64,000 nt of DNA, from positions 62,001 to 126,000 of the forward strand of contig JAVCCE010000063.1 in assembly GCA_030765645.1 (NCBI GenBank), in the 5' to 3' direction. This DNA comes from Candidatus Hinthialibacter antarcticus (lineage in GTDB: Bacteria; Hinthialibacterota; Hinthialibacteria; Hinthialibacterales; Hinthialibacteraceae). Under the pieces are notes generated by a model. That model made no database searches. It was given only the letters and a program-made list of their open reading frames with translations, and had not been told where the DNA came from. The translations under genes and the position numbers were made by a program. This document shows, one piece after another, positions 1 to 64,000 of this stretch (positions within the stretch are counted from its first letter, which is position 1; every line of letters begins with the position of its first letter).

Positions 1-2
1 GC

Positions 3-1688
3 GCGACGATTTTTTATCGCAAAAATGGCGGCGCATTGCAAAAGTACGATCCTGCGGCGGATACGATTTACTTTTTCCGCAGCGGGACGCTGGAAGCGTA
101 TTCCGAATACAGCGGCATTCCCGGTCCGACGATTTCGTGGACGTATTCGGTCAATCAACCGTATGACAGTGACACCGATTACGACGGCGTCCCTGATTTT
201 GTCGAAGAGGCGGTCGGGCTTGATCCGCTCAATTTTGTTGCGGATTCTGATGATGACGGCTGGCTGGATATTCATGAACTCGTCCGCGAGACCGACCCGC
301 TTGACGACAGTGAAAGGCCGGATGATTCCGATGCGCCTTCTGATGCTGAATTAGAGGTTGGAATCTTCGGCGACGGTTGGTCTGATTATGATGAACGACT
401 TCGAGGAACTGACAGCACTGACGCGGACGATTTCCCAAGCGTAATCGGTGTGGATACGCCGGAAGCCGTCTTGCCGTTTTCTGTGAATGAACCGTTTTTA
501 GAATCGGTGACGGGCGAGGCGAATTCAACCATTCGCATTGTGAATCTCGCTGGAACCGAAATCGCATCAACCACTTTGGGAACCGAGTCCGTTCGATTTT
601 CCGTTGAACGTTCCGGCATACTCGGAATGGTCGATTCAAACCAGCCTGAAGTTGTGCTGTTCACTTATGTTTCTAAAAAAGAAATCAACGTGAACATTGA
701 CGGCGACGAAACTATGACTGCGTCGGAGTGGACCAGCGCCTATCGCGACAACTTGGCTGCGAATATTTTTGAAATGCGTGATGAAAGCGTGATCGATGCT
801 GAATCGACCGCGAGCGTTCTTGCACTGTGTTATTTCATCGAAACGGAATTGTCGCTTGCGGCGCCGAATATTGTCTGGTCGGCGTCGGGTGCGCCGTCGC
901 TGGCGGATTTAGATATTCTTGAACAAACAGTCGATCTCGATGCGGCTTATGAAACCATTTCAGCCGCAATAAACGATACCGGCTTGGTTGATCTCGTGCA
1001 ATCTTATATTGATCTTGCGGAGTTGAATGATATTCGCGGCAACATGGTTGAGCAGATTGCCTGGATCCTTCATGGTTGGGTTCCGCCTGATGCTGGCAGC
1101 ATTGTCGCGACGAGCTCATCGACGCGCTTGCAGTCTGAATCAGCGCAACAGGCAGGCCCGTTTGCTTCCGTCCGGCAAGCGATGACAGACCTGTTTGAAA
1201 CCATTGAGCGCAAGCAGATCAAAGCAAACGGGACCATTACGTTGTATGATTCCCTCGGGCAGGCGCTGCCCAATGGCGAGTCAGACCAATTCGTCGCGGC
1301 GGTGGTTGCGTTCAGCCAGAATGGCGCATCAGTCGAGGCCGAACTCAATCTGCAAGGCGCGCCTGCGCCCGCATCCGGCGCCCAGGTGTATTTTGAAGGC
1401 GCCTATAGCGACGGGCCTGGCGCGGGCATTCGCCCATTGCGCATTGATGTTGAGTTGCTTAATGTCATTTCGTCATCGCGTTCGACCAACACGGTTGATT
1501 CAGACGGCAATCGACTGGTCGACCAATGGGAGCGCTTCTACTTTGGCGAAACGGGCGTTGATCCGTCGGGCGATGACGATAGCGACGGCTACACCAACGA
1601 ACAAGAGATGAACGGATTTTCTGACCCCACCGATTCCGGTTCGGTTCCATCGGGCGATGTTAGCGTTTTTGACTGGGCGATGTATTAA
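3..1688 (+). CDS. Secreted protein with DxDxDG (thrombospondin-3-like) repeats, 5' end outside window
   Basis: The reading frame is open to the left edge, so the N-terminus and any signal peptide are missing. About 560 residues are visible. Near the left end are Asp-rich calcium-binding-type repeats (DSDTDYDGVPDF, DSDDDGWLDI), and similar ones recur near the C-terminus (DSDGNRLVDQW, DDDSDGYTNEQE). These resemble thrombospondin type 3 or EF-hand-like loops that bind Ca2+ in extracellular proteins. The roughly 350 residues between them match no family I recognise. The protein ends VFDWAMY, which matches the V-x-x-W-[SA]-[LM]-Y end of two other secreted proteins in this window. A structural or adhesive extracellular role is inferred, and no enzymatic function is claimed. 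No terminator follows; the downstream gap is full of repeats. Confidence 0.75.
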   Translation, partial: ATIFYRKNGGALQKYDPAADTIYFFRSGTLEAYSEYSGIPGPTISWTYSVNQPYDSDTDYDGVPDFVEEAVGLDPLNFVADSDDDGWLDIHELVRETDPLDDSERPDDSDAPSDAELEVGIFGDGWSDYDERLRGTDSTDADDFPSVIGVDTPEAVLPFSVNEPFLESVTGEANSTIRIVNLAGTEIASTTLGTESVRFSVERSGILGMVDSNQPEVVLFTYVSKKEINVNIDGDETMTASEWTSAYRDNLAANIFEMRDESVIDAESTASVLALCYFIETELSLAAPNIVWSASGAPSLADLDILEQTVDLDAAYETISAAINDTGLVDLVQSYIDLAELNDIRGNMVEQIAWILHGWVPPDAGSIVATSSSTRLQSESAQQAGPFASVRQAMTDLFETIERKQIKANGTITLYDSLGQALPNGESDQFVAAVVAFSQNGASVEAELNLQGAPAPASGAQVYFEGAYSDGPGAGIRPLRIDVELLNVISSSRSTNTVDSDGNRLVDQWERFYFGETGVDPSGDDDSDGYTNEQEMNGFSDPTDSGSVPSGDVSVFDWAMY

Positions 1689-1779
1689 TCAGTCAACTTG
1701 CATATTTCTATTTAATCTAATTCGGGTTTAATTCTCCCGCCCCTTGGTGCAACAAAACAAAAGCATATCAGCTATGTAG

Positions 1780-1799
1780 GGGCGCAACGCGTTGCGCCC
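1780..1799. repeat. Perfect 20-bp palindrome (GGGCGCAACG arms)
   Basis: GGGCGCAACG is followed directly by its reverse complement CGTTGCGCCC, with no loop. It sits in the 411-bp gap after the first gene, just before a larger repeat. Palindromes of this GGGCGCAA...TTGCGCCC type are common dispersed intergenic repeats in several phyla. Only one copy is in this window, so its repeat status here is inferred. Confidence 0.6.
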
Positions 1800-1800
1800 G

Positions 1801-1867
1801 AATCCCCCCTGGCGCTTTCAGCGCCGTCCCCCCTTAAAAAGGGGGGGCTAAAAGTCTTAAGTCAATG
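1801..1867. repeat. Intergenic repeat type 2, copy 1
   Basis: This stretch of about 67 bp is nearly identical to 13023-13088, apart from a few substitutions and a length change in the A and G runs. It contains two small hairpins: GGCGCT-ttc-AGCGCC, and a C-run/G-run stem around TTAAAAA. It ends CTAAAAGTCTTAAGTCAATG. In both places it lies within 70 bp of a type 1 palindromic element. It has no coding potential. Confidence 0.75.
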
Positions 1868-1936
1868 ACATCGGCCCCTTGGGGCGCAAGACATACTTGA
1901 AGCCATCTCAAAATAATTTGTATTTTCGTTGCGAAA

Positions 1937-2016
1937 GGCATGGGTGCATCTCTGCTTGCTTCGGTGCGGGCTTGTAGGCCCTTATGCACAGGCGCGCCCA
2001 GAGTTGCGCCCATGCC
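1937..2016. repeat. Palindromic intergenic element type 1, copy A
   Basis: The 80-bp element starts GGCATGGGTGCATCTCTG and ends CAGAGTTGCGCCCATGCC. The ends are inverted repeats matching at 16 of 18 positions. The centre (GTGCGGGCTTGTAGGCCCTTATGCACAGGCGC) can fold into a second small hairpin. Related copies lie at 12869-13132, 14903-14964, 23483-23560 and 51611-51686. Weak similarity to the surroundings of copy C extends beyond the ends (GAAGCCATCTCA upstream; ATTTTTGA...TCGGAA downstream). It looks like a REP- or MITE-type element with no gene of its own. Confidence 0.8.
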
Positions 2017-2099
2017 AGAATTGATTTGTCGATTTTTGAACTGTCGGAATCCTTTGTATTGGATTCAATTGTTTTTGAGATGGCTTCAAGGCGGTTGGG

Positions 2100-2756
2100 T
2101 TATAGCCCCATCTCTTTAATGAACTTGTTGGCTTCGTCAATGGATTTTTCCATCTCTTTAATTAAGCGCTTTACGTCTTCTTCCACCTGGTTGGCTTCTT
2201 GTTGAATGCTGGCGATGGCGCGGGCGTTGAGATTGTGTTTGAGATAGAGAACCTGGTCTTTTAGCGCGGCCAACACCGGGTCCATAGAAAGCGTGGCTTT
2301 TTGCATAGAGGCCATCATTTTTGTATATTTTGCGCGTGTTTGCCTCAGCTGGCTTTCGCTCGCGTTTCGTAATTTTGCATTGGTATATTCTTCGAGTTCA
2401 GTTTCCCATTCAGCAAAGAGCGCATTGGCGACGGATTCCACATTGTCAATTCGCGAGCGCACTTCTTTGGCTTTCGACAAACTCAGGTTGTATTCATCGT
2501 CAAGCGTTTCATAGCGTTCTTGCAACGCGCCGCCCTGAAAATTCATGACTGACTGGAACTGTTCTAGCGCACTGTTGAATTGTTCTTTTGCTTCTTCTTG
2601 CGAATTTCTCGCTTCTTCAACCCGGTCGACGAGTATGTCCCGCTTGTGTACCCCGAATTGCTCCATCGTTTCATAATAGACCGTCTGGCAGGAACTAAAA
2701 AAGACAAATGCAACCGCCCACAACAGCGCCTGGCGTTTCAATGCAAATGTATTCAC
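2100..2756 (-). CDS. DUF2959-family lipoprotein
   Basis: This 218-residue protein has a lipoprotein signal: a hydrophobic stretch then FFSSC, so the mature protein would begin at a lipidated Cys around residue 23. The segment YYETMEQFGVHKRDILVDRV and the following coiled-coil helix are characteristic of the DUF2959 family, whose function is unknown. The rest is almost entirely charged alpha-helix with heptad-like spacing (residues ~45-215), suggesting an elongated periplasmic coiled coil. It is transcribed in the same direction as the SleB-type hydrolase to its right, about 105 bp away. A role in envelope maintenance is inferred from location only. Confidence 0.8.
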   Translation of the reverse strand: MNTFALKRQALLWAVAFVFFSSCQTVYYETMEQFGVHKRDILVDRVEEARNSQEEAKEQFNSALEQFQSVMNFQGGALQERYETLDDEYNLSLSKAKEVRSRIDNVESVANALFAEWETELEEYTNAKLRNASESQLRQTRAKYTKMMASMQKATLSMDPVLAALKDQVLYLKHNLNARAIASIQQEANQVEEDVKRLIKEMEKSIDEANKFIKEMGL

Positions 2757-2860
2757 GATGAATTTCCTTTTGAAAGATAATTGATTTTATTTTGTCCCAA
2801 TCGTTCAAATCATAACAACGTTTTAATCAATTGCTACGAACATTCAATATGTTCTCAAAT

Positions 2861-3811
2861 TTAAAACGGCTGAAAGACGGCTGGAACCACATTGAACTTT
2901 TGCTCCATGCGCGGCGATGGTTCAATCAACGCAAAAATGCGTAGATGCTCTAGCCAAGGATCATAATTCAACGGGTCCTTCAAATCGCTTTCGGGAATGC
3001 TTGCGTATTGGTTCCACCAATCTAGCATCGCGCTTTGCGAGGTGCGGAAGAATTTGTGGTTGCCGATGCGATTGGTTTCTTTCATGGCCCGAACCCAGGG
3101 CGGATTGATTTTATGAACGCAATAGTGGGTCGCGCCGACGGTGGGGTCGTCCATCATTTCAGAATAGGCGTTCCAGGCGGCTTTGAAACATTGCTTCCAG
3201 ATTCGTTTATTGGGTTGAAAGAGTTTTGTGAAATTCGGGTCCCAGGTATTAAAACAAGAAAACTGATAGGGCTTGAGCACAACGTCTTTAATCGACCTAC
3301 CATACCAGCCGCCTTCCGCGACGCGATTCATAATGACTTTTGCAACTGCCAGTTTCCCCTCGAACGGTTCGCCGCGCGCTTCGCCATACACGCACATTGT
3401 CATTAAGGTGATTTCTTTTTGCTTTTTGAGCGACTCGCTTTGATTTGGCAGATACACCTCGCCGCCGGGAGTCGAATCTTGAATCAAGCGGCTGCTCAGC
3501 GATACGCCGGGGAAAGAAATATAGCGGCTAAGTTTTTGGGCTTCATCCTGGTTCATGGGTTCGGGCAGAAAATGTTCAGCGACCGTGTAGAGGTTTTTGA
3601 TATTGCGGTCTGTTGTGACATACACATCATCGCCGGTTTTGATAAAATGGTCTCCAACGCCGATTCCAACGCCGCCGCCTGACGATTCGAGGCCAACGAC
3701 GGGCAGGACGCTGGGTTCATACGAAAAGTTTCCGATTGGAGTAATCACAGTGGAGGTCGAGCAAGAGTGAAAAGCCAGTGCAACAAAAACGAGTCGGAAA
3801 AGCGTTCTCAT
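2861..3811 (-). CDS. SleB-type cell wall hydrolase, lipoprotein
   Basis: This is a 316-residue protein from the preferred start. That start is chosen because GAGG lies about 6 nt upstream, while the longer ORF start at 3847 has no ribosome site. The N-terminus (MRTLFRLVFVALAFHSC) is a lipoprotein-like signal. The C-terminal half carries the hydrolase-2/SleB signature: MTMCVYGEARGEPFEGKLAV, then VIMNRV, YQFSCFN, and a closing GATHYCV segment. SleB-family enzymes cleave peptidoglycan glycan strands. In Gram-negatives they act in wall remodelling rather than spore germination. The N-terminal 120 residues are Gly/Val-rich and not recognised. The adjacent DUF2959 lipoprotein is consistent with an envelope role. 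Confidence 0.8.
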   Translation of the reverse strand: MRTLFRLVFVALAFHSCSTSTVITPIGNFSYEPSVLPVVGLESSGGGVGIGVGDHFIKTGDDVYVTTDRNIKNLYTVAEHFLPEPMNQDEAQKLSRYISFPGVSLSSRLIQDSTPGGEVYLPNQSESLKKQKEITLMTMCVYGEARGEPFEGKLAVAKVIMNRVAEGGWYGRSIKDVVLKPYQFSCFNTWDPNFTKLFQPNKRIWKQCFKAAWNAYSEMMDDPTVGATHYCVHKINPPWVRAMKETNRIGNHKFFRTSQSAMLDWWNQYASIPESDLKDPLNYDPWLEHLRIFALIEPSPRMEQKFNVVPAVFQPF

Positions 3812-4039
3812 AAAGGCCCTCGGTTCGGTGGTTCGATTTAAATTCATTATGAATTATTTGCGTTGTAATGGAAGCCGATTGCCGTAGGCCGCAGCCATCC
3901 GGCGCAAGGCCGTTTTTTGGCTAGAAGAGAAATTTATAACTCTTCCTCTCAATAGAAAAAGCGCCGAATATTTGATAGGTTAATTCAAATTCCAACAAAA
4001 TATCCACATTGCGAATACAAGCAATCTTAGGAGTATGAC

Positions 4040-5425
4040 ATGAAACGGCGAGCCTTCATCAAACAAACCGGTCTGGCGGCGACAGCCCTCGCGATGCCTT
4101 CTCTGACTCAAGCCGCGCCCTCCAAACAGCCGAATATCATTTATATCATGGCGGACGACCTGGGGTATGGCGATTTAAGTTGTTTCGGGCAAAAACATTT
4201 CACGACGCCCAACTTGGACCGCATGGCAAAAGAAGGCATGAAATTCACCGCCCATTATGCGGGCAGTACGGTCTGTGCGCCGTCGCGCTGCAGCCTGATG
4301 ACGGGGCTGCACACCGGGCACACATTCATTCGCGGCAATAAAGAAATCCAACCCGAAGGCCAATATCCAATTCCTCAAAATACATTCACGGTCGCCGAAT
4401 TAATGAAGCAGGCTGGTTACACAACAGGCATCATCGGCAAATGGGGCTTGGGCGGCCCGGGTTCGTCCGGCGTTCCCACCAAGCAGGGGTTTGATTATTG
4501 GTTTGGGTATCTATGCCAACGCGAAGCGCATTCGTTTACGCCTTCACACCTTTGGCGCAATGAAGAAAAAGTTGAACTCGACAGCAAAACTTATTCGCAT
4601 GATCTCTTTGCGGATGATTCGCTCCGGTTTATCCGCGAGAATAAAGACAATCCATTTTTCTTATACTTGCCTTTCACGATCCCCCATGCGGAAATGCACG
4701 CCCCTAAAGACGCGATGGAACCGTTCGCCGATCAATTTGATGAGACGCCCTTCAAAGGGCAAGGCAATTATCGGGCGCAGCAAAAACCCAAGGCCGCGTT
4801 TGCGGCAATGGTCAAACGGTTAGACAGCGACGTTGGACGCATTCTGGATTTGTTGAATGAACTCAAGATCGCCGATAATACATTGGTGGTCTTCACCAGC
4901 GATAACGGCCCGCACCAGGAAGGCGGGCACGATCCCGAATTTTTCGATAGCAACGGCCCTTTGCGCGGCATTAAACGAGATTTGTATGAAGGCGGCATTC
5001 GCGTACCCACCTTGGCGTATTGGCCGGGAACCATTCAGCCCGGTTCGGTGAGCGATCATCCCTCCGCCTTTTGGGATTTCTTGCCCACTTGCGCTGAACT
5101 GGCCGACGTAGAGGCGCCGGATGGGATCGACGGCGTTTCGTTTGCGCCCACGCTGTTGGGCGATCCAGCGCAACAAAAGACGCATGAATTTCTTTATTGG
5201 GAATTTCATGTCTCCGGCGGGAAAGGAATCAAGCAAGCCGCGCGTATGGGCAAATGGAAAGCCGTCCGCAATCGGCCCGATCAACCATTGGAACTGTACG
5301 ACCTCGAAACGGATTTAGATGAAAGCGCAAATATCGCGCAGCAACATCCAGGCATTATTCAAAAGTTTGAAGCGTACCTAAAAACTGCGCGTACGGAATC
5401 GGATATTTTTCCCTTAAAAATATAA
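4040..5425 (+). CDS. Arylsulfatase-type sulfatase, exported
   Basis: The 461-residue protein begins MKRRAFIKQTGLAATALAMP, a twin-arginine-like signal. The catalytic motif CAPSR is at residues 79-83. Cys79 would be converted to formylglycine, the nucleophile for sulfate-ester hydrolysis. Metal ligands are visible in MADDLGYGD (residues ~37-45) and the later TSDNGPH motif. The C-terminus has the usual LYDLETDLDESANIA stretch of family S1 sulfatases. The start is supported by GGAG about 7 nt upstream. The likely substrate is a sulfated polysaccharide or glycoside, but the sequence does not reveal which. No maturase (anSME or FGE) is in the window. It converges on the next gene with only 6 bp between stops. 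Confidence 0.93.
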   Translation: MKRRAFIKQTGLAATALAMPSLTQAAPSKQPNIIYIMADDLGYGDLSCFGQKHFTTPNLDRMAKEGMKFTAHYAGSTVCAPSRCSLMTGLHTGHTFIRGNKEIQPEGQYPIPQNTFTVAELMKQAGYTTGIIGKWGLGGPGSSGVPTKQGFDYWFGYLCQREAHSFTPSHLWRNEEKVELDSKTYSHDLFADDSLRFIRENKDNPFFLYLPFTIPHAEMHAPKDAMEPFADQFDETPFKGQGNYRAQQKPKAAFAAMVKRLDSDVGRILDLLNELKIADNTLVVFTSDNGPHQEGGHDPEFFDSNGPLRGIKRDLYEGGIRVPTLAYWPGTIQPGSVSDHPSAFWDFLPTCAELADVEAPDGIDGVSFAPTLLGDPAQQKTHEFLYWEFHVSGGKGIKQAARMGKWKAVRNRPDQPLELYDLETDLDESANIAQQHPGIIQKFEAYLKTARTESDIFPLKI

Positions 5426-5431
5426 AGAGAA

Positions 5432-6670
5432 TTATTCAGAGTCATTTTCCCAAATGGTTTTGATGGCGTCTTCCTGGTTGAACCCGCCCGGGACGGCGTC
5501 GCTGGGCCGGTTCGCCCAATACCAGTGCTTTCCATCTGCCGGGTCGGCCAGCGTCCGGCTGATGGGCATTTGCAGGTAGCCGTTTGGATCGGCGCGCCGC
5601 ACCCAGTTCCAAGCGTAGTGGAGCCAAAGGTCGCGATAGTTTTCGCTCTGCTTGGCGAACCAGCATATTTCGTCGTATCCCCATATAAAATAATCGGCGC
5701 GGTCTTCGCCTGGATGGCTGCTGCGTCCAAAATTATCCAGCTCGACCAAGTAAGGCAGCGAGTCGCATTGCCATCCGCTCGGCGTGACGCCGCCCTTGCT
5801 GCGTTGGAAGAGGCTGTCAAGAAAGCCGACTTCGAGGACGCCTTGTTGCGGCTTGTTAGCAATGGCTTTGATGCGAAGAGGGAAGGTGTGGAAATCAAAT
5901 AATAATTTACCATCGGGAAAGACAATGCCGCCGCTGGGGACGTGAGCGTCGCAAAGAATGAAGTGGCGCCGCGCGTGTTCTTTTGCGTATTGGCGTATTC
6001 GGGTCATCATGTCGAGCCAGTGTTGGCGATCTTCATCGCGGTCGTCCATGATCTCGACCTGTCCAAAGTGAATGGCCTCGACGCCGATGTCGATATAACG
6101 AACGGCCAGGTAATAAAACCACATGCGGGTTTCTAACTGGCTCATATCAGGGACGGAATTGCCTTCTCGCCATTGATTGACGCGATGGCCGTCAGGATAC
6201 AGCATGGCGTCATAACTGAAATTGCGGGTTTCGGGTTTTGCCCCAAATGCTTCAAATACCCAAGCAGGCAGCGGAATGGTATTGACTTCGGTAGTGACAA
6301 TTTCAAAGATCGCCGACTGTAAGATCAAATCGGGCGCCGCCTTATGGACTCTCGCTGCGGTTGATTTTCCGTCTGCGATGATTGATTCGAGGCGCGACTC
6401 GCCGCCCCACATATAGATTGCCCGGCCCGCAAGTTTGATCCCGACATGTTGAATCATGCGGAGATTGTCGTCTGTATTGCCGCCAAGCCGGGTGTTGACA
6501 TTTTCAGAGTGGAGCAACTCAGAAAACGTCGTGGCGCGGGTTAGGTAGTTGCACAAAACTTCGCGGGACATTGATCCATCAAACTCATAGTTTTGCTCGA
6601 TGGTTTCAGCCGCTTGAATTGAAATCGCAACGAAAAAACTGGTTAAGAAAACGGCAAGTCGCTTTTGCAT
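5432..6670 (-). CDS. Secreted protein of unknown function, possible glycosidase-like barrel
   Basis: This 412-residue protein has a Sec signal peptide (MQKRLAVFLTSFFVAISIQA, cleavage after QAA likely). I do not recognise the family with certainty. Segments such as YIDIGVEAIHFGQVEIMD, HFILCDAHVPSG and LLFDFHTFP alternate hydrophobic strands with acidic or aromatic residues, as in TIM-barrel glycoside hydrolases. Trp and Tyr are frequent, as in carbohydrate-binding clefts. The C-terminus (YLQMPISRTL...YWANRPS) is Trp/Tyr-rich. It is convergent with the sulfatase at 4040-5425, so a shared carbohydrate substrate is possible but not shown. Confidence 0.65.
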   Translation of the reverse strand: MQKRLAVFLTSFFVAISIQAAETIEQNYEFDGSMSREVLCNYLTRATTFSELLHSENVNTRLGGNTDDNLRMIQHVGIKLAGRAIYMWGGESRLESIIADGKSTAARVHKAAPDLILQSAIFEIVTTEVNTIPLPAWVFEAFGAKPETRNFSYDAMLYPDGHRVNQWREGNSVPDMSQLETRMWFYYLAVRYIDIGVEAIHFGQVEIMDDRDEDRQHWLDMMTRIRQYAKEHARRHFILCDAHVPSGGIVFPDGKLLFDFHTFPLRIKAIANKPQQGVLEVGFLDSLFQRSKGGVTPSGWQCDSLPYLVELDNFGRSSHPGEDRADYFIWGYDEICWFAKQSENYRDLWLHYAWNWVRRADPNGYLQMPISRTLADPADGKHWYWANRPSDAVPGGFNQEDAIKTIWENDSE

Positions 6671-6974
6671 GGTTGGTTCCTTGTTGATTGAATCAATGGC
6701 TCTTCATTCTTTAGCGAATGGAATAATAAGTATGGTACCAAAATAATGGATGACTTCGAGCCCCGTTTGATCTCAAATAATCTTGCATGAAGACGGCATA
6801 GACGCCAAGCGCTTTCTTCTTTATGATTTATCATTGATTGTAAATGTGATTGTGTTGTTGATCTCGTCCCGTTTGAGTGCGTTTCATCCCGGAAAATGCG
6901 CTATTCATCACATAGTTAATGATTAAATGAAACCAATTTTACTAATGTTCCGACAAAACAAAAAACAAGAAAGA

Positions 6975-8840
6975 ATGGTTATGTACGGGGACTATCGATT
7001 TTACACATTCTTACTCGCAGCGCTGTTGACCCTAGGCTGTTCGACCGCAGGGAAATACCGCGAAAACGCAGACAAGACGGCTTTCAATATCATTGAGCAA
7101 AAGCAACATGAAGCGCTGGGACGTACGGAACCGTTTTCCGTTGAGCCTCCCGAAGTTACATTGCGCCGACAATTGTTGTTAGACCAGGATTTGCAATATT
7201 CAGGCCCTGCGTCGTTGAGCGCCAAAGACCTCGATGAAATCGAGCATTGGCCCAAAGATGACTATCTGAGTCCAGAAGATGAAAGCGGCGAGATCGAGAT
7301 TGCTCCAATCAGCGGCCCGTTGAAAATGACCTTGATTGAAGCATTACAGATCGCAGCGAAAAGCAGCCGTCAATATCAAAATGCAAAAGAAACGGTCTTT
7401 CGTTCCGCCTTGCGTTTAGACCTGGCTCGCGATCGGTATCGCAACACATTCAGCGGGGCGATGGATAGTACGTTGAGCGCTGATTTGAGCGGAAGCGAAA
7501 CCACCAGCGGCTCTGAGAACAGCGCAGTCGCCGGGCTGTCCCGCCAATTTATGAACGGCATCAGCCTGACAAGCCGCATCGGGCTAGACCTCGCCAAGTT
7601 GTTGAACCCATTTGATGAGTCATCGAGCAGTTTGTTTGCCGACGCTTCGATATCGATCCCGCTTCTGCGTGGTTCCGGCAAACATATCGTTGCGGAACCA
7701 CTGACTCAGGCCGAACGGGAAGTGGTATACGCGATCTATGATTTCGAGCGCTTCAAGCGTGAGTTCGCCGTTAATGTCGCCGTCAACTACTTATCTGTTT
7801 TGCAAGCCGCCGACCAAATTACAAACACCGAAGAGAACTATCGCGGAGTGGTCATGTCGACCCGTCGTACGCGCCGCCTGGGCGACGCCGGACAGATTGA
7901 CCCGGTTGATGTTGACTTGCAGATTCAAAATGAGTTCGTCGCCCGTGAACGCTGGATTCGCGCTGAAATTGCGTTTCAGCGAAGTTTGGATTCACTGAAA
8001 ATTCTTCTCGGCCTGCCGACGGACGCCGTAATTGAGTTAGACCGGAACGAGTTGGATTCACTGGCCGCTTCTGTCGAGCAGCGCATCCCGCGCCCGGAAC
8101 AACTAGAACTCGAAGAAGTCATTCCTCCTGCGGACGCGCCCGTGAATCTTATGCCGCCTTCAAAAGAATACGTTGGGCCGTATGAAATTGAAGAAAAACG
8201 CGCCATCGGATTGGCGCTGGAAAACCGGCTTGATTTGCGCATTCTTTTGGGCGAGGTCTATGATGCGCAGCGCTCTGTCGTCGTCGCCGCCGATAGGCTT
8301 AGAGCAGAATTTACGCTTTTGGGGAGCGCAAATATTGGCGAGGGAAGAAGCCTCGGCTCATCATCCCGCTCTGATAATTATGATCTGGATGTCGAAAAAG
8401 GCCGCTACAACGCTTTGTTGACGCTTGACCTTCCCATTGAACGTACGGCTGAGGTGGTATCCTACCGCGAGAGCATTCTTGGATTAGAGCAATCCGTGCG
8501 TAATTTACAAAACCTTGAAGACTCGATCAAACTGGATGTAAGAAACGCCTTGCGGAACCTCCAGCAAGTGCGCGAAAGTTTGCGCATTCAGGAGCAAGCT
8601 GAGGCGTTGTCCGCCCGCCGGGTCGCGATGACCGATTTGTTGTTAGAAGCGGGGCGCGTCGAAATTCGCGACTTGGTTTCAGCCAAAGAAGATTTGCTGA
8701 GTTCACAAAATTCGCTGACGGCCGCTCGCATTGATTACCGGATCACAGAATTAGAACTACAACGGGATTTGGGCCTCCTGCTCGTTGATGAAACTGGCTT
8801 ATGGAGCGAAATCCCTCCAGAGGAGTTGAGTGATGTCTAA
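6975..8840 (+). CDS. TolC-family outer-membrane efflux lipoprotein
   Basis: It is about 621 residues from the chosen ATG; an ATG at 6927 is possible but precedes the signal peptide by a polar stretch. The N-terminus FYTFLLAALLTLGCSTAGK is a lipoprotein signal with Cys in LTLGC. Two repeated halves contain the long alpha-helices and short strands of TolC/NodT channels. Visible TolC-like segments include MTLIEALQIAAKSS, VAVNYLSVLQAADQI, ENRLDLRILLGEVYDAQRSV and VRNALRNLQQVRESL. It would form the outer-membrane exit duct for the pump encoded by the next three genes. Its stop codon overlaps the next start by 8 bp. Confidence 0.88.
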   Translation: MVMYGDYRFYTFLLAALLTLGCSTAGKYRENADKTAFNIIEQKQHEALGRTEPFSVEPPEVTLRRQLLLDQDLQYSGPASLSAKDLDEIEHWPKDDYLSPEDESGEIEIAPISGPLKMTLIEALQIAAKSSRQYQNAKETVFRSALRLDLARDRYRNTFSGAMDSTLSADLSGSETTSGSENSAVAGLSRQFMNGISLTSRIGLDLAKLLNPFDESSSSLFADASISIPLLRGSGKHIVAEPLTQAEREVVYAIYDFERFKREFAVNVAVNYLSVLQAADQITNTEENYRGVVMSTRRTRRLGDAGQIDPVDVDLQIQNEFVARERWIRAEIAFQRSLDSLKILLGLPTDAVIELDRNELDSLAASVEQRIPRPEQLELEEVIPPADAPVNLMPPSKEYVGPYEIEEKRAIGLALENRLDLRILLGEVYDAQRSVVVAADRLRAEFTLLGSANIGEGRSLGSSSRSDNYDLDVEKGRYNALLTLDLPIERTAEVVSYRESILGLEQSVRNLQNLEDSIKLDVRNALRNLQQVRESLRIQEQAEALSARRVAMTDLLLEAGRVEIRDLVSAKEDLLSSQNSLTAARIDYRITELELQRDLGLLLVDETGLWSEIPPEELSDV

Positions 8841-10731
8841 ACACGGTCGCAATCAAGAAGGGTTCGTAAACCGTCCGTCCGTATGGTTGATGCTGATTGT
8901 ATCCTGCGTATTGGCCGTTGGCGGGTATATGGTTTTTTCATCACAATTGGCTGACAGCGAATCATTAAATTACCCCATCTATGATGTACAGCAGGGGCCG
9001 CTTACGATCAGCGAATCCGTTGCGGGAACCATTCAAGCGCGAGACAAAGTCGTGATTGTGAATGATCTCGAAGGCCAAAGCACCATCCTGTATCTGATTC
9101 CTGAAGGGACCAAAGTCAAAGAGGGCGAACTGCTGGTTGAATTAGATTCGAGCTCGCTGCAAGACAGTTTGGTCGATCAGTCGATTTCCGTACAAAACGC
9201 CGAAGCCTCCTACATCAATGCGCGCGAGAGCCTCGCCATTATCGAGAGCCAGTCGCAGAGTGATATTGACCAAGCGAAACTCGTTTTTGATTTTGCGGTG
9301 TTGGATTTGCAGAAATACAAAGAGGGAGAGTATCCCAAACTGCTGGATGAGCGCGAGAGCGAAATTAAACTCAAAGAAGAAGAACTGTCACAAGCAAAAG
9401 AAACCCTGCGGTGGTCAGAAGTCTTATTTAATGAGAAATATCTTTCGCAGACAGTCTTTCAAAAAGATGAACTGGCCGCTAATCGCAGCAAAATTCAATT
9501 GGATATGGCGAAGGGCGATTTGAAACTGTTAGAAGACTATGAATACAAACGCCAATTTGAACAATTAAGCAGCGACGTCAAGCAAGCCGAAATGGCGCTT
9601 GAACGAACCAAACGCCAAGCCAACGCCAGCATCGTGCAAGCGTCGGCTGAATTGCAAGCGAAGTTGTCTGAGTTTGACCGGCAAAAAGGCAAGTTGGAAA
9701 AATTAGAAGACCAGATTGTGAAAGCGAAAATATATGCGCCTCAAGAAGGCTTGGTGGTTTATGCAACCAGCGTTCGCCAACGGCGCTTTGGAAATGATGA
9801 ACCGCTGGAAGAAGGCCGCAATGTTCGGGAGCGTGAAGAACTTATTCATTTGCCGACAACCGCGTCTTATATATCCGAAGTTAAAATTCATGAATCTAGT
9901 TTGGAAAAAATAAATGTCGGTTTACCTGTCGTCATTACGATTGATGCGCTCCCGGGGAAAACCTACTACGGCCGAGTGAGCGTCATTGCGCCGCTGCCTG
10001 ATTCACAAAGTTTCTTTAGCAACCCGGACTTGAAAGTGTATAACTCGCAAATTCTGATCGACGGCAACGGCGAAGATTTGCGCAGCGGGATGGGTTGTCA
10101 GGCGGAAATCATCATTGCTCAATTCGAGAATACGACTTACATCCCGGTGCAAGCGGTGTTGAAAGTCGGCGATCAGCCAACCGTGTTTGTTATGAACGGA
10201 AATGAAATGGAGCAACGCGCCGTTGAAATCGGCCCCGATAACAATCGGCTCATCCAAATTGCCAGTGGATTGAAAGAAGGCGAAAAAGTGGTGCTGACGC
10301 CTCCGCTCGCTGCCGGGGAAGTAAACAACAAAGAGCGAAACCAGAAATTAATTGATATTCCTGAAATGGCAGAAATCACGCCTGCGCCGAGTCGAAGTGC
10401 GGAACGTCGAGATCCACAAGCGGGGCAGCAGGGAGGTCGCGGCGACGGCGCTCCGGCAGGTGGGCCTCCAGGCCCCGGCGCGAATGTTGGCGGACCGGGC
10501 GGCGGACAGCGACCTAATTTAAACCCGGAACAAGTGGAAGAGATGCGCAAACGGATTGAAAATATGTCGCCGGAAGAACGCGCAGCTATGCAGAAGCGTA
10601 TTCAACAAGGCCAGCAGGGCCAGCGCGGAGATGGTGAGCGAGGACAACGCGGCGGAGGCCAGGGCGGCGAAAGGCAGCGCGGCGCCGGCGGCGGACAAGA
10701 GCGTCAACCGCGTGAAGGCGAGAGCAATTGA
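8833..10731 (+). CDS. MacA/HlyD-type periplasmic adaptor with long Gly/Gln/Arg-rich tail
   Basis: The 632-residue protein starts at the ATG after GAGGAG (7 nt spacing) and overlaps the TolC-like gene. One N-terminal membrane segment (WLMLIVSCVLAVGGYMVF) is followed by a barrel/lipoyl strand (VAGTIQARDKVVIV...), a long coiled-coil hairpin (residues ~110-290, Lys/Glu/Gln-rich), the returning lipoyl half (AKIYAPQEGLVVYAT), and a beta-barrel domain (GKTYYGRVSVIAPL). This is the architecture of MacA-type adaptors. Unusually, the last ~115 residues are low complexity: GGPPGPGANVGGPGG, then a helix NPEQVEEMRKRIENMSPEER, then a GQQGQRGDGERGQRGG-like run. The tail's role is unknown. The gene ends in TGATG, shared with the ATPase gene. 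Confidence 0.88.
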   Translation: MSKHGRNQEGFVNRPSVWLMLIVSCVLAVGGYMVFSSQLADSESLNYPIYDVQQGPLTISESVAGTIQARDKVVIVNDLEGQSTILYLIPEGTKVKEGELLVELDSSSLQDSLVDQSISVQNAEASYINARESLAIIESQSQSDIDQAKLVFDFAVLDLQKYKEGEYPKLLDERESEIKLKEEELSQAKETLRWSEVLFNEKYLSQTVFQKDELAANRSKIQLDMAKGDLKLLEDYEYKRQFEQLSSDVKQAEMALERTKRQANASIVQASAELQAKLSEFDRQKGKLEKLEDQIVKAKIYAPQEGLVVYATSVRQRRFGNDEPLEEGRNVREREELIHLPTTASYISEVKIHESSLEKINVGLPVVITIDALPGKTYYGRVSVIAPLPDSQSFFSNPDLKVYNSQILIDGNGEDLRSGMGCQAEIIIAQFENTTYIPVQAVLKVGDQPTVFVMNGNEMEQRAVEIGPDNNRLIQIASGLKEGEKVVLTPPLAAGEVNNKERNQKLIDIPEMAEITPAPSRSAERRDPQAGQQGGRGDGAPAGGPPGPGANVGGPGGGQRPNLNPEQVEEMRKRIENMSPEERAAMQKRIQQGQQGQRGDGERGQRGGGQGGERQRGAGGGQERQPREGESN

Positions 10732-11435
10732 TGAATGCAACAGTGAGTAGCCAAGATGGGCTTGCGGCCCATTTAGAAGACGTGCACAAAATCTATATGA
10801 TGGGTACGCAAGAAGTCCGCGCGTTGGATGGCGTAACCATCTCTTTTGAAAAAGGTGAGTTTTGGGCGATTCTCGGCGCTAGCGGTTCGGGAAAAAGCAC
10901 CATGCTGAATCTGTTGGGCTGTCTCGACCGACCATCGCGCGGTAAGTATTTTCTTAGCGGGCATGACGTCAGTACATTGGATGATGATAGCCTGAGCGAT
11001 ATGCGCTTAACGCACCTTGGCTTCATTTTTCAGAGTTTTAACTTGATCCCTCAGTCTACCGTACAAGAAAATATAGAACTGCCTCTTTATTACAAAGGCT
11101 GGACGCCGGAAGCAAGCGCCGAACGGGCCCAATTCCTTGCTCAGAAAGTAGGATTGAGCGACCGCTTAGATCACCGCCCAATGGAACTCTCCGGCGGTCA
11201 ACAACAACGCGTTGCAGTTGCGCGGGCGTTGTCGAACGATCCTGCGATCTTGCTTGCGGATGAACCGACCGGGAATTTGGATTCATCGACCAGCGTTGAA
11301 ATTATGAAGATGTTGGCGGAACTGAACGAGCAAGGCAAAACAATCATTATGGTGACGCACGAACAAGATATCGCCGCCCATGCGCGTAAGCGTCTCTATA
11401 TGAAAGACGGTAGAATTGAACGCATTGAAGGATAA
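10731..11435 (+). CDS. MacB/LolD-type ABC transporter ATP-binding protein
   Basis: The 234-residue ATPase has Walker A GASGSGKST (residues ~49-57), a Q-loop FIFQSFNLIPQ, signature LSGGQQQR, Walker B AILLADEPTGNLD and a switch His in MVTHE. These features place it in the MacB/LolD/FtsE clade, which powers mechanotransmission-type FtsX-fold permeases rather than classical pumping. The ATG overlaps the preceding TGA by one base, so translation is probably coupled. The permease follows 6 bp later. In canonical MacB, ATPase and permease are one polypeptide; here they are separate genes, as in many other phyla. Confidence 0.95.
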   Translation: MNATVSSQDGLAAHLEDVHKIYMMGTQEVRALDGVTISFEKGEFWAILGASGSGKSTMLNLLGCLDRPSRGKYFLSGHDVSTLDDDSLSDMRLTHLGFIFQSFNLIPQSTVQENIELPLYYKGWTPEASAERAQFLAQKVGLSDRLDHRPMELSGGQQQRVAVARALSNDPAILLADEPTGNLDSSTSVEIMKMLAELNEQGKTIIMVTHEQDIAAHARKRLYMKDGRIERIEG

Positions 11436-11441
11436 TGAACC

Positions 11442-12713
11442 ATGTTGATTGACCGTTATATGCTCGAAATACAATTGGGCGTTAAAAATCTGTTGCTGCA
11501 TAAACTGCGTTCATTTTTGACGATGCTTGGCGTGGTCTTCGGCGTGGGAAGCGTTATCGCAATGCTTGCCGTTGGAGAAGGCGCCAGCAAGGAAGCGCTT
11601 GATCGGATCCGAAAACTGGGTAGCCATAACATCATTATTTCATCAGAGAAATCCGTCGAAGAAGAATCGTCAACCAATTCGCGCGGCGGGTTTTTAAGCG
11701 CCTATGGTTTGCTCTACGAAGATGAACGGCGCCTTTCCGAAAGTTTTCCGAGCGTCAGTAAAACGGTCCCGGTCAAAGTTGTGCGCCGGGAAGGGCGGCT
11801 TGGAATGCGCGCGATGGAACTTCGTATTATTGGGACGACGCCGAATTGGTTCGAACTGGTGCAGCGCCCTGTTGTCGCTGGGCGCATCATTGTTGACCGC
11901 GATTTTGAAACCAAAGCGAACGTCGTTGTGTTGACGGAACACGGCGTACGGAAACTGCTTGCGACAAGGAACACCGTCGGGCAGGCGGTTCGGTTGGGCG
12001 GTGAATATTTTGAAGTCATCGGGATCACTCAAAACGCGGGAATGATCGGCGGCGATATCCAAACTCCTGATCAGGAAATTGATGCGTATGTTCCTCTCAA
12101 TGTCGCGCGGGAGCGCTTTGGCGACATTTTCTCAAAACGGGTTGCGGGGTCGTCCACGCGCGAAAAGGTGGAACTTCATCAAATTATCGCCGAAGTTCGT
12201 TCCGTCGATGAAGTTGAACCTACTGCCGCTGGAATCGAAGCGATGTTGAAGCGGTTCCACAAAAAAGTTGATTATAAAATGAGCGTGCCATTGGCGTTGT
12301 TGCGCCAGGCGGAAGCGACAAAGCGCACGTTTAATATCGTTCTGGGTTCCATTGCAGGCATCAGTTTATTGGTCGGCGGAATCGGAATCATGAACATCAT
12401 GCTGGCGTCGGTTACAGAACGTACGCGCGAAATCGGCGTACGCCGCGCCATCGGCGCGAAGAAGAAACAAATTATATTTCAATTTCTAATTGAGACGGTT
12501 GTGCTTTCAACCACAGGCGGTTTGATCGGTATGGGTATTGGCATTTTGATTCCCTGGTTGATTACGTATTTCGCCGACATGCCGACCGTTGTGACATTTT
12601 ATAGCCTGTCTTTATCGCTGGGCATCAGTATGGGCGTCGGGATTTTATTTGGCATTTACCCCGCCATTCGCGCCGCCAATCTGGACCCCATCGTTGCGCT
12701 GCGGCACGAGTAA
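11442..12713 (+). CDS. MacB-type ABC permease (FtsX fold)
   Basis: The 423-residue protein has one membrane helix near the N-terminus (LRSFLTMLGVVFGVGSVIAML), then a large periplasmic MacB core domain (residues ~50-290), then three C-terminal helices (IVLGSIAGISLLVGGIGIMNIMLASV; TTGGLIGMGIGILIPWLI; SLSLGISMGVGILFGIYPA). The TERTREIGVRRAIGAKKKQI motif after the second helix is diagnostic of the MacB/FtsX coupling helix. With the preceding adaptor, ATPase and TolC-like channel it completes a tripartite efflux or export machine. The cargo is unknown. A strong hairpin terminator follows at 12764. Confidence 0.93.
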   Translation: MLIDRYMLEIQLGVKNLLLHKLRSFLTMLGVVFGVGSVIAMLAVGEGASKEALDRIRKLGSHNIIISSEKSVEEESSTNSRGGFLSAYGLLYEDERRLSESFPSVSKTVPVKVVRREGRLGMRAMELRIIGTTPNWFELVQRPVVAGRIIVDRDFETKANVVVLTEHGVRKLLATRNTVGQAVRLGGEYFEVIGITQNAGMIGGDIQTPDQEIDAYVPLNVARERFGDIFSKRVAGSSTREKVELHQIIAEVRSVDEVEPTAAGIEAMLKRFHKKVDYKMSVPLALLRQAEATKRTFNIVLGSIAGISLLVGGIGIMNIMLASVTERTREIGVRRAIGAKKKQIIFQFLIETVVLSTTGGLIGMGIGILIPWLITYFADMPTVVTFYSLSLSLGISMGVGILFGIYPAIRAANLDPIVALRHE

Positions 12714-12763
12714 GCAATCATGCCGCGACCATCTATTCTGCCTCCCTATTTCATCTCAAAGAA

Positions 12764-12803
12764 AAAATCCCTCAGAGAAATATCTTTGAGGGATTTTATT
12801 TTC
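12764..12803 (+). terminator. Rho-independent terminator of the efflux operon
   Basis: AAAATCCCTCA and TGAGGGATTTT form an 11-bp perfect stem around a 12-nt loop, followed by ATTTTC. It lies 50 bp after the permease stop and closes the four-gene unit. Confidence 0.85.
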
Positions 12804-12868
12804 ATACCAACAACAAAAACGGACCATTGGATATTTTTTACAAATTCAATTGAGATTTTGCTGCATGA

Positions 12869-13132
12869 GGCATGGGTACAACTCTGCTCGCTTCAGTGCG
12901 GGCTTTCATGCCCTCATACAGCAATGTCATTTATTTAAGGAGTGGCAAGGGCAAGGCTGAATAAAATGAAGCCAGCCCTTGAAATATTGTTTGAATGTAT
13001 CGCTTTATTTGTGCTGTTTTGAAATCCCCCCTGGCGCTTTCAGCGCCGTCCTCCCTTAAAAAAGGGGGCTAAAAGTCTTAAGTCAATGTTATTGCCCTAT
13101 TGCACAGGCGCTCCCCGAGTTACACCCATGCC
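12869..13132. repeat. Palindromic element type 1, copy B, split by an insertion
   Basis: The left half (12869-~12920) matches copy D closely (GGCATGGGTACAACTCTG, then CTCGCTTCAGTGCGGGCTTTCA). The right half (~13094-13132) supplies the matching end (GCCCTATTGCACAGGCGCTC, then CCGAGTTACACCCATGCC). About 170 bp lie between them, including type 2 repeat copy 2. The inserted block is bounded by near-direct repeats CAATGTCATT (12922) and CAATGTTATT (13084). The simplest reading is a type 1 element interrupted by a second mobile repeat. The gap between genes here (12714-13275) otherwise holds only terminators. Confidence 0.7.
13023..13088. repeat. Intergenic repeat type 2, copy 2
   Basis: This 66-bp near-identical copy of 1801-1867 has the same GGCGCT-ttc-AGCGCC hairpin and the same CTAAAAGTCTTAAGTCAATG end. 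It lies inside the split type 1 element copy B. Confidence 0.75.
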
Positions 13133-13213
13133 TATACCGGATGAACCAAAAAGAATGAGTTTATTTGATGGGAAAATTATAAAAGAGGAGAGGATTTCTA
13201 TTTCCGTTGCAAC

Positions 13214-13253
13214 GAAAAAGGGCGTTTTCCCGTTAAAGAAAACGCCCTTTTTA
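13214..13253 (-). terminator. Hairpin terminator after the oxidoreductase at 13276-14706
   Basis: AAAAAGGGCGTTTTC and GAAAACGCCCTTTTT are perfect 15-nt inverted arms around an 8-nt loop. T-runs on both strands make it a good bidirectional terminator. On the minus strand it lies about 23 bp past the oxidoreductase stop. Confidence 0.88.
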
Positions 13254-13275
13254 TTACAGATTTTCTAAAGCCGAA

Positions 13276-14706
13276 TTAGATCGTCCAGCCGTTGTGATAT
13301 TCAGGTTTAAGGAACGGTTCCGCTTTATCAGTATTGGTGGCTTTCATGTTTTTGCCGTCCCAATACAATTTCTCGCCAGAGCCAATGGCTGCGTTTCCTA
13401 ACATCGCCATTTCTGTTAAGAAGCCGCCGTATTCAAAGCTTGCGCTGGCTGGTTCGCCGCCTTTGCAGGCGTCTACCCAATCGCGATGGTGACCCTTGGA
13501 GCGCACAATTGTTTTCGCTGGCCGCTTGTAATTTTCGTTGAGCGAATGAGGCAACAAGACCGGATCGCCGGCCCAACCGGGGCACATGATTTTGCCTTTG
13601 CTGCCGACGAACAATATGCCTTGGCCGCCGCCCACCAGTTCTTCACCTGGAGCGAGTTCTTCCGGCAGACTGGGCATCATTTCCGTATACCAGGTCAATT
13701 TCACTGGCGGCATGTTTCCGCGCGCCGGGAAATTGTAGTAAACCATCGAAGCCAGCGGGAAGGTGAAATCTGTGTTCCCATATTGCGTGGCTTCCACGGT
13801 GGTCGGGTGGCCTAGTTCAAGCGCGTAGAACGCTGGGTCCGCGTTGTGACAGAAGAAATCGCCCATGGAACCGGTGCCGAAGTCCCACCAGCCGCGCCAG
13901 GTGTATGGCGTGTAATCAATGTTATAGGGGCGCTTTTTGGCGGGCCCAAGCCACAGGTCCCAATCAAGACCTTCGGGGACAGGCTGCGCTTCCGGGAAGC
14001 CTTCGCGGCGTCCAACGCGCGCGCGGCTTTTTGTCCAGGCGTGTACTTCTCTCACTTCGCCAATGGCGCCGTCTTGAATCCATTCTTTTGTGCTGCGGAG
14101 GCCTTCGCCGCTGTGGCCCTGGTTGCCCAACTGGGTTGCGACTTTGTTTTTCTTGGCGCATTCAGCCATCATACGGCATTCATACACCGTACGCGCCAGC
14201 GGTTTCTCGCAATACACGTGCTTGCCAAGGTTCATCGAATCCATGGCTGTGATCGGGTGGGTGTGGTCAGGCGTCGCGACGATGCAGGCGTCGATTGATT
14301 TCTCGTTTTCAAGCATTTCGCGGTGATTGATATAGACTTTGCACTTGGGGTAGTCTTTGGTTGAATCATCCGACTCATAGCGAAGATCGACAATTTCTTT
14401 CGCCGGGCCGCGTCCCCAGGTTCCGCCATAATAAAACCGACTGTAGTCGTTAGACTCAGTCACATCACAAATGGCCATCACCCGGCAGTCTTTTTGGCGG
14501 ATAATTTCTTTCATGTTTTGCGTTCCGCGACCGCCGGTTCCAATAACGGCTACGTTCAGTTTGTCGCTTGGCGCTACGTTGTCCGGGCCGCCCAACACAT
14601 AGCGGGGGAGCACCATCACTGATGAGATGGCTGCGCTGCCGTGTATCATTGCCTTACGTCTTGAAATTTTTTGCTGAGATGTTTGTGTCCTTTTCGTCGA
14701 TTTCAT
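13276..14706 (-). CDS. Gfo/Idh/MocA-family oxidoreductase, Tat-exported (paralog 1)
   Basis: It is 476 residues from the ATG preceded by GGGAGG at about 8-nt spacing; the longer ORF to 14859 has no ribosome site and adds non-signal sequence. The leader contains SRRKAM and a hydrophobic stretch, a twin-arginine signal as expected for a protein folded with its NAD(P) cofactor before export. The Rossmann motif is VIGTGGRG. The catalytic EKP motif is in HVYCEKPLART, and the sequence continues QLGNQGHSGEG as in exported Planctomycetes-type family members. These enzymes oxidise or reduce sugars, or act as NAD-dependent glycosidases (GH109-like). The substrate is unknown. Terminator at 13214. Confidence 0.9.
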   Translation of the reverse strand: MKSTKRTQTSQQKISRRKAMIHGSAAISSVMVLPRYVLGGPDNVAPSDKLNVAVIGTGGRGTQNMKEIIRQKDCRVMAICDVTESNDYSRFYYGGTWGRGPAKEIVDLRYESDDSTKDYPKCKVYINHREMLENEKSIDACIVATPDHTHPITAMDSMNLGKHVYCEKPLARTVYECRMMAECAKKNKVATQLGNQGHSGEGLRSTKEWIQDGAIGEVREVHAWTKSRARVGRREGFPEAQPVPEGLDWDLWLGPAKKRPYNIDYTPYTWRGWWDFGTGSMGDFFCHNADPAFYALELGHPTTVEATQYGNTDFTFPLASMVYYNFPARGNMPPVKLTWYTEMMPSLPEELAPGEELVGGGQGILFVGSKGKIMCPGWAGDPVLLPHSLNENYKRPAKTIVRSKGHHRDWVDACKGGEPASASFEYGGFLTEMAMLGNAAIGSGEKLYWDGKNMKATNTDKAEPFLKPEYHNGWTI

Positions 14707-14902
14707 TCTTCCAGCCTCCCAGACTGTCATACTTTGGGATTTACGAATCACGGTACTATCATACCAAATCTGAGAGCCTTTTCTATCCAATTGAACCGTT
14801 TTTGCTTTGCGCGAAAATCTGTGAAAAATAGTAATCGCTATCAAAACTCTAGCAACCACTTATAGAAGCCATCTCATCAATGCTTGGTCTTTGGTTGCGT
14901 AC

Positions 14903-14964
14903 GGCATGGGGACAGTTTTGCTCGCTTCCTTATGCGCAGGCGCTCTCAGAGTTGCACCCGTACA
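14903..14964. repeat. Palindromic element type 1, copy C (short form)
   Basis: The left end GGCATGGGGACAGTTTTG and right end CAGAGTTGCACCCGTAC resemble copies A and D. The central CAGTGCGGGCTTTCAGG segment is deleted, leaving TCGCTTCCTTATGCGCAGGCGCTC. It lies in the 566-bp gap between the oxidoreductase and the pseudopilin. Flanks share GAAGCCATCTCA with copy A. Confidence 0.7.
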
Positions 14965-15022
14965 TGACTTATTTTTCAATTTTTGATATATCGGAAACCA
15001 TTTGCCTAATCAATAGTATGGT

Positions 15023-15099
15023 CATCCATCAATGTAAGTAATCACTTACAGGATGAACCAAAATATTCAAAAATTATCAATTTCATTAATAGAAATTGA
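15023..15099. repeat. Two inverted repeats upstream of the pseudopilin gene
   Basis: The first is CATCC...TGTAAGT-aatc-ACTTACA-GGATG at 15023-15055. The second is TCAATTTC-attaata-GAAATTGA at 15077-15099, an 8-bp perfect stem. Both lie 50-125 bp upstream of the promoter-like site and could be protein-binding sites or remnants of repeats. No function can be assigned. Confidence 0.4.
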
Positions 15100-15147
15100 C
15101 GATACTATCAGTTCTGTACATTTATCACTCTATTGTTATTTTCACGC

Positions 15148-15175
15148 TTGCTAGTTCATGAAATATCCGTATAAC
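15148..15175 (+). promoter_or_regulatory. Candidate sigma70-type promoter of the pseudopilin/LamG genes
   Basis: TTGCTA (15148-15153) and TATAAC (15170-15175) are separated by 16 bp. They match the -35 and -10 consensus at 4 of 6 and 5 of 6 positions. The site is about 100 bp before the ATG at 15273 in an AT-rich gap. It is a sequence match only. Confidence 0.45.
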
Positions 15176-15272
15176 AATTACATGACATTCTTAAGGATTG
15201 AATCGACTTAGTTTCTTAGTTTCTTGCATTGTTATTTCAAACCGGAATAACGCTTTCTCTTGGGGATATGAA

Positions 15273-15815
15273 ATGAAAAATGGTTTTACATTAATTGAAT
15301 TGCTCATCGTCGTCGCCATTATTGGAATTCTCGCAGCGATTGCTGTACCTAACTTTTTGAATGCGCAACTCAAAGCGCGCATCGCAGCCACCGAAGGCAA
15401 CATGAAAGCCATCGGTACTGCGCTTGAGATGTACTCGATTGATTACGGTAAGTATCCCAACACCTATCTGCCCGACTCCGTAACATTTATTAATCCGCGC
15501 ATCATCCGTTTTCGCCGATTGACTACGCCCGTCGCATATATGTCAGCGAGCGTACGCGACGTTTTCAATACAGTCGATTTTCAAGAAAACGCCGTCTACC
15601 CGTTCTGGGGACCCGACACGATGGACCATCGAAGGATGGGGACCTGGTTTGACGATCCATCAATGGCGACATATAAAAATCAAAAGGGCGGTTGGGCCAT
15701 CATGAGTTTTGGTCCCGACCTCGATTTTGAATCAACGGAAAAGCAATACTTGTTATGGTTTAATTTAACGAATGGATTAAACAGCGACGGTGACATTTAT
15801 CGCGTCGGCCCTTGA
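15273..15815 (+). CDS. Type II secretion/type IV pilus-like pseudopilin (1)
   Basis: The 180-residue protein starts at MKNGFTLIELLIVVAI, with a GGGGA ribosome site. The short leader MKNG followed by FTLIE is the prepilin peptidase site: cleavage after Gly and methylation of Phe. The next ~22 residues are the hydrophobic assembly helix. The C-terminal domain is GspG-like with the pattern MSFGPDLDFE...NGLNSDGDIYRVGP, closely shared with the second pseudopilin (28957). It is followed 49 bp later by a secreted LamG protein. It would be a filament subunit or an adaptor for secretion. Confidence 0.9.
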   Translation: MKNGFTLIELLIVVAIIGILAAIAVPNFLNAQLKARIAATEGNMKAIGTALEMYSIDYGKYPNTYLPDSVTFINPRIIRFRRLTTPVAYMSASVRDVFNTVDFQENAVYPFWGPDTMDHRRMGTWFDDPSMATYKNQKGGWAIMSFGPDLDFESTEKQYLLWFNLTNGLNSDGDIYRVGP

Positions 15816-15864
15816 TGTGAAGTTAAATCTAATTTGGTTGTTACTATCTCTTTGGAGGATGGAC

Positions 15865-17904
15865 ATGATGAAACCGTTTTATACTGCTTGTTCACTTTTA
15901 CTGCTCACATGCTTCGCGACCGCCTCTTGGTCTCAACTCGACGAATCAAAGTTAACCTGGAAACCCGACCGGGGCGTCTCACTGAACGGTTATAGCAATT
16001 ATTATGAAGTCGAACCGAGTTCAGACTTTGACGTATTTGCAATCACCGTCGAAGCCTGGGTGAAATTTCGCGACAACGGCGGTCAGCAACAAGTGGTCGG
16101 GCGCGGATCTGGCAGCCAGTTCTTCACCCATTACGCCAACAATGGAAACTACCGTTTTCTGGTTGAAAACGTCGGCGTCGATTACGGCCTCGCCGAAATT
16201 GAAGTCCCTCCGGTTGATACTTGGGTGCATATAACAGGAACCTATGATGAAAATATGGTTCGCCTGTATTACAACGGCGTATTGGTTGCAGAAACCGAAC
16301 ACCCCGGCGTAATGAACGGCGGCGACGTCCCTATTTTAATTGGAGCGCTTTCACCCGGTGAACGCCATCTCAATGGATTAATTGAAAACATTCGCATCTG
16401 GGACAAAAGCCTGTCGCAAGAAGAGATCGACCAACTACTCTCGACGGCGCCAACTGATGAAGATATTGATGCGATGAAGAGCAACGGCTTGGTTTCGTAT
16501 TGGAGTTCCAGCGCCTCATCCAACGGTGAATTGACGGATATGGCGGGCAACCATAATGCTGTTCTTAAAGAATTCACTCTGGATGAAAGTCAACTTTCGT
16601 TTAAGCCGGAAGGCGGTATTTCATTTGATGGAAAAAGTACTTACATTCAAATTGATGACGTTGCAGACTTCAATGTATCCGCGTTTTCCGCTGAGGTTTG
16701 GGTTTACTTTGACGCATCATTTCAAAATCAGGTTTTCATGAACCGCGGTGGCGCTCCATCTGACTTTACGTTTTACCTTTATGATCGCGTTCGCTTTTTG
16801 ACGCAAGATGCAAGCAGTTACAGCCACGCGAATGGCCTCGTTCCTCCAGCGAAGACTTGGGTTCATATTGTCGGGACATTATCGGAAGACGGAACCAAGC
16901 GGCTTTATTACAACGGCATCCTTCAACATGAAATCACCAGTTCTCCGAATCCAACGAACAATGACGATACGCTTTATCTTGGCGCACTAGAGCCGGGCAG
17001 CCGCCATCTCGACGGTCAAATGGAGAACATGCGCTTCTGGGGCAAAGCGTTGAGTGAAGAAGAAATTCTCGCTTTGCTGCAAACGCCTCCTGAAGAAGAA
17101 GACATCCCCGCGATGGTCAGCAATGGCTTGATCGCATATTGGGCGCTCCGGTCGGTAGACGGAACGACGATCGCAGACTTGAGCGGCAACGGTCACGACG
17201 GCGCGGTGAGCGCATTTGAAATTGATAAAAGCCATCTCACCTTTTCTCCAGGAGACGGCATTCATTTTGACGGCGCCAATACATACGCGCTCTATGAAGA
17301 TCCGACGCCGTTTGACATTGACCTCATCACCGTCGAAGCCTGGGTCAAACTCGCGCCTATTTTTCAACTGGTAGATATCGGCAATCGCAGCATCGTCAGC
17401 CGCGCAGGCCTCGATGTTAGTTTTTCATTATATGGCAGTAATTCCTTCGGCAACCGGCTGCACTTCCAGATGGGCCCGTTTGGCGACGCCGCAGCGCCCA
17501 TGCCGCCGTCGGATGATTGGATTCATGTTGCGGGAACCTACGACGAAACGACGCTCAACCTCTATTACAACGGCGTATTGGTTGATAGCGTCAATGCCCC
17601 CGGCATCATTGATTGGCCGGACGGCCCGGTTTTCTTCGGAGCGTTTTCGCCAACATCGAGTGTATTTGAAGGCTCAATGGACTACATTCGCATTTGGGAC
17701 CGCGCATTGTCTGAAAGCGAAATTCAAGAATTACTTGCGACCTCGCCAGCAGATGAAAATATCTCGCAAATGGCGCAAAACGGGCTAATCGCTTACTATT
17801 CATCCAGCGCAGCGACCGATGACATGCTTGAAGATTTGAGCGGTAACAATATCAACGCTTCGTTGATCGGGTTCTCACCCGTCGCCAACTGGAGCCTGTA
17901 TTAA
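15865..17904 (+). CDS. Secreted protein with three tandem LamG-type domains
   Basis: It is 679 residues from the ATG 6 nt after GGAGG; the ORF extends upstream into the pilin gene but without a ribosome site. The signal peptide MMKPFYTACSLLLLTCFATA is followed by three repeat units of about 215 residues. Each unit has a concanavalin-like LamG domain (F.G...Y, VEAWV, WVHITGTYD, LYYNGVLV, IGALSPG, IRIWDKSLSQEEI) and a tail of the form NGLIAYW...DLSGN. LamG folds bind glycans or proteins in the extracellular space. The protein ends VANWSLY, the shared V-x-x-W-[SA]-[LM]-Y motif. It has no catalytic domain. Its second unit resembles the LamG domain of the next gene more than its sister units. Confidence 0.87.
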   Translation: MMKPFYTACSLLLLTCFATASWSQLDESKLTWKPDRGVSLNGYSNYYEVEPSSDFDVFAITVEAWVKFRDNGGQQQVVGRGSGSQFFTHYANNGNYRFLVENVGVDYGLAEIEVPPVDTWVHITGTYDENMVRLYYNGVLVAETEHPGVMNGGDVPILIGALSPGERHLNGLIENIRIWDKSLSQEEIDQLLSTAPTDEDIDAMKSNGLVSYWSSSASSNGELTDMAGNHNAVLKEFTLDESQLSFKPEGGISFDGKSTYIQIDDVADFNVSAFSAEVWVYFDASFQNQVFMNRGGAPSDFTFYLYDRVRFLTQDASSYSHANGLVPPAKTWVHIVGTLSEDGTKRLYYNGILQHEITSSPNPTNNDDTLYLGALEPGSRHLDGQMENMRFWGKALSEEEILALLQTPPEEEDIPAMVSNGLIAYWALRSVDGTTIADLSGNGHDGAVSAFEIDKSHLTFSPGDGIHFDGANTYALYEDPTPFDIDLITVEAWVKLAPIFQLVDIGNRSIVSRAGLDVSFSLYGSNSFGNRLHFQMGPFGDAAAPMPPSDDWIHVAGTYDETTLNLYYNGVLVDSVNAPGIIDWPDGPVFFGAFSPTSSVFEGSMDYIRIWDRALSESEIQELLATSPADENISQMAQNGLIAYYSSSAATDDMLEDLSGNNINASLIGFSPVANWSLY

Positions 17905-17942
17905 TCAATGAACCAGCGCTGCATAATGATAGATACAATCAT

Positions 17943-17970
17943 GAGGAGGCGGCCATTCGCCTCCTCTTTT
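17943..17970 (+). terminator. Hairpin terminator after the triple-LamG gene
   Basis: GAGGAGGCG-gccatt-CGCCTCCTC is a 9-bp perfect GC-rich stem followed by TTTT. It separates the pilin/LamG pair from the next gene. Confidence 0.8.
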
Positions 17971-18007
17971 CATGCGCGTTTCGTCATCAACTGTAAGGAG
18001 AACTGAT

Positions 18008-20077
18008 ATGATTTCTTTTCGCAAATTCCATCGCCATTTGATTCTACTTTTCCTATTGCTTTTGTTCCCTGCGTATTTGTATGCTCAGGATGGTTGGACT
18101 CCAACCAATGGAATCGAATTCAACGGATCGAACCAATATATTCAAGTTGACGCGCTCAATGGCTTTCAAGGCAACGAGTTTACCTTAGAAGCCTGGATTC
18201 AACTCAACCACAACGACGGCAGCCAGATTTTTATGAACCGGGGCGCCGCCAGCGAAGAATTCACCTTCTATTTATATGATGGAAAAATACGGATGCTGAC
18301 GCAAGATCAATCCGGCTATTCACACGCCAACGCCGATCCTCCTCCAGCGGGCGAATGGTTTCATTGCGTCGGCGTTTATAAAAATGACGGAACAAAACAA
18401 CTGTTTTATAATGGTGAATTGAAGGCGACTACACGCGGCGCCCATCGCCTGTTGCAAAATGATTCGCCGCTCACCATCGGGGCCTTTTTGAACGGTTTCA
18501 TAACGGAACGCTTTCTCGATGGGCGTATGGAAAACATTCGCATTTGGAACCGCGCTCTCCCGCAAGAAGAGATTAACGCGCTAGCGAAAGCAGACCCAAG
18601 CAATGACAATTTGACGGTGTTGCGCGAGAATGGAATGATTGCCTACTGGTCTTCGCGAACGCTTCACGGAGACACGATTCAGGACCTCAGTAGTTACAAC
18701 AACCACGGCAAATGGATTGAGTCGAAACCCGCCGAATTAATCGTTAAAACCCTCCCGGCGCAAGGCTACCAAGGCATCTGGTATAGTAACCAGCCTTCCG
18801 ATGACGAATACCGATATAAATACAGCGGCGGGCTGGGGACTTACTGCGCCAAACATCGCCACCACGCGCAGTATGCGCCCGAAGTGAATAAAACCTTTTT
18901 CGTCTATGGCGGAACCAAAGGCTATCGCGAAACAAATGCGTTGCTGATGATGGTTTCGTATTATGACCATGCGAGCAATCAACTCGCCCGCCCGGCTATC
19001 CTGCAAGAAAAAGGTACATCAGACGCGCACCACAATCCCGTACTTGAAATTGACCCGCAGGGCCACTTGTGGATTTTTGCCAGTGCGCACGGCGGTAAAG
19101 ACGGGTTCATCTGGCGCAGCGTAAATCCCTATTCAATTGATGAATTTGAGTTGATTGAACAGAAAGAATTCACTTACCCGCAACCGCGCTTCGTCCCTGA
19201 CTTTGGGTTCATGTTTTTATTTACGAAATACACGGGCGGTCGAGAGATGTACGTCAATACCAGCGCTGACGGTTTGCAATGGGGCGCTGATAAAAAAATC
19301 AGCGGCTTCGGCGGACACTATCAGGCCAGCGAACAACACGGCGCCGTGCGTGGAACGGCGTTTAACTATCACCCGCCCGTAGGCGGTCTCAATGCACGGA
19401 CGAACATCTATTACATGCAGACGAAAGACTTTGGCGAAACCTGGACGAACATCCAGGGCGAGACGCTGCAAATTCCACTCGACAAGCCAGACAACCGCGC
19501 GTTGGCGCACGACTACCAGGCGGATAAAAAACTGGTCTATCTCAAAGACCTGATCTACGATCCGAGCGGTAATCCGGTCATCTTTTACACACTCAGCGAC
19601 GGTTTTGAATCCGGCCCGGAGAACGGCGAACGCATGTTGACCATCGCCCATTGGGTGGGCGACGAATGGCGCTTCCATTCCGTCGCCGCCGTCGATCACA
19701 ATTACGATATGGGGTCGCTTTGGATTGAGCCGGGCGGCGCATGGAAGATGATTGCGCCTACGGAACCCGGCCCGCAAGCCTATTGCACCGGCGGCGAAGT
19801 CGCCCTGTGGCAGAGCGACGATGAGGGAGAACACTGGCGCAAGGTCCGCCAACTTACCTCTGGCAGCCCGCGTAATCACACGTATGTTCGCCGCGTTTTA
19901 AATGCGCATCCCGATTTCTACGCCTTTTGGGCGGACGGCGACGCGCTTAAGCCTTCGATTTCGCGGCTGTATTTTTGCAACCAATCCGGCGACCGCGTTT
20001 GGATGATGCCGCCGGAAATGACCAGCGACTTACAAGCGCCCGAATTGTACCTCGCTTCCGAAGTGAAGATGCATTAA
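18008..20077 (+). CDS. Secreted LamG plus BNR-repeat (sialidase-fold) protein
   Basis: It is 689 residues from the ATG that follows AAGGAG. The signal peptide is HLILLFLLLLFPAYLYAQ. Residues ~25-235 are one LamG unit (GIEFNGSNQYIQVDAL, FTLEAWIQL, IRIWNRALPQEEI). Residues ~250-689 match the BNR_4 type of beta-propeller: YRYKYSGGLGTY, SYYDHASNQLARPAIL, DAHHNPVLEIDPQGHLWIF, SADGLQWG and similar repeats. Such proteins are often found in polysaccharide-utilisation loci as putative sugar-processing enzymes. The activity of this one is unknown. It does not carry the C-terminal W-S-L-Y motif. A strong terminator follows. Confidence 0.85.
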   Translation: MISFRKFHRHLILLFLLLLFPAYLYAQDGWTPTNGIEFNGSNQYIQVDALNGFQGNEFTLEAWIQLNHNDGSQIFMNRGAASEEFTFYLYDGKIRMLTQDQSGYSHANADPPPAGEWFHCVGVYKNDGTKQLFYNGELKATTRGAHRLLQNDSPLTIGAFLNGFITERFLDGRMENIRIWNRALPQEEINALAKADPSNDNLTVLRENGMIAYWSSRTLHGDTIQDLSSYNNHGKWIESKPAELIVKTLPAQGYQGIWYSNQPSDDEYRYKYSGGLGTYCAKHRHHAQYAPEVNKTFFVYGGTKGYRETNALLMMVSYYDHASNQLARPAILQEKGTSDAHHNPVLEIDPQGHLWIFASAHGGKDGFIWRSVNPYSIDEFELIEQKEFTYPQPRFVPDFGFMFLFTKYTGGREMYVNTSADGLQWGADKKISGFGGHYQASEQHGAVRGTAFNYHPPVGGLNARTNIYYMQTKDFGETWTNIQGETLQIPLDKPDNRALAHDYQADKKLVYLKDLIYDPSGNPVIFYTLSDGFESGPENGERMLTIAHWVGDEWRFHSVAAVDHNYDMGSLWIEPGGAWKMIAPTEPGPQAYCTGGEVALWQSDDEGEHWRKVRQLTSGSPRNHTYVRRVLNAHPDFYAFWADGDALKPSISRLYFCNQSGDRVWMMPPEMTSDLQAPELYLASEVKMH

Positions 20078-20085
20078 TTCAAACC

Positions 20086-20130
20086 AAATGTCCCCCCCGC
20101 CTTAGAAATGGGGCGGGGGGGACATTTTTT
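20086..20130. terminator. Bidirectional terminator between convergent genes
   Basis: AAATGTCCCCCCCGCC pairs perfectly with GGCGGGGGGGACATTT over 16 bp around a 10-nt loop, followed by TTT on the plus strand and preceded by AAA. It sits between the stops of the LamG-BNR gene (+) and the GH106-like gene (-). Confidence 0.9.
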
Positions 20131-20151
20131 ATCGTAAATCCCTTTACCTAA

Positions 20152-23100
20152 CTAATAAACCACGAACGGCTCAAACAAGCCATAGCCGATGGTGTCGTAT
20201 TGTTCGCCTGCGGGCTGTCCGCCTTTGGGGTTTTGATGAAACGCGCTGGGCCATGCTCTGCCGCGCATCTGTCCTGCGTGATGCGGTCCCAACAGGTTTT
20301 TGAGGCTTCCCATTACAACAACCGAAACCGTATTCTCGCCGCGTTGTAGCGCATCGGTGATGTCGAGACGATAGGGTTGCCAAAGAATATTGCCGACTGC
20401 CTTGCCGTTTACTTCGACGCGTACCGCTGTACCGAGCCAATTGGGCAACTCGACATAATGTTGCGACTTATCGTTAGCGCCGAGCGTGTAGGTTTGTTCA
20501 TAGGCAACCGCGTCTGAATAAAACGGAGCGCCCTGTTGGTTCCATGCGCCCGGTTGCAACGGCTGGGGCGGCGTGACGGCGTAGCCGTTTTCAACCGACT
20601 TCAAATTGAACTCGCCGAAGAGGTAAGCCGGTTCCGCTTCCATGTGGAGCGAGAATGGTTTCGCAGCCGTCGTGATAATATTCTCACCGTTCTTAAGCCA
20701 TTCCGGTTTGATGGAATAGACAGTAAACGCGCGGTCAATGCGCCATTCGCCGGGATTGGGTTTCACAACATGGTTATTGATTGTCACTGTATAGAAGCCG
20801 CCGCGTTCGACGACAAACTCCAACGCGGGCATGTCGTTGAAGCCTTCAATGGTAAATGGGTATTGAAACTCGAAACCGGAATCCGCGGGGAAGTGGTCGC
20901 GCTTGAGGATTTCATCTTTGAATTGCACCGCGTTGTCCCACGGGTTTTTGTCGAAGCCGTGCGCTTTGTAGACGGCGGTTTGTGCGTCATAAAAATACGC
21001 GCCCTGTTGTTTGCTTCCGTTGACTTCATAGTTGACGTAATCGAGGGTGAGCACGTTGGCGTCTTGCCGCGCAATCCGCATTTCACCAGAGGGTGTAAGC
21101 GGCTTTGATTTTTCTTGCCAGGTTTGGGGCGCGACTGTTTGGTGATTGGGCTTGTTGTTATACACCGCAAACAAGGCGCTGCCTGCGGGCGGCAAATTAA
21201 AATCAAACGATACCGCGCCGCCGTCTTTTGTATAATCAGCCGTTTCAATTTTCCCGGTTACAGCGTTCCAGTGTTCAGCGTAGGCGCCGTTGATTGTTGC
21301 GCTGCCTTTTGATGAATCTTCGAGACTGGTGTTGATGAGAAATACCAATTTGCCGTCGTCCAGGTCGCGGGCGAAATGAAAGACGCGGCCTGCTTCTGGC
21401 GCGTCGGCGTCGATGACGACGCCAGCGTTGCCCCAGCGTTGCGCCAGTTGTTCGGCGGTGAGTTTTTCGTCGGTCCAATTATCGCCTGCGTGTTTTTTTA
21501 TTTCTTGCGCGGCGTCGCTTTTGGTTCCGCCTTCATAGGTTGGGACGCCGACGTAGCTGACAATCGTCCCGCCGTTGGCGGCGAATGTTTTTAATAACTC
21601 AATGGTGCTTGTTTCTAATGCTTCTAGCCCTGGTGGAAGTACAACAACATCATACGCGCATTGCCCGACGATAAGTTGCTTGCCTTGCGCCTTGGCGATC
21701 TCCGCCATCACGGGTTCGCTGCCCAGGTCGAAGGCGATTTGCTTCGCGCCCAGTTCTGTGACATAAGATTGGAACTCTGCGCCCAGGTGATTGAGTTTTT
21801 CGCCCTGGCTGCCGCTCCAGTTATACATCCACATGGTGACGGTCGGCTCAATGACGAGAATCGGCGCGTCGGCTTTCCCGGCGGAAAGCGCCCACGACAA
21901 GCGGCCAAAGTAATCCATTGGAATATGAAACGCATCCCAGAAGGGCTGGTGATACGAGAACGATTGCGGATGGTCGCGCTTTCTGGCGCCCATGATGGTG
22001 TAATAACTCAGGTGCGGGTTCATCAGATTTACGCCGCCCGCAAACAGGTGGTCGCCGATTCGTTTGACGTCTTCCAGGCGCAAATCCCAGCCGCCGGCGC
22101 CGTAGGTTTCACACAAACGGCGGGTGCGGCCCAATTGGTTGGCAATACTGTCGAGTTCTTTATTGGCGCGGTAGTTGCCGAATTGCGCATTGGCGCTTTC
22201 GCTGTATTCGTTCATCAAGCAGTCGATGCCGGGCCATTGCTGCCAGCGATAAAAACTCATGATGTCCGGGTTGTGGTTCAAATGGGGCCAGCCGTGTTCC
22301 CAGACGTGGCCTGTTAAAGCAATGCCGCGTTCGGCGCATGCTTTGGAATACGGTTCCACAAAATTATCTATAAACAATTGAAGAATGGTTGCCGAATAAT
22401 CGTGCCGCACCTTGCGCCAGTCGCCCACGTCGCTGTGGATGGACGGCAGGCAGTCGAGAATGTTGTAACCCCAACGCGCCTGAAACGCTGGCGGGACCAT
22501 CGACGACCAAGCGCCTGCGACTTGCGGCTCGTCGGTGAAAGACGCCAGCACGGTTTTTCCATAGAGGTCAGACAAGACGGAATCGTACGCGTCGAAGGTG
22601 AGGTCAAGAAAGCGCTTCGATACGTCAGGGCGCATGACGTCAACATACGTCTTGCCGCCGTACCAGGGCGACGGGCCGGGGTATTGTTCTGTATAAAGGA
22701 TGTAGTCGCCCTCGGCTAAATTTAGGTCCGCTGCGGAAAGCGTTTCGCCTTTTGGGATCGTAGGCAGTTCGACCCGTTGATATGCGCCGGTTTTTTTATC
22801 AGCAATTTTGTATAGTGCAATTGCAGTTGAATTGAGTTCGAGCGTTTTTATCTGTTCTGCGCTGATGTCTTGACGGCGCAACGAAACCTGCCCCGAGCCG
22901 GGAATCTCATCGGGGACATGACCGCCCGCGAAGCCGGACGGATAACTGTTTTCATCATAAATGTAAGTCACCATGCCGCGCTTGGCGGATTCATCCGCAG
23001 TGAAGCGCCACATCTCAAGCCAACGGTCAGACAGATAGGGCGTAATTAAACCGGGGCGGGGATGAACAAAGACGCCGCCGAAGCCGCCCGCTTTGAATTC

Positions 23101-23304
23101 GTCTAACTGGAGCGCAAGTTCTTTTTCTTCCATGTCGCCGTTCCATGTGTAGAGCGGGGCGGGGCGATACGCGGCTGGCGGGTCGGCGAAATGTTCAAGC
23201 GCCTGTTTCAGCGAAGTGATTTTCACATCGCCCGGATTGGCATGAGTGAATAACGCGCTGGCTGTAATCAGGATGCTAAAGAAGGTAGTAAAAAGAACTT
23301 TCAT
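20152..23304 (-). CDS. GH106-like glycoside hydrolase (alpha-L-rhamnosidase family), secreted
   Basis: The 1050-residue protein has signal peptide MKVLFTTFFSILITASALFTHA. The N-terminal barrel shows the GH106 pattern: YTWNGDMEEKELALQLDEFK, GGFGGVFVHPRPGL, LEMWRFTADESAKRGM and YIYDENSYPSGFAGG. A galactose-binding-like C-terminal region (YVELPNWLGTAVRVEVNGKAV...WQPYRLDITDALQRGENTV) is typical of these very long enzymes. GH106 enzymes remove alpha-L-rhamnose from plant or algal polysaccharides, but many relatives are untested. It acts in the periplasm or outside. Its surroundings (exported oxidoreductases, LamG-BNR) fit a sugar catabolic role. The start is clear: ATG at the signal peptide, with GGGAGAC upstream. 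Confidence 0.85.
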   Translation of the reverse strand: MKVLFTTFFSILITASALFTHANPGDVKITSLKQALEHFADPPAAYRPAPLYTWNGDMEEKELALQLDEFKAGGFGGVFVHPRPGLITPYLSDRWLEMWRFTADESAKRGMVTYIYDENSYPSGFAGGHVPDEIPGSGQVSLRRQDISAEQIKTLELNSTAIALYKIADKKTGAYQRVELPTIPKGETLSAADLNLAEGDYILYTEQYPGPSPWYGGKTYVDVMRPDVSKRFLDLTFDAYDSVLSDLYGKTVLASFTDEPQVAGAWSSMVPPAFQARWGYNILDCLPSIHSDVGDWRKVRHDYSATILQLFIDNFVEPYSKACAERGIALTGHVWEHGWPHLNHNPDIMSFYRWQQWPGIDCLMNEYSESANAQFGNYRANKELDSIANQLGRTRRLCETYGAGGWDLRLEDVKRIGDHLFAGGVNLMNPHLSYYTIMGARKRDHPQSFSYHQPFWDAFHIPMDYFGRLSWALSAGKADAPILVIEPTVTMWMYNWSGSQGEKLNHLGAEFQSYVTELGAKQIAFDLGSEPVMAEIAKAQGKQLIVGQCAYDVVVLPPGLEALETSTIELLKTFAANGGTIVSYVGVPTYEGGTKSDAAQEIKKHAGDNWTDEKLTAEQLAQRWGNAGVVIDADAPEAGRVFHFARDLDDGKLVFLINTSLEDSSKGSATINGAYAEHWNAVTGKIETADYTKDGGAVSFDFNLPPAGSALFAVYNNKPNHQTVAPQTWQEKSKPLTPSGEMRIARQDANVLTLDYVNYEVNGSKQQGAYFYDAQTAVYKAHGFDKNPWDNAVQFKDEILKRDHFPADSGFEFQYPFTIEGFNDMPALEFVVERGGFYTVTINNHVVKPNPGEWRIDRAFTVYSIKPEWLKNGENIITTAAKPFSLHMEAEPAYLFGEFNLKSVENGYAVTPPQPLQPGAWNQQGAPFYSDAVAYEQTYTLGANDKSQHYVELPNWLGTAVRVEVNGKAVGNILWQPYRLDITDALQRGENTVSVVVMGSLKNLLGPHHAGQMRGRAWPSAFHQNPKGGQPAGEQYDTIGYGLFEPFVVY

Positions 23305-23482
23305 TGAAGCGTCTCCCTGTTAATCAAAGATGATGGCTTATGTAGTATGCGGCTGTGTACGGAATGACAGCGCAATTGTCTAGGATTATTTCATAGATTT
23401 ACGATAAAGTGGATAGGGAGTATCTGTTTAGGGAAAAAATGAAGTTATTTCGAAAACTGAGTGTTTTTTTTACTTGGTTTTT

Positions 23483-23560
23483 GGCGTGGGTGCAACTCTG
23501 CTCGCTTCAGTGCGGGCTTTCAGGCCCTATGCACAGGCGCTCCCAGAGTCGTACCCATAT
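23483..23560. repeat. Palindromic element type 1, copy D
   Basis: The 78-bp element has left end GGCGTGGGTGCAACTCTG and right end CAGAGTCGTACCCAT, with inner GCGGGCTTTCAGGCCC hairpin and GCACAGGCGCTC. It is the most complete copy together with A. It lies in the 437-bp gap upstream of the second oxidoreductase; I see nothing else definite in that gap except the ribosome site at 23728. Confidence 0.8.
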
Positions 23561-23741
23561 AACTTACGATATGACCATAACGACGCGCTGCAAGACTAGG
23601 CGGGATGGATCGTGAGCATTCCCTCTTAAGCAAACCACCTATCATCCCGACCCGAATTTTGATTGAATAGAGACCGAGATGCGTAAGCCAAAGTTCTCTA
23701 TCCAGCATTACTGGTTGTTGTCTTGGCGGAGGAGTTAGATC

Positions 23742-25073
23742 ATGACAAAAAAGAGTCATCAAATTACGCGACGAAATGTATTGAAATACACAGCGGGGGC
23801 CGGTTTGTTCATCGTATCGTCTAGCGTCATTGGGCGCGGCGCTGAGCCTCCCAGCGATAGATTGGACATCGGGATTATCGGCGCAGGCGGACGCGGCGGA
23901 CATAATGTAAAACAGTTCGGCAAGCAAAATATTATTGCATTGTGCGACGTGGACCAAAATCAGGCGGCTGACTCATTCAAACGATATGAGAAACAACCCA
24001 AATATACTGACTTCAGGCGGATGCTTGATAAACACCAGGAACTCGACGCTGTTGTTGTGAGCACGCCGGACCATACCCACGCGGTCGTCGCAATGAACGC
24101 AATCAAGCGCGGTTTGCATGTTTATGTCGAGAAGCCATTGGCCCATACGATTCATGAAGTGCGGGCGCTTCGCAAAGCGGCGCAAGAGAACAAGGTCATC
24201 ACGCAACTGGGCAATCAAGGACATTCCTATGATGATATGCGCCAAATTCGCGAATGGATTGATGACGGCGCCATCGGCCAGGTAACCGAAGTGCAGGCAT
24301 GGTATAGGCAACCGTACGGCAATGGACAACCATTACCCGATAGCAGACCGCCTGTTCCAGAAACGCTGGATTGGCAGCAGTGGCTGGGGCCGGTTGCTGA
24401 GCGTCCCTATCATTCTGAATACTTGCCGGGGAAATGGCGCAGTTGGTCGGCTTTTGGAACCGGCGTGTTGGGCGATTGGGTTTGTCATATTCTCGACCCG
24501 AGCGTGTGGGCGTTAGAGTTAGAGGCGCCGGTCAGCATCCAAGCGAAAAATGGCAATAACGATTATTCGCCTGAACGCTTTCCTGTTCAATCTGAAATCA
24601 CTTATGAGTTTGCTGCGCGCGGCGACAAGCCGCCCGTAAAAGTGACTTGGACGTATGGTAAAGAACTCAATTTGCCTCAACTTAAAAATGTTGAATTAGA
24701 TGATTGGAACCAAAAAGCGGGCGCTCTGATTATTGGAGACAAAGGGTGCATCTTACACGGTTCTCACGGTGGAGGCGGCGCGAAGTTGTTGCCGGAGTCA
24801 TTACGAAAAGAATATAAGGACCCTCCACAAAAATATCCCCGCGTAGAAGGCGGTCACCATGAAGAATGGCTTCGCGCTTGTAAGAGCGGTGAACAAGCCG
24901 GTTCCAATTTTGAATATGGCGGGCCGCTTTCAGAACTTGCGCTGCTCGGCGTTATCGCGACCATCTATGACGAGGAGAAACTGAAATGGGATCGTGAAAA
25001 ATGCGTGTTCACAAATCACAAAAAAGCCAATCAGCATCTCGAGATTGAGTATCGACCAGGATGGAAACTCTGA
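23742..25073 (+). CDS. Gfo/Idh/MocA-family oxidoreductase, Tat-exported (paralog 2)
   Basis: The 443-residue protein starts after GGAGGAG. The twin-arginine leader contains TRRNVLKY and a hydrophobic stretch. The nucleotide-binding motif is IGAGGRGGHN. The catalytic motif is HVYVEKPLAHT, then QLGNQGHSYDDM, the same layout as paralog 1 (roughly 40% alike by eye), so the two probably share a subfamily. GVLGDWVCHILDPSVWALEL and EYGGPLSELALLGVIA correspond to the C-terminal substrate domain. Substrate unknown; sugar oxidation or redox-assisted glycoside cleavage is the family expectation. It is followed 198 bp later by a third paralog on the same strand. Confidence 0.9.
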   Translation: MTKKSHQITRRNVLKYTAGAGLFIVSSSVIGRGAEPPSDRLDIGIIGAGGRGGHNVKQFGKQNIIALCDVDQNQAADSFKRYEKQPKYTDFRRMLDKHQELDAVVVSTPDHTHAVVAMNAIKRGLHVYVEKPLAHTIHEVRALRKAAQENKVITQLGNQGHSYDDMRQIREWIDDGAIGQVTEVQAWYRQPYGNGQPLPDSRPPVPETLDWQQWLGPVAERPYHSEYLPGKWRSWSAFGTGVLGDWVCHILDPSVWALELEAPVSIQAKNGNNDYSPERFPVQSEITYEFAARGDKPPVKVTWTYGKELNLPQLKNVELDDWNQKAGALIIGDKGCILHGSHGGGGAKLLPESLRKEYKDPPQKYPRVEGGHHEEWLRACKSGEQAGSNFEYGGPLSELALLGVIATIYDEEKLKWDREKCVFTNHKKANQHLEIEYRPGWKL

Positions 25074-25145
25074 GTAAGTTATTTTATAGTGGTTGCCAGA
25101 ACACTGTGCGGATTGAGTTTTCGTAACGGTATCTATCGCTGAGCC

Positions 25146-25164
25146 CCTGCCTGCGGCAGGCAGG
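25146..25164. repeat. Short palindrome CCTGCCTGC/GGCAGGCAGG
   Basis: This 19-nt near-perfect palindrome lies in the 198-bp gap between two oxidoreductase genes. It resembles a widely distributed GC-rich REP core. There is no T-run, so it is not a clear terminator. Single copy in this window. Confidence 0.5.
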
Positions 25165-25271
25165 CTACGGGCGCGCTTTACGCACATATTTTTGACAAAC
25201 GCTCTAATTGTTTCAATTGGCGGTGAATGAATCACTGCCTTTTTATAAAAACGAATGAGAAGGTGATTTGG

Positions 25272-26678
25272 ATGAAGATAGATGCCAAGAAAATACAAAG
25301 AGAAGATTCAAATCTGACATCGTTCAATATCAGCCGACGCCGTTTGCTTCAAACTGGTGCGGCGAGTTTGGCTATGTCGGCGTTGAATGCAGAGGTATTC
25401 GCAGCCGCAGCGAATACGCCAAAGCGGGTTGGGCTGATCGGGGCCGGGTGGTATGGACAAAGCGACCTGTGGCGCCTCATGCAAGTCACGCCTGCCGAAG
25501 TTATATCCATTTGCGATCCCGATACACGCATGTTAGCGGGAGCGCTCGAAATTCATGGGCAACGGCGGCCGGATGCAAAAACGCCGCGCACCTACAACGA
25601 CTACCGCGAAATGCTGAAAGAAAACGAACTCGATATCGTTCTGATCGGTTCGCCAGACCATTGGCATGCGCTGCAGATGATTGATTCGGTCAAAGCCGGG
25701 GCGGACGTCTATGTGCAAAAACCCATCAGCGTTGATGTGAGTGAAGGCGAAGCAATGGTCGCCGCCGCCCGGAAATACAACCGGGTCGTACAAGTCGGTA
25801 CGCAGCGAAAAAGCACGCCGCACCTTATTGATGTGAAAAAACAAGTGATTGATGCTGGCCTGCTTGGTACGATTGGGCATGTCGAGATGTGCTGTTATTA
25901 CCACATGCGCGCGAATGACAACCCGCCGCTTGAGCCTGTGCCTGATTTTCTTGATTACGAGATGTGGACCGGCCCGGCGCCGTTGCGGCCCTATGACGGT
26001 TTGCCCCATCGCCGCTGGTGGCGCACGTTTTCGGAATACGGCAACGGCATTGTAGGCGACATGTGCGTACACATGCTTGACACGGCGCGTTGGATGCTTG
26101 ACCTGGGCTGGCCGAACCGGATCACGTCAACAGGCGGAATTCTGGTGCAGAAAGACGGCAAGTCGAATATTTCGGATACGCAGACCGCTACGTTTGAATA
26201 TGATAAATTCAACGCAGTCTGGCAACATCGCACCTGGGGCAGCTCGCCCGATCCTGATTATCCCTGGGCTGTTTTCATATACGGCGATAAAGGAACGCTG
26301 AAAGCCAGCACCATGCGCGCCGATTTCATCCCGAATGGAAGAAACGCCAAGCCCATTCATTTTGAATGTTTATATGAACGTGAAAAATATCCCGAAGATG
26401 TGAAAGAAAAAGATATCGAATTAAATGCGGCGCCGGCAACGAGGCTGCACATGCTCGATTTTCTCGCCGCGATTGAAAACCGCAGCCGACCTGTCGCCGA
26501 CATCGAAGCGGGCCACATATCAACCGCGAGTTGCATCATGGCGAACCTCTCAATGGAATTAGGGGGAAGGCCGTTTGTCTATGACCCCAAAAAGAAGATC
26601 GTTGTCGGCGATGATGAAGCCACGCGGTTATTGAATCGACCATACCGTTCTCCCTGGCAGCACCCGGGCGTTGCCTAA
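25272..26678 (+). CDS. Gfo/Idh/MocA-family oxidoreductase, Tat-exported (paralog 3, QKP variant)
   Basis: It is 468 residues from the ATG preceded by AAGGTG; the upstream ATG at 25227 adds a non-signal extension. The leader ISRRRLLQTGAASLAMSAL is a twin-arginine signal. The Rossmann motif is LIGAGWYGQSD. Where the family normally has EKP, this protein has DVYVQKPISVDV, so Gln replaces the acidic residue next to the catalytic Lys. It continues VQVGTQRKSTPHL and RRWWRTFSEYGNGIVGDMCVH, characteristic of a distinct subfamily common in sulfatase-rich bacteria. Substrate unknown. A stem at 26701 probably ends transcription. Confidence 0.9.
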   Translation: MKIDAKKIQREDSNLTSFNISRRRLLQTGAASLAMSALNAEVFAAAANTPKRVGLIGAGWYGQSDLWRLMQVTPAEVISICDPDTRMLAGALEIHGQRRPDAKTPRTYNDYREMLKENELDIVLIGSPDHWHALQMIDSVKAGADVYVQKPISVDVSEGEAMVAAARKYNRVVQVGTQRKSTPHLIDVKKQVIDAGLLGTIGHVEMCCYYHMRANDNPPLEPVPDFLDYEMWTGPAPLRPYDGLPHRRWWRTFSEYGNGIVGDMCVHMLDTARWMLDLGWPNRITSTGGILVQKDGKSNISDTQTATFEYDKFNAVWQHRTWGSSPDPDYPWAVFIYGDKGTLKASTMRADFIPNGRNAKPIHFECLYEREKYPEDVKEKDIELNAAPATRLHMLDFLAAIENRSRPVADIEAGHISTASCIMANLSMELGGRPFVYDPKKKIVVGDDEATRLLNRPYRSPWQHPGVA

Positions 26679-26700
26679 TTAACGGCTCTTGATTGCATGT

Positions 26701-26740
26701 CACCGCATCGTATCTGTTCAAGGTACGATGCGGTGTTGAT
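26701..26740 (+). terminator. Hairpin after oxidoreductase paralog 3
   Basis: CACCGCATCGTA and TACGATGCGGTG form a perfect 12-bp stem with an 11-nt loop, followed by TTGATTGTT. The T-tract is interrupted, so termination efficiency is uncertain. Confidence 0.65.
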
Positions 26741-26867
26741 TGTTAGAGACGATACTATTGGTAGACGGCGGCGTAATTTTTCTGTAAAATAGCTATTGGT
26801 CTATCTTTGAATTTCTTTGCTATCTCATACCACTCATACCTTGAAAAATACAACGAAGGAGCTATTC

Positions 26868-28940
26868 ATGCGCCAATTTTCTGTTTTACTTTTCATTTTT
26901 CTACTGAATATTCCAACGTACGCAGGCCCGGTTTATGACCTGGTTGTTTATGGAGGTACTTCATCAGGCGTAATTGCAGCCGTGCAGGCAAAGCGCATGG
27001 GAGCAAGCGCGATCATCGTTTGCCCTGACATTCATCTGGGCGGCCTTACCAGCAGCGGCTTGGGCTGGACTGACAGCGGCGACAAATCCGCCATCGGCGG
27101 GCTGGGTCGCGATTTTTATCACCGCGTATGGCAATACTACCAGGAGCCGGATGCCTGGAAATGGCAATCCCGCGATGAATACGGCAACAAAGGCCAAGGT
27201 ACGCCCGCCATCGACGGCGATGCGCGCACCATGTGGATTTTTGAACCGCACGTCGCCGAGCAAGTATATGAAGACTACGTCAAAGAGTATGAAATCCCCG
27301 TCATTCGCGACGAATGGTTGAACCGCGAACCGGGCATGGGCGTGAAGGCGGAAAACGGTCGCATCCAATCCATCACCATGCTTTCCGGCGCGGTTTATGA
27401 AGGGCGCATGTTTATTGACGCAACCTACGAAGGCGACTTAATGGCCGCCGCTGGCGTTGATTATCATGTGGGGCGTGAGTCGCGCCGCGTCTATGGCGAA
27501 ACCTGGAACGGCGTCCAGGTCGGCATCCTTCATCACAGTCATTGGTTTAACAAAGACCTCGATCCTTATGTGACCCCCGGCGATCCGACCAGCGGATTGC
27601 TGCCGCGTATCAGCGCCGCTTCGCCCGGTAAACGGGGAGAAGGCGATAAGCGCATCCAAGCCTACTGCTACCGGATGTGCCTCACCGATGTTGATGAAAA
27701 CCGTATCCCGTTTCCCAAGCCAGAAGGGTACGATCCATTTCAATACGAACTGCTTCTGCGTAATTTTCAAGCAGGGTGGAACAGCGTCTTCGGGAAATTT
27801 GACCCGATCCCCAATCATAAAACGGACACCAATAATCATGGCCCATTTAGTACAGACAACATTGGCTACAACTATGAGTATCCCGAAGGGTCGTATGAGG
27901 TGCGCCGCGAAATATTAAAAGAGCATCAAACTTATCAAAAAGGGCTCATGTACTTCATCGCCAATGACCCCCGCGTACCAGACGGCTTACGCCAGCGCAT
28001 GGCGCAATGGGGATTGCCCAAAGATGAGTTTCTTGACAACGGCGGTTGGCCTCATCAAATCTATGTTCGCGAAGCCCGCCGCATGATCGGCGAGTATGTA
28101 ATGACCGAGCAAGATTGTCTGGATGAACGAGTCACGCCTGGTTCCGTCGGCATGGGTTCCTACACCATGGATTCACACAACGTGCAACGCTATGTGAAGC
28201 CTGACGGCTTTGTGCAGAATGAAGGCGACATTGGCGTTCATCCGCCTCGCCCCTATGAAATTGCTTATGGCTCGCTGGTTCCCAAAAAAGAACAATGCGA
28301 GAACTTGTTGGTGCCAGTTTGCCTTTCATCCAGCCATATCGCATTCGGCTCAATTCGTATGGAGCCGGTATTCATGATACTCGGCCAGTCAGCGGCGACG
28401 GCTGCCATGATGTCGCTCGAAAGCGGTATCGCAGTGCAAGACTTGCCTTACGAACGTCTTCGCCAGCGCATGTTGAGCGATGGGCAGGTATTAGAATTAC
28501 ATGACCCATCCATGGTCCGCTCCAGTGAACTTCATGGCACGGTGGTTGACGATAAACAAGCCGACCGCAAAGGTAATTGGTCGATGAGTTCAAGCATCAA
28601 GCCGTATGTCGACGCGGGTTACTTGCATGACAGTAATGAAGACAAAGGGGAAAAGTCGGTTTCTTTTTCAACAAAATTAAATGACGGCGATTATGAAGTT
28701 CGCGTTTCCTATACACCGAATGCGAACCGCGCCAGCAATGTTCCGGTTGTGGTTACTCATGCCGAAGGTTCATCTCAGAAAGTCGTCAATCAAAAAAAGA
28801 CGCCTGAGCATGATGATCTATTCACTTCGTTGGGCGTATTTCCATTTAATTCGCAAAAACCCGCAATCGTTGAAATCCAAACCAAGGGGACTAATGGACA
28901 CGTCATTGCTGACGCTGTGCAGTGGCTCCCCCAAAATTGA
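26868..28940 (+). CDS. Secreted FAD-dependent oxidoreductase with golvesin-like C-terminal domain
   Basis: It is 690 residues from the ATG 7 nt after GAAGGAG. The signal peptide MRQFSVLLFIFLLNIPTYA is followed at once by the FAD-binding dinucleotide fold YDLVVYGGTSSGVIAAVQAK, placing it in the FAD_oxidored (PF12831-type) group. LGGLTSSGLGWTD and IDATYEGDLMAAAGVDY are further family markers. The final ~110 residues (YVDAGYLHDSNED...DYEVRVSYTPNANRASN...VIADAVQWLP) match golvesin-type carbohydrate-binding modules. This family is frequent next to sulfatases and Gfo/Idh/MocA genes, and oxidation of a sugar moiety is plausible. Only 16 bp separate it from the second pseudopilin gene. Confidence 0.87.
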   Translation: MRQFSVLLFIFLLNIPTYAGPVYDLVVYGGTSSGVIAAVQAKRMGASAIIVCPDIHLGGLTSSGLGWTDSGDKSAIGGLGRDFYHRVWQYYQEPDAWKWQSRDEYGNKGQGTPAIDGDARTMWIFEPHVAEQVYEDYVKEYEIPVIRDEWLNREPGMGVKAENGRIQSITMLSGAVYEGRMFIDATYEGDLMAAAGVDYHVGRESRRVYGETWNGVQVGILHHSHWFNKDLDPYVTPGDPTSGLLPRISAASPGKRGEGDKRIQAYCYRMCLTDVDENRIPFPKPEGYDPFQYELLLRNFQAGWNSVFGKFDPIPNHKTDTNNHGPFSTDNIGYNYEYPEGSYEVRREILKEHQTYQKGLMYFIANDPRVPDGLRQRMAQWGLPKDEFLDNGGWPHQIYVREARRMIGEYVMTEQDCLDERVTPGSVGMGSYTMDSHNVQRYVKPDGFVQNEGDIGVHPPRPYEIAYGSLVPKKEQCENLLVPVCLSSSHIAFGSIRMEPVFMILGQSAATAAMMSLESGIAVQDLPYERLRQRMLSDGQVLELHDPSMVRSSELHGTVVDDKQADRKGNWSMSSSIKPYVDAGYLHDSNEDKGEKSVSFSTKLNDGDYEVRVSYTPNANRASNVPVVVTHAEGSSQKVVNQKKTPEHDDLFTSLGVFPFNSQKPAIVEIQTKGTNGHVIADAVQWLPQN

Positions 28941-28956
28941 TAGAAAGGCTTTTGAG

Positions 28957-29538
28957 ATGAAAAAGCATGTTGCAAACGGATTTACCTTGATTGAACTACT
29001 CATCGTCGTCGCCATCATTGGCATTTTAGCGGCGATTGCGGTTCCCAATTTTTTGAATGCGCAAATTCGGGCCAAGATTGCGGGCGTTCAAGCGGACATG
29101 AGAAATTTAGGCACGGCCATCGAAAGCTATCGGCTTGATTATAACAACGCGCCCCGCACTTGCGTTGAAGGGTTCAAAGACGGGCAATGCCAGGGCGGCC
29201 AGTTGACGCGCGCGCAACGGTTGGCCCAGTTGACCACGCCCATCTCATACATGTCGTCGGTTCCCGAAGATAAATTTAATACAGCAGTGCTTGAAGACGT
29301 CAGTACAGAATACATCAATACTTATCCCTATTGGGAACCTGGCTTCGCAGACACGTATCGCAATGAAAACGCCTTGGGGCGCCATTTTCCTGACCAACGG
29401 CATCCCAATAAACAGTGGGCGTTGATGAGTTACGGTCCCGACGGCGATTTTGAAGCCGCAGGCGGCGGCGACCTTGCGCCGTTTGAGGTGTCCAATGGCG
29501 TTTCATCCAATGGAGACATCATGCGGTTTGGCTTATAA
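28957..29538 (+). CDS. Type II secretion/type IV pilus-like pseudopilin (2)
   Basis: It is 193 residues from MKKHVANGFTLIELLIVVAI; the ORF extends far upstream but overlaps the FAD gene, and AAAGG precedes this ATG. Prepilin peptidase would cut after Gly in NG-FTLIE. The hydrophobic N-terminal helix and AVPNFLNAQIRAKI stretch are nearly the same as in the pseudopilin at 15273. The C-terminal pattern MSYGPDGDFE...NGVSSNGDIMRFGL is also shared. The middle of the protein differs strongly between the two. It is followed 63 bp later by another secreted protein with the W-S-L-Y end, the same arrangement as at 15273-17904. Confidence 0.9.
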   Translation: MKKHVANGFTLIELLIVVAIIGILAAIAVPNFLNAQIRAKIAGVQADMRNLGTAIESYRLDYNNAPRTCVEGFKDGQCQGGQLTRAQRLAQLTTPISYMSSVPEDKFNTAVLEDVSTEYINTYPYWEPGFADTYRNENALGRHFPDQRHPNKQWALMSYGPDGDFEAAGGGDLAPFEVSNGVSSNGDIMRFGL

Positions 29539-29601
29539 ATCAATAAATGATTCGTCACAGATACATTGACGAACGATTAAACCTAAAGGGAGGAATTGAA
29601 G

Positions 29602-30663
29602 ATGGCAAGAAATTTATGGATGGTATTTTTCATTGGATTGGTTGCAACGGGGTTCGCGTACGCGCAAATGGAGCAGCCTTTCACGCCGGGCAATCTGGTT
29701 TTAGTCGATGCGGCGGATGATATGTTGATCGAGGTCGCTCTGCCTGGTTCGCCGGACGCAACCGAAGCGCAAGTTGTGCAAGTCATTCGTTGGGAACTGG
29801 GCGACACCAGCCGCCGTCGCCCCTTAGGCGTGACATTTGACCCAAATGGAACTTGCTATATTGGTCTGACCAGCGTTCCGACATCAGCGACCGAGGCGGT
29901 AGAGTTTCCTTCTGGCCGTGGTGAAATTCTGCGAATCTCATCAAACGGCGCCTTGGACTTTTTTATCTTAGACCCGGAAGTGACCAAAGGGACTTGGCTG
30001 AGTAGTTTCGCGCCGAATGAATTATTTTTGATGAGTAATGGTCCCAAACCTCCGTTTCCTTCGCACATGTTCCGTTATAGTTTTTCAGGGGGAGAAATCT
30101 CACAAATAACGCCATTCGACGTGACAGAAACGCCTCAAGGCAACGGCGACGGCGGCAGCGGAAAAGCGTTGATCTTGCCTGACGGCAGAATCTTGATTCC
30201 GAGTGAGACTGACTCGTGGATCAATATTTATAATGAATCAGGCGGCGCCGCAATTGATCAAATTCCGACGGAAAAAGCCTATCGCTCGCTGGCGTATCTC
30301 AAAGACTCTAATGAGATGTTGGCGATCCCGACCAGTAACAGTTCGGTTGACCGGATAGATATCGGCGGCAATATTCTTGGATCATTTGATTTTACCTTGG
30401 ACGGTCTCGGCGGCGTTTGGAACTTCACCTTAATTGATGATGGGTCTGAACGGTTTATCGCAACCAACCACAATGGACCGGCTGGTTCAAATAGCCAGAT
30501 ATTTATTTATGATTCATCTGAACTAGAAGACCTTCCGTTCCCGCAGATTTTACAAATTGTGGGCTTGGAAAACTTTGGCGACGCTGATGGCTTTGCGAAC
30601 CAATTGTTCGATCACGCCATTGTACCTGAACCATCAAATGTCAACATCTGGTCTTTGTATTAA
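29602..30663 (+). CDS. Secreted protein of unknown function, probable beta-propeller, W-S-L-Y end
   Basis: It is 353 residues from the ATG 8 nt after GGAGG. The signal peptide is MARNLWMVFFIGLVATGFAYA. Repeated short beta-rich segments (GVTFDPNGTCYIGL, GEILRISSNGALDFF, ALILPDGRILIPSE, VDRIDIGGNILGSFDF, SQIFIYDSSEL) suggest a six- or seven-bladed propeller of the NHL/SMP-30 kind, but no catalytic signature is recognisable. The end VPEPSNVNIWSLY contains the V-x-x-W-[SA]-[LM]-Y motif. VPEPS resembles the start of a PEP-CTERM tag, but the following membrane helix and Arg cluster are absent. Its pilin-like neighbour and shared tail suggest a common export route. Confidence 0.75.
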   Translation: MARNLWMVFFIGLVATGFAYAQMEQPFTPGNLVLVDAADDMLIEVALPGSPDATEAQVVQVIRWELGDTSRRRPLGVTFDPNGTCYIGLTSVPTSATEAVEFPSGRGEILRISSNGALDFFILDPEVTKGTWLSSFAPNELFLMSNGPKPPFPSHMFRYSFSGGEISQITPFDVTETPQGNGDGGSGKALILPDGRILIPSETDSWINIYNESGGAAIDQIPTEKAYRSLAYLKDSNEMLAIPTSNSSVDRIDIGGNILGSFDFTLDGLGGVWNFTLIDDGSERFIATNHNGPAGSNSQIFIYDSSELEDLPFPQILQIVGLENFGDADGFANQLFDHAIVPEPSNVNIWSLY

Positions 30664-30685
30664 TCATTGATCGTTCTTCAAAATT

Positions 30686-30718
30686 AAGGCTGCTTGGATA
30701 TTCCAGGCAGCCTTTTTT
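30686..30718 (+). terminator. Hairpin terminator after the propeller gene
   Basis: AAGGCTGCTTGG-atatt-CCAGGCAGCCTT forms a 12-bp stem (one G-T pair), followed by TTTT. It also lies just past the stop of the minus-strand oxidoreductase, so it may act both ways. Confidence 0.88.
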
Positions 30719-30761
30719 ATTATCACAGTTGAATCAATCCGCATCACATTGGGCGGCGCGT

Positions 30762-32093
30762 TTAATAACCCGCCAAATGGTGATAGGGGTCGCGTTCGTC
30801 GCGGTCCAGCCAGTCGTTTGCTTCTGAATCATTGACGAATAACTCCCGCGCAGGGTCCCATTCTAATGTGCGCTTCAAGTGTCCGCTGATGTTGCATAAA
30901 TGTGGAACGCTAATCGAGCGGTGTCCAATTTCCGCCGACGCGATAGGCGTTTCGCGGCTTTTAATGCAATCCAGCCAGTTTTGGAAATGGTCGTCGCTGA
31001 CCTGGACGCGCTCGTCGCTGTCTTTTAGCGGTTCTTCAAGAATCGACCCCGGGGTTGAAATGACTTCGCCGCGCGAGACGAAAATTTCACCCTTTTCGCC
31101 ATAAAAGGTCACGCCGTTTTTTCCTTTCCCGACCAACTGCGCCGAGATGCCGTTGGCGTATGTGTATGTAAAATCAAAATCGTACAACGTATTAAACGGT
31201 TGAGGATTGCGTTTGGCCTTGCCTTCAATTTTGACCGGGCCGGAACCGTCCATGCCAAGCCCCCATTGAATGATATCGCAATGATGAGCGCCCCAGTCCG
31301 TGACGTTGCCGCCTGAATAATCGAAGAACGAACGGAACTTCAAATGGCAGCGGCGTTCATTGTATGGAACTTTTGGCGCTGGCCCCAACCATGTTTGCCA
31401 ATCGAGTTGGGGCGGGGCGGGGCTATTAGGCGGCATGTCGCTTGCTTTTCCGCCGCCAATCGCGGCTTGGGCTTTGAGGATTTTGCCCAAGCGCCCATTG
31501 CGTACATAATCGACTGCGGTGCGGAAAGTGCCTGCCGACCGTTGTTGGCTGCCGGTTTGAAAGACGCGCCCCGTCTCTTTGGTTTTGCGGGCGATATGGC
31601 GCCCCTGGTTGATGGTGAGGCTTAAAGGTTTTTCGCCATATACGTCTAATCCTGCATCCATCGCGTCGATATAGATTTTTGCGTGCCAGTGGTCAGGGAC
31701 AGCGACCACAACCGCGTCGATATCGCCTCTGTCTAACACACGGCGGTAATCGTTATACGCTGCAACGGCGCCTTGGGGAGCCGGTTGTTGTTCAAGACGC
31801 CACCCATTGATAATTTGTGGCGCAGGCCGGTCAATGTCATACAAGTCATCAATGATCTGTTGCGCTCTCAACAAATGAACGCGGTCTACATCCGCTATGG
31901 CGGCGATGCGAATGCTGCCTTTCCGCAAATTTTCGCCAAGCAGCTGGTTGCCGCGTGAACCGATGCCGATCCAACCTAATACGATTTTATCGCTGGGAGC
32001 AGCGGCGAATATATGATTTGGAATCAACATTGGGGCTGCGCAAATTGCGCTCGTTTTAAGAAAGTTTCGGCGAGTTGATAATGATTTTGGCAT
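30762..32093 (-). CDS. Gfo/Idh/MocA-family oxidoreductase, Tat-exported (paralog 4)
   Basis: The 443-residue protein is preceded by GGAGGAAA at good spacing. The twin-arginine leader reads STRRNFLKTSAICAAPML. The Rossmann motif is IGIGSRGNQ. The catalytic motif is DVYGEKPLSLTI, followed by QTGSQQRSAGTF and SGGNVTDWGAHHCDIIQWGLGM. The WGAHH segment places it in the subfamily often found in planctomycete-like genomes. It is divergent from paralogs 1-3 in its C-terminal half, so a different substrate is likely. The next gene to its right is divergently transcribed. Confidence 0.9.
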   Translation of the reverse strand: MPKSLSTRRNFLKTSAICAAPMLIPNHIFAAAPSDKIVLGWIGIGSRGNQLLGENLRKGSIRIAAIADVDRVHLLRAQQIIDDLYDIDRPAPQIINGWRLEQQPAPQGAVAAYNDYRRVLDRGDIDAVVVAVPDHWHAKIYIDAMDAGLDVYGEKPLSLTINQGRHIARKTKETGRVFQTGSQQRSAGTFRTAVDYVRNGRLGKILKAQAAIGGGKASDMPPNSPAPPQLDWQTWLGPAPKVPYNERRCHLKFRSFFDYSGGNVTDWGAHHCDIIQWGLGMDGSGPVKIEGKAKRNPQPFNTLYDFDFTYTYANGISAQLVGKGKNGVTFYGEKGEIFVSRGEVISTPGSILEEPLKDSDERVQVSDDHFQNWLDCIKSRETPIASAEIGHRSISVPHLCNISGHLKRTLEWDPARELFVNDSEANDWLDRDERDPYHHLAGY

Positions 32094-32216
32094 GTTGTTT
32101 CCTCCGAATTAAATTACATCTGCCCTAAGCTTTAGCAGTCAAACTTTGATATTTCAGAGCATTAAAGATAGCAGAAATCAATTCAAACATAAATCGTTTC
32201 ATTTGTTGAATCGTGG

Positions 32217-32222
32217 TATAAT
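32217..32222 (+). promoter_or_regulatory. Extended -10 promoter element (TGGTATAAT)
   Basis: TATAAT, with TG one base upstream, lies 31 bp before the ATG at 32254. No convincing -35 box was found at 16-18 bp, as is usual for extended -10 promoters. Sequence match only. Confidence 0.45.
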
Positions 32223-32253
32223 CCTATTATGTCGGAAAATGGAGGTCGCCGCC

Positions 32254-32481
32254 ATGATGCTAGTCGGAAAAAAGCAGGCGATCGTCAATCAAGTCGCTCC
32301 TACCCCAATCCACGGACGCATGAACTACCGGGTGCATTACGTTTTAGACGATTTGCCCGGTGAGCCAATGGTCGCTCAGGTGGATAGCGAAGCGATTTAT
32401 GCTGATGCGCAGGCAGGCGATCAGGTGCTCATTACGTTTGACAGCGGCGTAGCGATTCACATCATCAAGCAGATGTTCTAA
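32254..32481 (+). CDS. Small protein of unknown function (75 aa)
   Basis: The ATG is chosen because GGAGG lies 8 nt upstream; the longer ORF from 32146 covers the promoter-like TATAAT. The protein (MMLVGKKQAIVNQV ... AIHIIKQMF) is soluble, with short beta-strand-like stretches (YRVHYVLDD, VAQVDSEAI, DQVLITFDSG) suggesting a small barrel. I do not recognise a family. It is followed by a 111-bp pyrimidine-rich gap and then the Dabb gene. Confidence 0.6.
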   Translation: MMLVGKKQAIVNQVAPTPIHGRMNYRVHYVLDDLPGEPMVAQVDSEAIYADAQAGDQVLITFDSGVAIHIIKQMF

Positions 32482-32592
32482 TTTGCGTCAGATTGCTGAA
32501 TTTTGTTTTCCTGATTTTCAACACTCTCTTTCCGTATATTTTTTCTCAATTTTTGTCTTTAATATTCGTCTATCTCTGTTTTGGAGGACGGT

Positions 32593-32898
32593 ATGTCTGG
32601 TTTTGTTCACATGGTGTTTTTCTGGTTAAAGCCGGAAGCGACGGAAGAAGATAAGAAGTCGATGATTAACGATTGTATGAAAGACCTGGCGGCGATTGAA
32701 AGCGTGAACCATCTTTGGGCGGGAAAGCCAGCCGGTACGCCGCGTGAAGTGGTTGATAATTCATACGACCTTGGATTGATCGTTGTTTATGATGACCAGG
32801 CGGGGCATGACGCCTACCAGGATGATCCGCGCCATGTTGCGTTCGTTCAAAAATACAAACCATTGTTTGAAAAAATCCAAGTTTTCGATACAGTGTAG
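32593..32898 (+). CDS. Dabb-family protein (dimeric alpha-beta barrel)
   Basis: It is 101 residues from the ATG after GGAGG; an in-frame TTG four codons upstream includes the ribosome site itself. The opening FVHMVFFWLKPEATEEDKK and the end HVAFVQKYKPLFEKIQVFD are typical of the stress-responsive A/B-barrel (Dabb) family, whose members form dimeric barrels and may bind small ligands or act as minor enzymes. The ligand is unknown. It is in the same direction as msrB, 51 bp downstream. Confidence 0.88.
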   Translation: MSGFVHMVFFWLKPEATEEDKKSMINDCMKDLAAIESVNHLWAGKPAGTPREVVDNSYDLGLIVVYDDQAGHDAYQDDPRHVAFVQKYKPLFEKIQVFDTV

Positions 32899-32949
32899 AT
32901 CGTCTCTCAATCGCCATTAATTGTAAAACGAATTTTCATGGGGAGGACA

Positions 32950-33363
32950 ATGGCTGTGAATTTTAAAATTCAGAAGACCGATGAAGAATGGATGGCGCAT
33001 TTGTCGCCGGAGCAGTTTCAAGTCGCGCGCAAGAAGGGGACTGAACCCGCGTTTACCGGCGAGTACCATGATTGCAAACAGGATGGCGTTTATCAGTGCG
33101 TCTGTTGCGGCAATCCATTATTTAATTCCACAACAAAATTTAATTCAGGCACGGGCTGGCCTAGTTTTTGGGCGCCAGCGACGAAAGAAAGCGTGAGCAC
33201 CGAATCTGACCATAGTTTGGCCCGCGAACGCACCGAAGTGTTATGCAGCCAATGCGGCGCCCATTTGGGCCATGTATTTGACGACGGCCCTGCGCCGACC
33301 AACCAACGCTTCTGCATCAATTCTGCATCGTTGAAATTAGAGGAACCCGACGCCGAAAAATAA
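32950..33363 (+). CDS. msrB: Peptide-methionine (R)-S-oxide reductase
   Basis: The 137-residue enzyme reduces the R-epimer of methionine sulfoxide in proteins, using thioredoxin. The zinc site is two CxxC pairs (Cys50/53 in CVCCG; Cys99/102 in CSQCG). The catalytic Cys122 is in RFCINSASL, and GTGWPSFW is the family signature. There is no signal peptide, so it is cytosolic. GGGGAGG lies only 3-4 nt before the chosen ATG; the GTG two codons later has better spacing and could be the true start. Its stop abuts the stop of the convergent TPR gene with no gap. Confidence 0.93.
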   Translation: MAVNFKIQKTDEEWMAHLSPEQFQVARKKGTEPAFTGEYHDCKQDGVYQCVCCGNPLFNSTTKFNSGTGWPSFWAPATKESVSTESDHSLARERTEVLCSQCGAHLGHVFDDGPAPTNQRFCINSASLKLEEPDAEK

Positions 33364-35898
33364 TCAATTCATTTTTTCATCCGCCGTTTCATCGAAAGGC
33401 AGAGTCTCGACGTTCAGCGCATCTTTCAGTCGTTGAGCTTCTTGCTGTAGTTTTTCGGTGTTTCCCGTGCGCTTATAGAGAGAGAGCAGGTAGGCGGCGG
33501 CGGTCAGGTTTTCCGGGTGTTGTTTACAGACCTCTTCACAGGTTTGAATGGCTTCGTCGACTTGACCTTGCGTATATAAAATCCGGGCCAGCGCCAAAGT
33601 CCAGCGAGGGTGTTGCGGCTGGAGGCTGATCGCGGTTTGAATAGATTTGAGGGCTTGAGCGTAGTTTTTCTGGCTGAAATGATAATGCGCCCTTAGAAAA
33701 TGATATTCGCCGATTTGAGCGCAATTGTTTTGGATTTGTTTGAGGTAGGTTTGAGGGGCTTTCTCTTGACCGGGCCGCACCAACCACCGCGCATACGCCA
33801 TCTGCATCGGAACATATTCGGGGCCTGTTTGACTCGCGACTGAAGCCATCTGTTGGTTGAATGGTTCTGATGTCTCGATTTCCATGCGCATTAATTTGAT
33901 CGCGTCGAGATTAAGGCGCACTTGGTCGGCGCCCAGGGTGAGAGCGCTTTCGATTTTGTCGTCTTGCGGCATTTTGACCGTGCCGGGATGAAGCGCAAGT
34001 GCGATTCCCGTTGATAGTTCGTTCTCCGTTAAGACATGCGGGTCGTCGCCGCGAATGCCTTCGGCGTATACCACCCGGCGAACAGGATCAAAGCCAACCA
34101 AGAGCAAGACCGACTCCAACTGTTGATTGCCAAACATCTCGCCAAGACAGTACATCACAGGTACGCGGCTGCTGAGGATTGATGCGATTGCGTCAAAGGT
34201 TGGCGCGACTGGATTGATCTCAAACTTTGCGCCGTTGAGTATCACCGGAATTAATTCGTGGAACTGGATGCCGCGTTGCGCTGAAACCCCGATGGCGGAC
34301 GAGACCTTCGCAAAGGTTGTTGATTCATCCCAATAATTAATAATTTCAGATAGAGCGAACGCCGCGCCGTATTGTGGATAGCGGGTGAGTAAGGGCGACG
34401 TTTTTATGGGAATGATTGCGCTGGAATTTAATTGATTTTTTTTCAGCCAACCGGCGGCGGCAACCGCCTGATTGGACTTGGGGAACTTTTTGATCAGTTC
34501 TTGATAAGAACTTTTAGCGGTTTTGGCGTCGTTGGTGCGGATGGCGTAATCAGCCAAATGGGTCAATACATAGTAGGGTTGAAATTCTGGATACGCTTTT
34601 TGCAAGCGCGCCAAGGTCGCTTTTGCTTCGCTCAGTTTTTCCATGCGGCGTTGCACCGTTTGCAGGATGATATATTCGGTTGGCTCTGCTTGCTTGGATT
34701 GAATCCGTTCTTGCAGAGCGCTTTCGGCGGCGCTGGGGTTGTTTTCTAATAAATATAAATAGGCTTTTGAGACGGGCGTAATGCCTTCCATTTCTGCTGA
34801 CGAAGGGCCGCTGCTTTGCCGGGCGGACGCCAGCGCTTGGCCCAATAAGCGCTCTTGTTCGCCGCGCGTCTCGACGGCGACGCGGGTTTCTTTTAATTGG
34901 TTGGCTTTGGCGAGATACGCGTCCGACTCACTGGCTTTTCCTTGCGCTTTTTTTACCAGAGCAAACGCCTCATAAAAATCGCGATTGGCTTCGATGTTTG
35001 CTTCGTGTGTTTCTAACATACGCGCCGCTGCGTCTGTTTCATTCAATCGCACTGCCAAGGTGGCCGCCTGGGCGAGTAAGTAGGGATCGGCTTGTAACTT
35101 AGGGATCAACTGCGTCAAGCGGCGTCCTGCCTGGTCTTTTTGCCCGCGGGCAAAATCAAGCAGGAGATAGAGATAGAGAACATGCGGATCATTGGGCGAC
35201 TCTTTGATGAGCGATTTCAAGAGGCGTTCCGCTTCGTCAAACTCGTTCAGCACGGTGGCGAGTTTAGCGCGGTCCATTGCGACCCATTGGTTGAGGCGGT
35301 CCGGGGCTAGTTTACCTTCCGCCTGTTGCATTAATTGCGATGCTTCGGTGACGCGCTTTTCGCGCGCGGCCAGAATGCTTAAAAAATAATCAGCGTAGGC
35401 GCTGCGTACGCCGCTAGATAGTTCACCGTATAACAAATGATAGGCGGTGAGCATGTCGTCTGATTTCAAAGCGAGAACCATTGCCGCCGGGTTGGCGGGA
35501 ACCGAGGCGTTTTTTTTGAGTTCGGCTTGCAGCGTTTTCACCGCTGTTAAATATTTTCCCGTATGGATGGTTTCGGCGATTTTCGCCCATTCGCTGGAAC
35601 TCGCTGCCGGAGCCGTATTGGATTGAAACTGAGCATTGGCTGATGAAATGAACTCAAGCGTAAGCCGCCGCGCGGTTTCAGGGCGACCAATTTGCTCAAA
35701 CAAAATCGAGAGCCGTTTTGCGAGGTCTACCCGCGCTTTGAAATCAACTTGGTTGGATAAAATTAACCGCCGCGCTTCTTCAACGTCTTCAAGCGACAGC
35801 GATGCTGCGTCTTCTTGTGCAATGCTGGCAAGCACGCTAATTGTTAAAAAAAAGCATATAACTATGAGGCGTTGCAAAACGCCTGGAAATGTCATCAT
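33364..35898 (-). CDS. Exported TPR protein with a degenerate C39-peptidase-like domain
   Basis: It is about 844 residues, with signal peptide GVLQRLIVICFFLTISVLASIAQ. Residues ~40-480 are helical TPR-like repeats (KLAPDRLNQWVAMDRAKLA, DEAERLLKSLIKESPNDPHV and others). Residues ~500-660 resemble a C39-type papain-fold domain: YPQYGAAFALSEIINYW aligns with the usual QxxxxCGPAALxxxLxxW, and LESVLLLVGFDPVRRVVY aligns with the usual GHxVVVVGYD. The Cys and His of the active site appear to be replaced, so it is probably catalytically dead. Two or three more TPRs follow (SLQPQHPRWTLALARILYTQGQVDEAI). A scaffold or binding role is inferred. The start is weakly defined (two adjacent ATGs, 35898 and 35895). 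Confidence 0.75.
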   Translation of the reverse strand: MMTFPGVLQRLIVICFFLTISVLASIAQEDAASLSLEDVEEARRLILSNQVDFKARVDLAKRLSILFEQIGRPETARRLTLEFISSANAQFQSNTAPAASSSEWAKIAETIHTGKYLTAVKTLQAELKKNASVPANPAAMVLALKSDDMLTAYHLLYGELSSGVRSAYADYFLSILAAREKRVTEASQLMQQAEGKLAPDRLNQWVAMDRAKLATVLNEFDEAERLLKSLIKESPNDPHVLYLYLLLDFARGQKDQAGRRLTQLIPKLQADPYLLAQAATLAVRLNETDAAARMLETHEANIEANRDFYEAFALVKKAQGKASESDAYLAKANQLKETRVAVETRGEQERLLGQALASARQSSGPSSAEMEGITPVSKAYLYLLENNPSAAESALQERIQSKQAEPTEYIILQTVQRRMEKLSEAKATLARLQKAYPEFQPYYVLTHLADYAIRTNDAKTAKSSYQELIKKFPKSNQAVAAAGWLKKNQLNSSAIIPIKTSPLLTRYPQYGAAFALSEIINYWDESTTFAKVSSAIGVSAQRGIQFHELIPVILNGAKFEINPVAPTFDAIASILSSRVPVMYCLGEMFGNQQLESVLLLVGFDPVRRVVYAEGIRGDDPHVLTENELSTGIALALHPGTVKMPQDDKIESALTLGADQVRLNLDAIKLMRMEIETSEPFNQQMASVASQTGPEYVPMQMAYARWLVRPGQEKAPQTYLKQIQNNCAQIGEYHFLRAHYHFSQKNYAQALKSIQTAISLQPQHPRWTLALARILYTQGQVDEAIQTCEEVCKQHPENLTAAAYLLSLYKRTGNTEKLQQEAQRLKDALNVETLPFDETADEKMN

Positions 35899-35924
35899 GA
35901 GTTCTTTCGTTACTCTTATTTCAA

Positions 35925-36842
35925 TCAAGCCGCGAGAAGTCCGTATTGTTGTAGAACGGTTTTTAAACGCTCCATGTTATTTGGCTCTAATGGAACCAGC
36001 GGCAGACGGAAGTCTCCACAATGAGGCAAACCGCTGTCCGACTGGCTGCTCATGAGATTCACGGCGGTTTTCACCGGGATGGGGTTGGTCTCAACAAACA
36101 TGGTTGAATTCAACACCGCAAAATGCTGATGGATTCGCAAGGCTTCGGCATGGTCGCCTTTCAGAAAAGCCTGTACCAGGGCGCGTACGTCTTTTGGGAC
36201 AATATTCGCCGAAACGGAGATGACGCCATTGCCGCCAAGTGACAGAATGGGGAGCGTTAGTCCATCATCGCCCGACCAGACAAAAAAGTTATCAGGGGTC
36301 CGGCGAATGACTTCGGACACCTGGCCCAGATTGCCGCTGGCTTCTTTAACGCCAATAATATTCTTCTCATCCGAGAGGGCGACCATGGTGTCTGTCTCAA
36401 TATTGATCGCGGTACGGCCTTGGATATTGTAAAGAACCTGAGGAATATCGACTTCACGCGCAATGACGCGGAAATGTTCGAGCAAACCCTTCTGCGTTGG
36501 TTTGTTGTAGTAGGGAGAAATCAGCAATGCGCAATCGGCGTTCGCATCTTTGGCGCCTTGGGTCAGTTCGAGCGCTTCTTTGGTGCTGTTGCTGCCTGTA
36601 CCCGCCATGAGGATCGGATATGAGTTTGTTCCACGAATTGAACGGATGTACGCCGCGCTATGTTTTATCAGTTCTTTATGTTCATTATGCGTTAAGGTCG
36701 CAGACTCGCCCGTGGTTCCACATACGAGGATGCACTCTGTCCCTGCATTGGCGTGAAAATCAATGAGTTTTTCCAGAGCGGTATAGTCTATCGAATCTCC
36801 AGAAAATGGAGTTACCAATGCAACTGCTGAACCTTCAAACAT
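35925..36842 (-). CDS. dapA: 4-hydroxy-tetrahydrodipicolinate synthase
   Basis: The 305-residue enzyme condenses pyruvate with aspartate semialdehyde, the first committed step to lysine and diaminopimelate. The Schiff-base Lys166 is in GVKEASGN. The catalytic-triad Tyr138 is in LYNIQGRT and Thr43/44 are in CGTTGE; Tyr112 is in SPYYNKP. Length and motifs are normal. DapA shares its fold with N-acetylneuraminate lyases and related aldolases, but GTTGES and YNxxGRT favour DapA. The gene is not clustered with other lysine genes. The TPR gene follows 26 bp downstream on the same strand. Confidence 0.93.
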   Translation of the reverse strand: MFEGSAVALVTPFSGDSIDYTALEKLIDFHANAGTECILVCGTTGESATLTHNEHKELIKHSAAYIRSIRGTNSYPILMAGTGSNSTKEALELTQGAKDANADCALLISPYYNKPTQKGLLEHFRVIAREVDIPQVLYNIQGRTAINIETDTMVALSDEKNIIGVKEASGNLGQVSEVIRRTPDNFFVWSGDDGLTLPILSLGGNGVISVSANIVPKDVRALVQAFLKGDHAEALRIHQHFAVLNSTMFVETNPIPVKTAVNLMSSQSDSGLPHCGDFRLPLVPLEPNNMERLKTVLQQYGLLAA

Positions 36843-37078
36843 GACGAAAAATCCTTTCCTCGGTGGATCACTGCATCTTGGATGCGGTTATGTGCACAAT
36901 TAATTCAACTTATCATTTTTTTACCTCAATGCGTAAAAACGTATTGTACACCTGGGATACTAAAAAAGCCCATGTTATCTGTCAACCAACGCTATTTTTT
37001 CAATATTCTCTCTTTGTTTTATAGACAAAAGGGTAGAATGAAACTAGCGATATATATGTTCTATTTGATTAGGAACCA

Positions 37079-38218
37079 ATGAGCGAACACCTTACACAAT
37101 TTTTGCATGATGAACATGAGGGGGCTGCTTCGTCCTATCTCTATGATATTGAGGGGCTTTTTCGGGGGGCCAAAATAGCCGTTGCGGATGATGAGGAACC
37201 CATCATTCACATTATGAAAGAATTTATGACAGACCTCGGCGCTGATTGCCGGGTCACAGTTGACCCAAGAGATATTATAGACTGGCTGCAGGAAGGCGAT
37301 TTTGATTTAGTCTTATCTGACATTAACATGCCCCATTTGAGCGGAACGCAATTGGTTAGCGTCATCTCAAGTTTGCGGCCTTATACGCCTGTCGTGTTGA
37401 TGACTGGCAAGCCCTCACTCGACAACACCATCAACGCCGTCAAGGTGGGCGCGTTTGATTTTTTGCTGAAACCATTTCATTTTGAAGAAGCCAAACTCTC
37501 TCTCGCCAAAGCGCTGCATTACCGCCGCTTGCGTTTAGACAACCTCCGCTATCAAACCGGTTTAGAAGATTTGGTTGAACAACGCACCAAAGAACTAAGC
37601 GAATTTCTTTTTCACTCAGTACAGTCATTGAGCAAAGCGTTGGAAGCGCGCGATCCATACACGCAGGGCCACGCGCAGCATGTATCAAATCTCGTGATTC
37701 GAATTGCGGATGAATTGGGCGTTCCTGAGGTCGAACACCAGTCGTTGCGATTGGCCGCTCAGTTGCATGATATTGGAAAGATCGGCGTTCCTGATTCGAT
37801 TTTGTTGAAATCGGGCAGTTTAACCCCGCAAGAATACGCCATGATGAAAGAACACGTGAACATCGGCTATCAAATTCTTTCGCCGATTCCGATGTTGAAA
37901 GAAGTGGGAGAGTATGTGTATGAGCACCATGAGCGCTTTGACGGCAGCGGCTATCCCCGTGGACTCAAGGGGAGCGAGACCCATTTCAACAGCCGGATAC
38001 TTATGGCGGCGGAAGTGTTAGATGCGTTGGCGACTGTGCGCTGTTATAAACCCGCCTGGAGCCAGAAGCAAATTGTTGAATTTTATCAAAAAGAAAAAGG
38101 GAAAACATTCGACCCGATTGTAACCGACGCTGTTCTCGATCTGGTTGATCGTGAAGGGGAAGAGTTTTACCGGAACCCCAACCAAGTCGTACAGCAGGCG
38201 CAAGCCACTTCGGCTTAA
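37079..38218 (+). CDS. Response regulator with HD-GYP output domain
   Basis: The 379-residue protein has a receiver domain (residues ~30-150): acidic pocket ADDEE, phospho-acceptor Asp81 in LVLSDINMP, Thr109 in LMTGK and Lys131 in LLKPF. A helical linker (150-180) is followed by HD-GYP (residues ~185-360): HDIGKIGVPD with His230-Asp231, EHVNIGYQIL, and HHERFDGSGYPRGLKG with GYP at 291-293. HD-GYP enzymes hydrolyse cyclic di-GMP. All expected metal-binding residues appear present. No partner kinase is adjacent. The stop shares a TTAA tetranucleotide with the convergent aminotransferase gene. Confidence 0.95.
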   Translation: MSEHLTQFLHDEHEGAASSYLYDIEGLFRGAKIAVADDEEPIIHIMKEFMTDLGADCRVTVDPRDIIDWLQEGDFDLVLSDINMPHLSGTQLVSVISSLRPYTPVVLMTGKPSLDNTINAVKVGAFDFLLKPFHFEEAKLSLAKALHYRRLRLDNLRYQTGLEDLVEQRTKELSEFLFHSVQSLSKALEARDPYTQGHAQHVSNLVIRIADELGVPEVEHQSLRLAAQLHDIGKIGVPDSILLKSGSLTPQEYAMMKEHVNIGYQILSPIPMLKEVGEYVYEHHERFDGSGYPRGLKGSETHFNSRILMAAEVLDALATVRCYKPAWSQKQIVEFYQKEKGKTFDPIVTDAVLDLVDREGEEFYRNPNQVVQQAQATSA

Positions 38219-39426
38219 TCCTTTAAGAACGCTTCTATTCGCTGCACTGCCGTCCGAAGATTTTTTAGCGACGACGCATACGAACAACGAATATATCCCT
38301 CGCCGCATTCTCCAAAGGCCGTCCCAGGAACGACCGCGATATTTTGTTCTTCTAGCAAGCGATGCGCAAATTCGTCAGAAGTCAGCCCCGTTTTTTGAAT
38401 TGACGGGAACGCATAGAACGCCCCTTTTGGAGTAATGCAGTCGAGTCCGAGGCGGTTGAAGTGGTGGACGATAAAGCGCCGCCTCGCGTCGTATTCTTTT
38501 CTCATTTCTTCGACTTGTTCTGCGCCGTGTTTTAGCGCTTCGATTGCGGCAAACTGTGCGTTGGTTGACGCGCACATGATGGAGTATTGGTGGATTTTGT
38601 TCATTCCGTCGATGAGGTCGTCCGGCCCGGCGGCGAACCCCAAACGCCAGCCCGTCATCGCCCACGCTTTTGAAAAACCATGAATCAAGATGAGATTGTT
38701 TTTGAGTTCTGGAATTGACGCAAACGTGGGCGCTTCGCCTTCATAACTGAGCGGGTGATAAATTTCATCGCTGAGGAGAATGAGGTTCTTATCCAGCACG
38801 AATTGGGCGATCTCACGCATCTGCTCTTCGGATAAACCCGCCCCGGTCGGATTATTGGGGTAGTTGACGATGATGGCCTTGGTGCGTTCGGTGCAGGCGT
38901 CATTGAGTTGTTTCAAGTTCGGAACGAAACCGGTTTCCGCCGTGGTGGGGATGCGCACTGTTTTCCCGCCAGCGAACACTGCGAGCGGCGCATACGCGAC
39001 GAAGGAGGGGTCGATGACGATGGCTTCGTCGCCAGGTTCTAAAATCGCCCGGAACGCAACGTCGATGGCTTCGCTTCCACCGGCGGTAATCACGATTTGG
39101 CTTTTAGGTGAATAGTCGGCGTGGTGTTTTTCTTTTAGATACAGCGCAATTTGGTCGCGCAATGCGGGAAGGCCGTTATTGGGCGAATAGGTGGTGCGTC
39201 CGGTTTCGATGGAGTTGATGCCTGCTTCGCAAATATGCCAGGGTGTGACGAAATCCGGCTCGCCCACGCCGAGCGAAATGACGCCGCTGCGCGCCATGAC
39301 CAAGTCGAAAAATTTTCGGATTCCAGACGGCGGCATGGCCTGGACAACAGCATTCACGCGCTGTTGCGTCGTTGTGCAAGGTTGTTTCACGGTTTGTAGC
39401 GGGGTCGCGCTCATTTTATTCTTCAT
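38215..39426 (-). CDS. PLP-dependent class I/II aminotransferase
   Basis: The 403-residue enzyme has the PLP-binding Lys in IHGFSKAWAMTGWRLG, the YPNNPTGAGLSEEQM loop, and a conserved Arg in GYIRCSYA near the C-terminus. This is the AspC/ArAT-like family I fold (aspartate, aromatic or alanine transamination); the exact amino acid cannot be read from sequence. The start is uncertain: the ATG at 39426 and an ATG at 39414 both lack a strong ribosome site. It lies 25 bp downstream of an Lrp/AsnC-family gene on the same strand, and that regulator probably controls it. Confidence 0.9.
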   Translation of the reverse strand: MKNKMSATPLQTVKQPCTTTQQRVNAVVQAMPPSGIRKFFDLVMARSGVISLGVGEPDFVTPWHICEAGINSIETGRTTYSPNNGLPALRDQIALYLKEKHHADYSPKSQIVITAGGSEAIDVAFRAILEPGDEAIVIDPSFVAYAPLAVFAGGKTVRIPTTAETGFVPNLKQLNDACTERTKAIIVNYPNNPTGAGLSEEQMREIAQFVLDKNLILLSDEIYHPLSYEGEAPTFASIPELKNNLILIHGFSKAWAMTGWRLGFAAGPDDLIDGMNKIHQYSIMCASTNAQFAAIEALKHGAEQVEEMRKEYDARRRFIVHHFNRLGLDCITPKGAFYAFPSIQKTGLTSDEFAHRLLEEQNIAVVPGTAFGECGEGYIRCSYASSLKNLRTAVQRIEAFLKD

Positions 39427-39451
39427 TTCTGCGTCGAGGCAGCGTATTGAA

Positions 39452-39937
39452 CTATGGTGATACCGGGATTCGTTCTTGTTCGTTGTTTTCGACCAAAACG
39501 ACGCCCAGTTCTTTATATTTCTTTAGCAAGAAGTGTGAAGAGGTTGAGCGAACATTGGGCAGCGTGGATAACTTGTTTGAGATAAAGTCCGCGATGTGCC
39601 TCATGCCGTCCGCTTCGATCAATACTAACAAGTCATAGCGGCCCGAAACCAGAAAGACGGTAGAGACTTCTGGAAACTTATAAATGCGTTCGGCGATTTT
39701 ATCAAAGCCAAAGCTGCGCTCGGGTTGAACGGAAACTTCGATCAGGCAGGTGACTTTGTCCGCCGTCCGTTCTGGATTGACGATGGTTTTATAGGCGAGG
39801 ATGACGCCTTCTTCTTCCATCGCTTCGACTTCTTTGGCGACGGTTAGTTCTTCTTCGTCAATCATTACGGCGATGTCGCTATGTGAAATGCGGGCATCGC
39901 GTTCGAGAGCGTCTAATATTTTTGTGCGTAATGGCAT
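39452..39937 (-). CDS. Lrp/AsnC-family transcriptional regulator
   Basis: The 161-residue protein has an N-terminal winged helix-turn-helix (RTKILDALERDARISHSDIAVMI) and a C-terminal RAM ligand-binding domain (VTCLIEVSVQPERSFGFDKIAERI, VSGRYDLLVLIEADGM). It is preceded by GGGAGG. Lrp/AsnC proteins sense amino acids as dimers or octamers. Its immediate downstream partner is an aminotransferase, so local control of amino-acid metabolism is likely. Confidence 0.92.
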   Translation of the reverse strand: MPLRTKILDALERDARISHSDIAVMIDEEELTVAKEVEAMEEEGVILAYKTIVNPERTADKVTCLIEVSVQPERSFGFDKIAERIYKFPEVSTVFLVSGRYDLLVLIEADGMRHIADFISNKLSTLPNVRSTSSHFLLKKYKELGVVLVENNEQERIPVSP

Positions 39938-39983
39938 CAGCGTCCTCCCGGAAATTTATCTTACTATTCTATCGGCAATTGGG

Positions 39984-40679
39984 TCAGCCTTCAAAGTGGA
40001 TCAGATTACGTTTTCCATTTTTCCACCCAAAACTATAAATTGTCCCCTCGTGGTTGTCGGCTTTGACAACCCGTTGATAGGTGTCGTGAATGTGGCCGTG
40101 GATGATGACGTCGATCCCCGTTGAAACGACCTGTTCATAAGCGCGTTGGGGGACTGCAAGGGTTGATTGCGTCTTGGACGCAACGATTTTTTCGCTGGCG
40201 TCCGCCATTCGCCGCACGGCTTTTTGTTTCCACGCCGAGGGCGCCCGGTCTGCGATGGCGCGTAAGGGCTTGCTGCGAATCACGCCTTTGAACAGCTGGT
40301 AGGCCCAATCGTTCCAACAGAGTTCATCCCCGTGGCCGATATAGACGGCGCGTCCCGCGAGGTCGATGACAGTCGGGTTGACCAAGACGTCCACCCAGGG
40401 TTGGCGGTCAAGGTAGTGAGACGCCAAAAAATCGCGGTTGCCTTCCAAAAAGAAAATCTGCATCCCATCCCGGGCCATGCCTTCTAGCCGTTTAAGAAAA
40501 TGGGCGTAGCGGTCTTCGATAAAGGATGGGTCATTAATCCAATAGTGAAAAATGTCGCCGAGAAAAAATAGACGGTTGGCGCCTGCGGGCATTTCCTGGA
40601 AAAGCTGTTCGATTTCTTCATCGACGCCGCCGGGGTGATGTAGGTCTGCAAAAAAAACATTAATGTTTAAATCAGTCAT
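39984..40679 (-). CDS. LpxH-like UDP-2,3-diacylglucosamine diphosphatase
   Basis: It is 231 residues from the internal ATG. The 19-residue longer ORF translates the terminator hairpin at 40700 and was rejected. Calcineurin-like metallophosphoesterase motifs occur in order: ADLHH (residues 11-15), LGDIFHYWIND, EGNRDFLAS, IGHGDELCWND and HGHIHDT. The GNRDFL and HGDxLCxxD motifs are characteristic of LpxH, which hydrolyses UDP-2,3-diacylglucosamine to lipid X in lipid A synthesis. This suggests the organism makes lipopolysaccharide. The assignment to LpxH rather than a related phosphoesterase is moderately sure. Confidence 0.78.
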   Translation of the reverse strand: MTDLNINVFFADLHHPGGVDEEIEQLFQEMPAGANRLFFLGDIFHYWINDPSFIEDRYAHFLKRLEGMARDGMQIFFLEGNRDFLASHYLDRQPWVDVLVNPTVIDLAGRAVYIGHGDELCWNDWAYQLFKGVIRSKPLRAIADRAPSAWKQKAVRRMADASEKIVASKTQSTLAVPQRAYEQVVSTGIDVIIHGHIHDTYQRVVKADNHEGTIYSFGWKNGKRNLIHFEG

Positions 40680-40699
40680 TGGTCCGTTTTTGGGTAATG

Positions 40700-40728
40700 A
40701 AAAGAGCGGCCAACGGGCCGCTCTTTTT
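40700..40728 (-). terminator. Hairpin terminator between the Gly-rich and LpxH-like genes
   Basis: AAAAGAGCGGCC-aacg-GGCCGCTCTTTT is a 12-bp perfect stem with T-runs on both strands. It is 36 bp past the stop of the Gly-rich gene and just before the LpxH-like start. Confidence 0.85.
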
Positions 40729-40763
40729 GAATACAATCATTTGGTTGTAAGGCAAGGGATGGC

Positions 40764-41579
40764 TTAGAAACCGCCGCCGAATCCACCACCACCGCCGCCG
40801 CCAAAGCCGCCGCCGCCGCCGCCAAAGCCACCACCACCGCCGCCGAATCCTCCGCCGCCAAAGCTCATACCGCCGCCGCCTTGCAGGCCGCCGACGCCGC
40901 CGCTGGAACTGCGCTCGAGTTTACGGCGCCGAAATTCTTCCAGGCGTTGGATGCGTTCTTGACGTTGTTGTTGATAGACTTCGTATTTTGCAAATACGCG
41001 CTGACGGTCGAGTGCACGTAAGCGGGCGCGTTGCCAGATGCGTTCATTGGCGCCGCGTTGCGGCATCCAACCCAGATATTCGCCTAAGGAAACTTGATCG
41101 GCGCCTTCAAAGTCGAGACCCAACTCGACGACAGGAATCATGACCAGCGCTCCCATGTCGGCAAAGCCTTGGCCTGCTTGCTGCTGTTTGAACTGGTAGT
41201 CGAGCATCTTGTCGACTTCTTCCTTGCTCAATGATTCGAGGCGGAAGTCTTGCGCCGTTGTTTTTGCGAATAGTTCGATTTGCTGGTCGGTCATTTCTTG
41301 AACACGTTTGATGATTGCGTCGCAGAAATCGACCATTTTTTGGTATTCAGGGTTTGAACCCGCCGCAGTTTCGTATTGTTGGCGGGCCAATTGAAACTGG
41401 CGGTTCATCAATGCCTGGAACCCCTGATTGGCGGATGCCTGCACCGAGTCGAAACTTCCAGACGCTTCGGTTGCCGTATCGACTGCTTGTGGGTCAGTTA
41501 AGCCATTATCTTGGGCCATAATGGGCGCAACTGCCAAGAGTGTAATCATAAATAAAGATGTAATCGTTAGTAAACGCAT
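40764..41579 (-). CDS. Exported protein with poly-Gly/Phe tail, function unknown
   Basis: It is 271 residues after GAGGAAC. The signal peptide is MRLLTITSLFMITLLAVAPIMAQ. Residues ~45-200 are Gln/Arg/Lys-rich helices (QFQLARQQYETAA; QQQRQERIQRLEEFRRRK). The C-terminal ~45 residues are Gly with regularly spaced Phe (a repeated FGGGGG pattern ending GGGF). The Gly tract may be disordered or form amyloid-like packing. The terminal Phe recalls the C-terminal aromatic residue of outer-membrane proteins, but the region is not a beta barrel. No family recognised. Confidence 0.7.
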   Translation of the reverse strand: MRLLTITSLFMITLLAVAPIMAQDNGLTDPQAVDTATEASGSFDSVQASANQGFQALMNRQFQLARQQYETAAGSNPEYQKMVDFCDAIIKRVQEMTDQQIELFAKTTAQDFRLESLSKEEVDKMLDYQFKQQQAGQGFADMGALVMIPVVELGLDFEGADQVSLGEYLGWMPQRGANERIWQRARLRALDRQRVFAKYEVYQQQRQERIQRLEEFRRRKLERSSSGGVGGLQGGGGMSFGGGGFGGGGGGFGGGGGGFGGGGGGGFGGGF

Positions 41580-41697
41580 AGTGTTCCTCTTAATAGAAAT
41601 GACTGGATAGCAAAATTCTCCCTCAAAGTAAGATTATAGTCAAAGGGCTTCATCACCGTCAAGTAACTAGTGTAACTTTAAAATTCTAAGCCGGTTA

Positions 41698-42684
41698 TTA
41701 AATACACAGCAGCGTCTTTCTGACGAAGTCGTAAATTGCCAGGTCTTTATCCGGCCTGGGGAACTGCCTGAGCATCTCTAAATCCAGTATCAATGTTTCG
41801 GAGTCTTGGGGTTTTTGTTCAACCATCCCTGTCTCATCCAAGGTCTGTACCATCATCTCAGCGCGCTGCTGTTGCATCGATGGATGCAACTTCATCCATA
41901 AATTTGAATGCATCAGCAAAGCGACCAGGTTCTGTCGGGGAATATCCATCCGAGGCGCTGACGGTGGATTTGGGATGCAGTTGTTTAAAATGACTTGGAT
42001 CGCCTGGAACTCTTTTGCCAGGGTTGGTTCGCCAAATGGCTCATTGAGGAACTCTTCGCGTAATTGATTGAGAATCGGTTCGATGTGTTCTTCGTTGATG
42101 GATTGGATTTCGCCGCTTGCCAATTTGATTAGGTGGACTTTGGCGAGCCGTTGTAGGATTTCAACGGTGATGTTGTCGGGTGTTTCTAATACCGATTTGA
42201 GTTGCTCGGTCATAATATTAAAGCGTTCCGATGGGTCGGACGACGCCTTGGCGCAGAGCGAAAGCAGCGGGCCGACTTTCATCCAGATGTGGGCGTTGTT
42301 CAGGTCGATTTGATGGGTGATTAATTTGTGGGTGTTGCGGAGCTTGTGGCAGAGCAACTTGAGGATCAGTTCGGCGATGTTGGGCGAGCGGCGGATGATG
42401 GTGCGCAAGCGGTGTTTGTTTAACGGAATCAATAACGAGTCTTCGGCGACGATGACGGTTGCTGAACGGGGGGCGTCATCTAAAATGGCCAGTTCGCCGA
42501 CCAGGTCGCGCGCGCCAATTTCCGCAATGACCGTTGATTGTCCCGAAATTTCCGTCTCAACCATTAAGCGCCCTTCGACGACGAAATAGGCGCATTTGCC
42601 CAATTCGCCTTGGCGCATCAACACTGTGCCTTTACCTGCGCGAACCACATCGCGAGATAAATCGCCGAAACCCATATCTGGCAT
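41698..42684 (-). CDS. Cyclic-nucleotide-binding-domain protein without DNA-binding domain
   Basis: It is 328 residues from the ATG preceded by AAGGA; an upstream TTG lacks a ribosome site. Residues ~15-115 form a CNB/Crp-type beta-roll: GTVLMRQGELGKCAYFVVEG, VIAEIGARDLVGELAILDD and PRSATVIVAEDS match the phosphate-binding cassette (GELA..APRSAT). The remaining ~200 residues are helical and show no helix-turn-helix, kinase or channel motif. A cAMP or c-di-GMP sensor that signals through a partner protein is inferred. It is divergent from polA across a 472-bp gap. Confidence 0.82.
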   Translation of the reverse strand: MPDMGFGDLSRDVVRAGKGTVLMRQGELGKCAYFVVEGRLMVETEISGQSTVIAEIGARDLVGELAILDDAPRSATVIVAEDSLLIPLNKHRLRTIIRRSPNIAELILKLLCHKLRNTHKLITHQIDLNNAHIWMKVGPLLSLCAKASSDPSERFNIMTEQLKSVLETPDNITVEILQRLAKVHLIKLASGEIQSINEEHIEPILNQLREEFLNEPFGEPTLAKEFQAIQVILNNCIPNPPSAPRMDIPRQNLVALLMHSNLWMKLHPSMQQQRAEMMVQTLDETGMVEQKPQDSETLILDLEMLRQFPRPDKDLAIYDFVRKTLLCI

Positions 42685-43156
42685 TGAATTGTCCTTGACG
42701 ATCGGCCCGCCTGCGTTTGACAAGCGCTTCGAAGGTTTACTTTATTTTTTTTCAACTACCGCCGCGCAAATTAAAATATGAAATCTGCGCCTTCTATTAT
42801 GATACCCAACCCTCAAGGGCAATTCAAAGGCAAGTTTACCGATTCGCCTATTTCATCGCAGAATAAATTTTTCTGGAAAAATCCCTTGCATCCTGGCATG
42901 GCAAGAGATAGTATATATGTGAATACGATGCTTTTCTGAATTCTTATCTCACCCCACGTCTGGTATAGAGTCTTCCACACGAATCTTATAAGTATGGTTC
43001 TGTTCCTGGCGAATGCGTTTTCCTGTCGAGATGAGTTATTAATAAACGAGAATAGGTAAATCCAACAAAAATCATTTCAATGCCCATTCGCCAACAGTCT
43101 ATTTCGGCGCTAATTTTGGCAAATCCATAGGTAAGACGATCCTAAAACTTGAAAAT
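42685..43156. other. 472-bp intergenic gap before polA
   Basis: The gap is AT-rich. Several weak -10-like sites occur (TATATA at 42912, TTATAAG near 42987) but none has a well-spaced -35. No RNA gene, repeat or ORF with family similarity was seen. It must hold the promoters of the two divergent genes. Confidence 0.5.
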
Positions 43157-45826
43157 ATGAGCAAGGTATTTCTTGTAGACGGCAGCTCGGTATTTTTCCG
43201 CTCATTTCACGCCATCCGCGACCTTCGACGTTCTGATGGTGCGCCGACCAATGCGGTTTATGGCTATGTGATGACGTTGCGGAACCTATTGAGCGAACAT
43301 AATCCCGACAGCGTGGTGGTCGCATTTGACCTCCCCGGGCCGACCTATCGCGTTGAGATGTACCCGGACTACAAAGCGAACCGCGAAGCGCCGCCCGAAG
43401 ATCTCGTCGCGCAAATTCCCCTCATAAAAGACGTGACAAAATTGATGGGGCTGAACCAAGTCGAAGCGGAAGGTTTTGAAGCCGATGATCTGTTGGGCGC
43501 GATGGCGGTTTGGCTCAAAGAACACGGGCGCGAATCGGTCATTGTGTCGGGCGACAAGGATTTGATGCAGTTGGTTAACGATAACGTTTCAATGTTGCGG
43601 CTGACTCCAATGAAAAATCAACCCAACAAAATTTATAACCCCGCCGACGTGAAAGAACGCTACGGCGTTGAACCGGAGCAGTTGGTGCAGGTGTTTGCAT
43701 TGATGGGAGACTCCATCGACAATATACCCGGCGTGGCGGGCATCGGTGAAAAAACCGCCGTGAGTTTGATTCAAGAATTCGGCGACCTTGAAACGCTGTA
43801 CGATAATCTAGATAAGGTCAAAGGCAAAAAACGGGTCGAGAACCTAATCAACGATAAAGAGAAAGCCTTTCTCTCCCGCGACCTCTTCCGAATCGACCAA
43901 ACTCCTCCCACAAAATTCGACGATGAATTATTTAACTTTCAAACCATTGATCGTGACGCGCTGCACCAGTTTTTTACGGAGATGGAATTCCGTACGTTTG
44001 CGAAAGAGTATGCGCCGGAACTCGCGAAGGAATCGCCCGCTGATCTTGATTATCAAACGGTCGATACCCTGGACGGGCTGAAAGCCGTTGTGGAAGCCGT
44101 GAAAAAGAACGGCGCCTGCGCGGTCGATACAGAGACCACTTCGCTGGAAGTATTGGATGCGAAGATCGTCGGATTGGCTTTTTCCATCGGGCCGCAACAA
44201 GGGTGGTATATTCCGCTTCGGCATGACCAGGGAACCAACCTCGACCTTGAAAGTGCGCGCCCGCTATTGAAGGAAATTCTTGAGAACCCGTCGGTCCGCT
44301 TGTTTGCTCACCATTTTAAATACGACTATCACATTCTCAGAAATGAAGGATTCAATATCGCCAATCTTGCGGGCGATACGTTGGTTGCGTCTTACCTGGC
44401 GCAAACAGATCGACAGTCGCATAAACTCGACGCGCTGGCCGAAACCCTGGCGGGCATGCGCATGACGCCTATCACTGCATTGATCGGCGAAGGCAAAGAG
44501 CAAAAGTCGATGACGGAAGTCGAAATCGAAATCGCTTCGCCGTATGCGTGTGAAGACGTTGATGCGTGTTGGCGGCTCAACCAATGGTTTGAGCCTCAAC
44601 TGGAAAAAGAGGGAATGACGCGCCTCTACGGCGAGATCGAAGTTCCGCTCATTCGCGCATTGGCTGAGATGGAGCGGCGCGGCGTATGCGTTGATCCCCA
44701 TGTGTTGGAAGGACAGTCCAACGAACTCGCTGGTGAGATGCACGTGTTGGAAGAACGGATATTTGAATCCGTCGGGAAGCGATTCAATCTTAACTCCCCT
44801 TCGCAATTAGCGGAAATCCTCTATGATGATTTACGACTTTTGAAAGGACGCAAGCGCACGACGCGCGCAGACGTGCTTGAAAAGTTGGCCGCCGAGGGCG
44901 TCGAAGTCGCGCAGGATATTCTCGACTATCGTCATCGCCAGAAGATTAAATCCACTTATCTCGATTCATTGGCAAAATTAATTCGCCCGGATACGGGCCG
45001 CGTTCACACAACATTCAATCAAGCGGTGGTAAATACTGGTCGAATTTCAAGCAGCGATCCTAATTTGCAAAATATTCCCATTCGGACAGATTTAGGCCGC
45101 CGCGTACGCCGGGCCTTTGTGGCAAAAGCGGGCTGGCAATTGGCGTCGCTGGATTATTCTCAAATTGAATTGCGCATCTTGGCGCACCGCTCAAAAGACC
45201 CCGGCTTGTTAAGCGCCTTTGCCGCCGGAGAAGATATTCACCGCCGGACGGCCGCAGACGTGTTTTCCGTCGGACTCGATGATGTGACTTCCGACATGCG
45301 CCGCAAAGCGAAGGAAATTAATTTCGGCTTGAATTATGGGATGTCGTCGTATGGATTGGCGCGCCGATTGAAAATCTCAGATGAAGAAGCGGCGACGTAT
45401 ATTGAAACCTATTTTTCGCGGTATCCATTAGTCCAGCGTTATATGGACGAAACCGTAGAATTTGCGCAACAACATTTATATGTCGAAACCATTTTTGGAC
45501 GGCGGGTCCCTACATCGGGCGTCCGCGACGCTAACCGGATGCGGCGCGACAATGCGCGACGGGCGGCGATCAACGGCCCCATCCAAGGCTCAGCGGCGGA
45601 TTTATTGAAATTGGCGATGGTGCATGTGTATCAAGAATTTAAAGACCGCGCGGATGAAGTTGCATTGCTGATGACCGTTCATGATGAATTGGTCTTGGAA
45701 GCGCGGGAAGACATTGTTGACGAAGTGACCCAGCGGTGTCGGGAGTTGATGGAGTCGGCCATGTCGTTTGACGTTCCGATTCCTGTTGAGTGTTCAATCG
45801 GGCCGGATTGGGCGGCGTTGAAATGA
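43157..45826 (+). CDS. polA: DNA polymerase I
   Basis: The 889-residue protein has all three domains. The 5'-3' exonuclease is residues ~1-290: FLVDGSSVFFRSFHA, VSGDKDLMQLV and GVAGIGEKTAVSLI. The 3'-5' exonuclease is ~310-490 with an intact acidic start AVDTETTSL and LAGDTLVASYLAQT, so proofreading is probably active. The polymerase is ~500-889: LDYSQIELRILAHRSKD, RRKAKEINFGLNYGMSSYG and MTVHDELVLEA. It fills gaps in replication and repair. The start has only a weak ribosome site. The stop overlaps the ATG of coaE (ATGA), so the two are translationally coupled. Confidence 0.97.
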   Translation: MSKVFLVDGSSVFFRSFHAIRDLRRSDGAPTNAVYGYVMTLRNLLSEHNPDSVVVAFDLPGPTYRVEMYPDYKANREAPPEDLVAQIPLIKDVTKLMGLNQVEAEGFEADDLLGAMAVWLKEHGRESVIVSGDKDLMQLVNDNVSMLRLTPMKNQPNKIYNPADVKERYGVEPEQLVQVFALMGDSIDNIPGVAGIGEKTAVSLIQEFGDLETLYDNLDKVKGKKRVENLINDKEKAFLSRDLFRIDQTPPTKFDDELFNFQTIDRDALHQFFTEMEFRTFAKEYAPELAKESPADLDYQTVDTLDGLKAVVEAVKKNGACAVDTETTSLEVLDAKIVGLAFSIGPQQGWYIPLRHDQGTNLDLESARPLLKEILENPSVRLFAHHFKYDYHILRNEGFNIANLAGDTLVASYLAQTDRQSHKLDALAETLAGMRMTPITALIGEGKEQKSMTEVEIEIASPYACEDVDACWRLNQWFEPQLEKEGMTRLYGEIEVPLIRALAEMERRGVCVDPHVLEGQSNELAGEMHVLEERIFESVGKRFNLNSPSQLAEILYDDLRLLKGRKRTTRADVLEKLAAEGVEVAQDILDYRHRQKIKSTYLDSLAKLIRPDTGRVHTTFNQAVVNTGRISSSDPNLQNIPIRTDLGRRVRRAFVAKAGWQLASLDYSQIELRILAHRSKDPGLLSAFAAGEDIHRRTAADVFSVGLDDVTSDMRRKAKEINFGLNYGMSSYGLARRLKISDEEAATYIETYFSRYPLVQRYMDETVEFAQQHLYVETIFGRRVPTSGVRDANRMRRDNARRAAINGPIQGSAADLLKLAMVHVYQEFKDRADEVALLMTVHDELVLEAREDIVDEVTQRCRELMESAMSFDVPIPVECSIGPDWAALK

Positions 45827-46476
45827 ACCAAACCAGCGCTCCAAACAAATCGTTGAGCCAATTGGCGCGCACAAGCCAAGCGCCGCGCCGATGCGTATTG
45901 GGTTTGACTGGAAACCCCGGCGCAGGCAAGAGTGTTGCGGCGAAATGCTTCGAGAAGTACGGCGCCAAAGTTCTCAACGCCGATCAGGCGGGACACAAAC
46001 TGCTACATGCAACTTCACCCGTTTTCGAGCAATTGCTTTCTGTTTTTGGACGCGACATTCTTGATGAATCCGGCGGGATTGTCCGCCAAAAACTTGGAGA
46101 GATTGTCTTTGCGTCGCCGGAAAAATTAGAACAACTGAACGAAATTGTGCATCCACACATTCAGGCGGAATTATACGGCCAGGTGGAATTGTTTCGCAGC
46201 AGTGATGAAGACGGGCCGTTAGTGATCGACGCCGCCTTGATATTTGAATGGGGCAATGAACCACGCTTTGACGGCGTGATTGTAATTGCCGCTTCGACTG
46301 ACAGAAGAAGAAAGCGTTTCATTGAAGCGCGGGGCGATGCGGGCCAAAACTTTGATCAGCGTGAAGCCGCCCAATTGCCGCAAGAAGAAAAAATCAAACG
46401 GGCCGACGTGGTGTTTTGGAACGAAGGCTCGGTCAACAATCTAGACCAACAAATACGAATGTTTATACAAACGTAA
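45823..46476 (+). CDS. coaE: Dephospho-CoA kinase
   Basis: The 217-residue enzyme performs the last step of coenzyme A synthesis, phosphorylating the ribose 3'-OH of dephospho-CoA. The P-loop is GLTGNPGAGKS (residues ~27-37), the nucleotide/CoA segment is LNADQAGHKLL, and the lid and base elements are HPHIQAEL and IDAALIFEW. The start is the ATG that overlaps the polA stop; a longer upstream ORF start lies inside polA. It has about 20 extra N-terminal residues compared with the usual family. Confidence 0.93.
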   Translation: MNQTSAPNKSLSQLARTSQAPRRCVLGLTGNPGAGKSVAAKCFEKYGAKVLNADQAGHKLLHATSPVFEQLLSVFGRDILDESGGIVRQKLGEIVFASPEKLEQLNEIVHPHIQAELYGQVELFRSSDEDGPLVIDAALIFEWGNEPRFDGVIVIAASTDRRRKRFIEARGDAGQNFDQREAAQLPQEEKIKRADVVFWNEGSVNNLDQQIRMFIQT

Positions 46477-46500
46477 GGAAATTAAAGAGAGAGCAAAACG

Positions 46501-47973
46501 ATGGAAACAAAGACCCCAGGCCGACGGCCCAGAACCTCCAACCGTACCAACCAGGACAACAAAGGCAACTCAGGAAACTCCACTGGATGGCGCGGCGAGC
46601 GCAAAGAGCGGTTTGACCGCCCCAATAATCAGCGCTCAGACCGATACGTAACCCCAACGCCCAGCCACGCCGAAAACAATGAAGCCACGCCGGGAAAACA
46701 CGCCCATTTGGAAATGGAGAAGTTGAAGAAACTCACCATTTCCGACCTCACAAAAATGGCGAACGAGATGTCGATCGAGGGCGTCAGCGGCCTGCGCAAA
46801 CAAGAACTCATCTACAAAATTCTTGAACACGCGGCGCAAGACGAAAAAGACAACGGCGAAATGGAAGGCTCCGGCGTATTGGAAGCCTTGCCCGAAGGCT
46901 TCGGCTTTTTGCGCAGCGCGGACTATTGCTATCTGCCCGGGCCTGACGACATTTATGTGTCGCCGTCGCAAATCCGCCGCTTTGGCTTACGCAAAGGCGA
47001 TACCGTCACGGGCGTGATTCGTCCGCCCAAAGATGGAGAGCGCTACTTCGCTTTATTAAAAGTGAAAACCATCAACTACGAGCCGCCCGAAGCAGCGAAA
47101 AATAAAATTCTCTATGATAACTTGACGCCGCTGTTCCCGACCGAGCGGTTGAAAATGGAATATCATAAAGACCGGATGTCGTCGCGCATCATCGAACTGG
47201 TGACGCCGATGGGCAAAGGCCAACGCGCGTTGATCGTGGCGCCGCCCAACTCCGGTAAGACGATGTTGCTTCAGGAAATTGCCAACAGTCTGACCAAAAA
47301 CAATCCTGAAATTACCATGATTGTTTTGCTCATCGACGAACGCCCTGAAGAAGTGACCGAAATGAAGCGCACCGTCGAAGGCGAAGTGATTTCGTCGACG
47401 TTCGATGAGCCGCCCGAACGCCACATTCAAGTTGCGGAAATGGTCATCGAAAAAGCCAAGCGTTTGGTTGAATACCGCCACGACGTGGTTATCCTTCTCG
47501 ACTCGATTACCCGTCTGGCGCGCGCTTATAACCAAACCGCGCCGCACAGCGGAAAGATTCTTTCTGGTGGTATTGATTCGAGCGCGTTGATTCCGCCCAA
47601 GCGCTTTTTCGGCGCGGCGCGAAACATTGAAGAAGGCGGCAGCCTCTCAATTCTCGCAACGGCGTTGATCGACACCGGCAGCCGGATGGACGACGTTATC
47701 TACGAAGAATTTAAAGGCACTGGCAACCTCGAACTTCACTTAGATCGTAAACTGGCCGAACGCCGTATCTACCCGGCCATTGATATCAACCGTTCCAAAA
47801 CGCGTAAGGAAGAATTGCTTTTGGACCCCGCCGATCTGGAACGCGTCTGGCTGTTGCGTAAGGTGCTCAATGAAATGAACGCCAGCGAAGCGGTCGAGTT
47901 GTTATTGCAGCGGATGAAGAAAACCAAGAACAACCAGGAATTTCTCGAAACGCTTCATCAGACCAAGTTGTAA
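46501..47973 (+). CDS. rho: Transcription termination factor Rho
   Basis: The 490-residue protein has an N-terminal Asn/Arg/Gly-rich extension (residues 1-65), then the Rho N domain ([17 protein letters not shown]...[11 protein letters not shown]), the RNA-binding cold-shock domain ([37 protein letters not shown] split over ~126-161), and the hexameric ATPase. Walker A is APPNSGKT (247-254), where the usual sequence is APPKAGKT. Walker B and later loops are normal ([36 protein letters not shown]). Rho terminates untranslated transcripts. The polar N-terminal insertion is seen in several phyla and may bind RNA. GAGAG precedes the ATG. Confidence 0.97.
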
Positions 47974-47994
47974 AGCGGACAGGCTGCCTGCCGG

Positions 47995-49860
47995 ATGAAC
48001 GGAACGCCAGATAACCCACGCAGCGCATTACGCCAATTGATTGCGTATGTGCTGCGGTATCGCTTGCCTTTCGCGTTTGCTGTGGCCGCCAGCGCCTTGG
48101 TGTCAATCACCAGCGCGGCGTCATTGGCGATGTTAAAGCCGATGACGGAAGCGGTGTTCGGCATCGAACACAACGTGGACAACTGGCTGGGGCAAGCGCT
48201 GGCGCCGATCTATAACTTGATCGCGCATTTCGCCGAAGGCAATCCGCTGGGCGCTTTAATTATTATATGTCTGGTGTTTTTCGGCATCACCGTGGTGCGC
48301 AGCGTGCTGCGTTTTTCGCAAGTGTATACCACCCATTGGATCGGCAACCGGGTCATCCTCGATCTGCAACACGAACTCTACGACAAGATGACGGGGTATC
48401 ATTCCGCTTACTTCGCCCGTCACCCGATTGGCGGGCTGTTGTCGTATTACACCGCAGACATCCGTCTGATCGGCATTAATATTTTCAACGCTTTTAGCCA
48501 ACTGTTGTTAGACCCGCTGACGGTGATTGTGTTGTTGGCGTTTTTGTTGATGCTGCAATGGCAATTGACCTTGGCCTATGCGCTGATGGCGCCCGCTCTG
48601 GTTTTGACCGTCCGTTTTTTTGCCCGCAAAAATCGCCGCGCCAGCCGTGACGCCCAAGACGCGTTGGAAAGCATCGGGGCGTTTCTGCAAGACCACTTTA
48701 GACTGATTCGCGTTGTACAAGCCTATGGAATGCAAGGCGCGCAACGTCGTCGTTTAGAGGTGGGAACCCACGCAAATTTCAGCGCCATGATGCGCAAGGT
48801 GAAAGCATTCGGCCTTTCTTCGCCATTGAATGAACTGATCGGCGTCGCAGCGGTCTGCGTGATTCTTATGTTGGGCGGCTATGTGATTTTTGTTCAACAA
48901 AGCATGGACAGAACGAGTTTTATTGTTTTTCTCGGCGTATTAATTTCGCTTTATCAGCCGATTCGCCGCATAGAGCGTTCCATTCAGGAAATGCAGCACG
49001 GCCTCGCCGCCGCCGAGCGGGTGTTTGAGGCGCTGCATGAAAATGCAACCTTGCCGGAAGACAACGCGGCTTCAAGGGTAGAGCGGTTTGAGAAATCTAT
49101 CACATTTGAAAACGTCGGCTTTGCCTATGACGGCGAACGAAAGGTCTTAGACGCCGTTTCGTTCGCTGCGAAACGTGGAGAGACAACAGCGTTTGTCGGG
49201 CCGAGCGGCGCAGGCAAGACCACGTTGGTGAATCTCGTTCCACGATTTTATGACCCGACGGAAGGGCGCATTCTATTTGACGGCGCCGACCTGCGTTCGT
49301 TCGATTTACTATCGCTGCGTTCGATGATCGCGTACGTTCCGCAAGAGCAAGCGGTGTTTTCATCGACCGTGTGGGACAACATCACCTGCGGTGTTGAAGG
49401 CGCGACCCCGGAGGCGGTTGAGTCTGCGGCGAAGGCCGCGTTTGCGCATGAATTTATTAATGAATTGCCCAACGGCTATCAAACCGTGATCGGCGGCGAA
49501 GACGGCGCCGCGTTTTCAGGCGGGCAGTGCCAGCGCATCGCAATTGCGCGGGCGTTTTTTCGTGACGCCCCAATTTTGATTTTGGATGAAGCGACCTCTG
49601 CGCTGGATAGCGAATCGGAACAGCGGGTGAAACGCTCGCTTGACCAATTGATGCAGGGGCGTACGGTGTTTGTGATTGCGCACCGCCTTTCGACCATTTT
49701 GCAAGCGGACCGCATCGTGGTGATGGACGCGGGGCGCATCGTTGATTCAGGGACGCACGGCGAATTATTAAAATCCTGTGCGCTCTATCAGCGCTTGTAT
49801 GAATTGCAATTTCAAAATAGTGAAGTAAAAACTACGTCTGAACTCAATCCTGCAGAATGA
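47995..49860 (+). CDS. ABC exporter, MsbA-like (transmembrane plus ATPase in one chain)
   Basis: The 621-residue half-transporter has six membrane helices (residues ~1-330), with the intracellular loop pattern GGLLSYYTADIRLIGINIFNAFSQLLLDPL close to MsbA. The nucleotide-binding domain (345-610) has Walker A GPSGAGKTT, Q-loop AYVPQEQAVF, signature FSGGQCQR, Walker B ILILDEATSALD and switch His in IAHRLSTI. It probably homodimerises to flip lipid A or a related glycolipid across the inner membrane. No lipid A gene is adjacent apart from the LpxH-like gene 7 kb away, so the substrate is not certain. The stop overlaps the next gene's start (ATGA). Confidence 0.9.
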   Translation: MNGTPDNPRSALRQLIAYVLRYRLPFAFAVAASALVSITSAASLAMLKPMTEAVFGIEHNVDNWLGQALAPIYNLIAHFAEGNPLGALIIICLVFFGITVVRSVLRFSQVYTTHWIGNRVILDLQHELYDKMTGYHSAYFARHPIGGLLSYYTADIRLIGINIFNAFSQLLLDPLTVIVLLAFLLMLQWQLTLAYALMAPALVLTVRFFARKNRRASRDAQDALESIGAFLQDHFRLIRVVQAYGMQGAQRRRLEVGTHANFSAMMRKVKAFGLSSPLNELIGVAAVCVILMLGGYVIFVQQSMDRTSFIVFLGVLISLYQPIRRIERSIQEMQHGLAAAERVFEALHENATLPEDNAASRVERFEKSITFENVGFAYDGERKVLDAVSFAAKRGETTAFVGPSGAGKTTLVNLVPRFYDPTEGRILFDGADLRSFDLLSLRSMIAYVPQEQAVFSSTVWDNITCGVEGATPEAVESAAKAAFAHEFINELPNGYQTVIGGEDGAAFSGGQCQRIAIARAFFRDAPILILDEATSALDSESEQRVKRSLDQLMQGRTVFVIAHRLSTILQADRIVVMDAGRIVDSGTHGELLKSCALYQRLYELQFQNSEVKTTSELNPAE

Positions 49861-51608
49861 AACAATGGCTGATTGTCGTCTTGTTGCTCGCCGTGCACGT
49901 CGCGTTGTTGTGGCACAGCGCAAGCCGCAAGTCTGCCACCGTTGACGAACTCAGCCACCTCGCTGGCGGCTTATACGCCGTATCGACGGGCGACTTTCGC
50001 ATTACCCGCGTAGACCCGCCTTTTCAAAACGTCTTCTGTGCAATCTTCGCCGCTTCGTTGTGTGAATACAAACTTGACTTCGAGAATGAAAGTTGGAACA
50101 AGGGCATCTGGAACGGTTCCGGCGACCGTTTGCTTGAGGCCAATCCCGATCATATTCATGAATTGCTGATGGCGGGGCGGCTTGGCAGTATGGTTCTTTC
50201 TTGCGCTCTGTGCTTACTAATATTTCTTTGGGCAAAAGACCTCTGGGGATGTCGCCCGGCGCTATGCGTGTTAGCGCTGACGGTGATTGAGCCAAACCTG
50301 TTGGCGCATGGAAAACTCATCACCACCGATGCGGGGACGATATTCTTCTACACGCTGACGGGGTATCTGTGTTGGCGCTTTTATCAAAAGCCAAATTGGA
50401 TATTGCTGATTGGCATCGGCGCGGCGGCTGCTGGAGCGTGGCTCAGTAAACATTCCGGCTTGTTGTTATTTCCCGCGCTGTTTGTTGTCTTTCTCACGCT
50501 GCCGATCCCTTCGATTATTAGAATGCCTGATTATTGCAAGCAATTTTCACGCGTGATGCAAAAGACGCTGACGTCGATTGGAATGCTGATCGTGATTAGC
50601 ATCGCGGGATTTTTCACGATATGGGCGGGGTACGGTTTTGAAGTCGGCGATTCGATTCCAGATCGTTTACCCAAAGACAGCGAACTGTGGAGCGAAGCCA
50701 GTACGCCGTTATTGTACGGGTCGTATATTTTGGGATTGGAAAATCGCATTCAGTTTGATCCCGAAAATCCGAATGACCCATTTTGGATATTCTTGTCGAA
50801 TTACACGCCTGCATTCAGCCATTGGGAAGGCTTCTTCGCCACGCGGCTGATCTTGCGGCAAGGGCACCTGGGCTACCTATTGGGGCGGTTTTCATACACG
50901 GGCTTTGTCTATTACTATCCGGTATTGTTCTTGATAAAAACGCCTTTACCGCTGTTGTTCATTATTGCATTCGGCGCGTTTTTGTTGGTGCGAAAAAAAA
51001 TCCAGATTGACCGCAATGCATTAACAATCATGCTGGTTATTCCCAGCGTGTATTTGTTGATTCTAATGTTTTTCAACACGGCGGCGATTGGTTATCGTCA
51101 TGCGCTACCGTTGTTGCCATACTTGCTGATCTTGTGCGGCGGCGCGGCGGCGTCATATATATTCAAGATTAAAAAAATCCAATGGAGCGCAGCGTTTTTT
51201 GTTCTGCTTGCGTGGTGTGTAATCGAAACACTGACGACGCATCCGCATTACATTTCGTATTTCAATACGTTAACGGGCGGTTCAGAACAAGGGCGGCATT
51301 ACGCGGTTGATTCAAATTTAGACTGGGGGCAGGATTTGATCTTGCTCAAAGAATATATCGACGAACATGACTTAGGCGAACCGTATTTATTTTATTTTGG
51401 CCCCAAGTCATTGCCTGAGGCGTACGGCGTTCCACACAGAATATTAAAAGACGCAGGAACCTTGCCGCCGGGAACCTACATCATCAGCGCGACGTTTTTG
51501 CAGGGCGTGGGCGCAGGCGCCTGGATGCAGCCGCTCGAAATCTTCCGCCGCCGCAAACCAGACGCCTACATCACGCCTGCGTTATTGCTTTATCAAAAGA
51601 AATACTAA
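49857..51608 (+). CDS. GT-C-fold membrane glycosyltransferase-like protein
   Basis: The 583-residue protein has about ten membrane helices. An early acidic loop (DELSHLAGGLYAVSTGDFRI then TRVDPPF) is typical of PMT/ArnT-type glycosyltransferases, which use lipid-linked sugars. A late periplasmic loop contains YFNTLTGGSEQGRHYAVDSNLDWGQD, a motif I associate with many bacterial GT39-like proteins. It overlaps the ABC exporter gene by 4 bp, so both probably work on the same envelope glycolipid. The acceptor is unknown. A palindromic repeat follows. Confidence 0.85.
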   Translation: MKQWLIVVLLLAVHVALLWHSASRKSATVDELSHLAGGLYAVSTGDFRITRVDPPFQNVFCAIFAASLCEYKLDFENESWNKGIWNGSGDRLLEANPDHIHELLMAGRLGSMVLSCALCLLIFLWAKDLWGCRPALCVLALTVIEPNLLAHGKLITTDAGTIFFYTLTGYLCWRFYQKPNWILLIGIGAAAAGAWLSKHSGLLLFPALFVVFLTLPIPSIIRMPDYCKQFSRVMQKTLTSIGMLIVISIAGFFTIWAGYGFEVGDSIPDRLPKDSELWSEASTPLLYGSYILGLENRIQFDPENPNDPFWIFLSNYTPAFSHWEGFFATRLILRQGHLGYLLGRFSYTGFVYYYPVLFLIKTPLPLLFIIAFGAFLLVRKKIQIDRNALTIMLVIPSVYLLILMFFNTAAIGYRHALPLLPYLLILCGGAAASYIFKIKKIQWSAAFFVLLAWCVIETLTTHPHYISYFNTLTGGSEQGRHYAVDSNLDWGQDLILLKEYIDEHDLGEPYLFYFGPKSLPEAYGVPHRILKDAGTLPPGTYIISATFLQGVGAGAWMQPLEIFRRRKPDAYITPALLLYQKKY

Positions 51609-51610
51609 TT

Positions 51611-51686
51611 CAGGCTTCGAGTGTGTCTCTCTTTGTTTTGGTACGGGCTTACCGCATAGGCGCTCAGTGAGACGCCCCGAAGCCTG
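51611..51686. repeat. Palindromic element type 1, divergent copy E, between convergent genes
   Basis: CAGGCTTCGAGTGTGTCTC at the left and GAGACGCCCCGAAGCCTG at the right form an imperfect long stem. The centre (GTACGGGCTTACCGCATAGGCGCTC) resembles the centre of copies A and D. Located 3 bp after one stop and 4 bp before the other, it could double as a terminator, although no T-run follows. Confidence 0.6.
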
Positions 51687-51689
51687 ATA

Positions 51690-53204
51690 CTATTGATACG
51701 ATGGGTTGTATTTTCCTCGTTCCGCGAAGCCGCCTAGTTGAGGGCGCATTCCCCCAAAACGCGGATAACTCTCATACGCGTCGCCTTTGCCTTTGACGCG
51801 GGGATCGTTGCCTTTCTCTAATTGTTGCAGCAATTCCGACCAGAGTTGATTTTTGGTCGCGGCGAGTTGCGGCTGATCGGCGAGGTTGTTTAAACAGCCT
51901 GGGTCGCGTCGAATATCAAACAATTGCTCCGGCGGGTTCTTGCCATACGAATGCTCAAACAGTGGTTGGATGTGTTCTTCTTCGCGGTGTTCGATCAGAT
52001 AGGATTTGCTAGGGCTGTCGTCAATGTCATGGTAACCCGGCGGGTCGCCCGCCAACACGCGATCCGATTTGAAATTTCGAATATAAAGCCATTTGTCGGT
52101 GCGAATACAGCGGGCGGGGTAGGCCCAGTTGTCGAAGCGCGAGTGCGAATGGCGTTCGCGTCCGGCAACAATGCGGGTGCGGTCAGGATCGACTTGACCG
52201 GAGCGGTTTGAAGTTAACACGTCAAGAAAACTGCGCCCCATCACGCCGTTGGGAATCTTAACGCCCGCCGCTTCGAGTATGGTGGGCGCATAGTCAATGA
52301 ACGGAACAAAATCATCAATGGTTCTTCCGCCTTTCATGCCGTCGGGCCAGCGGATCGCCAGCGGCATGTGGATGCCGTATTCATACAGAGTTGCTTTGGC
52401 GCCAGGGAAGGGCATTCCATTGTCGCTGGTGACGATGACGATGGTGTTGTCGAGTTCTCCGCGCTCTTTGAGTAGATTAAGCATTCGCATTAAATGCGCG
52501 TCAAACCATTCGATCTCATGGGCGTAATCTAACAGGTCGCCGCGAATGACGCCGTTGTCAGGCAAGAACGGCGGGACGCTGGCGTCTGATAATTGCTTGC
52601 CTGATTCTTGCCCGACGCCCTGTTGATAAACGCGATGCGGTTCGTAACATCCATACCAGAAATAGAAAGGCGCGTTGTCGGGTTTTTCTTTTAGGAACGC
52701 TTCGAAATTGGCGGCGTAATCGAGTTTGTTGATTCCCTGAGGCGCATCGTTGATGCGCAGTTGTGAGAATTGCTCGCCGCCGGGGTTGCGCGGACGCCCG
52801 GCGTCTTGCCAATTGCCCGGCCCCCAGGCTTTGCCTGTATAGCCGATGCAGTAGCCCGCCTGTTCGAGCAGGTCTGGATACACCGTCCATTTTTTTGGAA
52901 AGTAACTGCTATGCGTTCCCGCTTCGTCCAGGCTCCAGATGGGACGCCCGGTAAGGATTGATGCGCGGTTGGGTGAGCATTGCGGCGCCGAGGCGAAGGC
53001 GTTGCTGAACAAGCAGCCCTCGCGCGCGACCCAGTCAAACGCAGGCGTGTTGACCATACGCGATCCATAGGCGCCTGCATGAGGCCACGACTGATCGTCA
53101 GACATCGCAAATAAAATATTGGGGCGCTGTTTTGAATGGCTGGTTTGAATGATCGGCCCGCACAGAGCGGCTGCGCTTGTTTTTAAAAATGTCCGGCGTT
53201 TCAT
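51690..53204 (-). CDS. Sulfatase (second), exported, CSPNR active site
   Basis: The 504-residue protein begins MKRRTFLKTSAAALCG, a twin-arginine-like leader, and is preceded by GGAGAG. The active-site motif is CSPNR at 76-80 (APQCSPNRASILTG), so Cys76 would become formylglycine. Metal ligands are in MSDDQSW and TSDNGMPFPG, and LFDIRRDPGCLNNLA is the usual C-terminal motif. CSPxRASxLTG is characteristic of the N-sulfoglucosamine sulfohydrolase-like branch, but the actual sulfated glycan is unknown. It is head-to-head with the PAP-phosphatase-like gene, 153 bp away. Confidence 0.92.
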   Translation of the reverse strand: MKRRTFLKTSAAALCGPIIQTSHSKQRPNILFAMSDDQSWPHAGAYGSRMVNTPAFDWVAREGCLFSNAFASAPQCSPNRASILTGRPIWSLDEAGTHSSYFPKKWTVYPDLLEQAGYCIGYTGKAWGPGNWQDAGRPRNPGGEQFSQLRINDAPQGINKLDYAANFEAFLKEKPDNAPFYFWYGCYEPHRVYQQGVGQESGKQLSDASVPPFLPDNGVIRGDLLDYAHEIEWFDAHLMRMLNLLKERGELDNTIVIVTSDNGMPFPGAKATLYEYGIHMPLAIRWPDGMKGGRTIDDFVPFIDYAPTILEAAGVKIPNGVMGRSFLDVLTSNRSGQVDPDRTRIVAGRERHSHSRFDNWAYPARCIRTDKWLYIRNFKSDRVLAGDPPGYHDIDDSPSKSYLIEHREEEHIQPLFEHSYGKNPPEQLFDIRRDPGCLNNLADQPQLAATKNQLWSELLQQLEKGNDPRVKGKGDAYESYPRFGGMRPQLGGFAERGKYNPSYQ

Positions 53205-53357
53205 CGCGTCTCTCCGATAGTTTCAATAGTCAATTGATTCAATAAGGGTATTGATAGCATATTTGTTTATGTTTTTCGAGCGCTTGTTTGGCTTGACCGT
53301 TTTGTGAATGTGCAATTTAGTAAAACGCATATCAAATCATGATGACAAAGAGGAAGT

Positions 53358-54350
53358 ATGAACTACGAAAAAGAACGACAGGTCGCGCTGGATGCGGTGT
53401 GCGCGGCGTCGCGGTTGTGCCAGCGCGTCCAACAAACCCTGGTCACCGGAGAAACCCTGACGAAGAAAGACCGCTCGCCCGTCACCGTGGCTGACTTCGG
53501 TTCGCAGGCGGTCGCGTCGTTGCGGCTGTTGGCGGCGTTTCCTGATATTCCAATCGTTGGTGAAGAAGATGCGGGCGATTTGCGGAAGGATGAGAACACT
53601 GTATTGAGGCAGCGCGTGTTGGAATGTGCGGCGCCCGAAGCCAACGGCGCCAGCGAAGAGGAGATTCTCGCCGTGATCGATAAAGGCAACGCGGCGGGCG
53701 GCGCCAGCGGGCGCTTTTGGACGATTGACCCCATCGACGGCACAAAAGGCTTTCTGCGCGCGGAACAATACGCGGTTGCGCTCGCGTTGATCGAAGACGG
53801 CGAAGTTGTCTTGGGCGTTTTAGGGTGCCCGAATTTACCCGTTGATCCGAAGCAACCTGACGGAGACAAGGGATGTATGTTTGTCGGCGTCAAAGGCTGC
53901 GGCGCAGTGCAGATGACTTTAAATCAAACGGATGAAACGCCGATACGCGTGTCTGATATTTCTGATCCTGGCTCTGCGTCATTCGTTGAGTCGGTTGAAT
54001 CCGGCCATACATCGCACGGCCATGCGCAGCAAATCGCCGGGCGCCTGGGGGTGGTGAATCCACCCGTACGGATGGACAGCCAGTGCAAGTACGCTGCGGT
54101 GGCGCGCGGCGAAGCGTCGATCTATTTGCGCCTGCCCAGCCGTGCGAATTACGTCGAAAAAATATGGGACCACGCGGCGGGCGTGATCGTCATTCAAGAG
54201 GCGGGCGGCGTGGTGAGCGACGTCAACGGCAAGCCACTCGATTTTTCGCAAGGCCGGGGGCTTGAATCCAACCAAGGCGTCGTGGCCAGTAATGGGAAAT
54301 TTCAAAGCAAAATCGTCGATGCTGTGAAAGACGTATTCAGTAATCGTTAA
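53358..54350 (+). CDS. Inositol-monophosphatase-fold 3'(2'),5'-bisphosphate nucleotidase-like protein
   Basis: The 330-residue protein has the Li+-sensitive phosphatase motifs VGEED (67-71), WTIDPIDGTKGFLR (121-134) and IWDHAAGVIVIQEAGG (~267-282). The KGFLR extension and the overall length favour the HAL2/CysQ type, which removes the 3' phosphate from PAP (a by-product of PAPS-dependent sulfation) rather than inositol phosphate. It is preceded by GAGGAAGT. The divergent neighbour is a sulfatase, a suggestive link to sulfur handling. The stop shares TTAA with the convergent methyltransferase gene. Confidence 0.88.
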   Translation: MNYEKERQVALDAVCAASRLCQRVQQTLVTGETLTKKDRSPVTVADFGSQAVASLRLLAAFPDIPIVGEEDAGDLRKDENTVLRQRVLECAAPEANGASEEEILAVIDKGNAAGGASGRFWTIDPIDGTKGFLRAEQYAVALALIEDGEVVLGVLGCPNLPVDPKQPDGDKGCMFVGVKGCGAVQMTLNQTDETPIRVSDISDPGSASFVESVESGHTSHGHAQQIAGRLGVVNPPVRMDSQCKYAAVARGEASIYLRLPSRANYVEKIWDHAAGVIVIQEAGGVVSDVNGKPLDFSQGRGLESNQGVVASNGKFQSKIVDAVKDVFSNR

Positions 54351-55099
54351 TTCAGCATCTGCTGTTTTCTCCAGCAGGCGCCAGTCCAGTCGATGGGGTG
54401 GATTTCGGCGGTGATGTTATTGGCGTCGCGGAAATCTTCAACGGCGGTTTTGCAGGCGGACACGGCGCCGTAGTCGTCGACGATGACGAACCCGCCCGGC
54501 GCTAGTTTTTTATACAACGCTTCAAGCGCCTCCCAGGTGGATTGATACATATCGCCGTCTAAACGTAACAGCGCCAGCTGCTCAATCGGCGCATCCGGCA
54601 GGGTCTCTTGAAACCAGCCCTGCAAGAACCGTACGCCGTCATCCAGTAATCCATACCGCTTGAAATTGGTTTTGACTTCATCCAACGAAACCGCTAACTC
54701 CGGCGCGGCGAAATGCTGATCGCCCTCATCAAGCGGGTAGCGCTGTGCGTCGGGCTTCGGCAGCCCCTCGAATGAATCCGCCGCCCAGACGGTGCGCGGC
54801 AGGTTGTGGGCTTTCATATACGCCCGCATGAAAATCGAAGCGCCGCCGCGCCACACGCCGGTCTCGATCACGTCGCCGGGGATGCTTTCCGCTCGGATTA
54901 TATCAAGACATTCATGCAGGTGGTCGAGGCGCTTGCGTCCGATCATGGTGTGCGCAAACTGCGGCCAGTCGCGGCCTTCATGTCGTAATGAAGGATCAAA
55001 CGCCTGCTCAACGCCGCCGGTGATGGAACCGTCTTGGTAGAGTTCGCCCAACAGGCAGCGCTTGAGTAAGTCTAGGTAGAGTTCAGTTGCGGTCGTCAT
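54347..55099 (-). CDS. TylF/MycF-type O-methyltransferase-like protein
   Basis: The 250-residue protein has a class I SAM-binding fold: GDVIETGVWRGGASIFM, VWAADSFEGLP, LRLDGDMYQSTWEAL and GGFVIVDDYG. This is the macrocin-O-methyltransferase (TylF) family, which methylates sugar hydroxyls in natural products and probably other glycans. Catalytic metal ligands (Asp in LDGDMY and VDDY) are visible. It lies 5 bp after the DppC-like permease, so it may be the last gene of the transport operon. Substrate unknown. The start has a weak ribosome site. Confidence 0.88.
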   Translation of the reverse strand: MTTATELYLDLLKRCLLGELYQDGSITGGVEQAFDPSLRHEGRDWPQFAHTMIGRKRLDHLHECLDIIRAESIPGDVIETGVWRGGASIFMRAYMKAHNLPRTVWAADSFEGLPKPDAQRYPLDEGDQHFAAPELAVSLDEVKTNFKRYGLLDDGVRFLQGWFQETLPDAPIEQLALLRLDGDMYQSTWEALEALYKKLAPGGFVIVDDYGAVSACKTAVEDFRDANNITAEIHPIDWTGACWRKQQMLN

Positions 55100-55104
55100 A
55101 TTAA

Positions 55105-55938
55105 TTAGGCCGTCTTCTTTGCGCCTGCGTCTTTCACGTCAAGTACGTCGCGCAGGCCTTCCCCCAAAAGATTAAACGCCAACACGGTCAGCGCCAACGC
55201 AGCGCCAGGGAAGATCGACGCCCACGGCGCTACGCGAATTGCTTGCGAGGCGAAATTAATCATGCCGCCCCAGCTGGGTGTCGGCGGTTGCGCGCCCAAG
55301 CCGAGAAACGATAAGCCTGCTTCCGCCATGATCGCTTGGGCAAGCCCCATTGTCCACCAGATCAGCGCGGGCGCATAACTGTTGGGGATGATGTGGCGCA
55401 CAATGATATTGAAATCTGACGCGCCGTACGCGCGCGCGGCGTTAACGAATTCGCGCTCTTTTACCACCATCACTTGCGAGCGGATCAATCGCGCCGCGCC
55501 CGCCCACATGACCAGGCTCAACGAAACAAATACCGCCAGAATGCCGCTTGGGAAAATCACCGCAATGGAAATCACTAATAGCAAAAACGGAAACGCCAGG
55601 GTAATATCGACAAAGCGTTGTAGAATCATATCCACCTTGCCGCCATAAAAGCCTGACAAACAACCGACGATCATACCGATCAACAAACTGAAGGTCCGCG
55701 TGGTGACGCCGACGCCAAGCGAGATGCGCGCGCCGTAGACCACCCGCGAAAAAATGTCGCGGCCCACTTCATCGGCGCCAAACCAATGCTGCCAGGAGGG
55801 CGGCTGATAGTAGGCGTCGAGGTCAATTTCATTGGGATGATAGGGGCTGACCAACGGCGCGAAGATTGCGATCAACACCAACGCAAGCGCGATGCCGCCG
55901 CCGACAATAATATAAGGATGCCGCAATGCTTTTCTCAT
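55105..55938 (-). CDS. Peptide-type ABC transporter permease (DppC/OppC-like)
   Basis: The 277-residue protein has six predicted membrane helices, opening MRKALRHPYIIVGGGIALALVLIAI. The core FGADEVGRDIFSRVVYGARISL is the family signature, and RAYGASDFNIIVRHIIPNS is the EAA-type loop contacting an ATPase. With the partner permease it would import peptides, nickel or other small solutes delivered by the adjacent binding protein. It overlaps the DppB-like gene by 4 bp. No ATPase gene is found in the operon. Confidence 0.93.
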   Translation of the reverse strand: MRKALRHPYIIVGGGIALALVLIAIFAPLVSPYHPNEIDLDAYYQPPSWQHWFGADEVGRDIFSRVVYGARISLGVGVTTRTFSLLIGMIVGCLSGFYGGKVDMILQRFVDITLAFPFLLLVISIAVIFPSGILAVFVSLSLVMWAGAARLIRSQVMVVKEREFVNAARAYGASDFNIIVRHIIPNSYAPALIWWTMGLAQAIMAEAGLSFLGLGAQPPTPSWGGMINFASQAIRVAPWASIFPGAALALTVLAFNLLGEGLRDVLDVKDAGAKKTA

Positions 55939-56861
55939 TCGTAGCGTATCCTTGGGTCGAGATAGGCGTATAACAAATCGACCAACAGGTTAATCGCCAG
56001 AAAGATCACCGCGAAGAATAATACCGCCCCATTGATGACCGGATAGTCGCGTTGCGAGATGGCAATGACAACATGGCGGCCTAATCCTGGCCAGGAAAAA
56101 ACTTTTTCGGTCAATACGGAACCCGACAGATAACTGGCGAAGTCAACGCCGATAATGGTGATAACGGGAATCACCGCGTTCGCGAAAGCATGTTTGCTGA
56201 TGACCTTCCACGGCGCGAGGCCTTTTGCATACGCGGTGCGCAGGTAATCTTCGCGCAAGACTTCGAGCATGGTCGCCCGGGTCATGCGCGCCAACAGCGC
56301 GACCGACTGCGTACCCAGCGCAATGGCGGGCAATACCAGATAGCGCCAACTGCCGTCGCCGTAGCCGGACGGCGGAAGTAGTTGCAGTTGTACGCTGACG
56401 AAATACATCAGCAGCAATCCCAGCCAAAATACTGGCGTCGAAATTCCCAACATCGAAAGCACCATCGCGGTGCGGTCATACCACGAGTTTGGAAGCAGGG
56501 CGGAAACAAGCCCCGCCGATACGCCTAAAATTATGGCGACGATCATCGCCGCTGCTGCAAGTTTGAAGGTATAAGGGAAACGCTCCGCGATGATTTCCGT
56601 CACCGGACGATGGCTGTCATACGACAGACCCAAGTCGCCGCGCAACAAGTTCGCCAAATATTTTCCATATTGAACATACAGAGGTTGGTCGAAGCCGTAT
56701 TTCTCGGCAATCATTTGTTTCTGCTCTTCGGTGGCGCGTTGTCCGGCCATGGCGTCAGCAGGATCGCCCGGCGCAAGGCGGCTTAAAAAAAACGCAATCG
56801 TAATCACGCCGAACAAGACCGGCAGCATCAACAACAGGCGGCGAAAAATGTATGACGTCAT
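55935..56861 (-). CDS. Peptide-type ABC transporter permease (DppB/OppB-like)
   Basis: The 308-residue protein has N-terminal signature FRRLLLMLPVLFGVITIAFFLSRLAPGDP, then LRGDLGLSYDSHRPV and a coupling loop TAYAKGLAPWKVISKHAFANA. Six membrane helices are expected. It forms a heterodimer with the DppC-like protein. It overlaps the binding-protein gene upstream and the DppC-like gene downstream by 4 bp each, so the three are translationally coupled. Confidence 0.94.
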   Translation of the reverse strand: MTSYIFRRLLLMLPVLFGVITIAFFLSRLAPGDPADAMAGQRATEEQKQMIAEKYGFDQPLYVQYGKYLANLLRGDLGLSYDSHRPVTEIIAERFPYTFKLAAAAMIVAIILGVSAGLVSALLPNSWYDRTAMVLSMLGISTPVFWLGLLLMYFVSVQLQLLPPSGYGDGSWRYLVLPAIALGTQSVALLARMTRATMLEVLREDYLRTAYAKGLAPWKVISKHAFANAVIPVITIIGVDFASYLSGSVLTEKVFSWPGLGRHVVIAISQRDYPVINGAVLFFAVIFLAINLLVDLLYAYLDPRIRYE

Positions 56862-58432
56862 TGCGTTTCGCCCTCCGGTAAAACAATGTGTTCAGTAAGA
56901 TAACGGACGCCATTAAAAATTAACGGCGGTTTGTATCCTTTAACATACGGGTGTTGCACGGTGTATTGGGTGCGATGCCAGAGAAATAGCGCGGGCGCTT
57001 TCTGGTATAATTCGTTATTGGCGCGTTCGAGCATGGCGACCCGTTTGGTTGCGTCGAGTTCAATGCGGGAGGCTTCGATGAGCGCGTCCATTTCGGGATC
57101 GTTCAAGAAGGTGAAGTTGCTTTGCCCACTCTGCGACGAATGAAAAAGCGGATACAAAAAATTATCGCCGTCGGGATAGTCGGCGTACCAACTGCGATAG
57201 GCCGCATCAAATTTGCCTTCGCGCAGCGCCTGTCGATAGGTCGCCCATTCTAATTGTTGAACGCGGGCGTTGACGCCGGCGCGTTTCCATAACGCTTGTA
57301 AGACTTCGCCGGTCGCGCGGGTAAAGCCTTCGCGTTCAGGAAACACCAGCAATAACTCGCGATCAAATAAACCTGCATCGCGTAAAATATTTTTGGCTTC
57401 ATCCTGCGTAATTGCAAAAAGCGTTCTCGTCTTGGCGCCGCCGGGTAGGCTGGAAGGGATCGGCCCGCCGCTAGGGATGCCTGCGCCGAAGCGTACGCAT
57501 TGTAGCACTTTTTCGGTATCAACCAGCGAGACCAATGCGCGGCGCACTGCGGGGTCATCGAACGGTGGTTTCGAACAATTGAACAACACCATATCAGTGT
57601 TGAGTTGCGGCGCGGGTTTCACGTAAGGCTCCCAGTTTTTGTCGGTCGTCCAGCGGGGAATTTCCGCATCCGGCAACTCTTCGACGATGGTGAGATTTCC
57701 AGTTTCAAATTCTGCGACCGCTGTGAAATGGTTGGGAATCACGCGATAGATAAATTTCGCCATTTTCGGCTGCTGCAGCCAATAATGTTGATTGTGTTCA
57801 AACACGATATGGCGGTCATGCAACCATTCAACCATGCGCCAGGGGCCGCCGCCGACCGGGTGCGTTCCAAAGGGGATGTTTTCACGCTCGCAGCGTTCGA
57901 TTTCTTCTTTTGGAAGTATCGAGCCGACTGGCATGGCGAGCTGCCCGATGAACGGCGCGAAAGGTCCGCTTAACGTAAGTCGCAACGTGTGCGTATCAAT
58001 GGCCTGCATGGTTTCGATTGGCTCAAGCGCCCAGCGGTTGGGCGCGGCGGTTTCTTTCGATAAGGCGCGTTCAAACGAATAGATCACGTCGTCGGCGGTG
58101 ATGGGGCGTCCGGTTGAGAACTTCGCGTTTGGGTTCAGGTGAAAAGTGTAAGTTGTCCCGTCATCTGATATCGTCCAGGATTGCGCCAAGTCAGGAACGA
58201 TCTCGGCGTCGCGATTGAAGTGGACTAGATTGCAGAACAACATTCCAATCAAGCGTCCATCGGCGACGCCCCAAGAGCGATGGGGGTCGAGCGTAGGTGG
58301 ATCAAAAATGTCAAAGGTAATTAACGTATCGGGGTCTTTGAGGGCGACGTAAAACGCGCCATTGTTATCGCCGCAATTTGTGGTGATTAAACAAAGAAGA
58401 CTTATGATAAGGCTGCGAAAGTTTGCTTTCAT
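56858..58432 (-). CDS. Solute-binding lipoprotein, peptide-type (SBP family 5)
   Basis: The 524-residue lipoprotein has lipobox LITTNC. FDIFDPPTLDPHRSWGVADG, LVHFNRDAEIVPDLAQSWTISDDGTTYTFHL and FSTGRPITADDVIYSFERAL are classic SBP_bac_5 segments of DppA/OppA-type proteins. FPEREGFTRATGEVLQALW and YPDGDNFLYPLFHS are in the C-terminal lobe. It captures a peptide or similar solute for the two permeases downstream. Lipid anchoring replaces free periplasmic location. It lies 9 bp after the symporter gene. Confidence 0.93.
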   Translation of the reverse strand: MKANFRSLIISLLCLITTNCGDNNGAFYVALKDPDTLITFDIFDPPTLDPHRSWGVADGRLIGMLFCNLVHFNRDAEIVPDLAQSWTISDDGTTYTFHLNPNAKFSTGRPITADDVIYSFERALSKETAAPNRWALEPIETMQAIDTHTLRLTLSGPFAPFIGQLAMPVGSILPKEEIERCERENIPFGTHPVGGGPWRMVEWLHDRHIVFEHNQHYWLQQPKMAKFIYRVIPNHFTAVAEFETGNLTIVEELPDAEIPRWTTDKNWEPYVKPAPQLNTDMVLFNCSKPPFDDPAVRRALVSLVDTEKVLQCVRFGAGIPSGGPIPSSLPGGAKTRTLFAITQDEAKNILRDAGLFDRELLLVFPEREGFTRATGEVLQALWKRAGVNARVQQLEWATYRQALREGKFDAAYRSWYADYPDGDNFLYPLFHSSQSGQSNFTFLNDPEMDALIEASRIELDATKRVAMLERANNELYQKAPALFLWHRTQYTVQHPYVKGYKPPLIFNGVRYLTEHIVLPEGETQ

Positions 58433-58441
58433 CGTTGCGCC

Positions 58442-59878
58442 TTATGCTGTTTGTGAATGGTCATCTGCCAGTATCCGGTCGAGCAGTAATGCGCTGATTG
58501 TTGAGGTGAGCGCGCCTGCGGGCACCCAGACGGTCCAGTGGAAGCCTGCGAATGAAACCGAGACGACAGCGACCACGCCAACGATCATACCAATTGTCAC
58601 TGCGCGTTGGCTTCGCATCGGCGTAAAGATGCCCAAGACAAACGCCGCCAGTAAACTGCCGAATGTGTAACTGGGGATGCTGAGCGCCAGGTCGAGAATA
58701 TTCTCTTGCAAGGTGCTCGAAATCAGCGCGATGCCGATCAGGACGATCATCCATAAGACGGTGAATGCGCGTGAAAGTAAAACCAGTTTGGAATCGCACA
58801 ATTCTTCTTTCAACGAAGGGATGACAAAGTCGGTGATGGTGGTGGATGAAAGCGAATTCAGCGCGGAGGCGGTGCTTGACATGGCGGCGGACAGTATCGC
58901 CGCCAACACGAACGCGCCTGCCGCTGGGGGCATGACATCCACGGCGAAGAAGGGCAATATCTCGTTGGCTTTGGTCACGCCTTCCGGCAGTGCGCCGTCG
59001 TAAAAACGGTTGAGCATGACGCCGACGAAAAGTAGAAAACTAAACAATACAAATACCACGCCGCCGCTGAGCACCATCGCCCATTGTGCGCTGCGCAGGT
59101 TGCGGCATGAAAGCAGGCGCTGGACTAGATCTTGATCGGCGCCGTGAGAGGCGAGGTTCAAACAGAAGCCGCCGATTAGCCCGAGTAGAAAACCTTTGCC
59201 GCTCCAATCCCAATGGAAAACGGTGAATTTCCCGGCGCTTGAGCCGTATTCTATTATCGTCGGCAGCCCGCCGGGAATGGTGTTCAGGATATAAAAACAA
59301 ACAAACAATCCGCCCAACATCATCACGGCGAATTGGATCACTTCCGTCCAGATGACGGCGGCGAGGCCGCCCATGACGGAGTACAAAACAGCGATGATTC
59401 CAGTGATAATGATCGCAGTGGTTACGTCCCATCCGGTCATGGCTTGAATGACGACCGCTGCGGCGAAGTGCCGTACGCCCGCCGCCATGGCGCGGGTGAT
59501 AAAGAAAAACACGCCGGACGTTTTTTGCACTTCCTTACCGAAACGGCGGCCTAAGAATTGATAGATGGTGACGATTTCGTGTTCAAAGAACTTCGGTAGG
59601 AAAAAGTACGACAATACAAAACGCGAAAGGATATACCCCATCACCACTTGCAGAAACCAGAAGTCGCCGCCTTCGACGAACGCCTGCGCAGGCGCGCCGA
59701 TGAAAGTCACCGCGCTGGTTTCGGTCGCGACGATCGCCGCCAGCGCCGCCCAGGTAGGCATGCTTCGCCCTGCGACGAAAAAATCCTGAATCGACGATTG
59801 GCGGCGCGAACACCATACGCCAATGGCGATTAATACGGCGAGATAAATAAAGAGAATCAAATATCCGGTGGTTGTCAT
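58442..59878 (-). CDS. Sodium:solute symporter (SSS family)
   Basis: It is 478 residues from the internal ATG (MTTTGYLILFIYLAVL); the longer ORF adds 25 non-membrane residues. It has about 13 membrane helices. FFVAGRSMPTWAALAAIVATETSAVTFIGAPAQAF is the Na+-binding first-helices region of SSS proteins, and SAAMSSTASALNSLSSTTITDF matches the conserved Ser/Thr-rich later helix of this family. Members import sugars, amino acids or sialic acid with Na+. It is the first gene of a five-gene unit with the peptide-type ABC parts and the methyltransferase. Confidence 0.92.
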   Translation of the reverse strand: MTTTGYLILFIYLAVLIAIGVWCSRRQSSIQDFFVAGRSMPTWAALAAIVATETSAVTFIGAPAQAFVEGGDFWFLQVVMGYILSRFVLSYFFLPKFFEHEIVTIYQFLGRRFGKEVQKTSGVFFFITRAMAAGVRHFAAAVVIQAMTGWDVTTAIIITGIIAVLYSVMGGLAAVIWTEVIQFAVMMLGGLFVCFYILNTIPGGLPTIIEYGSSAGKFTVFHWDWSGKGFLLGLIGGFCLNLASHGADQDLVQRLLSCRNLRSAQWAMVLSGGVVFVLFSFLLFVGVMLNRFYDGALPEGVTKANEILPFFAVDVMPPAAGAFVLAAILSAAMSSTASALNSLSSTTITDFVIPSLKEELCDSKLVLLSRAFTVLWMIVLIGIALISSTLQENILDLALSIPSYTFGSLLAAFVLGIFTPMRSQRAVTIGMIVGVVAVVSVSFAGFHWTVWVPAGALTSTISALLLDRILADDHSQTA

Positions 59879-60088
59879 AGGTTCGGTGTACAAGTGCGGA
59901 ATTTGCGCCACTAAGCATACTTCGCACTTGCTTGAGTTCCAACCCGAAATCATCTGGATTCATCAAAGAATTGTAGATTCAATACAATGTAAAATGATTA
60001 AATTGTAAGATTGGCGATTATCATTCCAATTCAAAGCCGGGTTGGATACAATTTGTTGCTGTAATAATTAAAGAACCGAAGAGCCTCA

Positions 60089-61141
60089 ATGAACCAAGAC
60101 TCCATGAGCCGTTTGAATGAATTAAAGCGGATTGCGTTTCCTGAGTTGGTCGGTAAACAGACGCTGCGCGATTTGATGCGTAAGCGCCGCCGCGCAATGG
60201 ATTCGCGCCTTTCGCTCTATAAAAGCAAGCGTATTGCTGAGCGCATCCTTGCGATGAAGGAATTGAATAACGCATCCACCATTGCGATGTATGCGTCAAT
60301 GCCGGAAGAAGCGTCTACGGATGGACTGGCGCAAGCGTTGTTGCAACGGGGCGCGGCTTTGTTGTATCCCGTCACCAGCGGCGATGCGATTGAGTTTTAT
60401 AAAATCACTTCGCTTGAGTCGCTTTCGGTGAATGGCGCATTCGGCATTCGCGAGCCGGACATAAATATATGTCCTCGCGTTGCGATTCAAGAAGCGGATG
60501 TAATCCTGGCGCCTGGAGTCGGCTTTGATGTGTTCGGTGCGCGCATCGGCTTCGGCGGCGGTTATTATGACCGGCTGTTAATCCAAAAACGGGAAGACGC
60601 GCTTGTTGTTGGCCTCGCGTTTGAGTCGCAAGTGGTCCATGCGGTCGAAACCGAAACGCATGACATGGTGATGGACGTCGTCGCCACCGACGATACGCTT
60701 TATCGCCCGCATCTGTCTGAAACCGTTTGTGAAAACGAAGATGAAACCCGGCGTCTGGCGCGTTCAATTTTAGAGAAAAAAAGTGACGGCGTGATTGCGT
60801 TGCACGGCAACCTGGGCGCGGGCAAGACGTGTTTCGTGAATGGTCTTGCCGAGGCGCTGCATACTCGTGAAGCCGTTGCCAGCCCGACTTTCGTCTACTG
60901 CCGCGAATATCACGGCGATAAACTTTTGATTCATGCTGACGCGTATCGACTTGAATCGGTTCCGGAATATGAGACCGACTATTGGGCGCAACTATTTGAA
61001 AGCGACGGCGTGGTTGCGGTCGAGTGGGCGGAGCGACTCGGCGGCTTACTGCCCAAGTCGGCGGTGCATTGTTTTAGCGAAGTGGTTTCTGAAAATACCC
61101 GGCGCTGGACGCATTTTAAAACTCGCGCTGAGGGGGAATAA
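60089..61141 (+). CDS. Fusion of 5-formyltetrahydrofolate cyclo-ligase and TsaE
   Basis: The 350-residue protein is a single uninterrupted ORF. Residues ~20-208 are the cyclo-ligase (also called MTHFS): KQTLRDLMRKRRRAM, ATP site region YPVTSG, and the diagnostic GFGGGYYDR at 154-162. Residues ~212-350 are TsaE, the ATPase that supports t6A tRNA modification: Walker A HGNLGAGKT (239-247), ASPTFVYCREY (264-274), HADAYRL (282-288) and EWAERLG (312-318). Both halves are full length with no linker to speak of. The cyclo-ligase recycles 5-formyl-THF to 5,10-methenyl-THF. Downstream are tsaB (7 bp) and rimI, so expression is tied to t6A synthesis. Confidence 0.93.
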   Translation: MNQDSMSRLNELKRIAFPELVGKQTLRDLMRKRRRAMDSRLSLYKSKRIAERILAMKELNNASTIAMYASMPEEASTDGLAQALLQRGAALLYPVTSGDAIEFYKITSLESLSVNGAFGIREPDINICPRVAIQEADVILAPGVGFDVFGARIGFGGGYYDRLLIQKREDALVVGLAFESQVVHAVETETHDMVMDVVATDDTLYRPHLSETVCENEDETRRLARSILEKKSDGVIALHGNLGAGKTCFVNGLAEALHTREAVASPTFVYCREYHGDKLLIHADAYRLESVPEYETDYWAQLFESDGVVAVEWAERLGGLLPKSAVHCFSEVVSENTRRWTHFKTRAEGE

Positions 61142-61148
61142 TTTCTGA

Positions 61149-61853
61149 ATGATTTTACTCGCGATTGATACTTCTACTTCAACCGGCGGCGTTGCCTTGC
61201 GCGATGAGGAGCGCTTGATTGGCTCGCTCAGCGTCAGTGTGGATTTAACGCACAGTGAAGGCTTGATGCCCGCGTTGGATGCATTGTTGCAACGCTGCGG
61301 CGTTGCGCTTCAGGATATCGGCGCCGTTGGGTGCAGCGTGGGGCCAGGCTCGTTTACGGGCTTGCGGGTGGGTATCGCTACCGCGCAGGGAATTGCGGCT
61401 GCGCGTGACTTGCCATGCGTCGCCGTCCCGACGTTAGACCTCCTGGCGTGGCAGGCGCCGCACGCGGGCGCCCAACTCTGCCCGCTGATCGCTGCGCGAA
61501 AAGGTTGGATTTATACGCGCTTGTTTGCGTGGGACAATGGAGAGCCTCAGCCGCAAAGCGATGAACTCTATATTGAAACAGATGAATTGTTCCCGTTGAT
61601 TCAAGAGAAGACGATCATTTATGGGCCTGCGGCGCCGATTTATTGTGACATGTTGCGCGAAGTGCTTGGCGACGATTTTCTCGAAGCGCCAGATACATTG
61701 AATACGCCGAACCCCGCCGTCTTGGCGGAACGGGCGTTCAAGGAAATTCAGGATGGCGGCGCCGTTTCAGCCGACGCATTGCTGCCGCATTATCTGGCAG
61801 CGTCACAGGCGGAAGTGACCTGGAAACAACGCCGGAGCGCCACAAAGTCATGA
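61149..61853 (+). CDS. tsaB: TsaB, t6A tRNA modification protein
   Basis: The 234-residue protein starts MILLAIDTSTSTGGVAL and contains VGCSVGPGSFTGLRVGIATAQGI, the hallmark of TsaB (an inactive ASKHA-fold paralog of TsaD). It scaffolds the TsaD-TsaE complex that transfers threonylcarbamoyl to A37 of ANN-decoding tRNAs. The gene lies 7 bp after the TsaE fusion and overlaps rimI by 4 bp. tsaD itself is not in the window. Confidence 0.95.
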   Translation: MILLAIDTSTSTGGVALRDEERLIGSLSVSVDLTHSEGLMPALDALLQRCGVALQDIGAVGCSVGPGSFTGLRVGIATAQGIAAARDLPCVAVPTLDLLAWQAPHAGAQLCPLIAARKGWIYTRLFAWDNGEPQPQSDELYIETDELFPLIQEKTIIYGPAAPIYCDMLREVLGDDFLEAPDTLNTPNPAVLAERAFKEIQDGGAVSADALLPHYLAASQAEVTWKQRRSATKS

Positions 61854-62305
61854 TTCACATCGTTGATCTTTCGTCGAGTGACTTAGATGCGGTTTGTTTG
61901 ATCGAAAATCTGTCATTCGGCGATCCCTGGAAACGTGATTTTTTTGAAGCCGAATTTCAGGTGGAATCGTTCAATTATTTTCGCGGCGCAAAAATGGACG
62001 AGCGATTGGCGGGGTATTGCCTGTTCTGGTTGTTTCCCGAAGATGATATTCAGATTACCAACATCGCCGTGCATCCTGATTTCCGCCGCCGGGGGGTCGC
62101 GACGTTTCTCTTGCAGGACGCGATAAAATCCGGGCGTGAAAAACAAGCGCAGCGAGTGATTCTTGAAGTACGCGAGTCGAATCTTTCAGCGCGTTCATTC
62201 TATGAGGGATTGGGGTTTGAACAAATCGGGCGGCGAAAGCGCTATTATGAAGACCCTATCGAAGACGCTCTGCTTTTAGGACTTTCGTTAAACGAAGCCA
62301 ATTGA
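61850..62305 (+). CDS. rimI: Ribosomal-protein alanine N-acetyltransferase RimI-like
   Basis: The 151-residue GNAT-fold protein has the acetyl-CoA pyrophosphate loop NIAVHPDFRRRGVATFLL and the typical RimI end LEVRESNLSARSFYEGLGFEQIGRRKRYY. E. coli RimI acetylates the N-terminus of ribosomal protein S18. The gene overlaps tsaB by 4 bp (ATGA). tsaB-rimI adjacency is widely conserved. Confidence 0.92.
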   Translation: MIHIVDLSSSDLDAVCLIENLSFGDPWKRDFFEAEFQVESFNYFRGAKMDERLAGYCLFWLFPEDDIQITNIAVHPDFRRRGVATFLLQDAIKSGREKQAQRVILEVRESNLSARSFYEGLGFEQIGRRKRYYEDPIEDALLLGLSLNEAN

Positions 62306-62396
62306 AAAGCATCTCCACCCTTTGGTCAGATTCAACCCACTGATACCATACGCCATGCTGAAAAATAACAAATATCGCATTGGTTGATTTAAATTG

Positions 62397-64000
62397 ATGA
62401 AATGGCTTGACGCCTTACGGCAGCCGCCGCCAAATTCTCGCCCGATTACCATCTGGGGGCCTGATCCCAGTTGGGACGCCGCTGACGTCGACCGCCAGTT
62501 GCGCGCAATTCGCGACCGGGGTTGGGGCGGAGTGATGTTGGATGATATCAGCGTTGAATCGCTGTTGATTGATGAAGACGCGCCCGGTTTTTTCTTTCCG
62601 GCGATGCAGCGCGCCCGCGAGTTAGGGCTGAGCGTCTGGCTGCATGGCGGCCCGCTGTTTATTCACGGCGCGGTGGCGCGTGAATTGGCGTTGTCAGAAC
62701 CCAAATACCGCTTGCAATTAATCCAATATATAGATCGCAAAGAGGTTCTGTCGGGCGAGAGCGTCCGTTGGGAACTAAGCGAACGGCTCGATCAAGCCTT
62801 CATTCTTGGTATGACCGAAGGCGGACGCGCGATGGATATCACGCAGTTGTATCGCGGCGGCGTGGTTGAAGGCATGGCGCCGCTGGCGGTCGACCGTTTT
62901 TTTGCGTTTGATATTCTTGAAGTTGCAGAGCGTATTCATCCCTTCCGGCCTGACGCGATGCGGGCGTTATATCGCGAGACCTTCGGCCTGTTGGCTGATG
63001 TGTTTCGTGAAGAACGCACTCTGGTTGACGGCGTGTTTCTCCCGCCTGAAGAAGTCGACTTTGCCTTACCCATGACCGCGCCTTGGTGTGACGAAATGGC
63101 CGAGGCCTTTACGCTGTTATACAAAACGGATGTATTAGAATCACTTCCATTTCTCTTCACGCCTGACGCGGGCGGCGAAGGACACCGCTGGCTCTTTCGG
63201 GGCGCACTAAAAAAAATATGGCGCGAGGCGTTGCTCGAACCGCTCACAACCATTTCCGAACGGATGCACTGGAAGTTCTCCGGGCTGTCCGAATGGAACG
63301 AACCGCCGTTTCCGAGTTCTCCGCTGCCGCCTTCTACGCCCGTGTTGGATTGGTTGAATGGTGGGCAGGGTTGGGGCGTTCTTGGCGATGACGATTATGA
63401 TTCCATTGGCGATTTGGCTGCAATCGCAGACCGTGAATTTCTGCATGGCTCACGTCAATTGGTGAATTTTTATCCCGGCTTAGTCGCGAAGCCCCGTCCA
63501 AACGGCGGCGCCAACGACCCGACCGAAGACCCGACCGAAGACCCCTTAGAACCTTGGATCGACGGCTTTAACCGATACGCGGCGCGCATTGCATCGTTTG
63601 CGCAATCCGGCGCGGCGGACATTTCGGTTTTGGCGCTTGACCCATTCGGCTCCGCGCAAGCGGCGTTTTCGCTGGACCCGCATTGCCGGCAGCGCGCGAT
63701 GGAGTGGGAGCACTCATTGCGCGAAACCGAAGACGCGCTTCAGTCGGCGGGGTACACATTTGATTGGATGCCGGAGGGGAAACTTGACGCGCTTCAATTC
63801 GACGAAGAAGGCTACTTTACGCTGTCGACGCCCAACGGCGCCAAACGGCGCTATGCGGTATTGTTGATTTCATCTGCGGTCCTCTTGCCTGAATCAACCA
63901 TGAAGCGCATCGAAGGCCTCGCGTTTCAAGGCGGTCTGGTTTTATTTGCGGGCGACTATCCCTCCGTTGTGGCCGACAACGGCGCGACCGAATCCAGCGA
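62397..64000 (+). CDS. Glycosidase-like barrel protein (GH106-related?), 3' end outside window
   Basis: The frame from the ATG at 62397 stays open to the right edge (about 534 residues). No signal peptide is visible (MKWLDALRQPPPNSRPITIWGPDP), and no ribosome site is seen. The start PITIWGPDPSWDAADVDRQL followed by IRDRGWGGVMLDDI, then ARELGLSVWLHGG, resembles the beginning of GH106-type barrels such as the gene at 20152. AEAFTLLYKTDVLESLPFLF and later ERMHWKFSGLSEW fit the same layout. A short repeat encodes DPTEDPTEDP near 63515. If it lacks a signal it would act in the cytoplasm. Family assignment is tentative. Confidence 0.6.
   Translation, partial: MKWLDALRQPPPNSRPITIWGPDPSWDAADVDRQLRAIRDRGWGGVMLDDISVESLLIDEDAPGFFFPAMQRARELGLSVWLHGGPLFIHGAVARELALSEPKYRLQLIQYIDRKEVLSGESVRWELSERLDQAFILGMTEGGRAMDITQLYRGGVVEGMAPLAVDRFFAFDILEVAERIHPFRPDAMRALYRETFGLLADVFREERTLVDGVFLPPEEVDFALPMTAPWCDEMAEAFTLLYKTDVLESLPFLFTPDAGGEGHRWLFRGALKKIWREALLEPLTTISERMHWKFSGLSEWNEPPFPSSPLPPSTPVLDWLNGGQGWGVLGDDDYDSIGDLAAIADREFLHGSRQLVNFYPGLVAKPRPNGGANDPTEDPTEDPLEPWIDGFNRYAARIASFAQSGAADISVLALDPFGSAQAAFSLDPHCRQRAMEWEHSLRETEDALQSAGYTFDWMPEGKLDALQFDEEGYFTLSTPNGAKRRYAVLLISSAVLLPESTMKRIEGLAFQGGLVLFAGDYPSVVADNGATESS

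Follow-up and report, generated by a model that had tools for sequence, protein, structure and literature searches.

A nine-residue C-terminal tail on unrelated exported proteins of Hinthialibacterota and one family outside the phylum: a candidate sorting tag

We have analyzed a short C-terminal tail that ends dozens of otherwise unrelated exported proteins in one bacterial genome (5.15 Mb, 96% complete) and that, as far as can be judged from sequence, is very probably a functional tag. Three of its carriers lie in the 64,000-nucleotide stretch of DNA considered here, referred to as the window (G000:C63:62001-126000). It is abundant, with clean statistics; none of the Pfam and NCBIfam models reported for its carriers describes it, and the order of bacteria in which it is richest has no exosortase. 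We lean towards the view that it represents an undescribed class of sorting signal, in which a nine-residue, helix-less tag would route, in two candidate phyla, dozens of Sec-exported proteins per genome by way of an unknown receptor, possibly one derived from type II secretion with cargo-paired pseudopilins. The features of the window on which the analysis rests are the following.

1665 to 1688, plus strand: C-terminal tag VFDWAMY and stop codon
3 to 1688, plus strand: tagged protein 2, with Ca-binding-like repeats and no Pfam family; its 5' end lies beyond the window
15273 to 15815, plus strand: GspG-like pseudopilin, a stand-alone gene lying just upstream of tagged protein 1 (Pfam N_methyl, E=3.2e-8; T2SSG, E=1.9e-4)
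15865 to 17904, plus strand: tagged protein 1, consisting of signal peptide MMKPFYTACSLLLLTCFATASWS, three Laminin_G_3 domains (Pfam PF13385, E=8.9e-78) and the tag
17881 to 17904, plus strand: C-terminal tag VANWSLY and stop codon, the focal case, ending the triple-LamG exported protein
28957 to 29538, plus strand: GspG-like pseudopilin, a stand-alone gene lying just upstream of tagged protein 3 (Pfam N_methyl, E=2.3e-8)
29602 to 30663, plus strand: tagged protein 3, a signal peptide and beta-propeller, with the tag kept in orthologs of 5 other genomes
30640 to 30663, plus strand: C-terminal tag VNIWSLY and stop codon

The tails read ...SVFDWAMY*, ...PVANWSLY* and ...NVNIWSLY*, so the three C-termini were correctly reported in the first-pass annotation; its start for the focal tag (17884) falls one codon late, at the A, and the seven codons with their stop occupy 17881 to 17904. 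The start of tagged protein 1 (15865) was chosen by its signal peptide. The same annotation recognized signal peptides in two of the three proteins, and the one cut by the window edge has one as well: its full ORF on contig C63 encodes 710 aa (L140:7557-9686) and starts MRRCRMNCVNRIALLLTLTLAPMVCAFAQ. The trinucleotide TCA directly follows the TAA stop of all three window tags (at 1689, 17905 and 30664); it follows the stop in 5 of 38 tagged genes as against 3 of 286 in the background, and is probably incidental. Elsewhere in the window (6927 to 12713), genes for an OEP-type outer membrane channel, an HlyD-like adaptor and a MacB/FtsX-like permease stand in a row and resemble a MacAB-TolC exporter.

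The tail was defined from 119 non-redundant examples taken from the window's own genome, its relatives and family f17, which lies outside the phylum. It comprises nine residues, [TSAV]-x-[VI]-x-[DEN]-W-[SAE..]-[LMV]-[YHF]-stop, at or very near the C-terminus. W at -4 is present in all 119 by selection of the set. Position -9 is T, S, A or V in 90% of the tails, -7 is V in 106 and I in 10, -5 is D, E or N in 78, and -2 is L in 112. The last residue is Y in 105, H in 7 and F in 6, with Q also possible, and position -3, mostly S, A or E, is nearly free (G, D, N, T and others occur). The pattern V-x-x-W-[SA]-[LM]-Y proposed earlier is thus real, but it captures only a subset of the full form, which varies more at -3 and -1 and is constrained at -9 and -5 too. 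The motif is almost always exactly terminal; rare variants add one to three residues after it (VTEWELHE, VPNWSLFK, IEDWLLHIEP). The last of these ends an LTD-type protein (L159 4362-8196) whose start is related to that of tagged carriers, and is apparently the tag plus three residues. At another locus (L043, 5864 and 5937) the tag closes each member of a convergent gene pair separated by 70 bp (AIQQWSLY and EVGAWSVY).

The genome was surveyed by pattern searches and sequence stretches, with the background taken from 400 kb of random stretches and not from the whole genome; signal peptides were called by a simple home-made rule, not by SignalP. A search for W-x-x-Y-stop separates two kinds of match: nearly all those in long frames have a valine or isoleucine at -7 and a leucine, valine or methionine at -2, and those in short frames do not. 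When the pattern was broadened and full genes were fetched, at least 38 proteins of 249 to 1761 residues were found to end in [VILM]-x-x-W-x-[LMV]-[YHFQ], a lower bound because the search of the genome did not cover endings in F or Q. The enrichment among exported proteins that the first-pass annotation had suggested looking for was found: 36 of the 38 have a signal peptide, compared with 109 of 331 proteins from unselected stretches (Fisher p=4e-14). Of the two without one, that at L032 begins close to the end of its contig and that at L043 has an uncertain 5' end. In unselected ORFs totalling 130,793 residues (the window and 20 random stretches of 20 kb) V..W.L[YH] occurs three times, always C-terminally and never internally, and a broader form is seen at four C-termini where composition predicts 0.03. 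This expectation, together with the reversed-pattern counts given below, rules out a chance origin of the tail.

The carriers have little else in common. BLASTP of the 123 residues preceding the tail places the 38 proteins in 32 groups, and their Pfam domains include LamG, LTD, CotH, CBM9, FG-GAP, subtilase, di-haem peroxidase, LVIVD and NHL; in the NCBIfam scan one of them shows a 'choice-of-anchor X' domain. Homology across the last domain, which would have refuted the earlier reading of the motif as a tag, was not found, and with 32 clusters among 38 proteins it is ruled out as the cause of the shared ending. A repeat at the DNA level is ruled out as well, since the 21-mers that encode the tail differ in 38 of 38 cases and the DNA past the stop codon is not conserved among tagged genes. 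The varied encodings, with Leu and Val codons mixed, argue for selection on protein rather than DNA; taken with the unrelated carriers and the unconserved 3' DNA, they indicate that the tail is selected as protein, independently of the domain that precedes it. Enrichment and unrelated carriers together support the original suggestion that the motif behaves like a sorting or secretion tag, the sorting function itself being inferred.

The distribution of the tail was followed by counting V-x-x-W-x-L-[YH]-stop on forward and reverse strands against the reversed pattern. The phylum (OLB16, or Hinthialibacterota) has been described from 21 genomes of 3.4 to 7.5 Mb (PMC11382960); 14 genomes represent it in the set that could be searched. 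The window's own genome gave 28 matches to 6 reversed, its family mates 25 to 8, 46 to 5, 36 to 4, 33 to 5 and 27 to 5, and other genomes of the same order 12 to 4, 23 to 3 and 14 to 5, so that the order as a whole holds between 12 and 46 motif matches per genome against 3 to 8 reversed. Other families of the class gave 4 to 6, 5 to 6, 12 to 7, 9 to 7 and 17 to 5, and even the weak families hold genuine cases (EVASWRLY, VENWSLY, VQNWSLY). The stricter V-x-x-W-[SA]-L-Y-stop occurs 39 times in the 14 genomes, against once for its reverse. Outside the phylum, counts are at background level in almost all of 276 genomes. Only two stand out, with 15 against 2 and 8 against 1, and both belong to family f17; one of them (G025) is a single contig of 3,289,105 bases. 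The f17 carriers are long, mostly have a signal peptide and end, for example, in AVNEWSLY or SVGDWSLY. A third lineage suggested by genome G111 was put down to chance: only one of the fetched matches ends an ORF of at least 30 codons, and that ORF has 44 codons. As recognized by pattern, the tag is restricted to the window's phylum and one family outside it, apparently two separate phylum-level lineages.

Relatives of the propeller at 29602 to 30663 were found in five other genomes of its family, with 32-65% identity in the alignment. All those that reach the C-terminus keep the W (W350) and the L (L352), while the residues just before vary; their ends are WSLY, WALY, WSLQ, WPLH, WELY, WDLF, WELF, WDLH and WELHE. 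Foldseek confirmed the beta-propeller, and an AlphaFold2 model of it has a mean pLDDT of 87.7, falling below 50 in the last seven residues. A second AlphaFold2 model, of the last domain of another carrier, is poor (mean pLDDT 65) and shows the tail at about 75 with a short strand, so that, on such models, exposure of the tail cannot be taken as settled for all carriers.

Candidate machinery is present but does not discriminate. GspD-type secretins occur in all 16 genomes tested (the 14 of the phylum and both of f17), and co-distribution of tag and machinery can therefore not be demonstrated. A type II-like cluster with GspD, F, H, J, K and M lies on C63 downstream of the window (GspC was outside the model set), and further such clusters, identified by gene order only, are on C8 and C15. 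Two things expected of type II cargo are found here, the Sec signal peptide (36 of 38) and the machinery (GspD, F, H, J, K, M). On C15 a GspD-type secretin appears to be split into two adjacent genes (L276 6391-8991); the same apparent split is seen among the matches in G002 and G004-G008, where the chained match contains an in-frame stop in several genera from both families of the order. A probable Tad/Flp pilus cluster (RcpC/CpaB by Pfam) occupies L280 1055-13121 (G000:C64); the tagged gene at L280 15090-16949 is some 2 kb away.

The two pseudopilins of the window belong to one paralog family and adjoin both intact tagged genes on the same strand. The family has the signature GFTLIELLIVVAIIGILAAIAVPNFLNAQ ... 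GPD ... SNG..S.GDI.RFGP and is also found at L138, L129, L245, L251 and other loci. Stand-alone GspG-like pseudopilins number about 6 per 400 kb and are scattered as single genes, often beside genes for secreted proteins. A same-strand pseudopilin neighbours 7 of 39 tagged genes, compared with 5 of 153 genes for other signal-peptide proteins (p=0.003). In the relatives, pseudopilins lie 36-152 nt downstream of nine tagged genes, but the relatives alone (9 of 59 against 1 of 30, p=0.09) do not reach significance, and f17 offers a single tagged gene with a pseudopilin in its neighbourhood, which lies on the opposite strand. For these reasons, and since the association was found while exploring, it must be regarded as a lead to the mechanism and not as proof.

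Since the tail matches no described sorting tag, it probably marks its carriers for an unknown sorting or secretion step. The signal peptides point to Sec export as the first step; receptor and route are inferred. The cargo would be exported by Sec and fold in the periplasm, where the flexible nonapeptide would bind a receptor mainly through W at -4 and L at -2. A periplasmic or outer-membrane apparatus might read the exposed end of the protein, its last ~9 residues ([TSAV]-x-V-x-[DEN]-W-x-L-Y), and route the folded cargo onward. The most likely such apparatus would be a type II secretion-like machine that exports the cargo or displays it at the surface, and the stand-alone pseudopilins beside a minority of tagged genes could serve as cargo-specific filament subunits or adaptors. 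This proposal as a whole, a post-Sec sorting tag read on a type II-like route with pseudopilins in those roles, is plausible but falls short of being probable; that type II secretion and pseudopilins provide the route is likewise tentative.

A less likely reading, though one that retains some force, is that the tail steers no secretion and is a non-covalent anchoring or assembly tag that docks to a receptor in the outer membrane, S-layer or matrix, following the logic of a dockerin in nine residues. Many carriers are of surface type (LamG, LTD, CBM9, CotH, FG-GAP), the 'choice-of-anchor' domain occurs on one of them, and the tail is flexible on the propeller model. No candidate receptor for the tag was identified, however, and the pseudopilin adjacency favours an export filament over a static receptor.

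It is improbable that the tail marks its carriers for trimming or quality control by an HtrA/DegS/Prc-like enzyme of the periplasm, either a PDZ protease or one that processes C-termini. Aromatic or hydrophobic C-termini are typical PDZ ligands, and the strictly terminal position seen in almost all of the collected tails would suit such a ligand. The usual PDZ pair is the last and third-last residue, whereas here the most conserved residues are W at -4 and L at -2 and the third-last residue is nearly free; the few variants that extend one to three residues past the motif also fit poorly.

Slightly weaker again is the possibility of a structural cap, either a convergent hydrophobic last strand of beta-rich secreted proteins or an outer-membrane beta-signal. 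The short strand in the second, poor model speaks for it. The carriers, however, include non-beta enzymes (di-haem MauG-type, S8 protease), and on the propeller model the tail is disordered. A general folding solution would not be expected to stay at background in nearly all of the 276 outside genomes. A beta-signal recognized by BAM alternates, but the hydrophobic spacing here (-1, -2, -4, -7) does not, and the carriers are soluble-domain proteins.

A type IX-like or other C-terminal-domain secretion route can be given very little credence. The logic is the same, since diverse cargo carries a Sec signal peptide together with a C-terminal signal that is not a membrane segment, as for the sorting domains of TIGR04183 and its relatives. 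Type IX signals are whole folded domains, however, not nine residues, and the families listed by the NCBIfam scan of the 38 carriers include no tail model of the TIGR04183/TIGR04131 type. SprA_N (PF14349) had no match in the 16 genomes, which is weak evidence since the control genomes were silent too. Least credible of all is a degenerate PEP-CTERM or other exosortase, sortase or rhombosortase tail, for which VPEPS or VPVP just ahead of the tag in some carriers and the resemblance of 'W-A-L' to the start of some PEP-CTERM helices could be cited, against the lack of any helix or basic cluster and an exosortase (PF09721) that is absent from G000-G009, including all motif-rich genomes of families f1 and f2, and present only in G010-G013. 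Identity with the exosortase/PEP-CTERM system is ruled out on these grounds, a divergent enzyme aside.

The sorting reading that we prefer places the tail beside several known systems. C-terminal tags have repeatedly led to new machinery, as with sortase, exosortase, rhombosortase and type IX secretion, the tail being recognized first; the present one offers a concrete handle on the sorting of exported proteins in these uncultured bacteria. Type II secretion is similar in its Sec-dependent folded cargo, and type II-like clusters are present here with GspG-like pseudopilin genes adjoining some tagged genes. To our knowledge, though, type II cargo generally has no linear tag, and a short shared C-terminal tag is no known feature of it; the present pseudopilins stand alone, and what ties them to the tag is a statistical association. 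If that link holds, it bears on how type II systems recognize their cargo, which is an open question. Surface proteins with a WxL domain also show a conserved W-x-L close to their C-terminal end, but that domain is large, folded and typical of Gram-positive bacteria, and the Pfam scan of the 38 carriers reported none. A literature search did not find WSLY as a word, papers with DWSLY-type strings were unrelated, and further searches brought up nothing of relevance.

Two further parallels are tripartite tags. PEP-CTERM (Haft et al. 2006, PMC1569441) is likewise a short C-terminal homology on many unrelated signal-peptide proteins of one genome, in diderms, but it has a Pro-Glu-Pro motif, a transmembrane helix, a basic cluster and a co-occurring exosortase (EpsH), none of which accompanies the present tail. 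GlyGly-CTERM, the tag of the rhombosortase system (Haft & Varghese 2011, PMC3237569), is another many-to-one signal on unrelated signal-peptide proteins, and consists of motif, helix and basic cluster, unlike nine residues that end at the stop. No LPXTG-like or SGGS-like motif with helix and basic cluster occurs in the collected tails. The absence of a membrane helix and basic cluster noted in the first-pass annotation is thereby borne out, as is the dissimilarity to known C-terminal membrane tags that it drew from this, which holds for LPXTG, PEP-CTERM and GlyGly-CTERM. We know of no described class of tag made up of nine residues alone, with neither a membrane helix nor a basic cluster nor a folded domain. 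C-terminal sorting tags are a known kind of signal; a tail that lacks all three of these elements is an undescribed one.

Follow-up and report, generated by a model that had tools for sequence, protein, structure and literature searches.

Our analysis indicates that the gene at positions 60089-61141, on the forward strand of the window (the whole stretch of 64,000 nucleotides of Candidatus Hinthialibacter antarcticus DNA that was analysed), encodes one protein in which 5-formyltetrahydrofolate cyclo-ligase (FCL) is joined to TsaE, and that this fusion is conserved in its phylum, of which it looks like a specific marker protein. Very probably it is a real bifunctional housekeeping protein, with an FCL half added to the tsaE gene of an old operon and with the two halves working independently. 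FCL and TsaE are separate proteins in other bacteria, and the novelty lies in the combination of domains, both enzyme families being already known.

The open reading frame begins with ATG and runs for 350 codons with no internal stop. Measured from stop to stop the frame has 357 codons; the longest frame among 300 mononucleotide-shuffled versions of this region had 256, the mean being 118. The FCL domain lies at residues 23-200 (60155-60688), where PF01812 matches with an E-value of 3e-38 and 132 bits (cut-off 27); this half also passes the equivalog model TIGR02727, with 144.8 bits against a cut-off of 84.9 and covering profile positions 1-181 of 182. The TsaE domain lies at residues 215-331 (60731-61081), with an E-value of 1.7e-29 and 102.8 bits for PF02367 (cut-off 26.6), and passes the equivalog TIGR00150 with 87.5 bits against 60.1. 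The first-pass annotation had described two complete domains in one frame, free of stops and frameshifts, and the open frame together with these four above-threshold matches bears this out. Separating the Pfam matches is a join of 14 residues (201-214, 60689-60730), which contains the junction at 60715-60725 where, according to the first-pass annotation, a missed stop or frameshift would refute the fusion.

The motifs named in the first-pass annotation are likewise all intact. In the FCL half GFGGGYYDR occupies residues 154-162 (60548-60574) and conforms to the pattern GxGxGYYDR, which we take to be the nucleotide/folate site of FCL. The TsaE half carries the Walker A sequence GNLGAGKT at residues 240-247 (60806-60829), ASPTF at residues 264-268 (its SPTF at 60881-60892), DAYRL at residues 284-288 (60938-60952) and EW at residues 312-313 (61022-61027). 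The solved FCL chains 1sou and 3hxt align with the first half, and the solved TsaE chains 6n9a, 6nak/6s84, 5np9 and 5mvr with the second; an AlphaFold2 model (two eligible sequences) reached a mean pLDDT of 46.5, too poor to show how the domains are arranged. The sequence favours a true FCL over a COG0212 FCL-like role in thiamine, and we regard the N-terminal half as a predicted cyclo-ligase. The source genome (78 contigs, 5.15 Mb, 96.5% complete) holds one PF01812 match and one PF02367 match, both within the fusion frame, and a Pfam search of the genome for a second copy of either domain detected none. The fusion would then be the only detected source of both activities in this cell.

How widely is the fusion kept among relatives? 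Our phylum sample comprised 14 genomes of 4.1-6.9 Mb, with a G+C content of 50-66% for the window and the relatives' loci; the published ranges for Candidatus Hinthialibacterota (OLB16) are 3.39-7.54 Mb and 49.7-65.0% G+C (PMC11382960). PF01812 was found in 13 of the 14 and PF02367 in 12, and in every one of the 12 genomes having both domains, that is 12/14 of the phylum sample, a single open frame of 341-407 codons holds the two. The fused profile covers these 12 intact frames over almost their full length, the relatives' proteins are 29-53% identical to that of the window, and the join measures 13-14 residues in the phylum genomes with compared coordinates, its length being nearly constant. 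An additional, marginal TsaE match in G013 (21.4 bits) fell below the cut-off and was disregarded. A separate single-sequence search of genome contigs gave one relative, L033, apparently the same contig as G004:C8.

Two genomes depart from this picture. G011, a distant member (84% complete), keeps the order FCL then TsaE, but its assembled sequence does not hold the TsaE half in one frame; its locus (L025 1714-2580, minus strand) spreads the TsaE half across three frames and leaves the FCL half intact. Sequencing error or decay could account for the break, and it could be a true loss. In G010 (92% complete) neither FCL nor TsaE was detected, though tsaB and tsaD are present, and here an assembly gap or joint loss, which could again be a true loss, may be responsible. 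Broken frames thus do occur in the assemblies of this group, as G011 illustrates, and one might ask whether an assembly or frameshift artefact has joined two neighbouring genes in the window. However, the same uninterrupted fusion stands in twelve phylum genomes, most of them mutually divergent, and because 12 of the 14 carry it we reject assembly error, an explanation that is almost certainly wrong. Relatives carry the fusion and not two genes, and the frame shows no missed stop or frameshift, so the two findings that the first-pass annotation had named as fatal to its reading did not materialize.

Both halves of the fusion are conserved at the residues expected to matter. The alignment A1 consists of 12 fused proteins (G010 and G011 were omitted, and L033 stands for G004), all 12 of which match both Pfam families. 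It has 30 invariant columns, including the glycine motif of FCL and, in TsaE, key positions of the nucleotide-site motifs. Invariant over the 12 rows are, among others, K23, R27, E74, R152, G154, G156, G158 and D161 in FCL and G243, G245, K246, T247, S265, H282, D284, R287, E312 and W313 in TsaE, while identity to the window protein in the other 11 rows is 29-52% for FCL and 26-59% for TsaE. Pairwise comparison of G006, G007 and G008 (three pairs) gave a low dN/dS, of 0.15-0.21 in the FCL half and 0.04-0.18 in the TsaE half; for the window's genome paired with G004 it is 0.29 in FCL, with TsaE saturated. Both halves are under purifying selection.

A fused gene could in principle still yield two separate proteins, if the product were cut or if translation restarted near the join, such that only the genes would be fused. 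Scattered ATG, GTG or TTG codons do occur near the join in every row, for example at codons 193-195 of the window gene. The positions of these starts nevertheless differ from row to row, and nearly all of them lack a ribosome-binding-like motif. Since no conserved internal start with such a motif is present near the join in the 12 rows, we argue for one polypeptide, and consider the production of two separate proteins very unlikely.

The fusion occupies the usual place of tsaE, ahead of tsaB and rimI. In the window tsaB (61149-61853, forward strand; TIGR03725, 161.1 bits, cut-off 69.3) begins 7 nt after the fusion and rimI (61850-62305, forward strand; TIGR01575, 119 bits, cut-off 86.4) overlaps tsaB by 4 nt, which confirms the gene order noted in the first pass; this close spacing suggests that the three genes form one operon. 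Upstream of the fusion no forward-strand promoter-like site was found, a result that says little (2 sites in 59800-62500 against 2.2 expected). In the window the fusion is preceded by a gene for a sodium:solute symporter, which lies on the opposite strand. Across the 13 genomes with the FCL-TsaE arrangement, tsaB follows the fusion directly in nine (G000, the source genome, G001, G002, G003, G005, G006, G007, G008 and G011) and lies elsewhere in G004, G012 and G013, while G009 has no TsaB above the cut-off. After the fusion comes a purM-like gene in G004; in G013 this place is taken by a gene for a type III pantothenate kinase, which lies on the opposite strand. TsaD is above the cut-off in all 14 phylum genomes and TsaB in 13, the source genome included in both counts. 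An unfused tsaE-tsaB-rimI-tsaD operon is present outside the phylum in G065, and tsaE beside tsaB and rimI is reported for M. tuberculosis in PMC5335608. Since tsaE-tsaB-rimI is thus the usual unfused layout, the neighbours explain the TsaE half only and lend no support to a link with folate.

Several further features of these loci and of the window may be recorded here. A TPR protein is encoded just upstream of the fusion in seven genomes (G001, G002, G004, at L033:3149-3895, G005, G011, G012 and G013) and does not adjoin the fusion in the window; it is TPR_21-like in two scanned genomes, the other cases, and one membrane segment, having been judged by eye. A long open reading frame at 62394-63998 (forward strand) runs off the end of the window and has no Pfam match at E ≤ 1e-8. 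At 15790-23304 two adjacent large proteins carry laminin-G-like (concanavalin A-like) domains, with a BNR_4 domain in addition in the second, and an alpha-L-rhamnosidase-like gene (20152-23304, opposite strand) stands after the laminin-G-like pair.

We found no FCL-TsaE fusion outside the phylum in the genome sets searched. A profile search with A1 over 337 genomes, with matches ranked by score and listed to a floor of about 127 bits, gave none in the 323 genomes from outside the phylum among the matches listed; intact fused members score 434-536 bits, and the best outside match among those listed, at 193 bits, covers the FCL half and extends a little past it (profile positions 25-231 of 363) and has two internal stops. 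Searches of 195 and 392 genomes of two other phyla (E ≤ 1e-58) also gave no fusion, with 10 and 5 candidates scored per genome respectively; these searches had no positive control of their own, and a very divergent fusion could escape them. Two further sets, of 6 genomes (three FCL-only matches) and of 3, contained none. Some genomes recur between these outside searches, and the totals are not additive.

A survey of 98 genomes, 84 of them from outside the phylum, bears on the more general question of whether FCL and tsaE tend to associate. Two or more matches were present in 49 of the 84, and among the matches listed for the 84 none spans both domains unbroken; in G057 one FCL match runs beyond a stop codon. 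Only G065 and G075, of the 49, have both matches less than 10 kb apart on one contig, and neither was accepted as a case of adjacency: in G065 FCL lies about 8 kb beyond the start of the tsaE-tsaB-rimI-tsaD operon, separated from it by leuA and an ABC-F gene, and in G075 FCL is encoded on the opposite strand and lipid A genes intervene. As FCL and tsaE genes stand within 5 kb of one another in 0 of the 84 outside genomes (49 with at least two matches), there is no sign of a wider association. We found no description of an FCL-TsaE fusion, or of an FCL/TsaE link, in the titles and abstracts turned up in the open-access literature, though a database entry with this architecture may exist. Homologs of yjeE and ygfA appear as separate genes in one table, in PMC3814617, of genes co-evolving with dnaE; this joint listing is no evidence of a link.

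What would such a protein do? FCL converts 5-formyl-THF to methenyl-THF with ATP, clearing a folate form that is inhibitory to other folate enzymes, and we expect the N-terminal half to be a working FCL that would turn 5-formyl-THF into 5,10-methenyl-THF at the expense of ATP. The C-terminal half would be a working TsaE, an ATPase that binds TsaD-TsaB and, after each round of t6A37 formation, an essential tRNA modification, resets it for the next. According to PMC9654439, TsaE binds TsaD-TsaB and, once t6A-tRNA has been released, must hydrolyse ATP for turnover to continue. Tied by a short linker, the halves would probably work independently of each other, with obligatory 1:1 co-expression as their sole shared consequence. 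We know of no role for FCL in t6A, and to our knowledge the FCL and t6A reactions have ATP in common and no shared intermediate; channelling is therefore implausible.

Could the fusion instead have been selected for folate control of t6A, with the FCL half sensing 5-formyl-THF or the ATP/ADP ratio and altering how TsaE binds or resets TsaD-TsaB? Retention of the fusion in 12 of 14 deeply divergent genomes, down to 29% identity, and a join whose length hardly varies would fit such a role, as would the position of TsaE as a control point of the t6A cycle in PMC9654439. The genome survey, which found no FCL/tsaE pair within 5 kb outside the phylum, and the literature, in which no such link was found, speak against it. 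So does the lack of an intermediate common to the two reactions, and we judge selection for folate control unlikely. It is decidedly improbable that the FCL half serves as a built-in folate or energy sensor controlling TsaE, such that t6A and the translation of ANN codons would follow the one-carbon pool. The functional coupling of folate to t6A raised in the first pass finds no support, there being no shared intermediate and the neighbours accounting for the TsaE half only, and its proposed formyl-Met rationale draws none from any evidence in our analysis.

For the independently working bifunctional protein that we favour, we suppose that the fusion arose early in the phylum by in-frame attachment of an FCL gene to the 5' end of tsaE, the leading gene of the usual tsaE-tsaB-rimI operon, and that it has probably been retained since. 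Gene trees (13 phylum and 13 outside rows for FCL; 12 and 4 for TsaE) are compatible with a single origin but do not demonstrate it: the phylum rows do not form one clade in either best tree, and the AU p-values for holding them together are 0.197 for FCL and 0.223 for TsaE. Since the trees fail to settle a single origin, two fusion events are possible, for example a separate one in G012/G013. Domain order and join length are common to the members, and by parsimony only we favour one early fusion.

More generally, the fusion offers a natural experiment: TsaE presumably works with an enzyme of 200 residues attached to its N terminus, which would constrain models of its docking to TsaB-TsaD. If the halves do influence each other, folate recycling would be tied to t6A; if they do not, the protein would be a clean fusion of unrelated housekeeping enzymes and a warning that a fusion need not signify a functional link.

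Each half has close counterparts among known systems. The FCL half resembles the bacterial FCL (MTHFS, YgfA or YqgN; TIGR02727, PF01812) in its full-length domain and its GxGxGYYDR motif, but it runs directly into TsaE and carries an N-terminal extension of about 20 residues ahead of the family match. The TsaE half resembles TsaE/YjeE (TIGR00150, PF02367) in its full length and in its Walker A, SPTF, DxYR and EW motifs, and shares with the tsaE of ordinary t6A operons its place ahead of tsaB and rimI (G065; PMC5335608); whereas an ordinary TsaE starts as a free protein, here it is preceded by an FCL domain. Gene fusion within the t6A system or its operon has precedents in the tsaB-rimI fusion of M. 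leprae, given in PMC5335608, and in the Kae1/Bud32 fusion MJ1130, named in a reference title in PMC9654439. In those cases, however, both partners come from within that system or its usual operon, whereas in the FCL-TsaE protein the partner is a folate enzyme.
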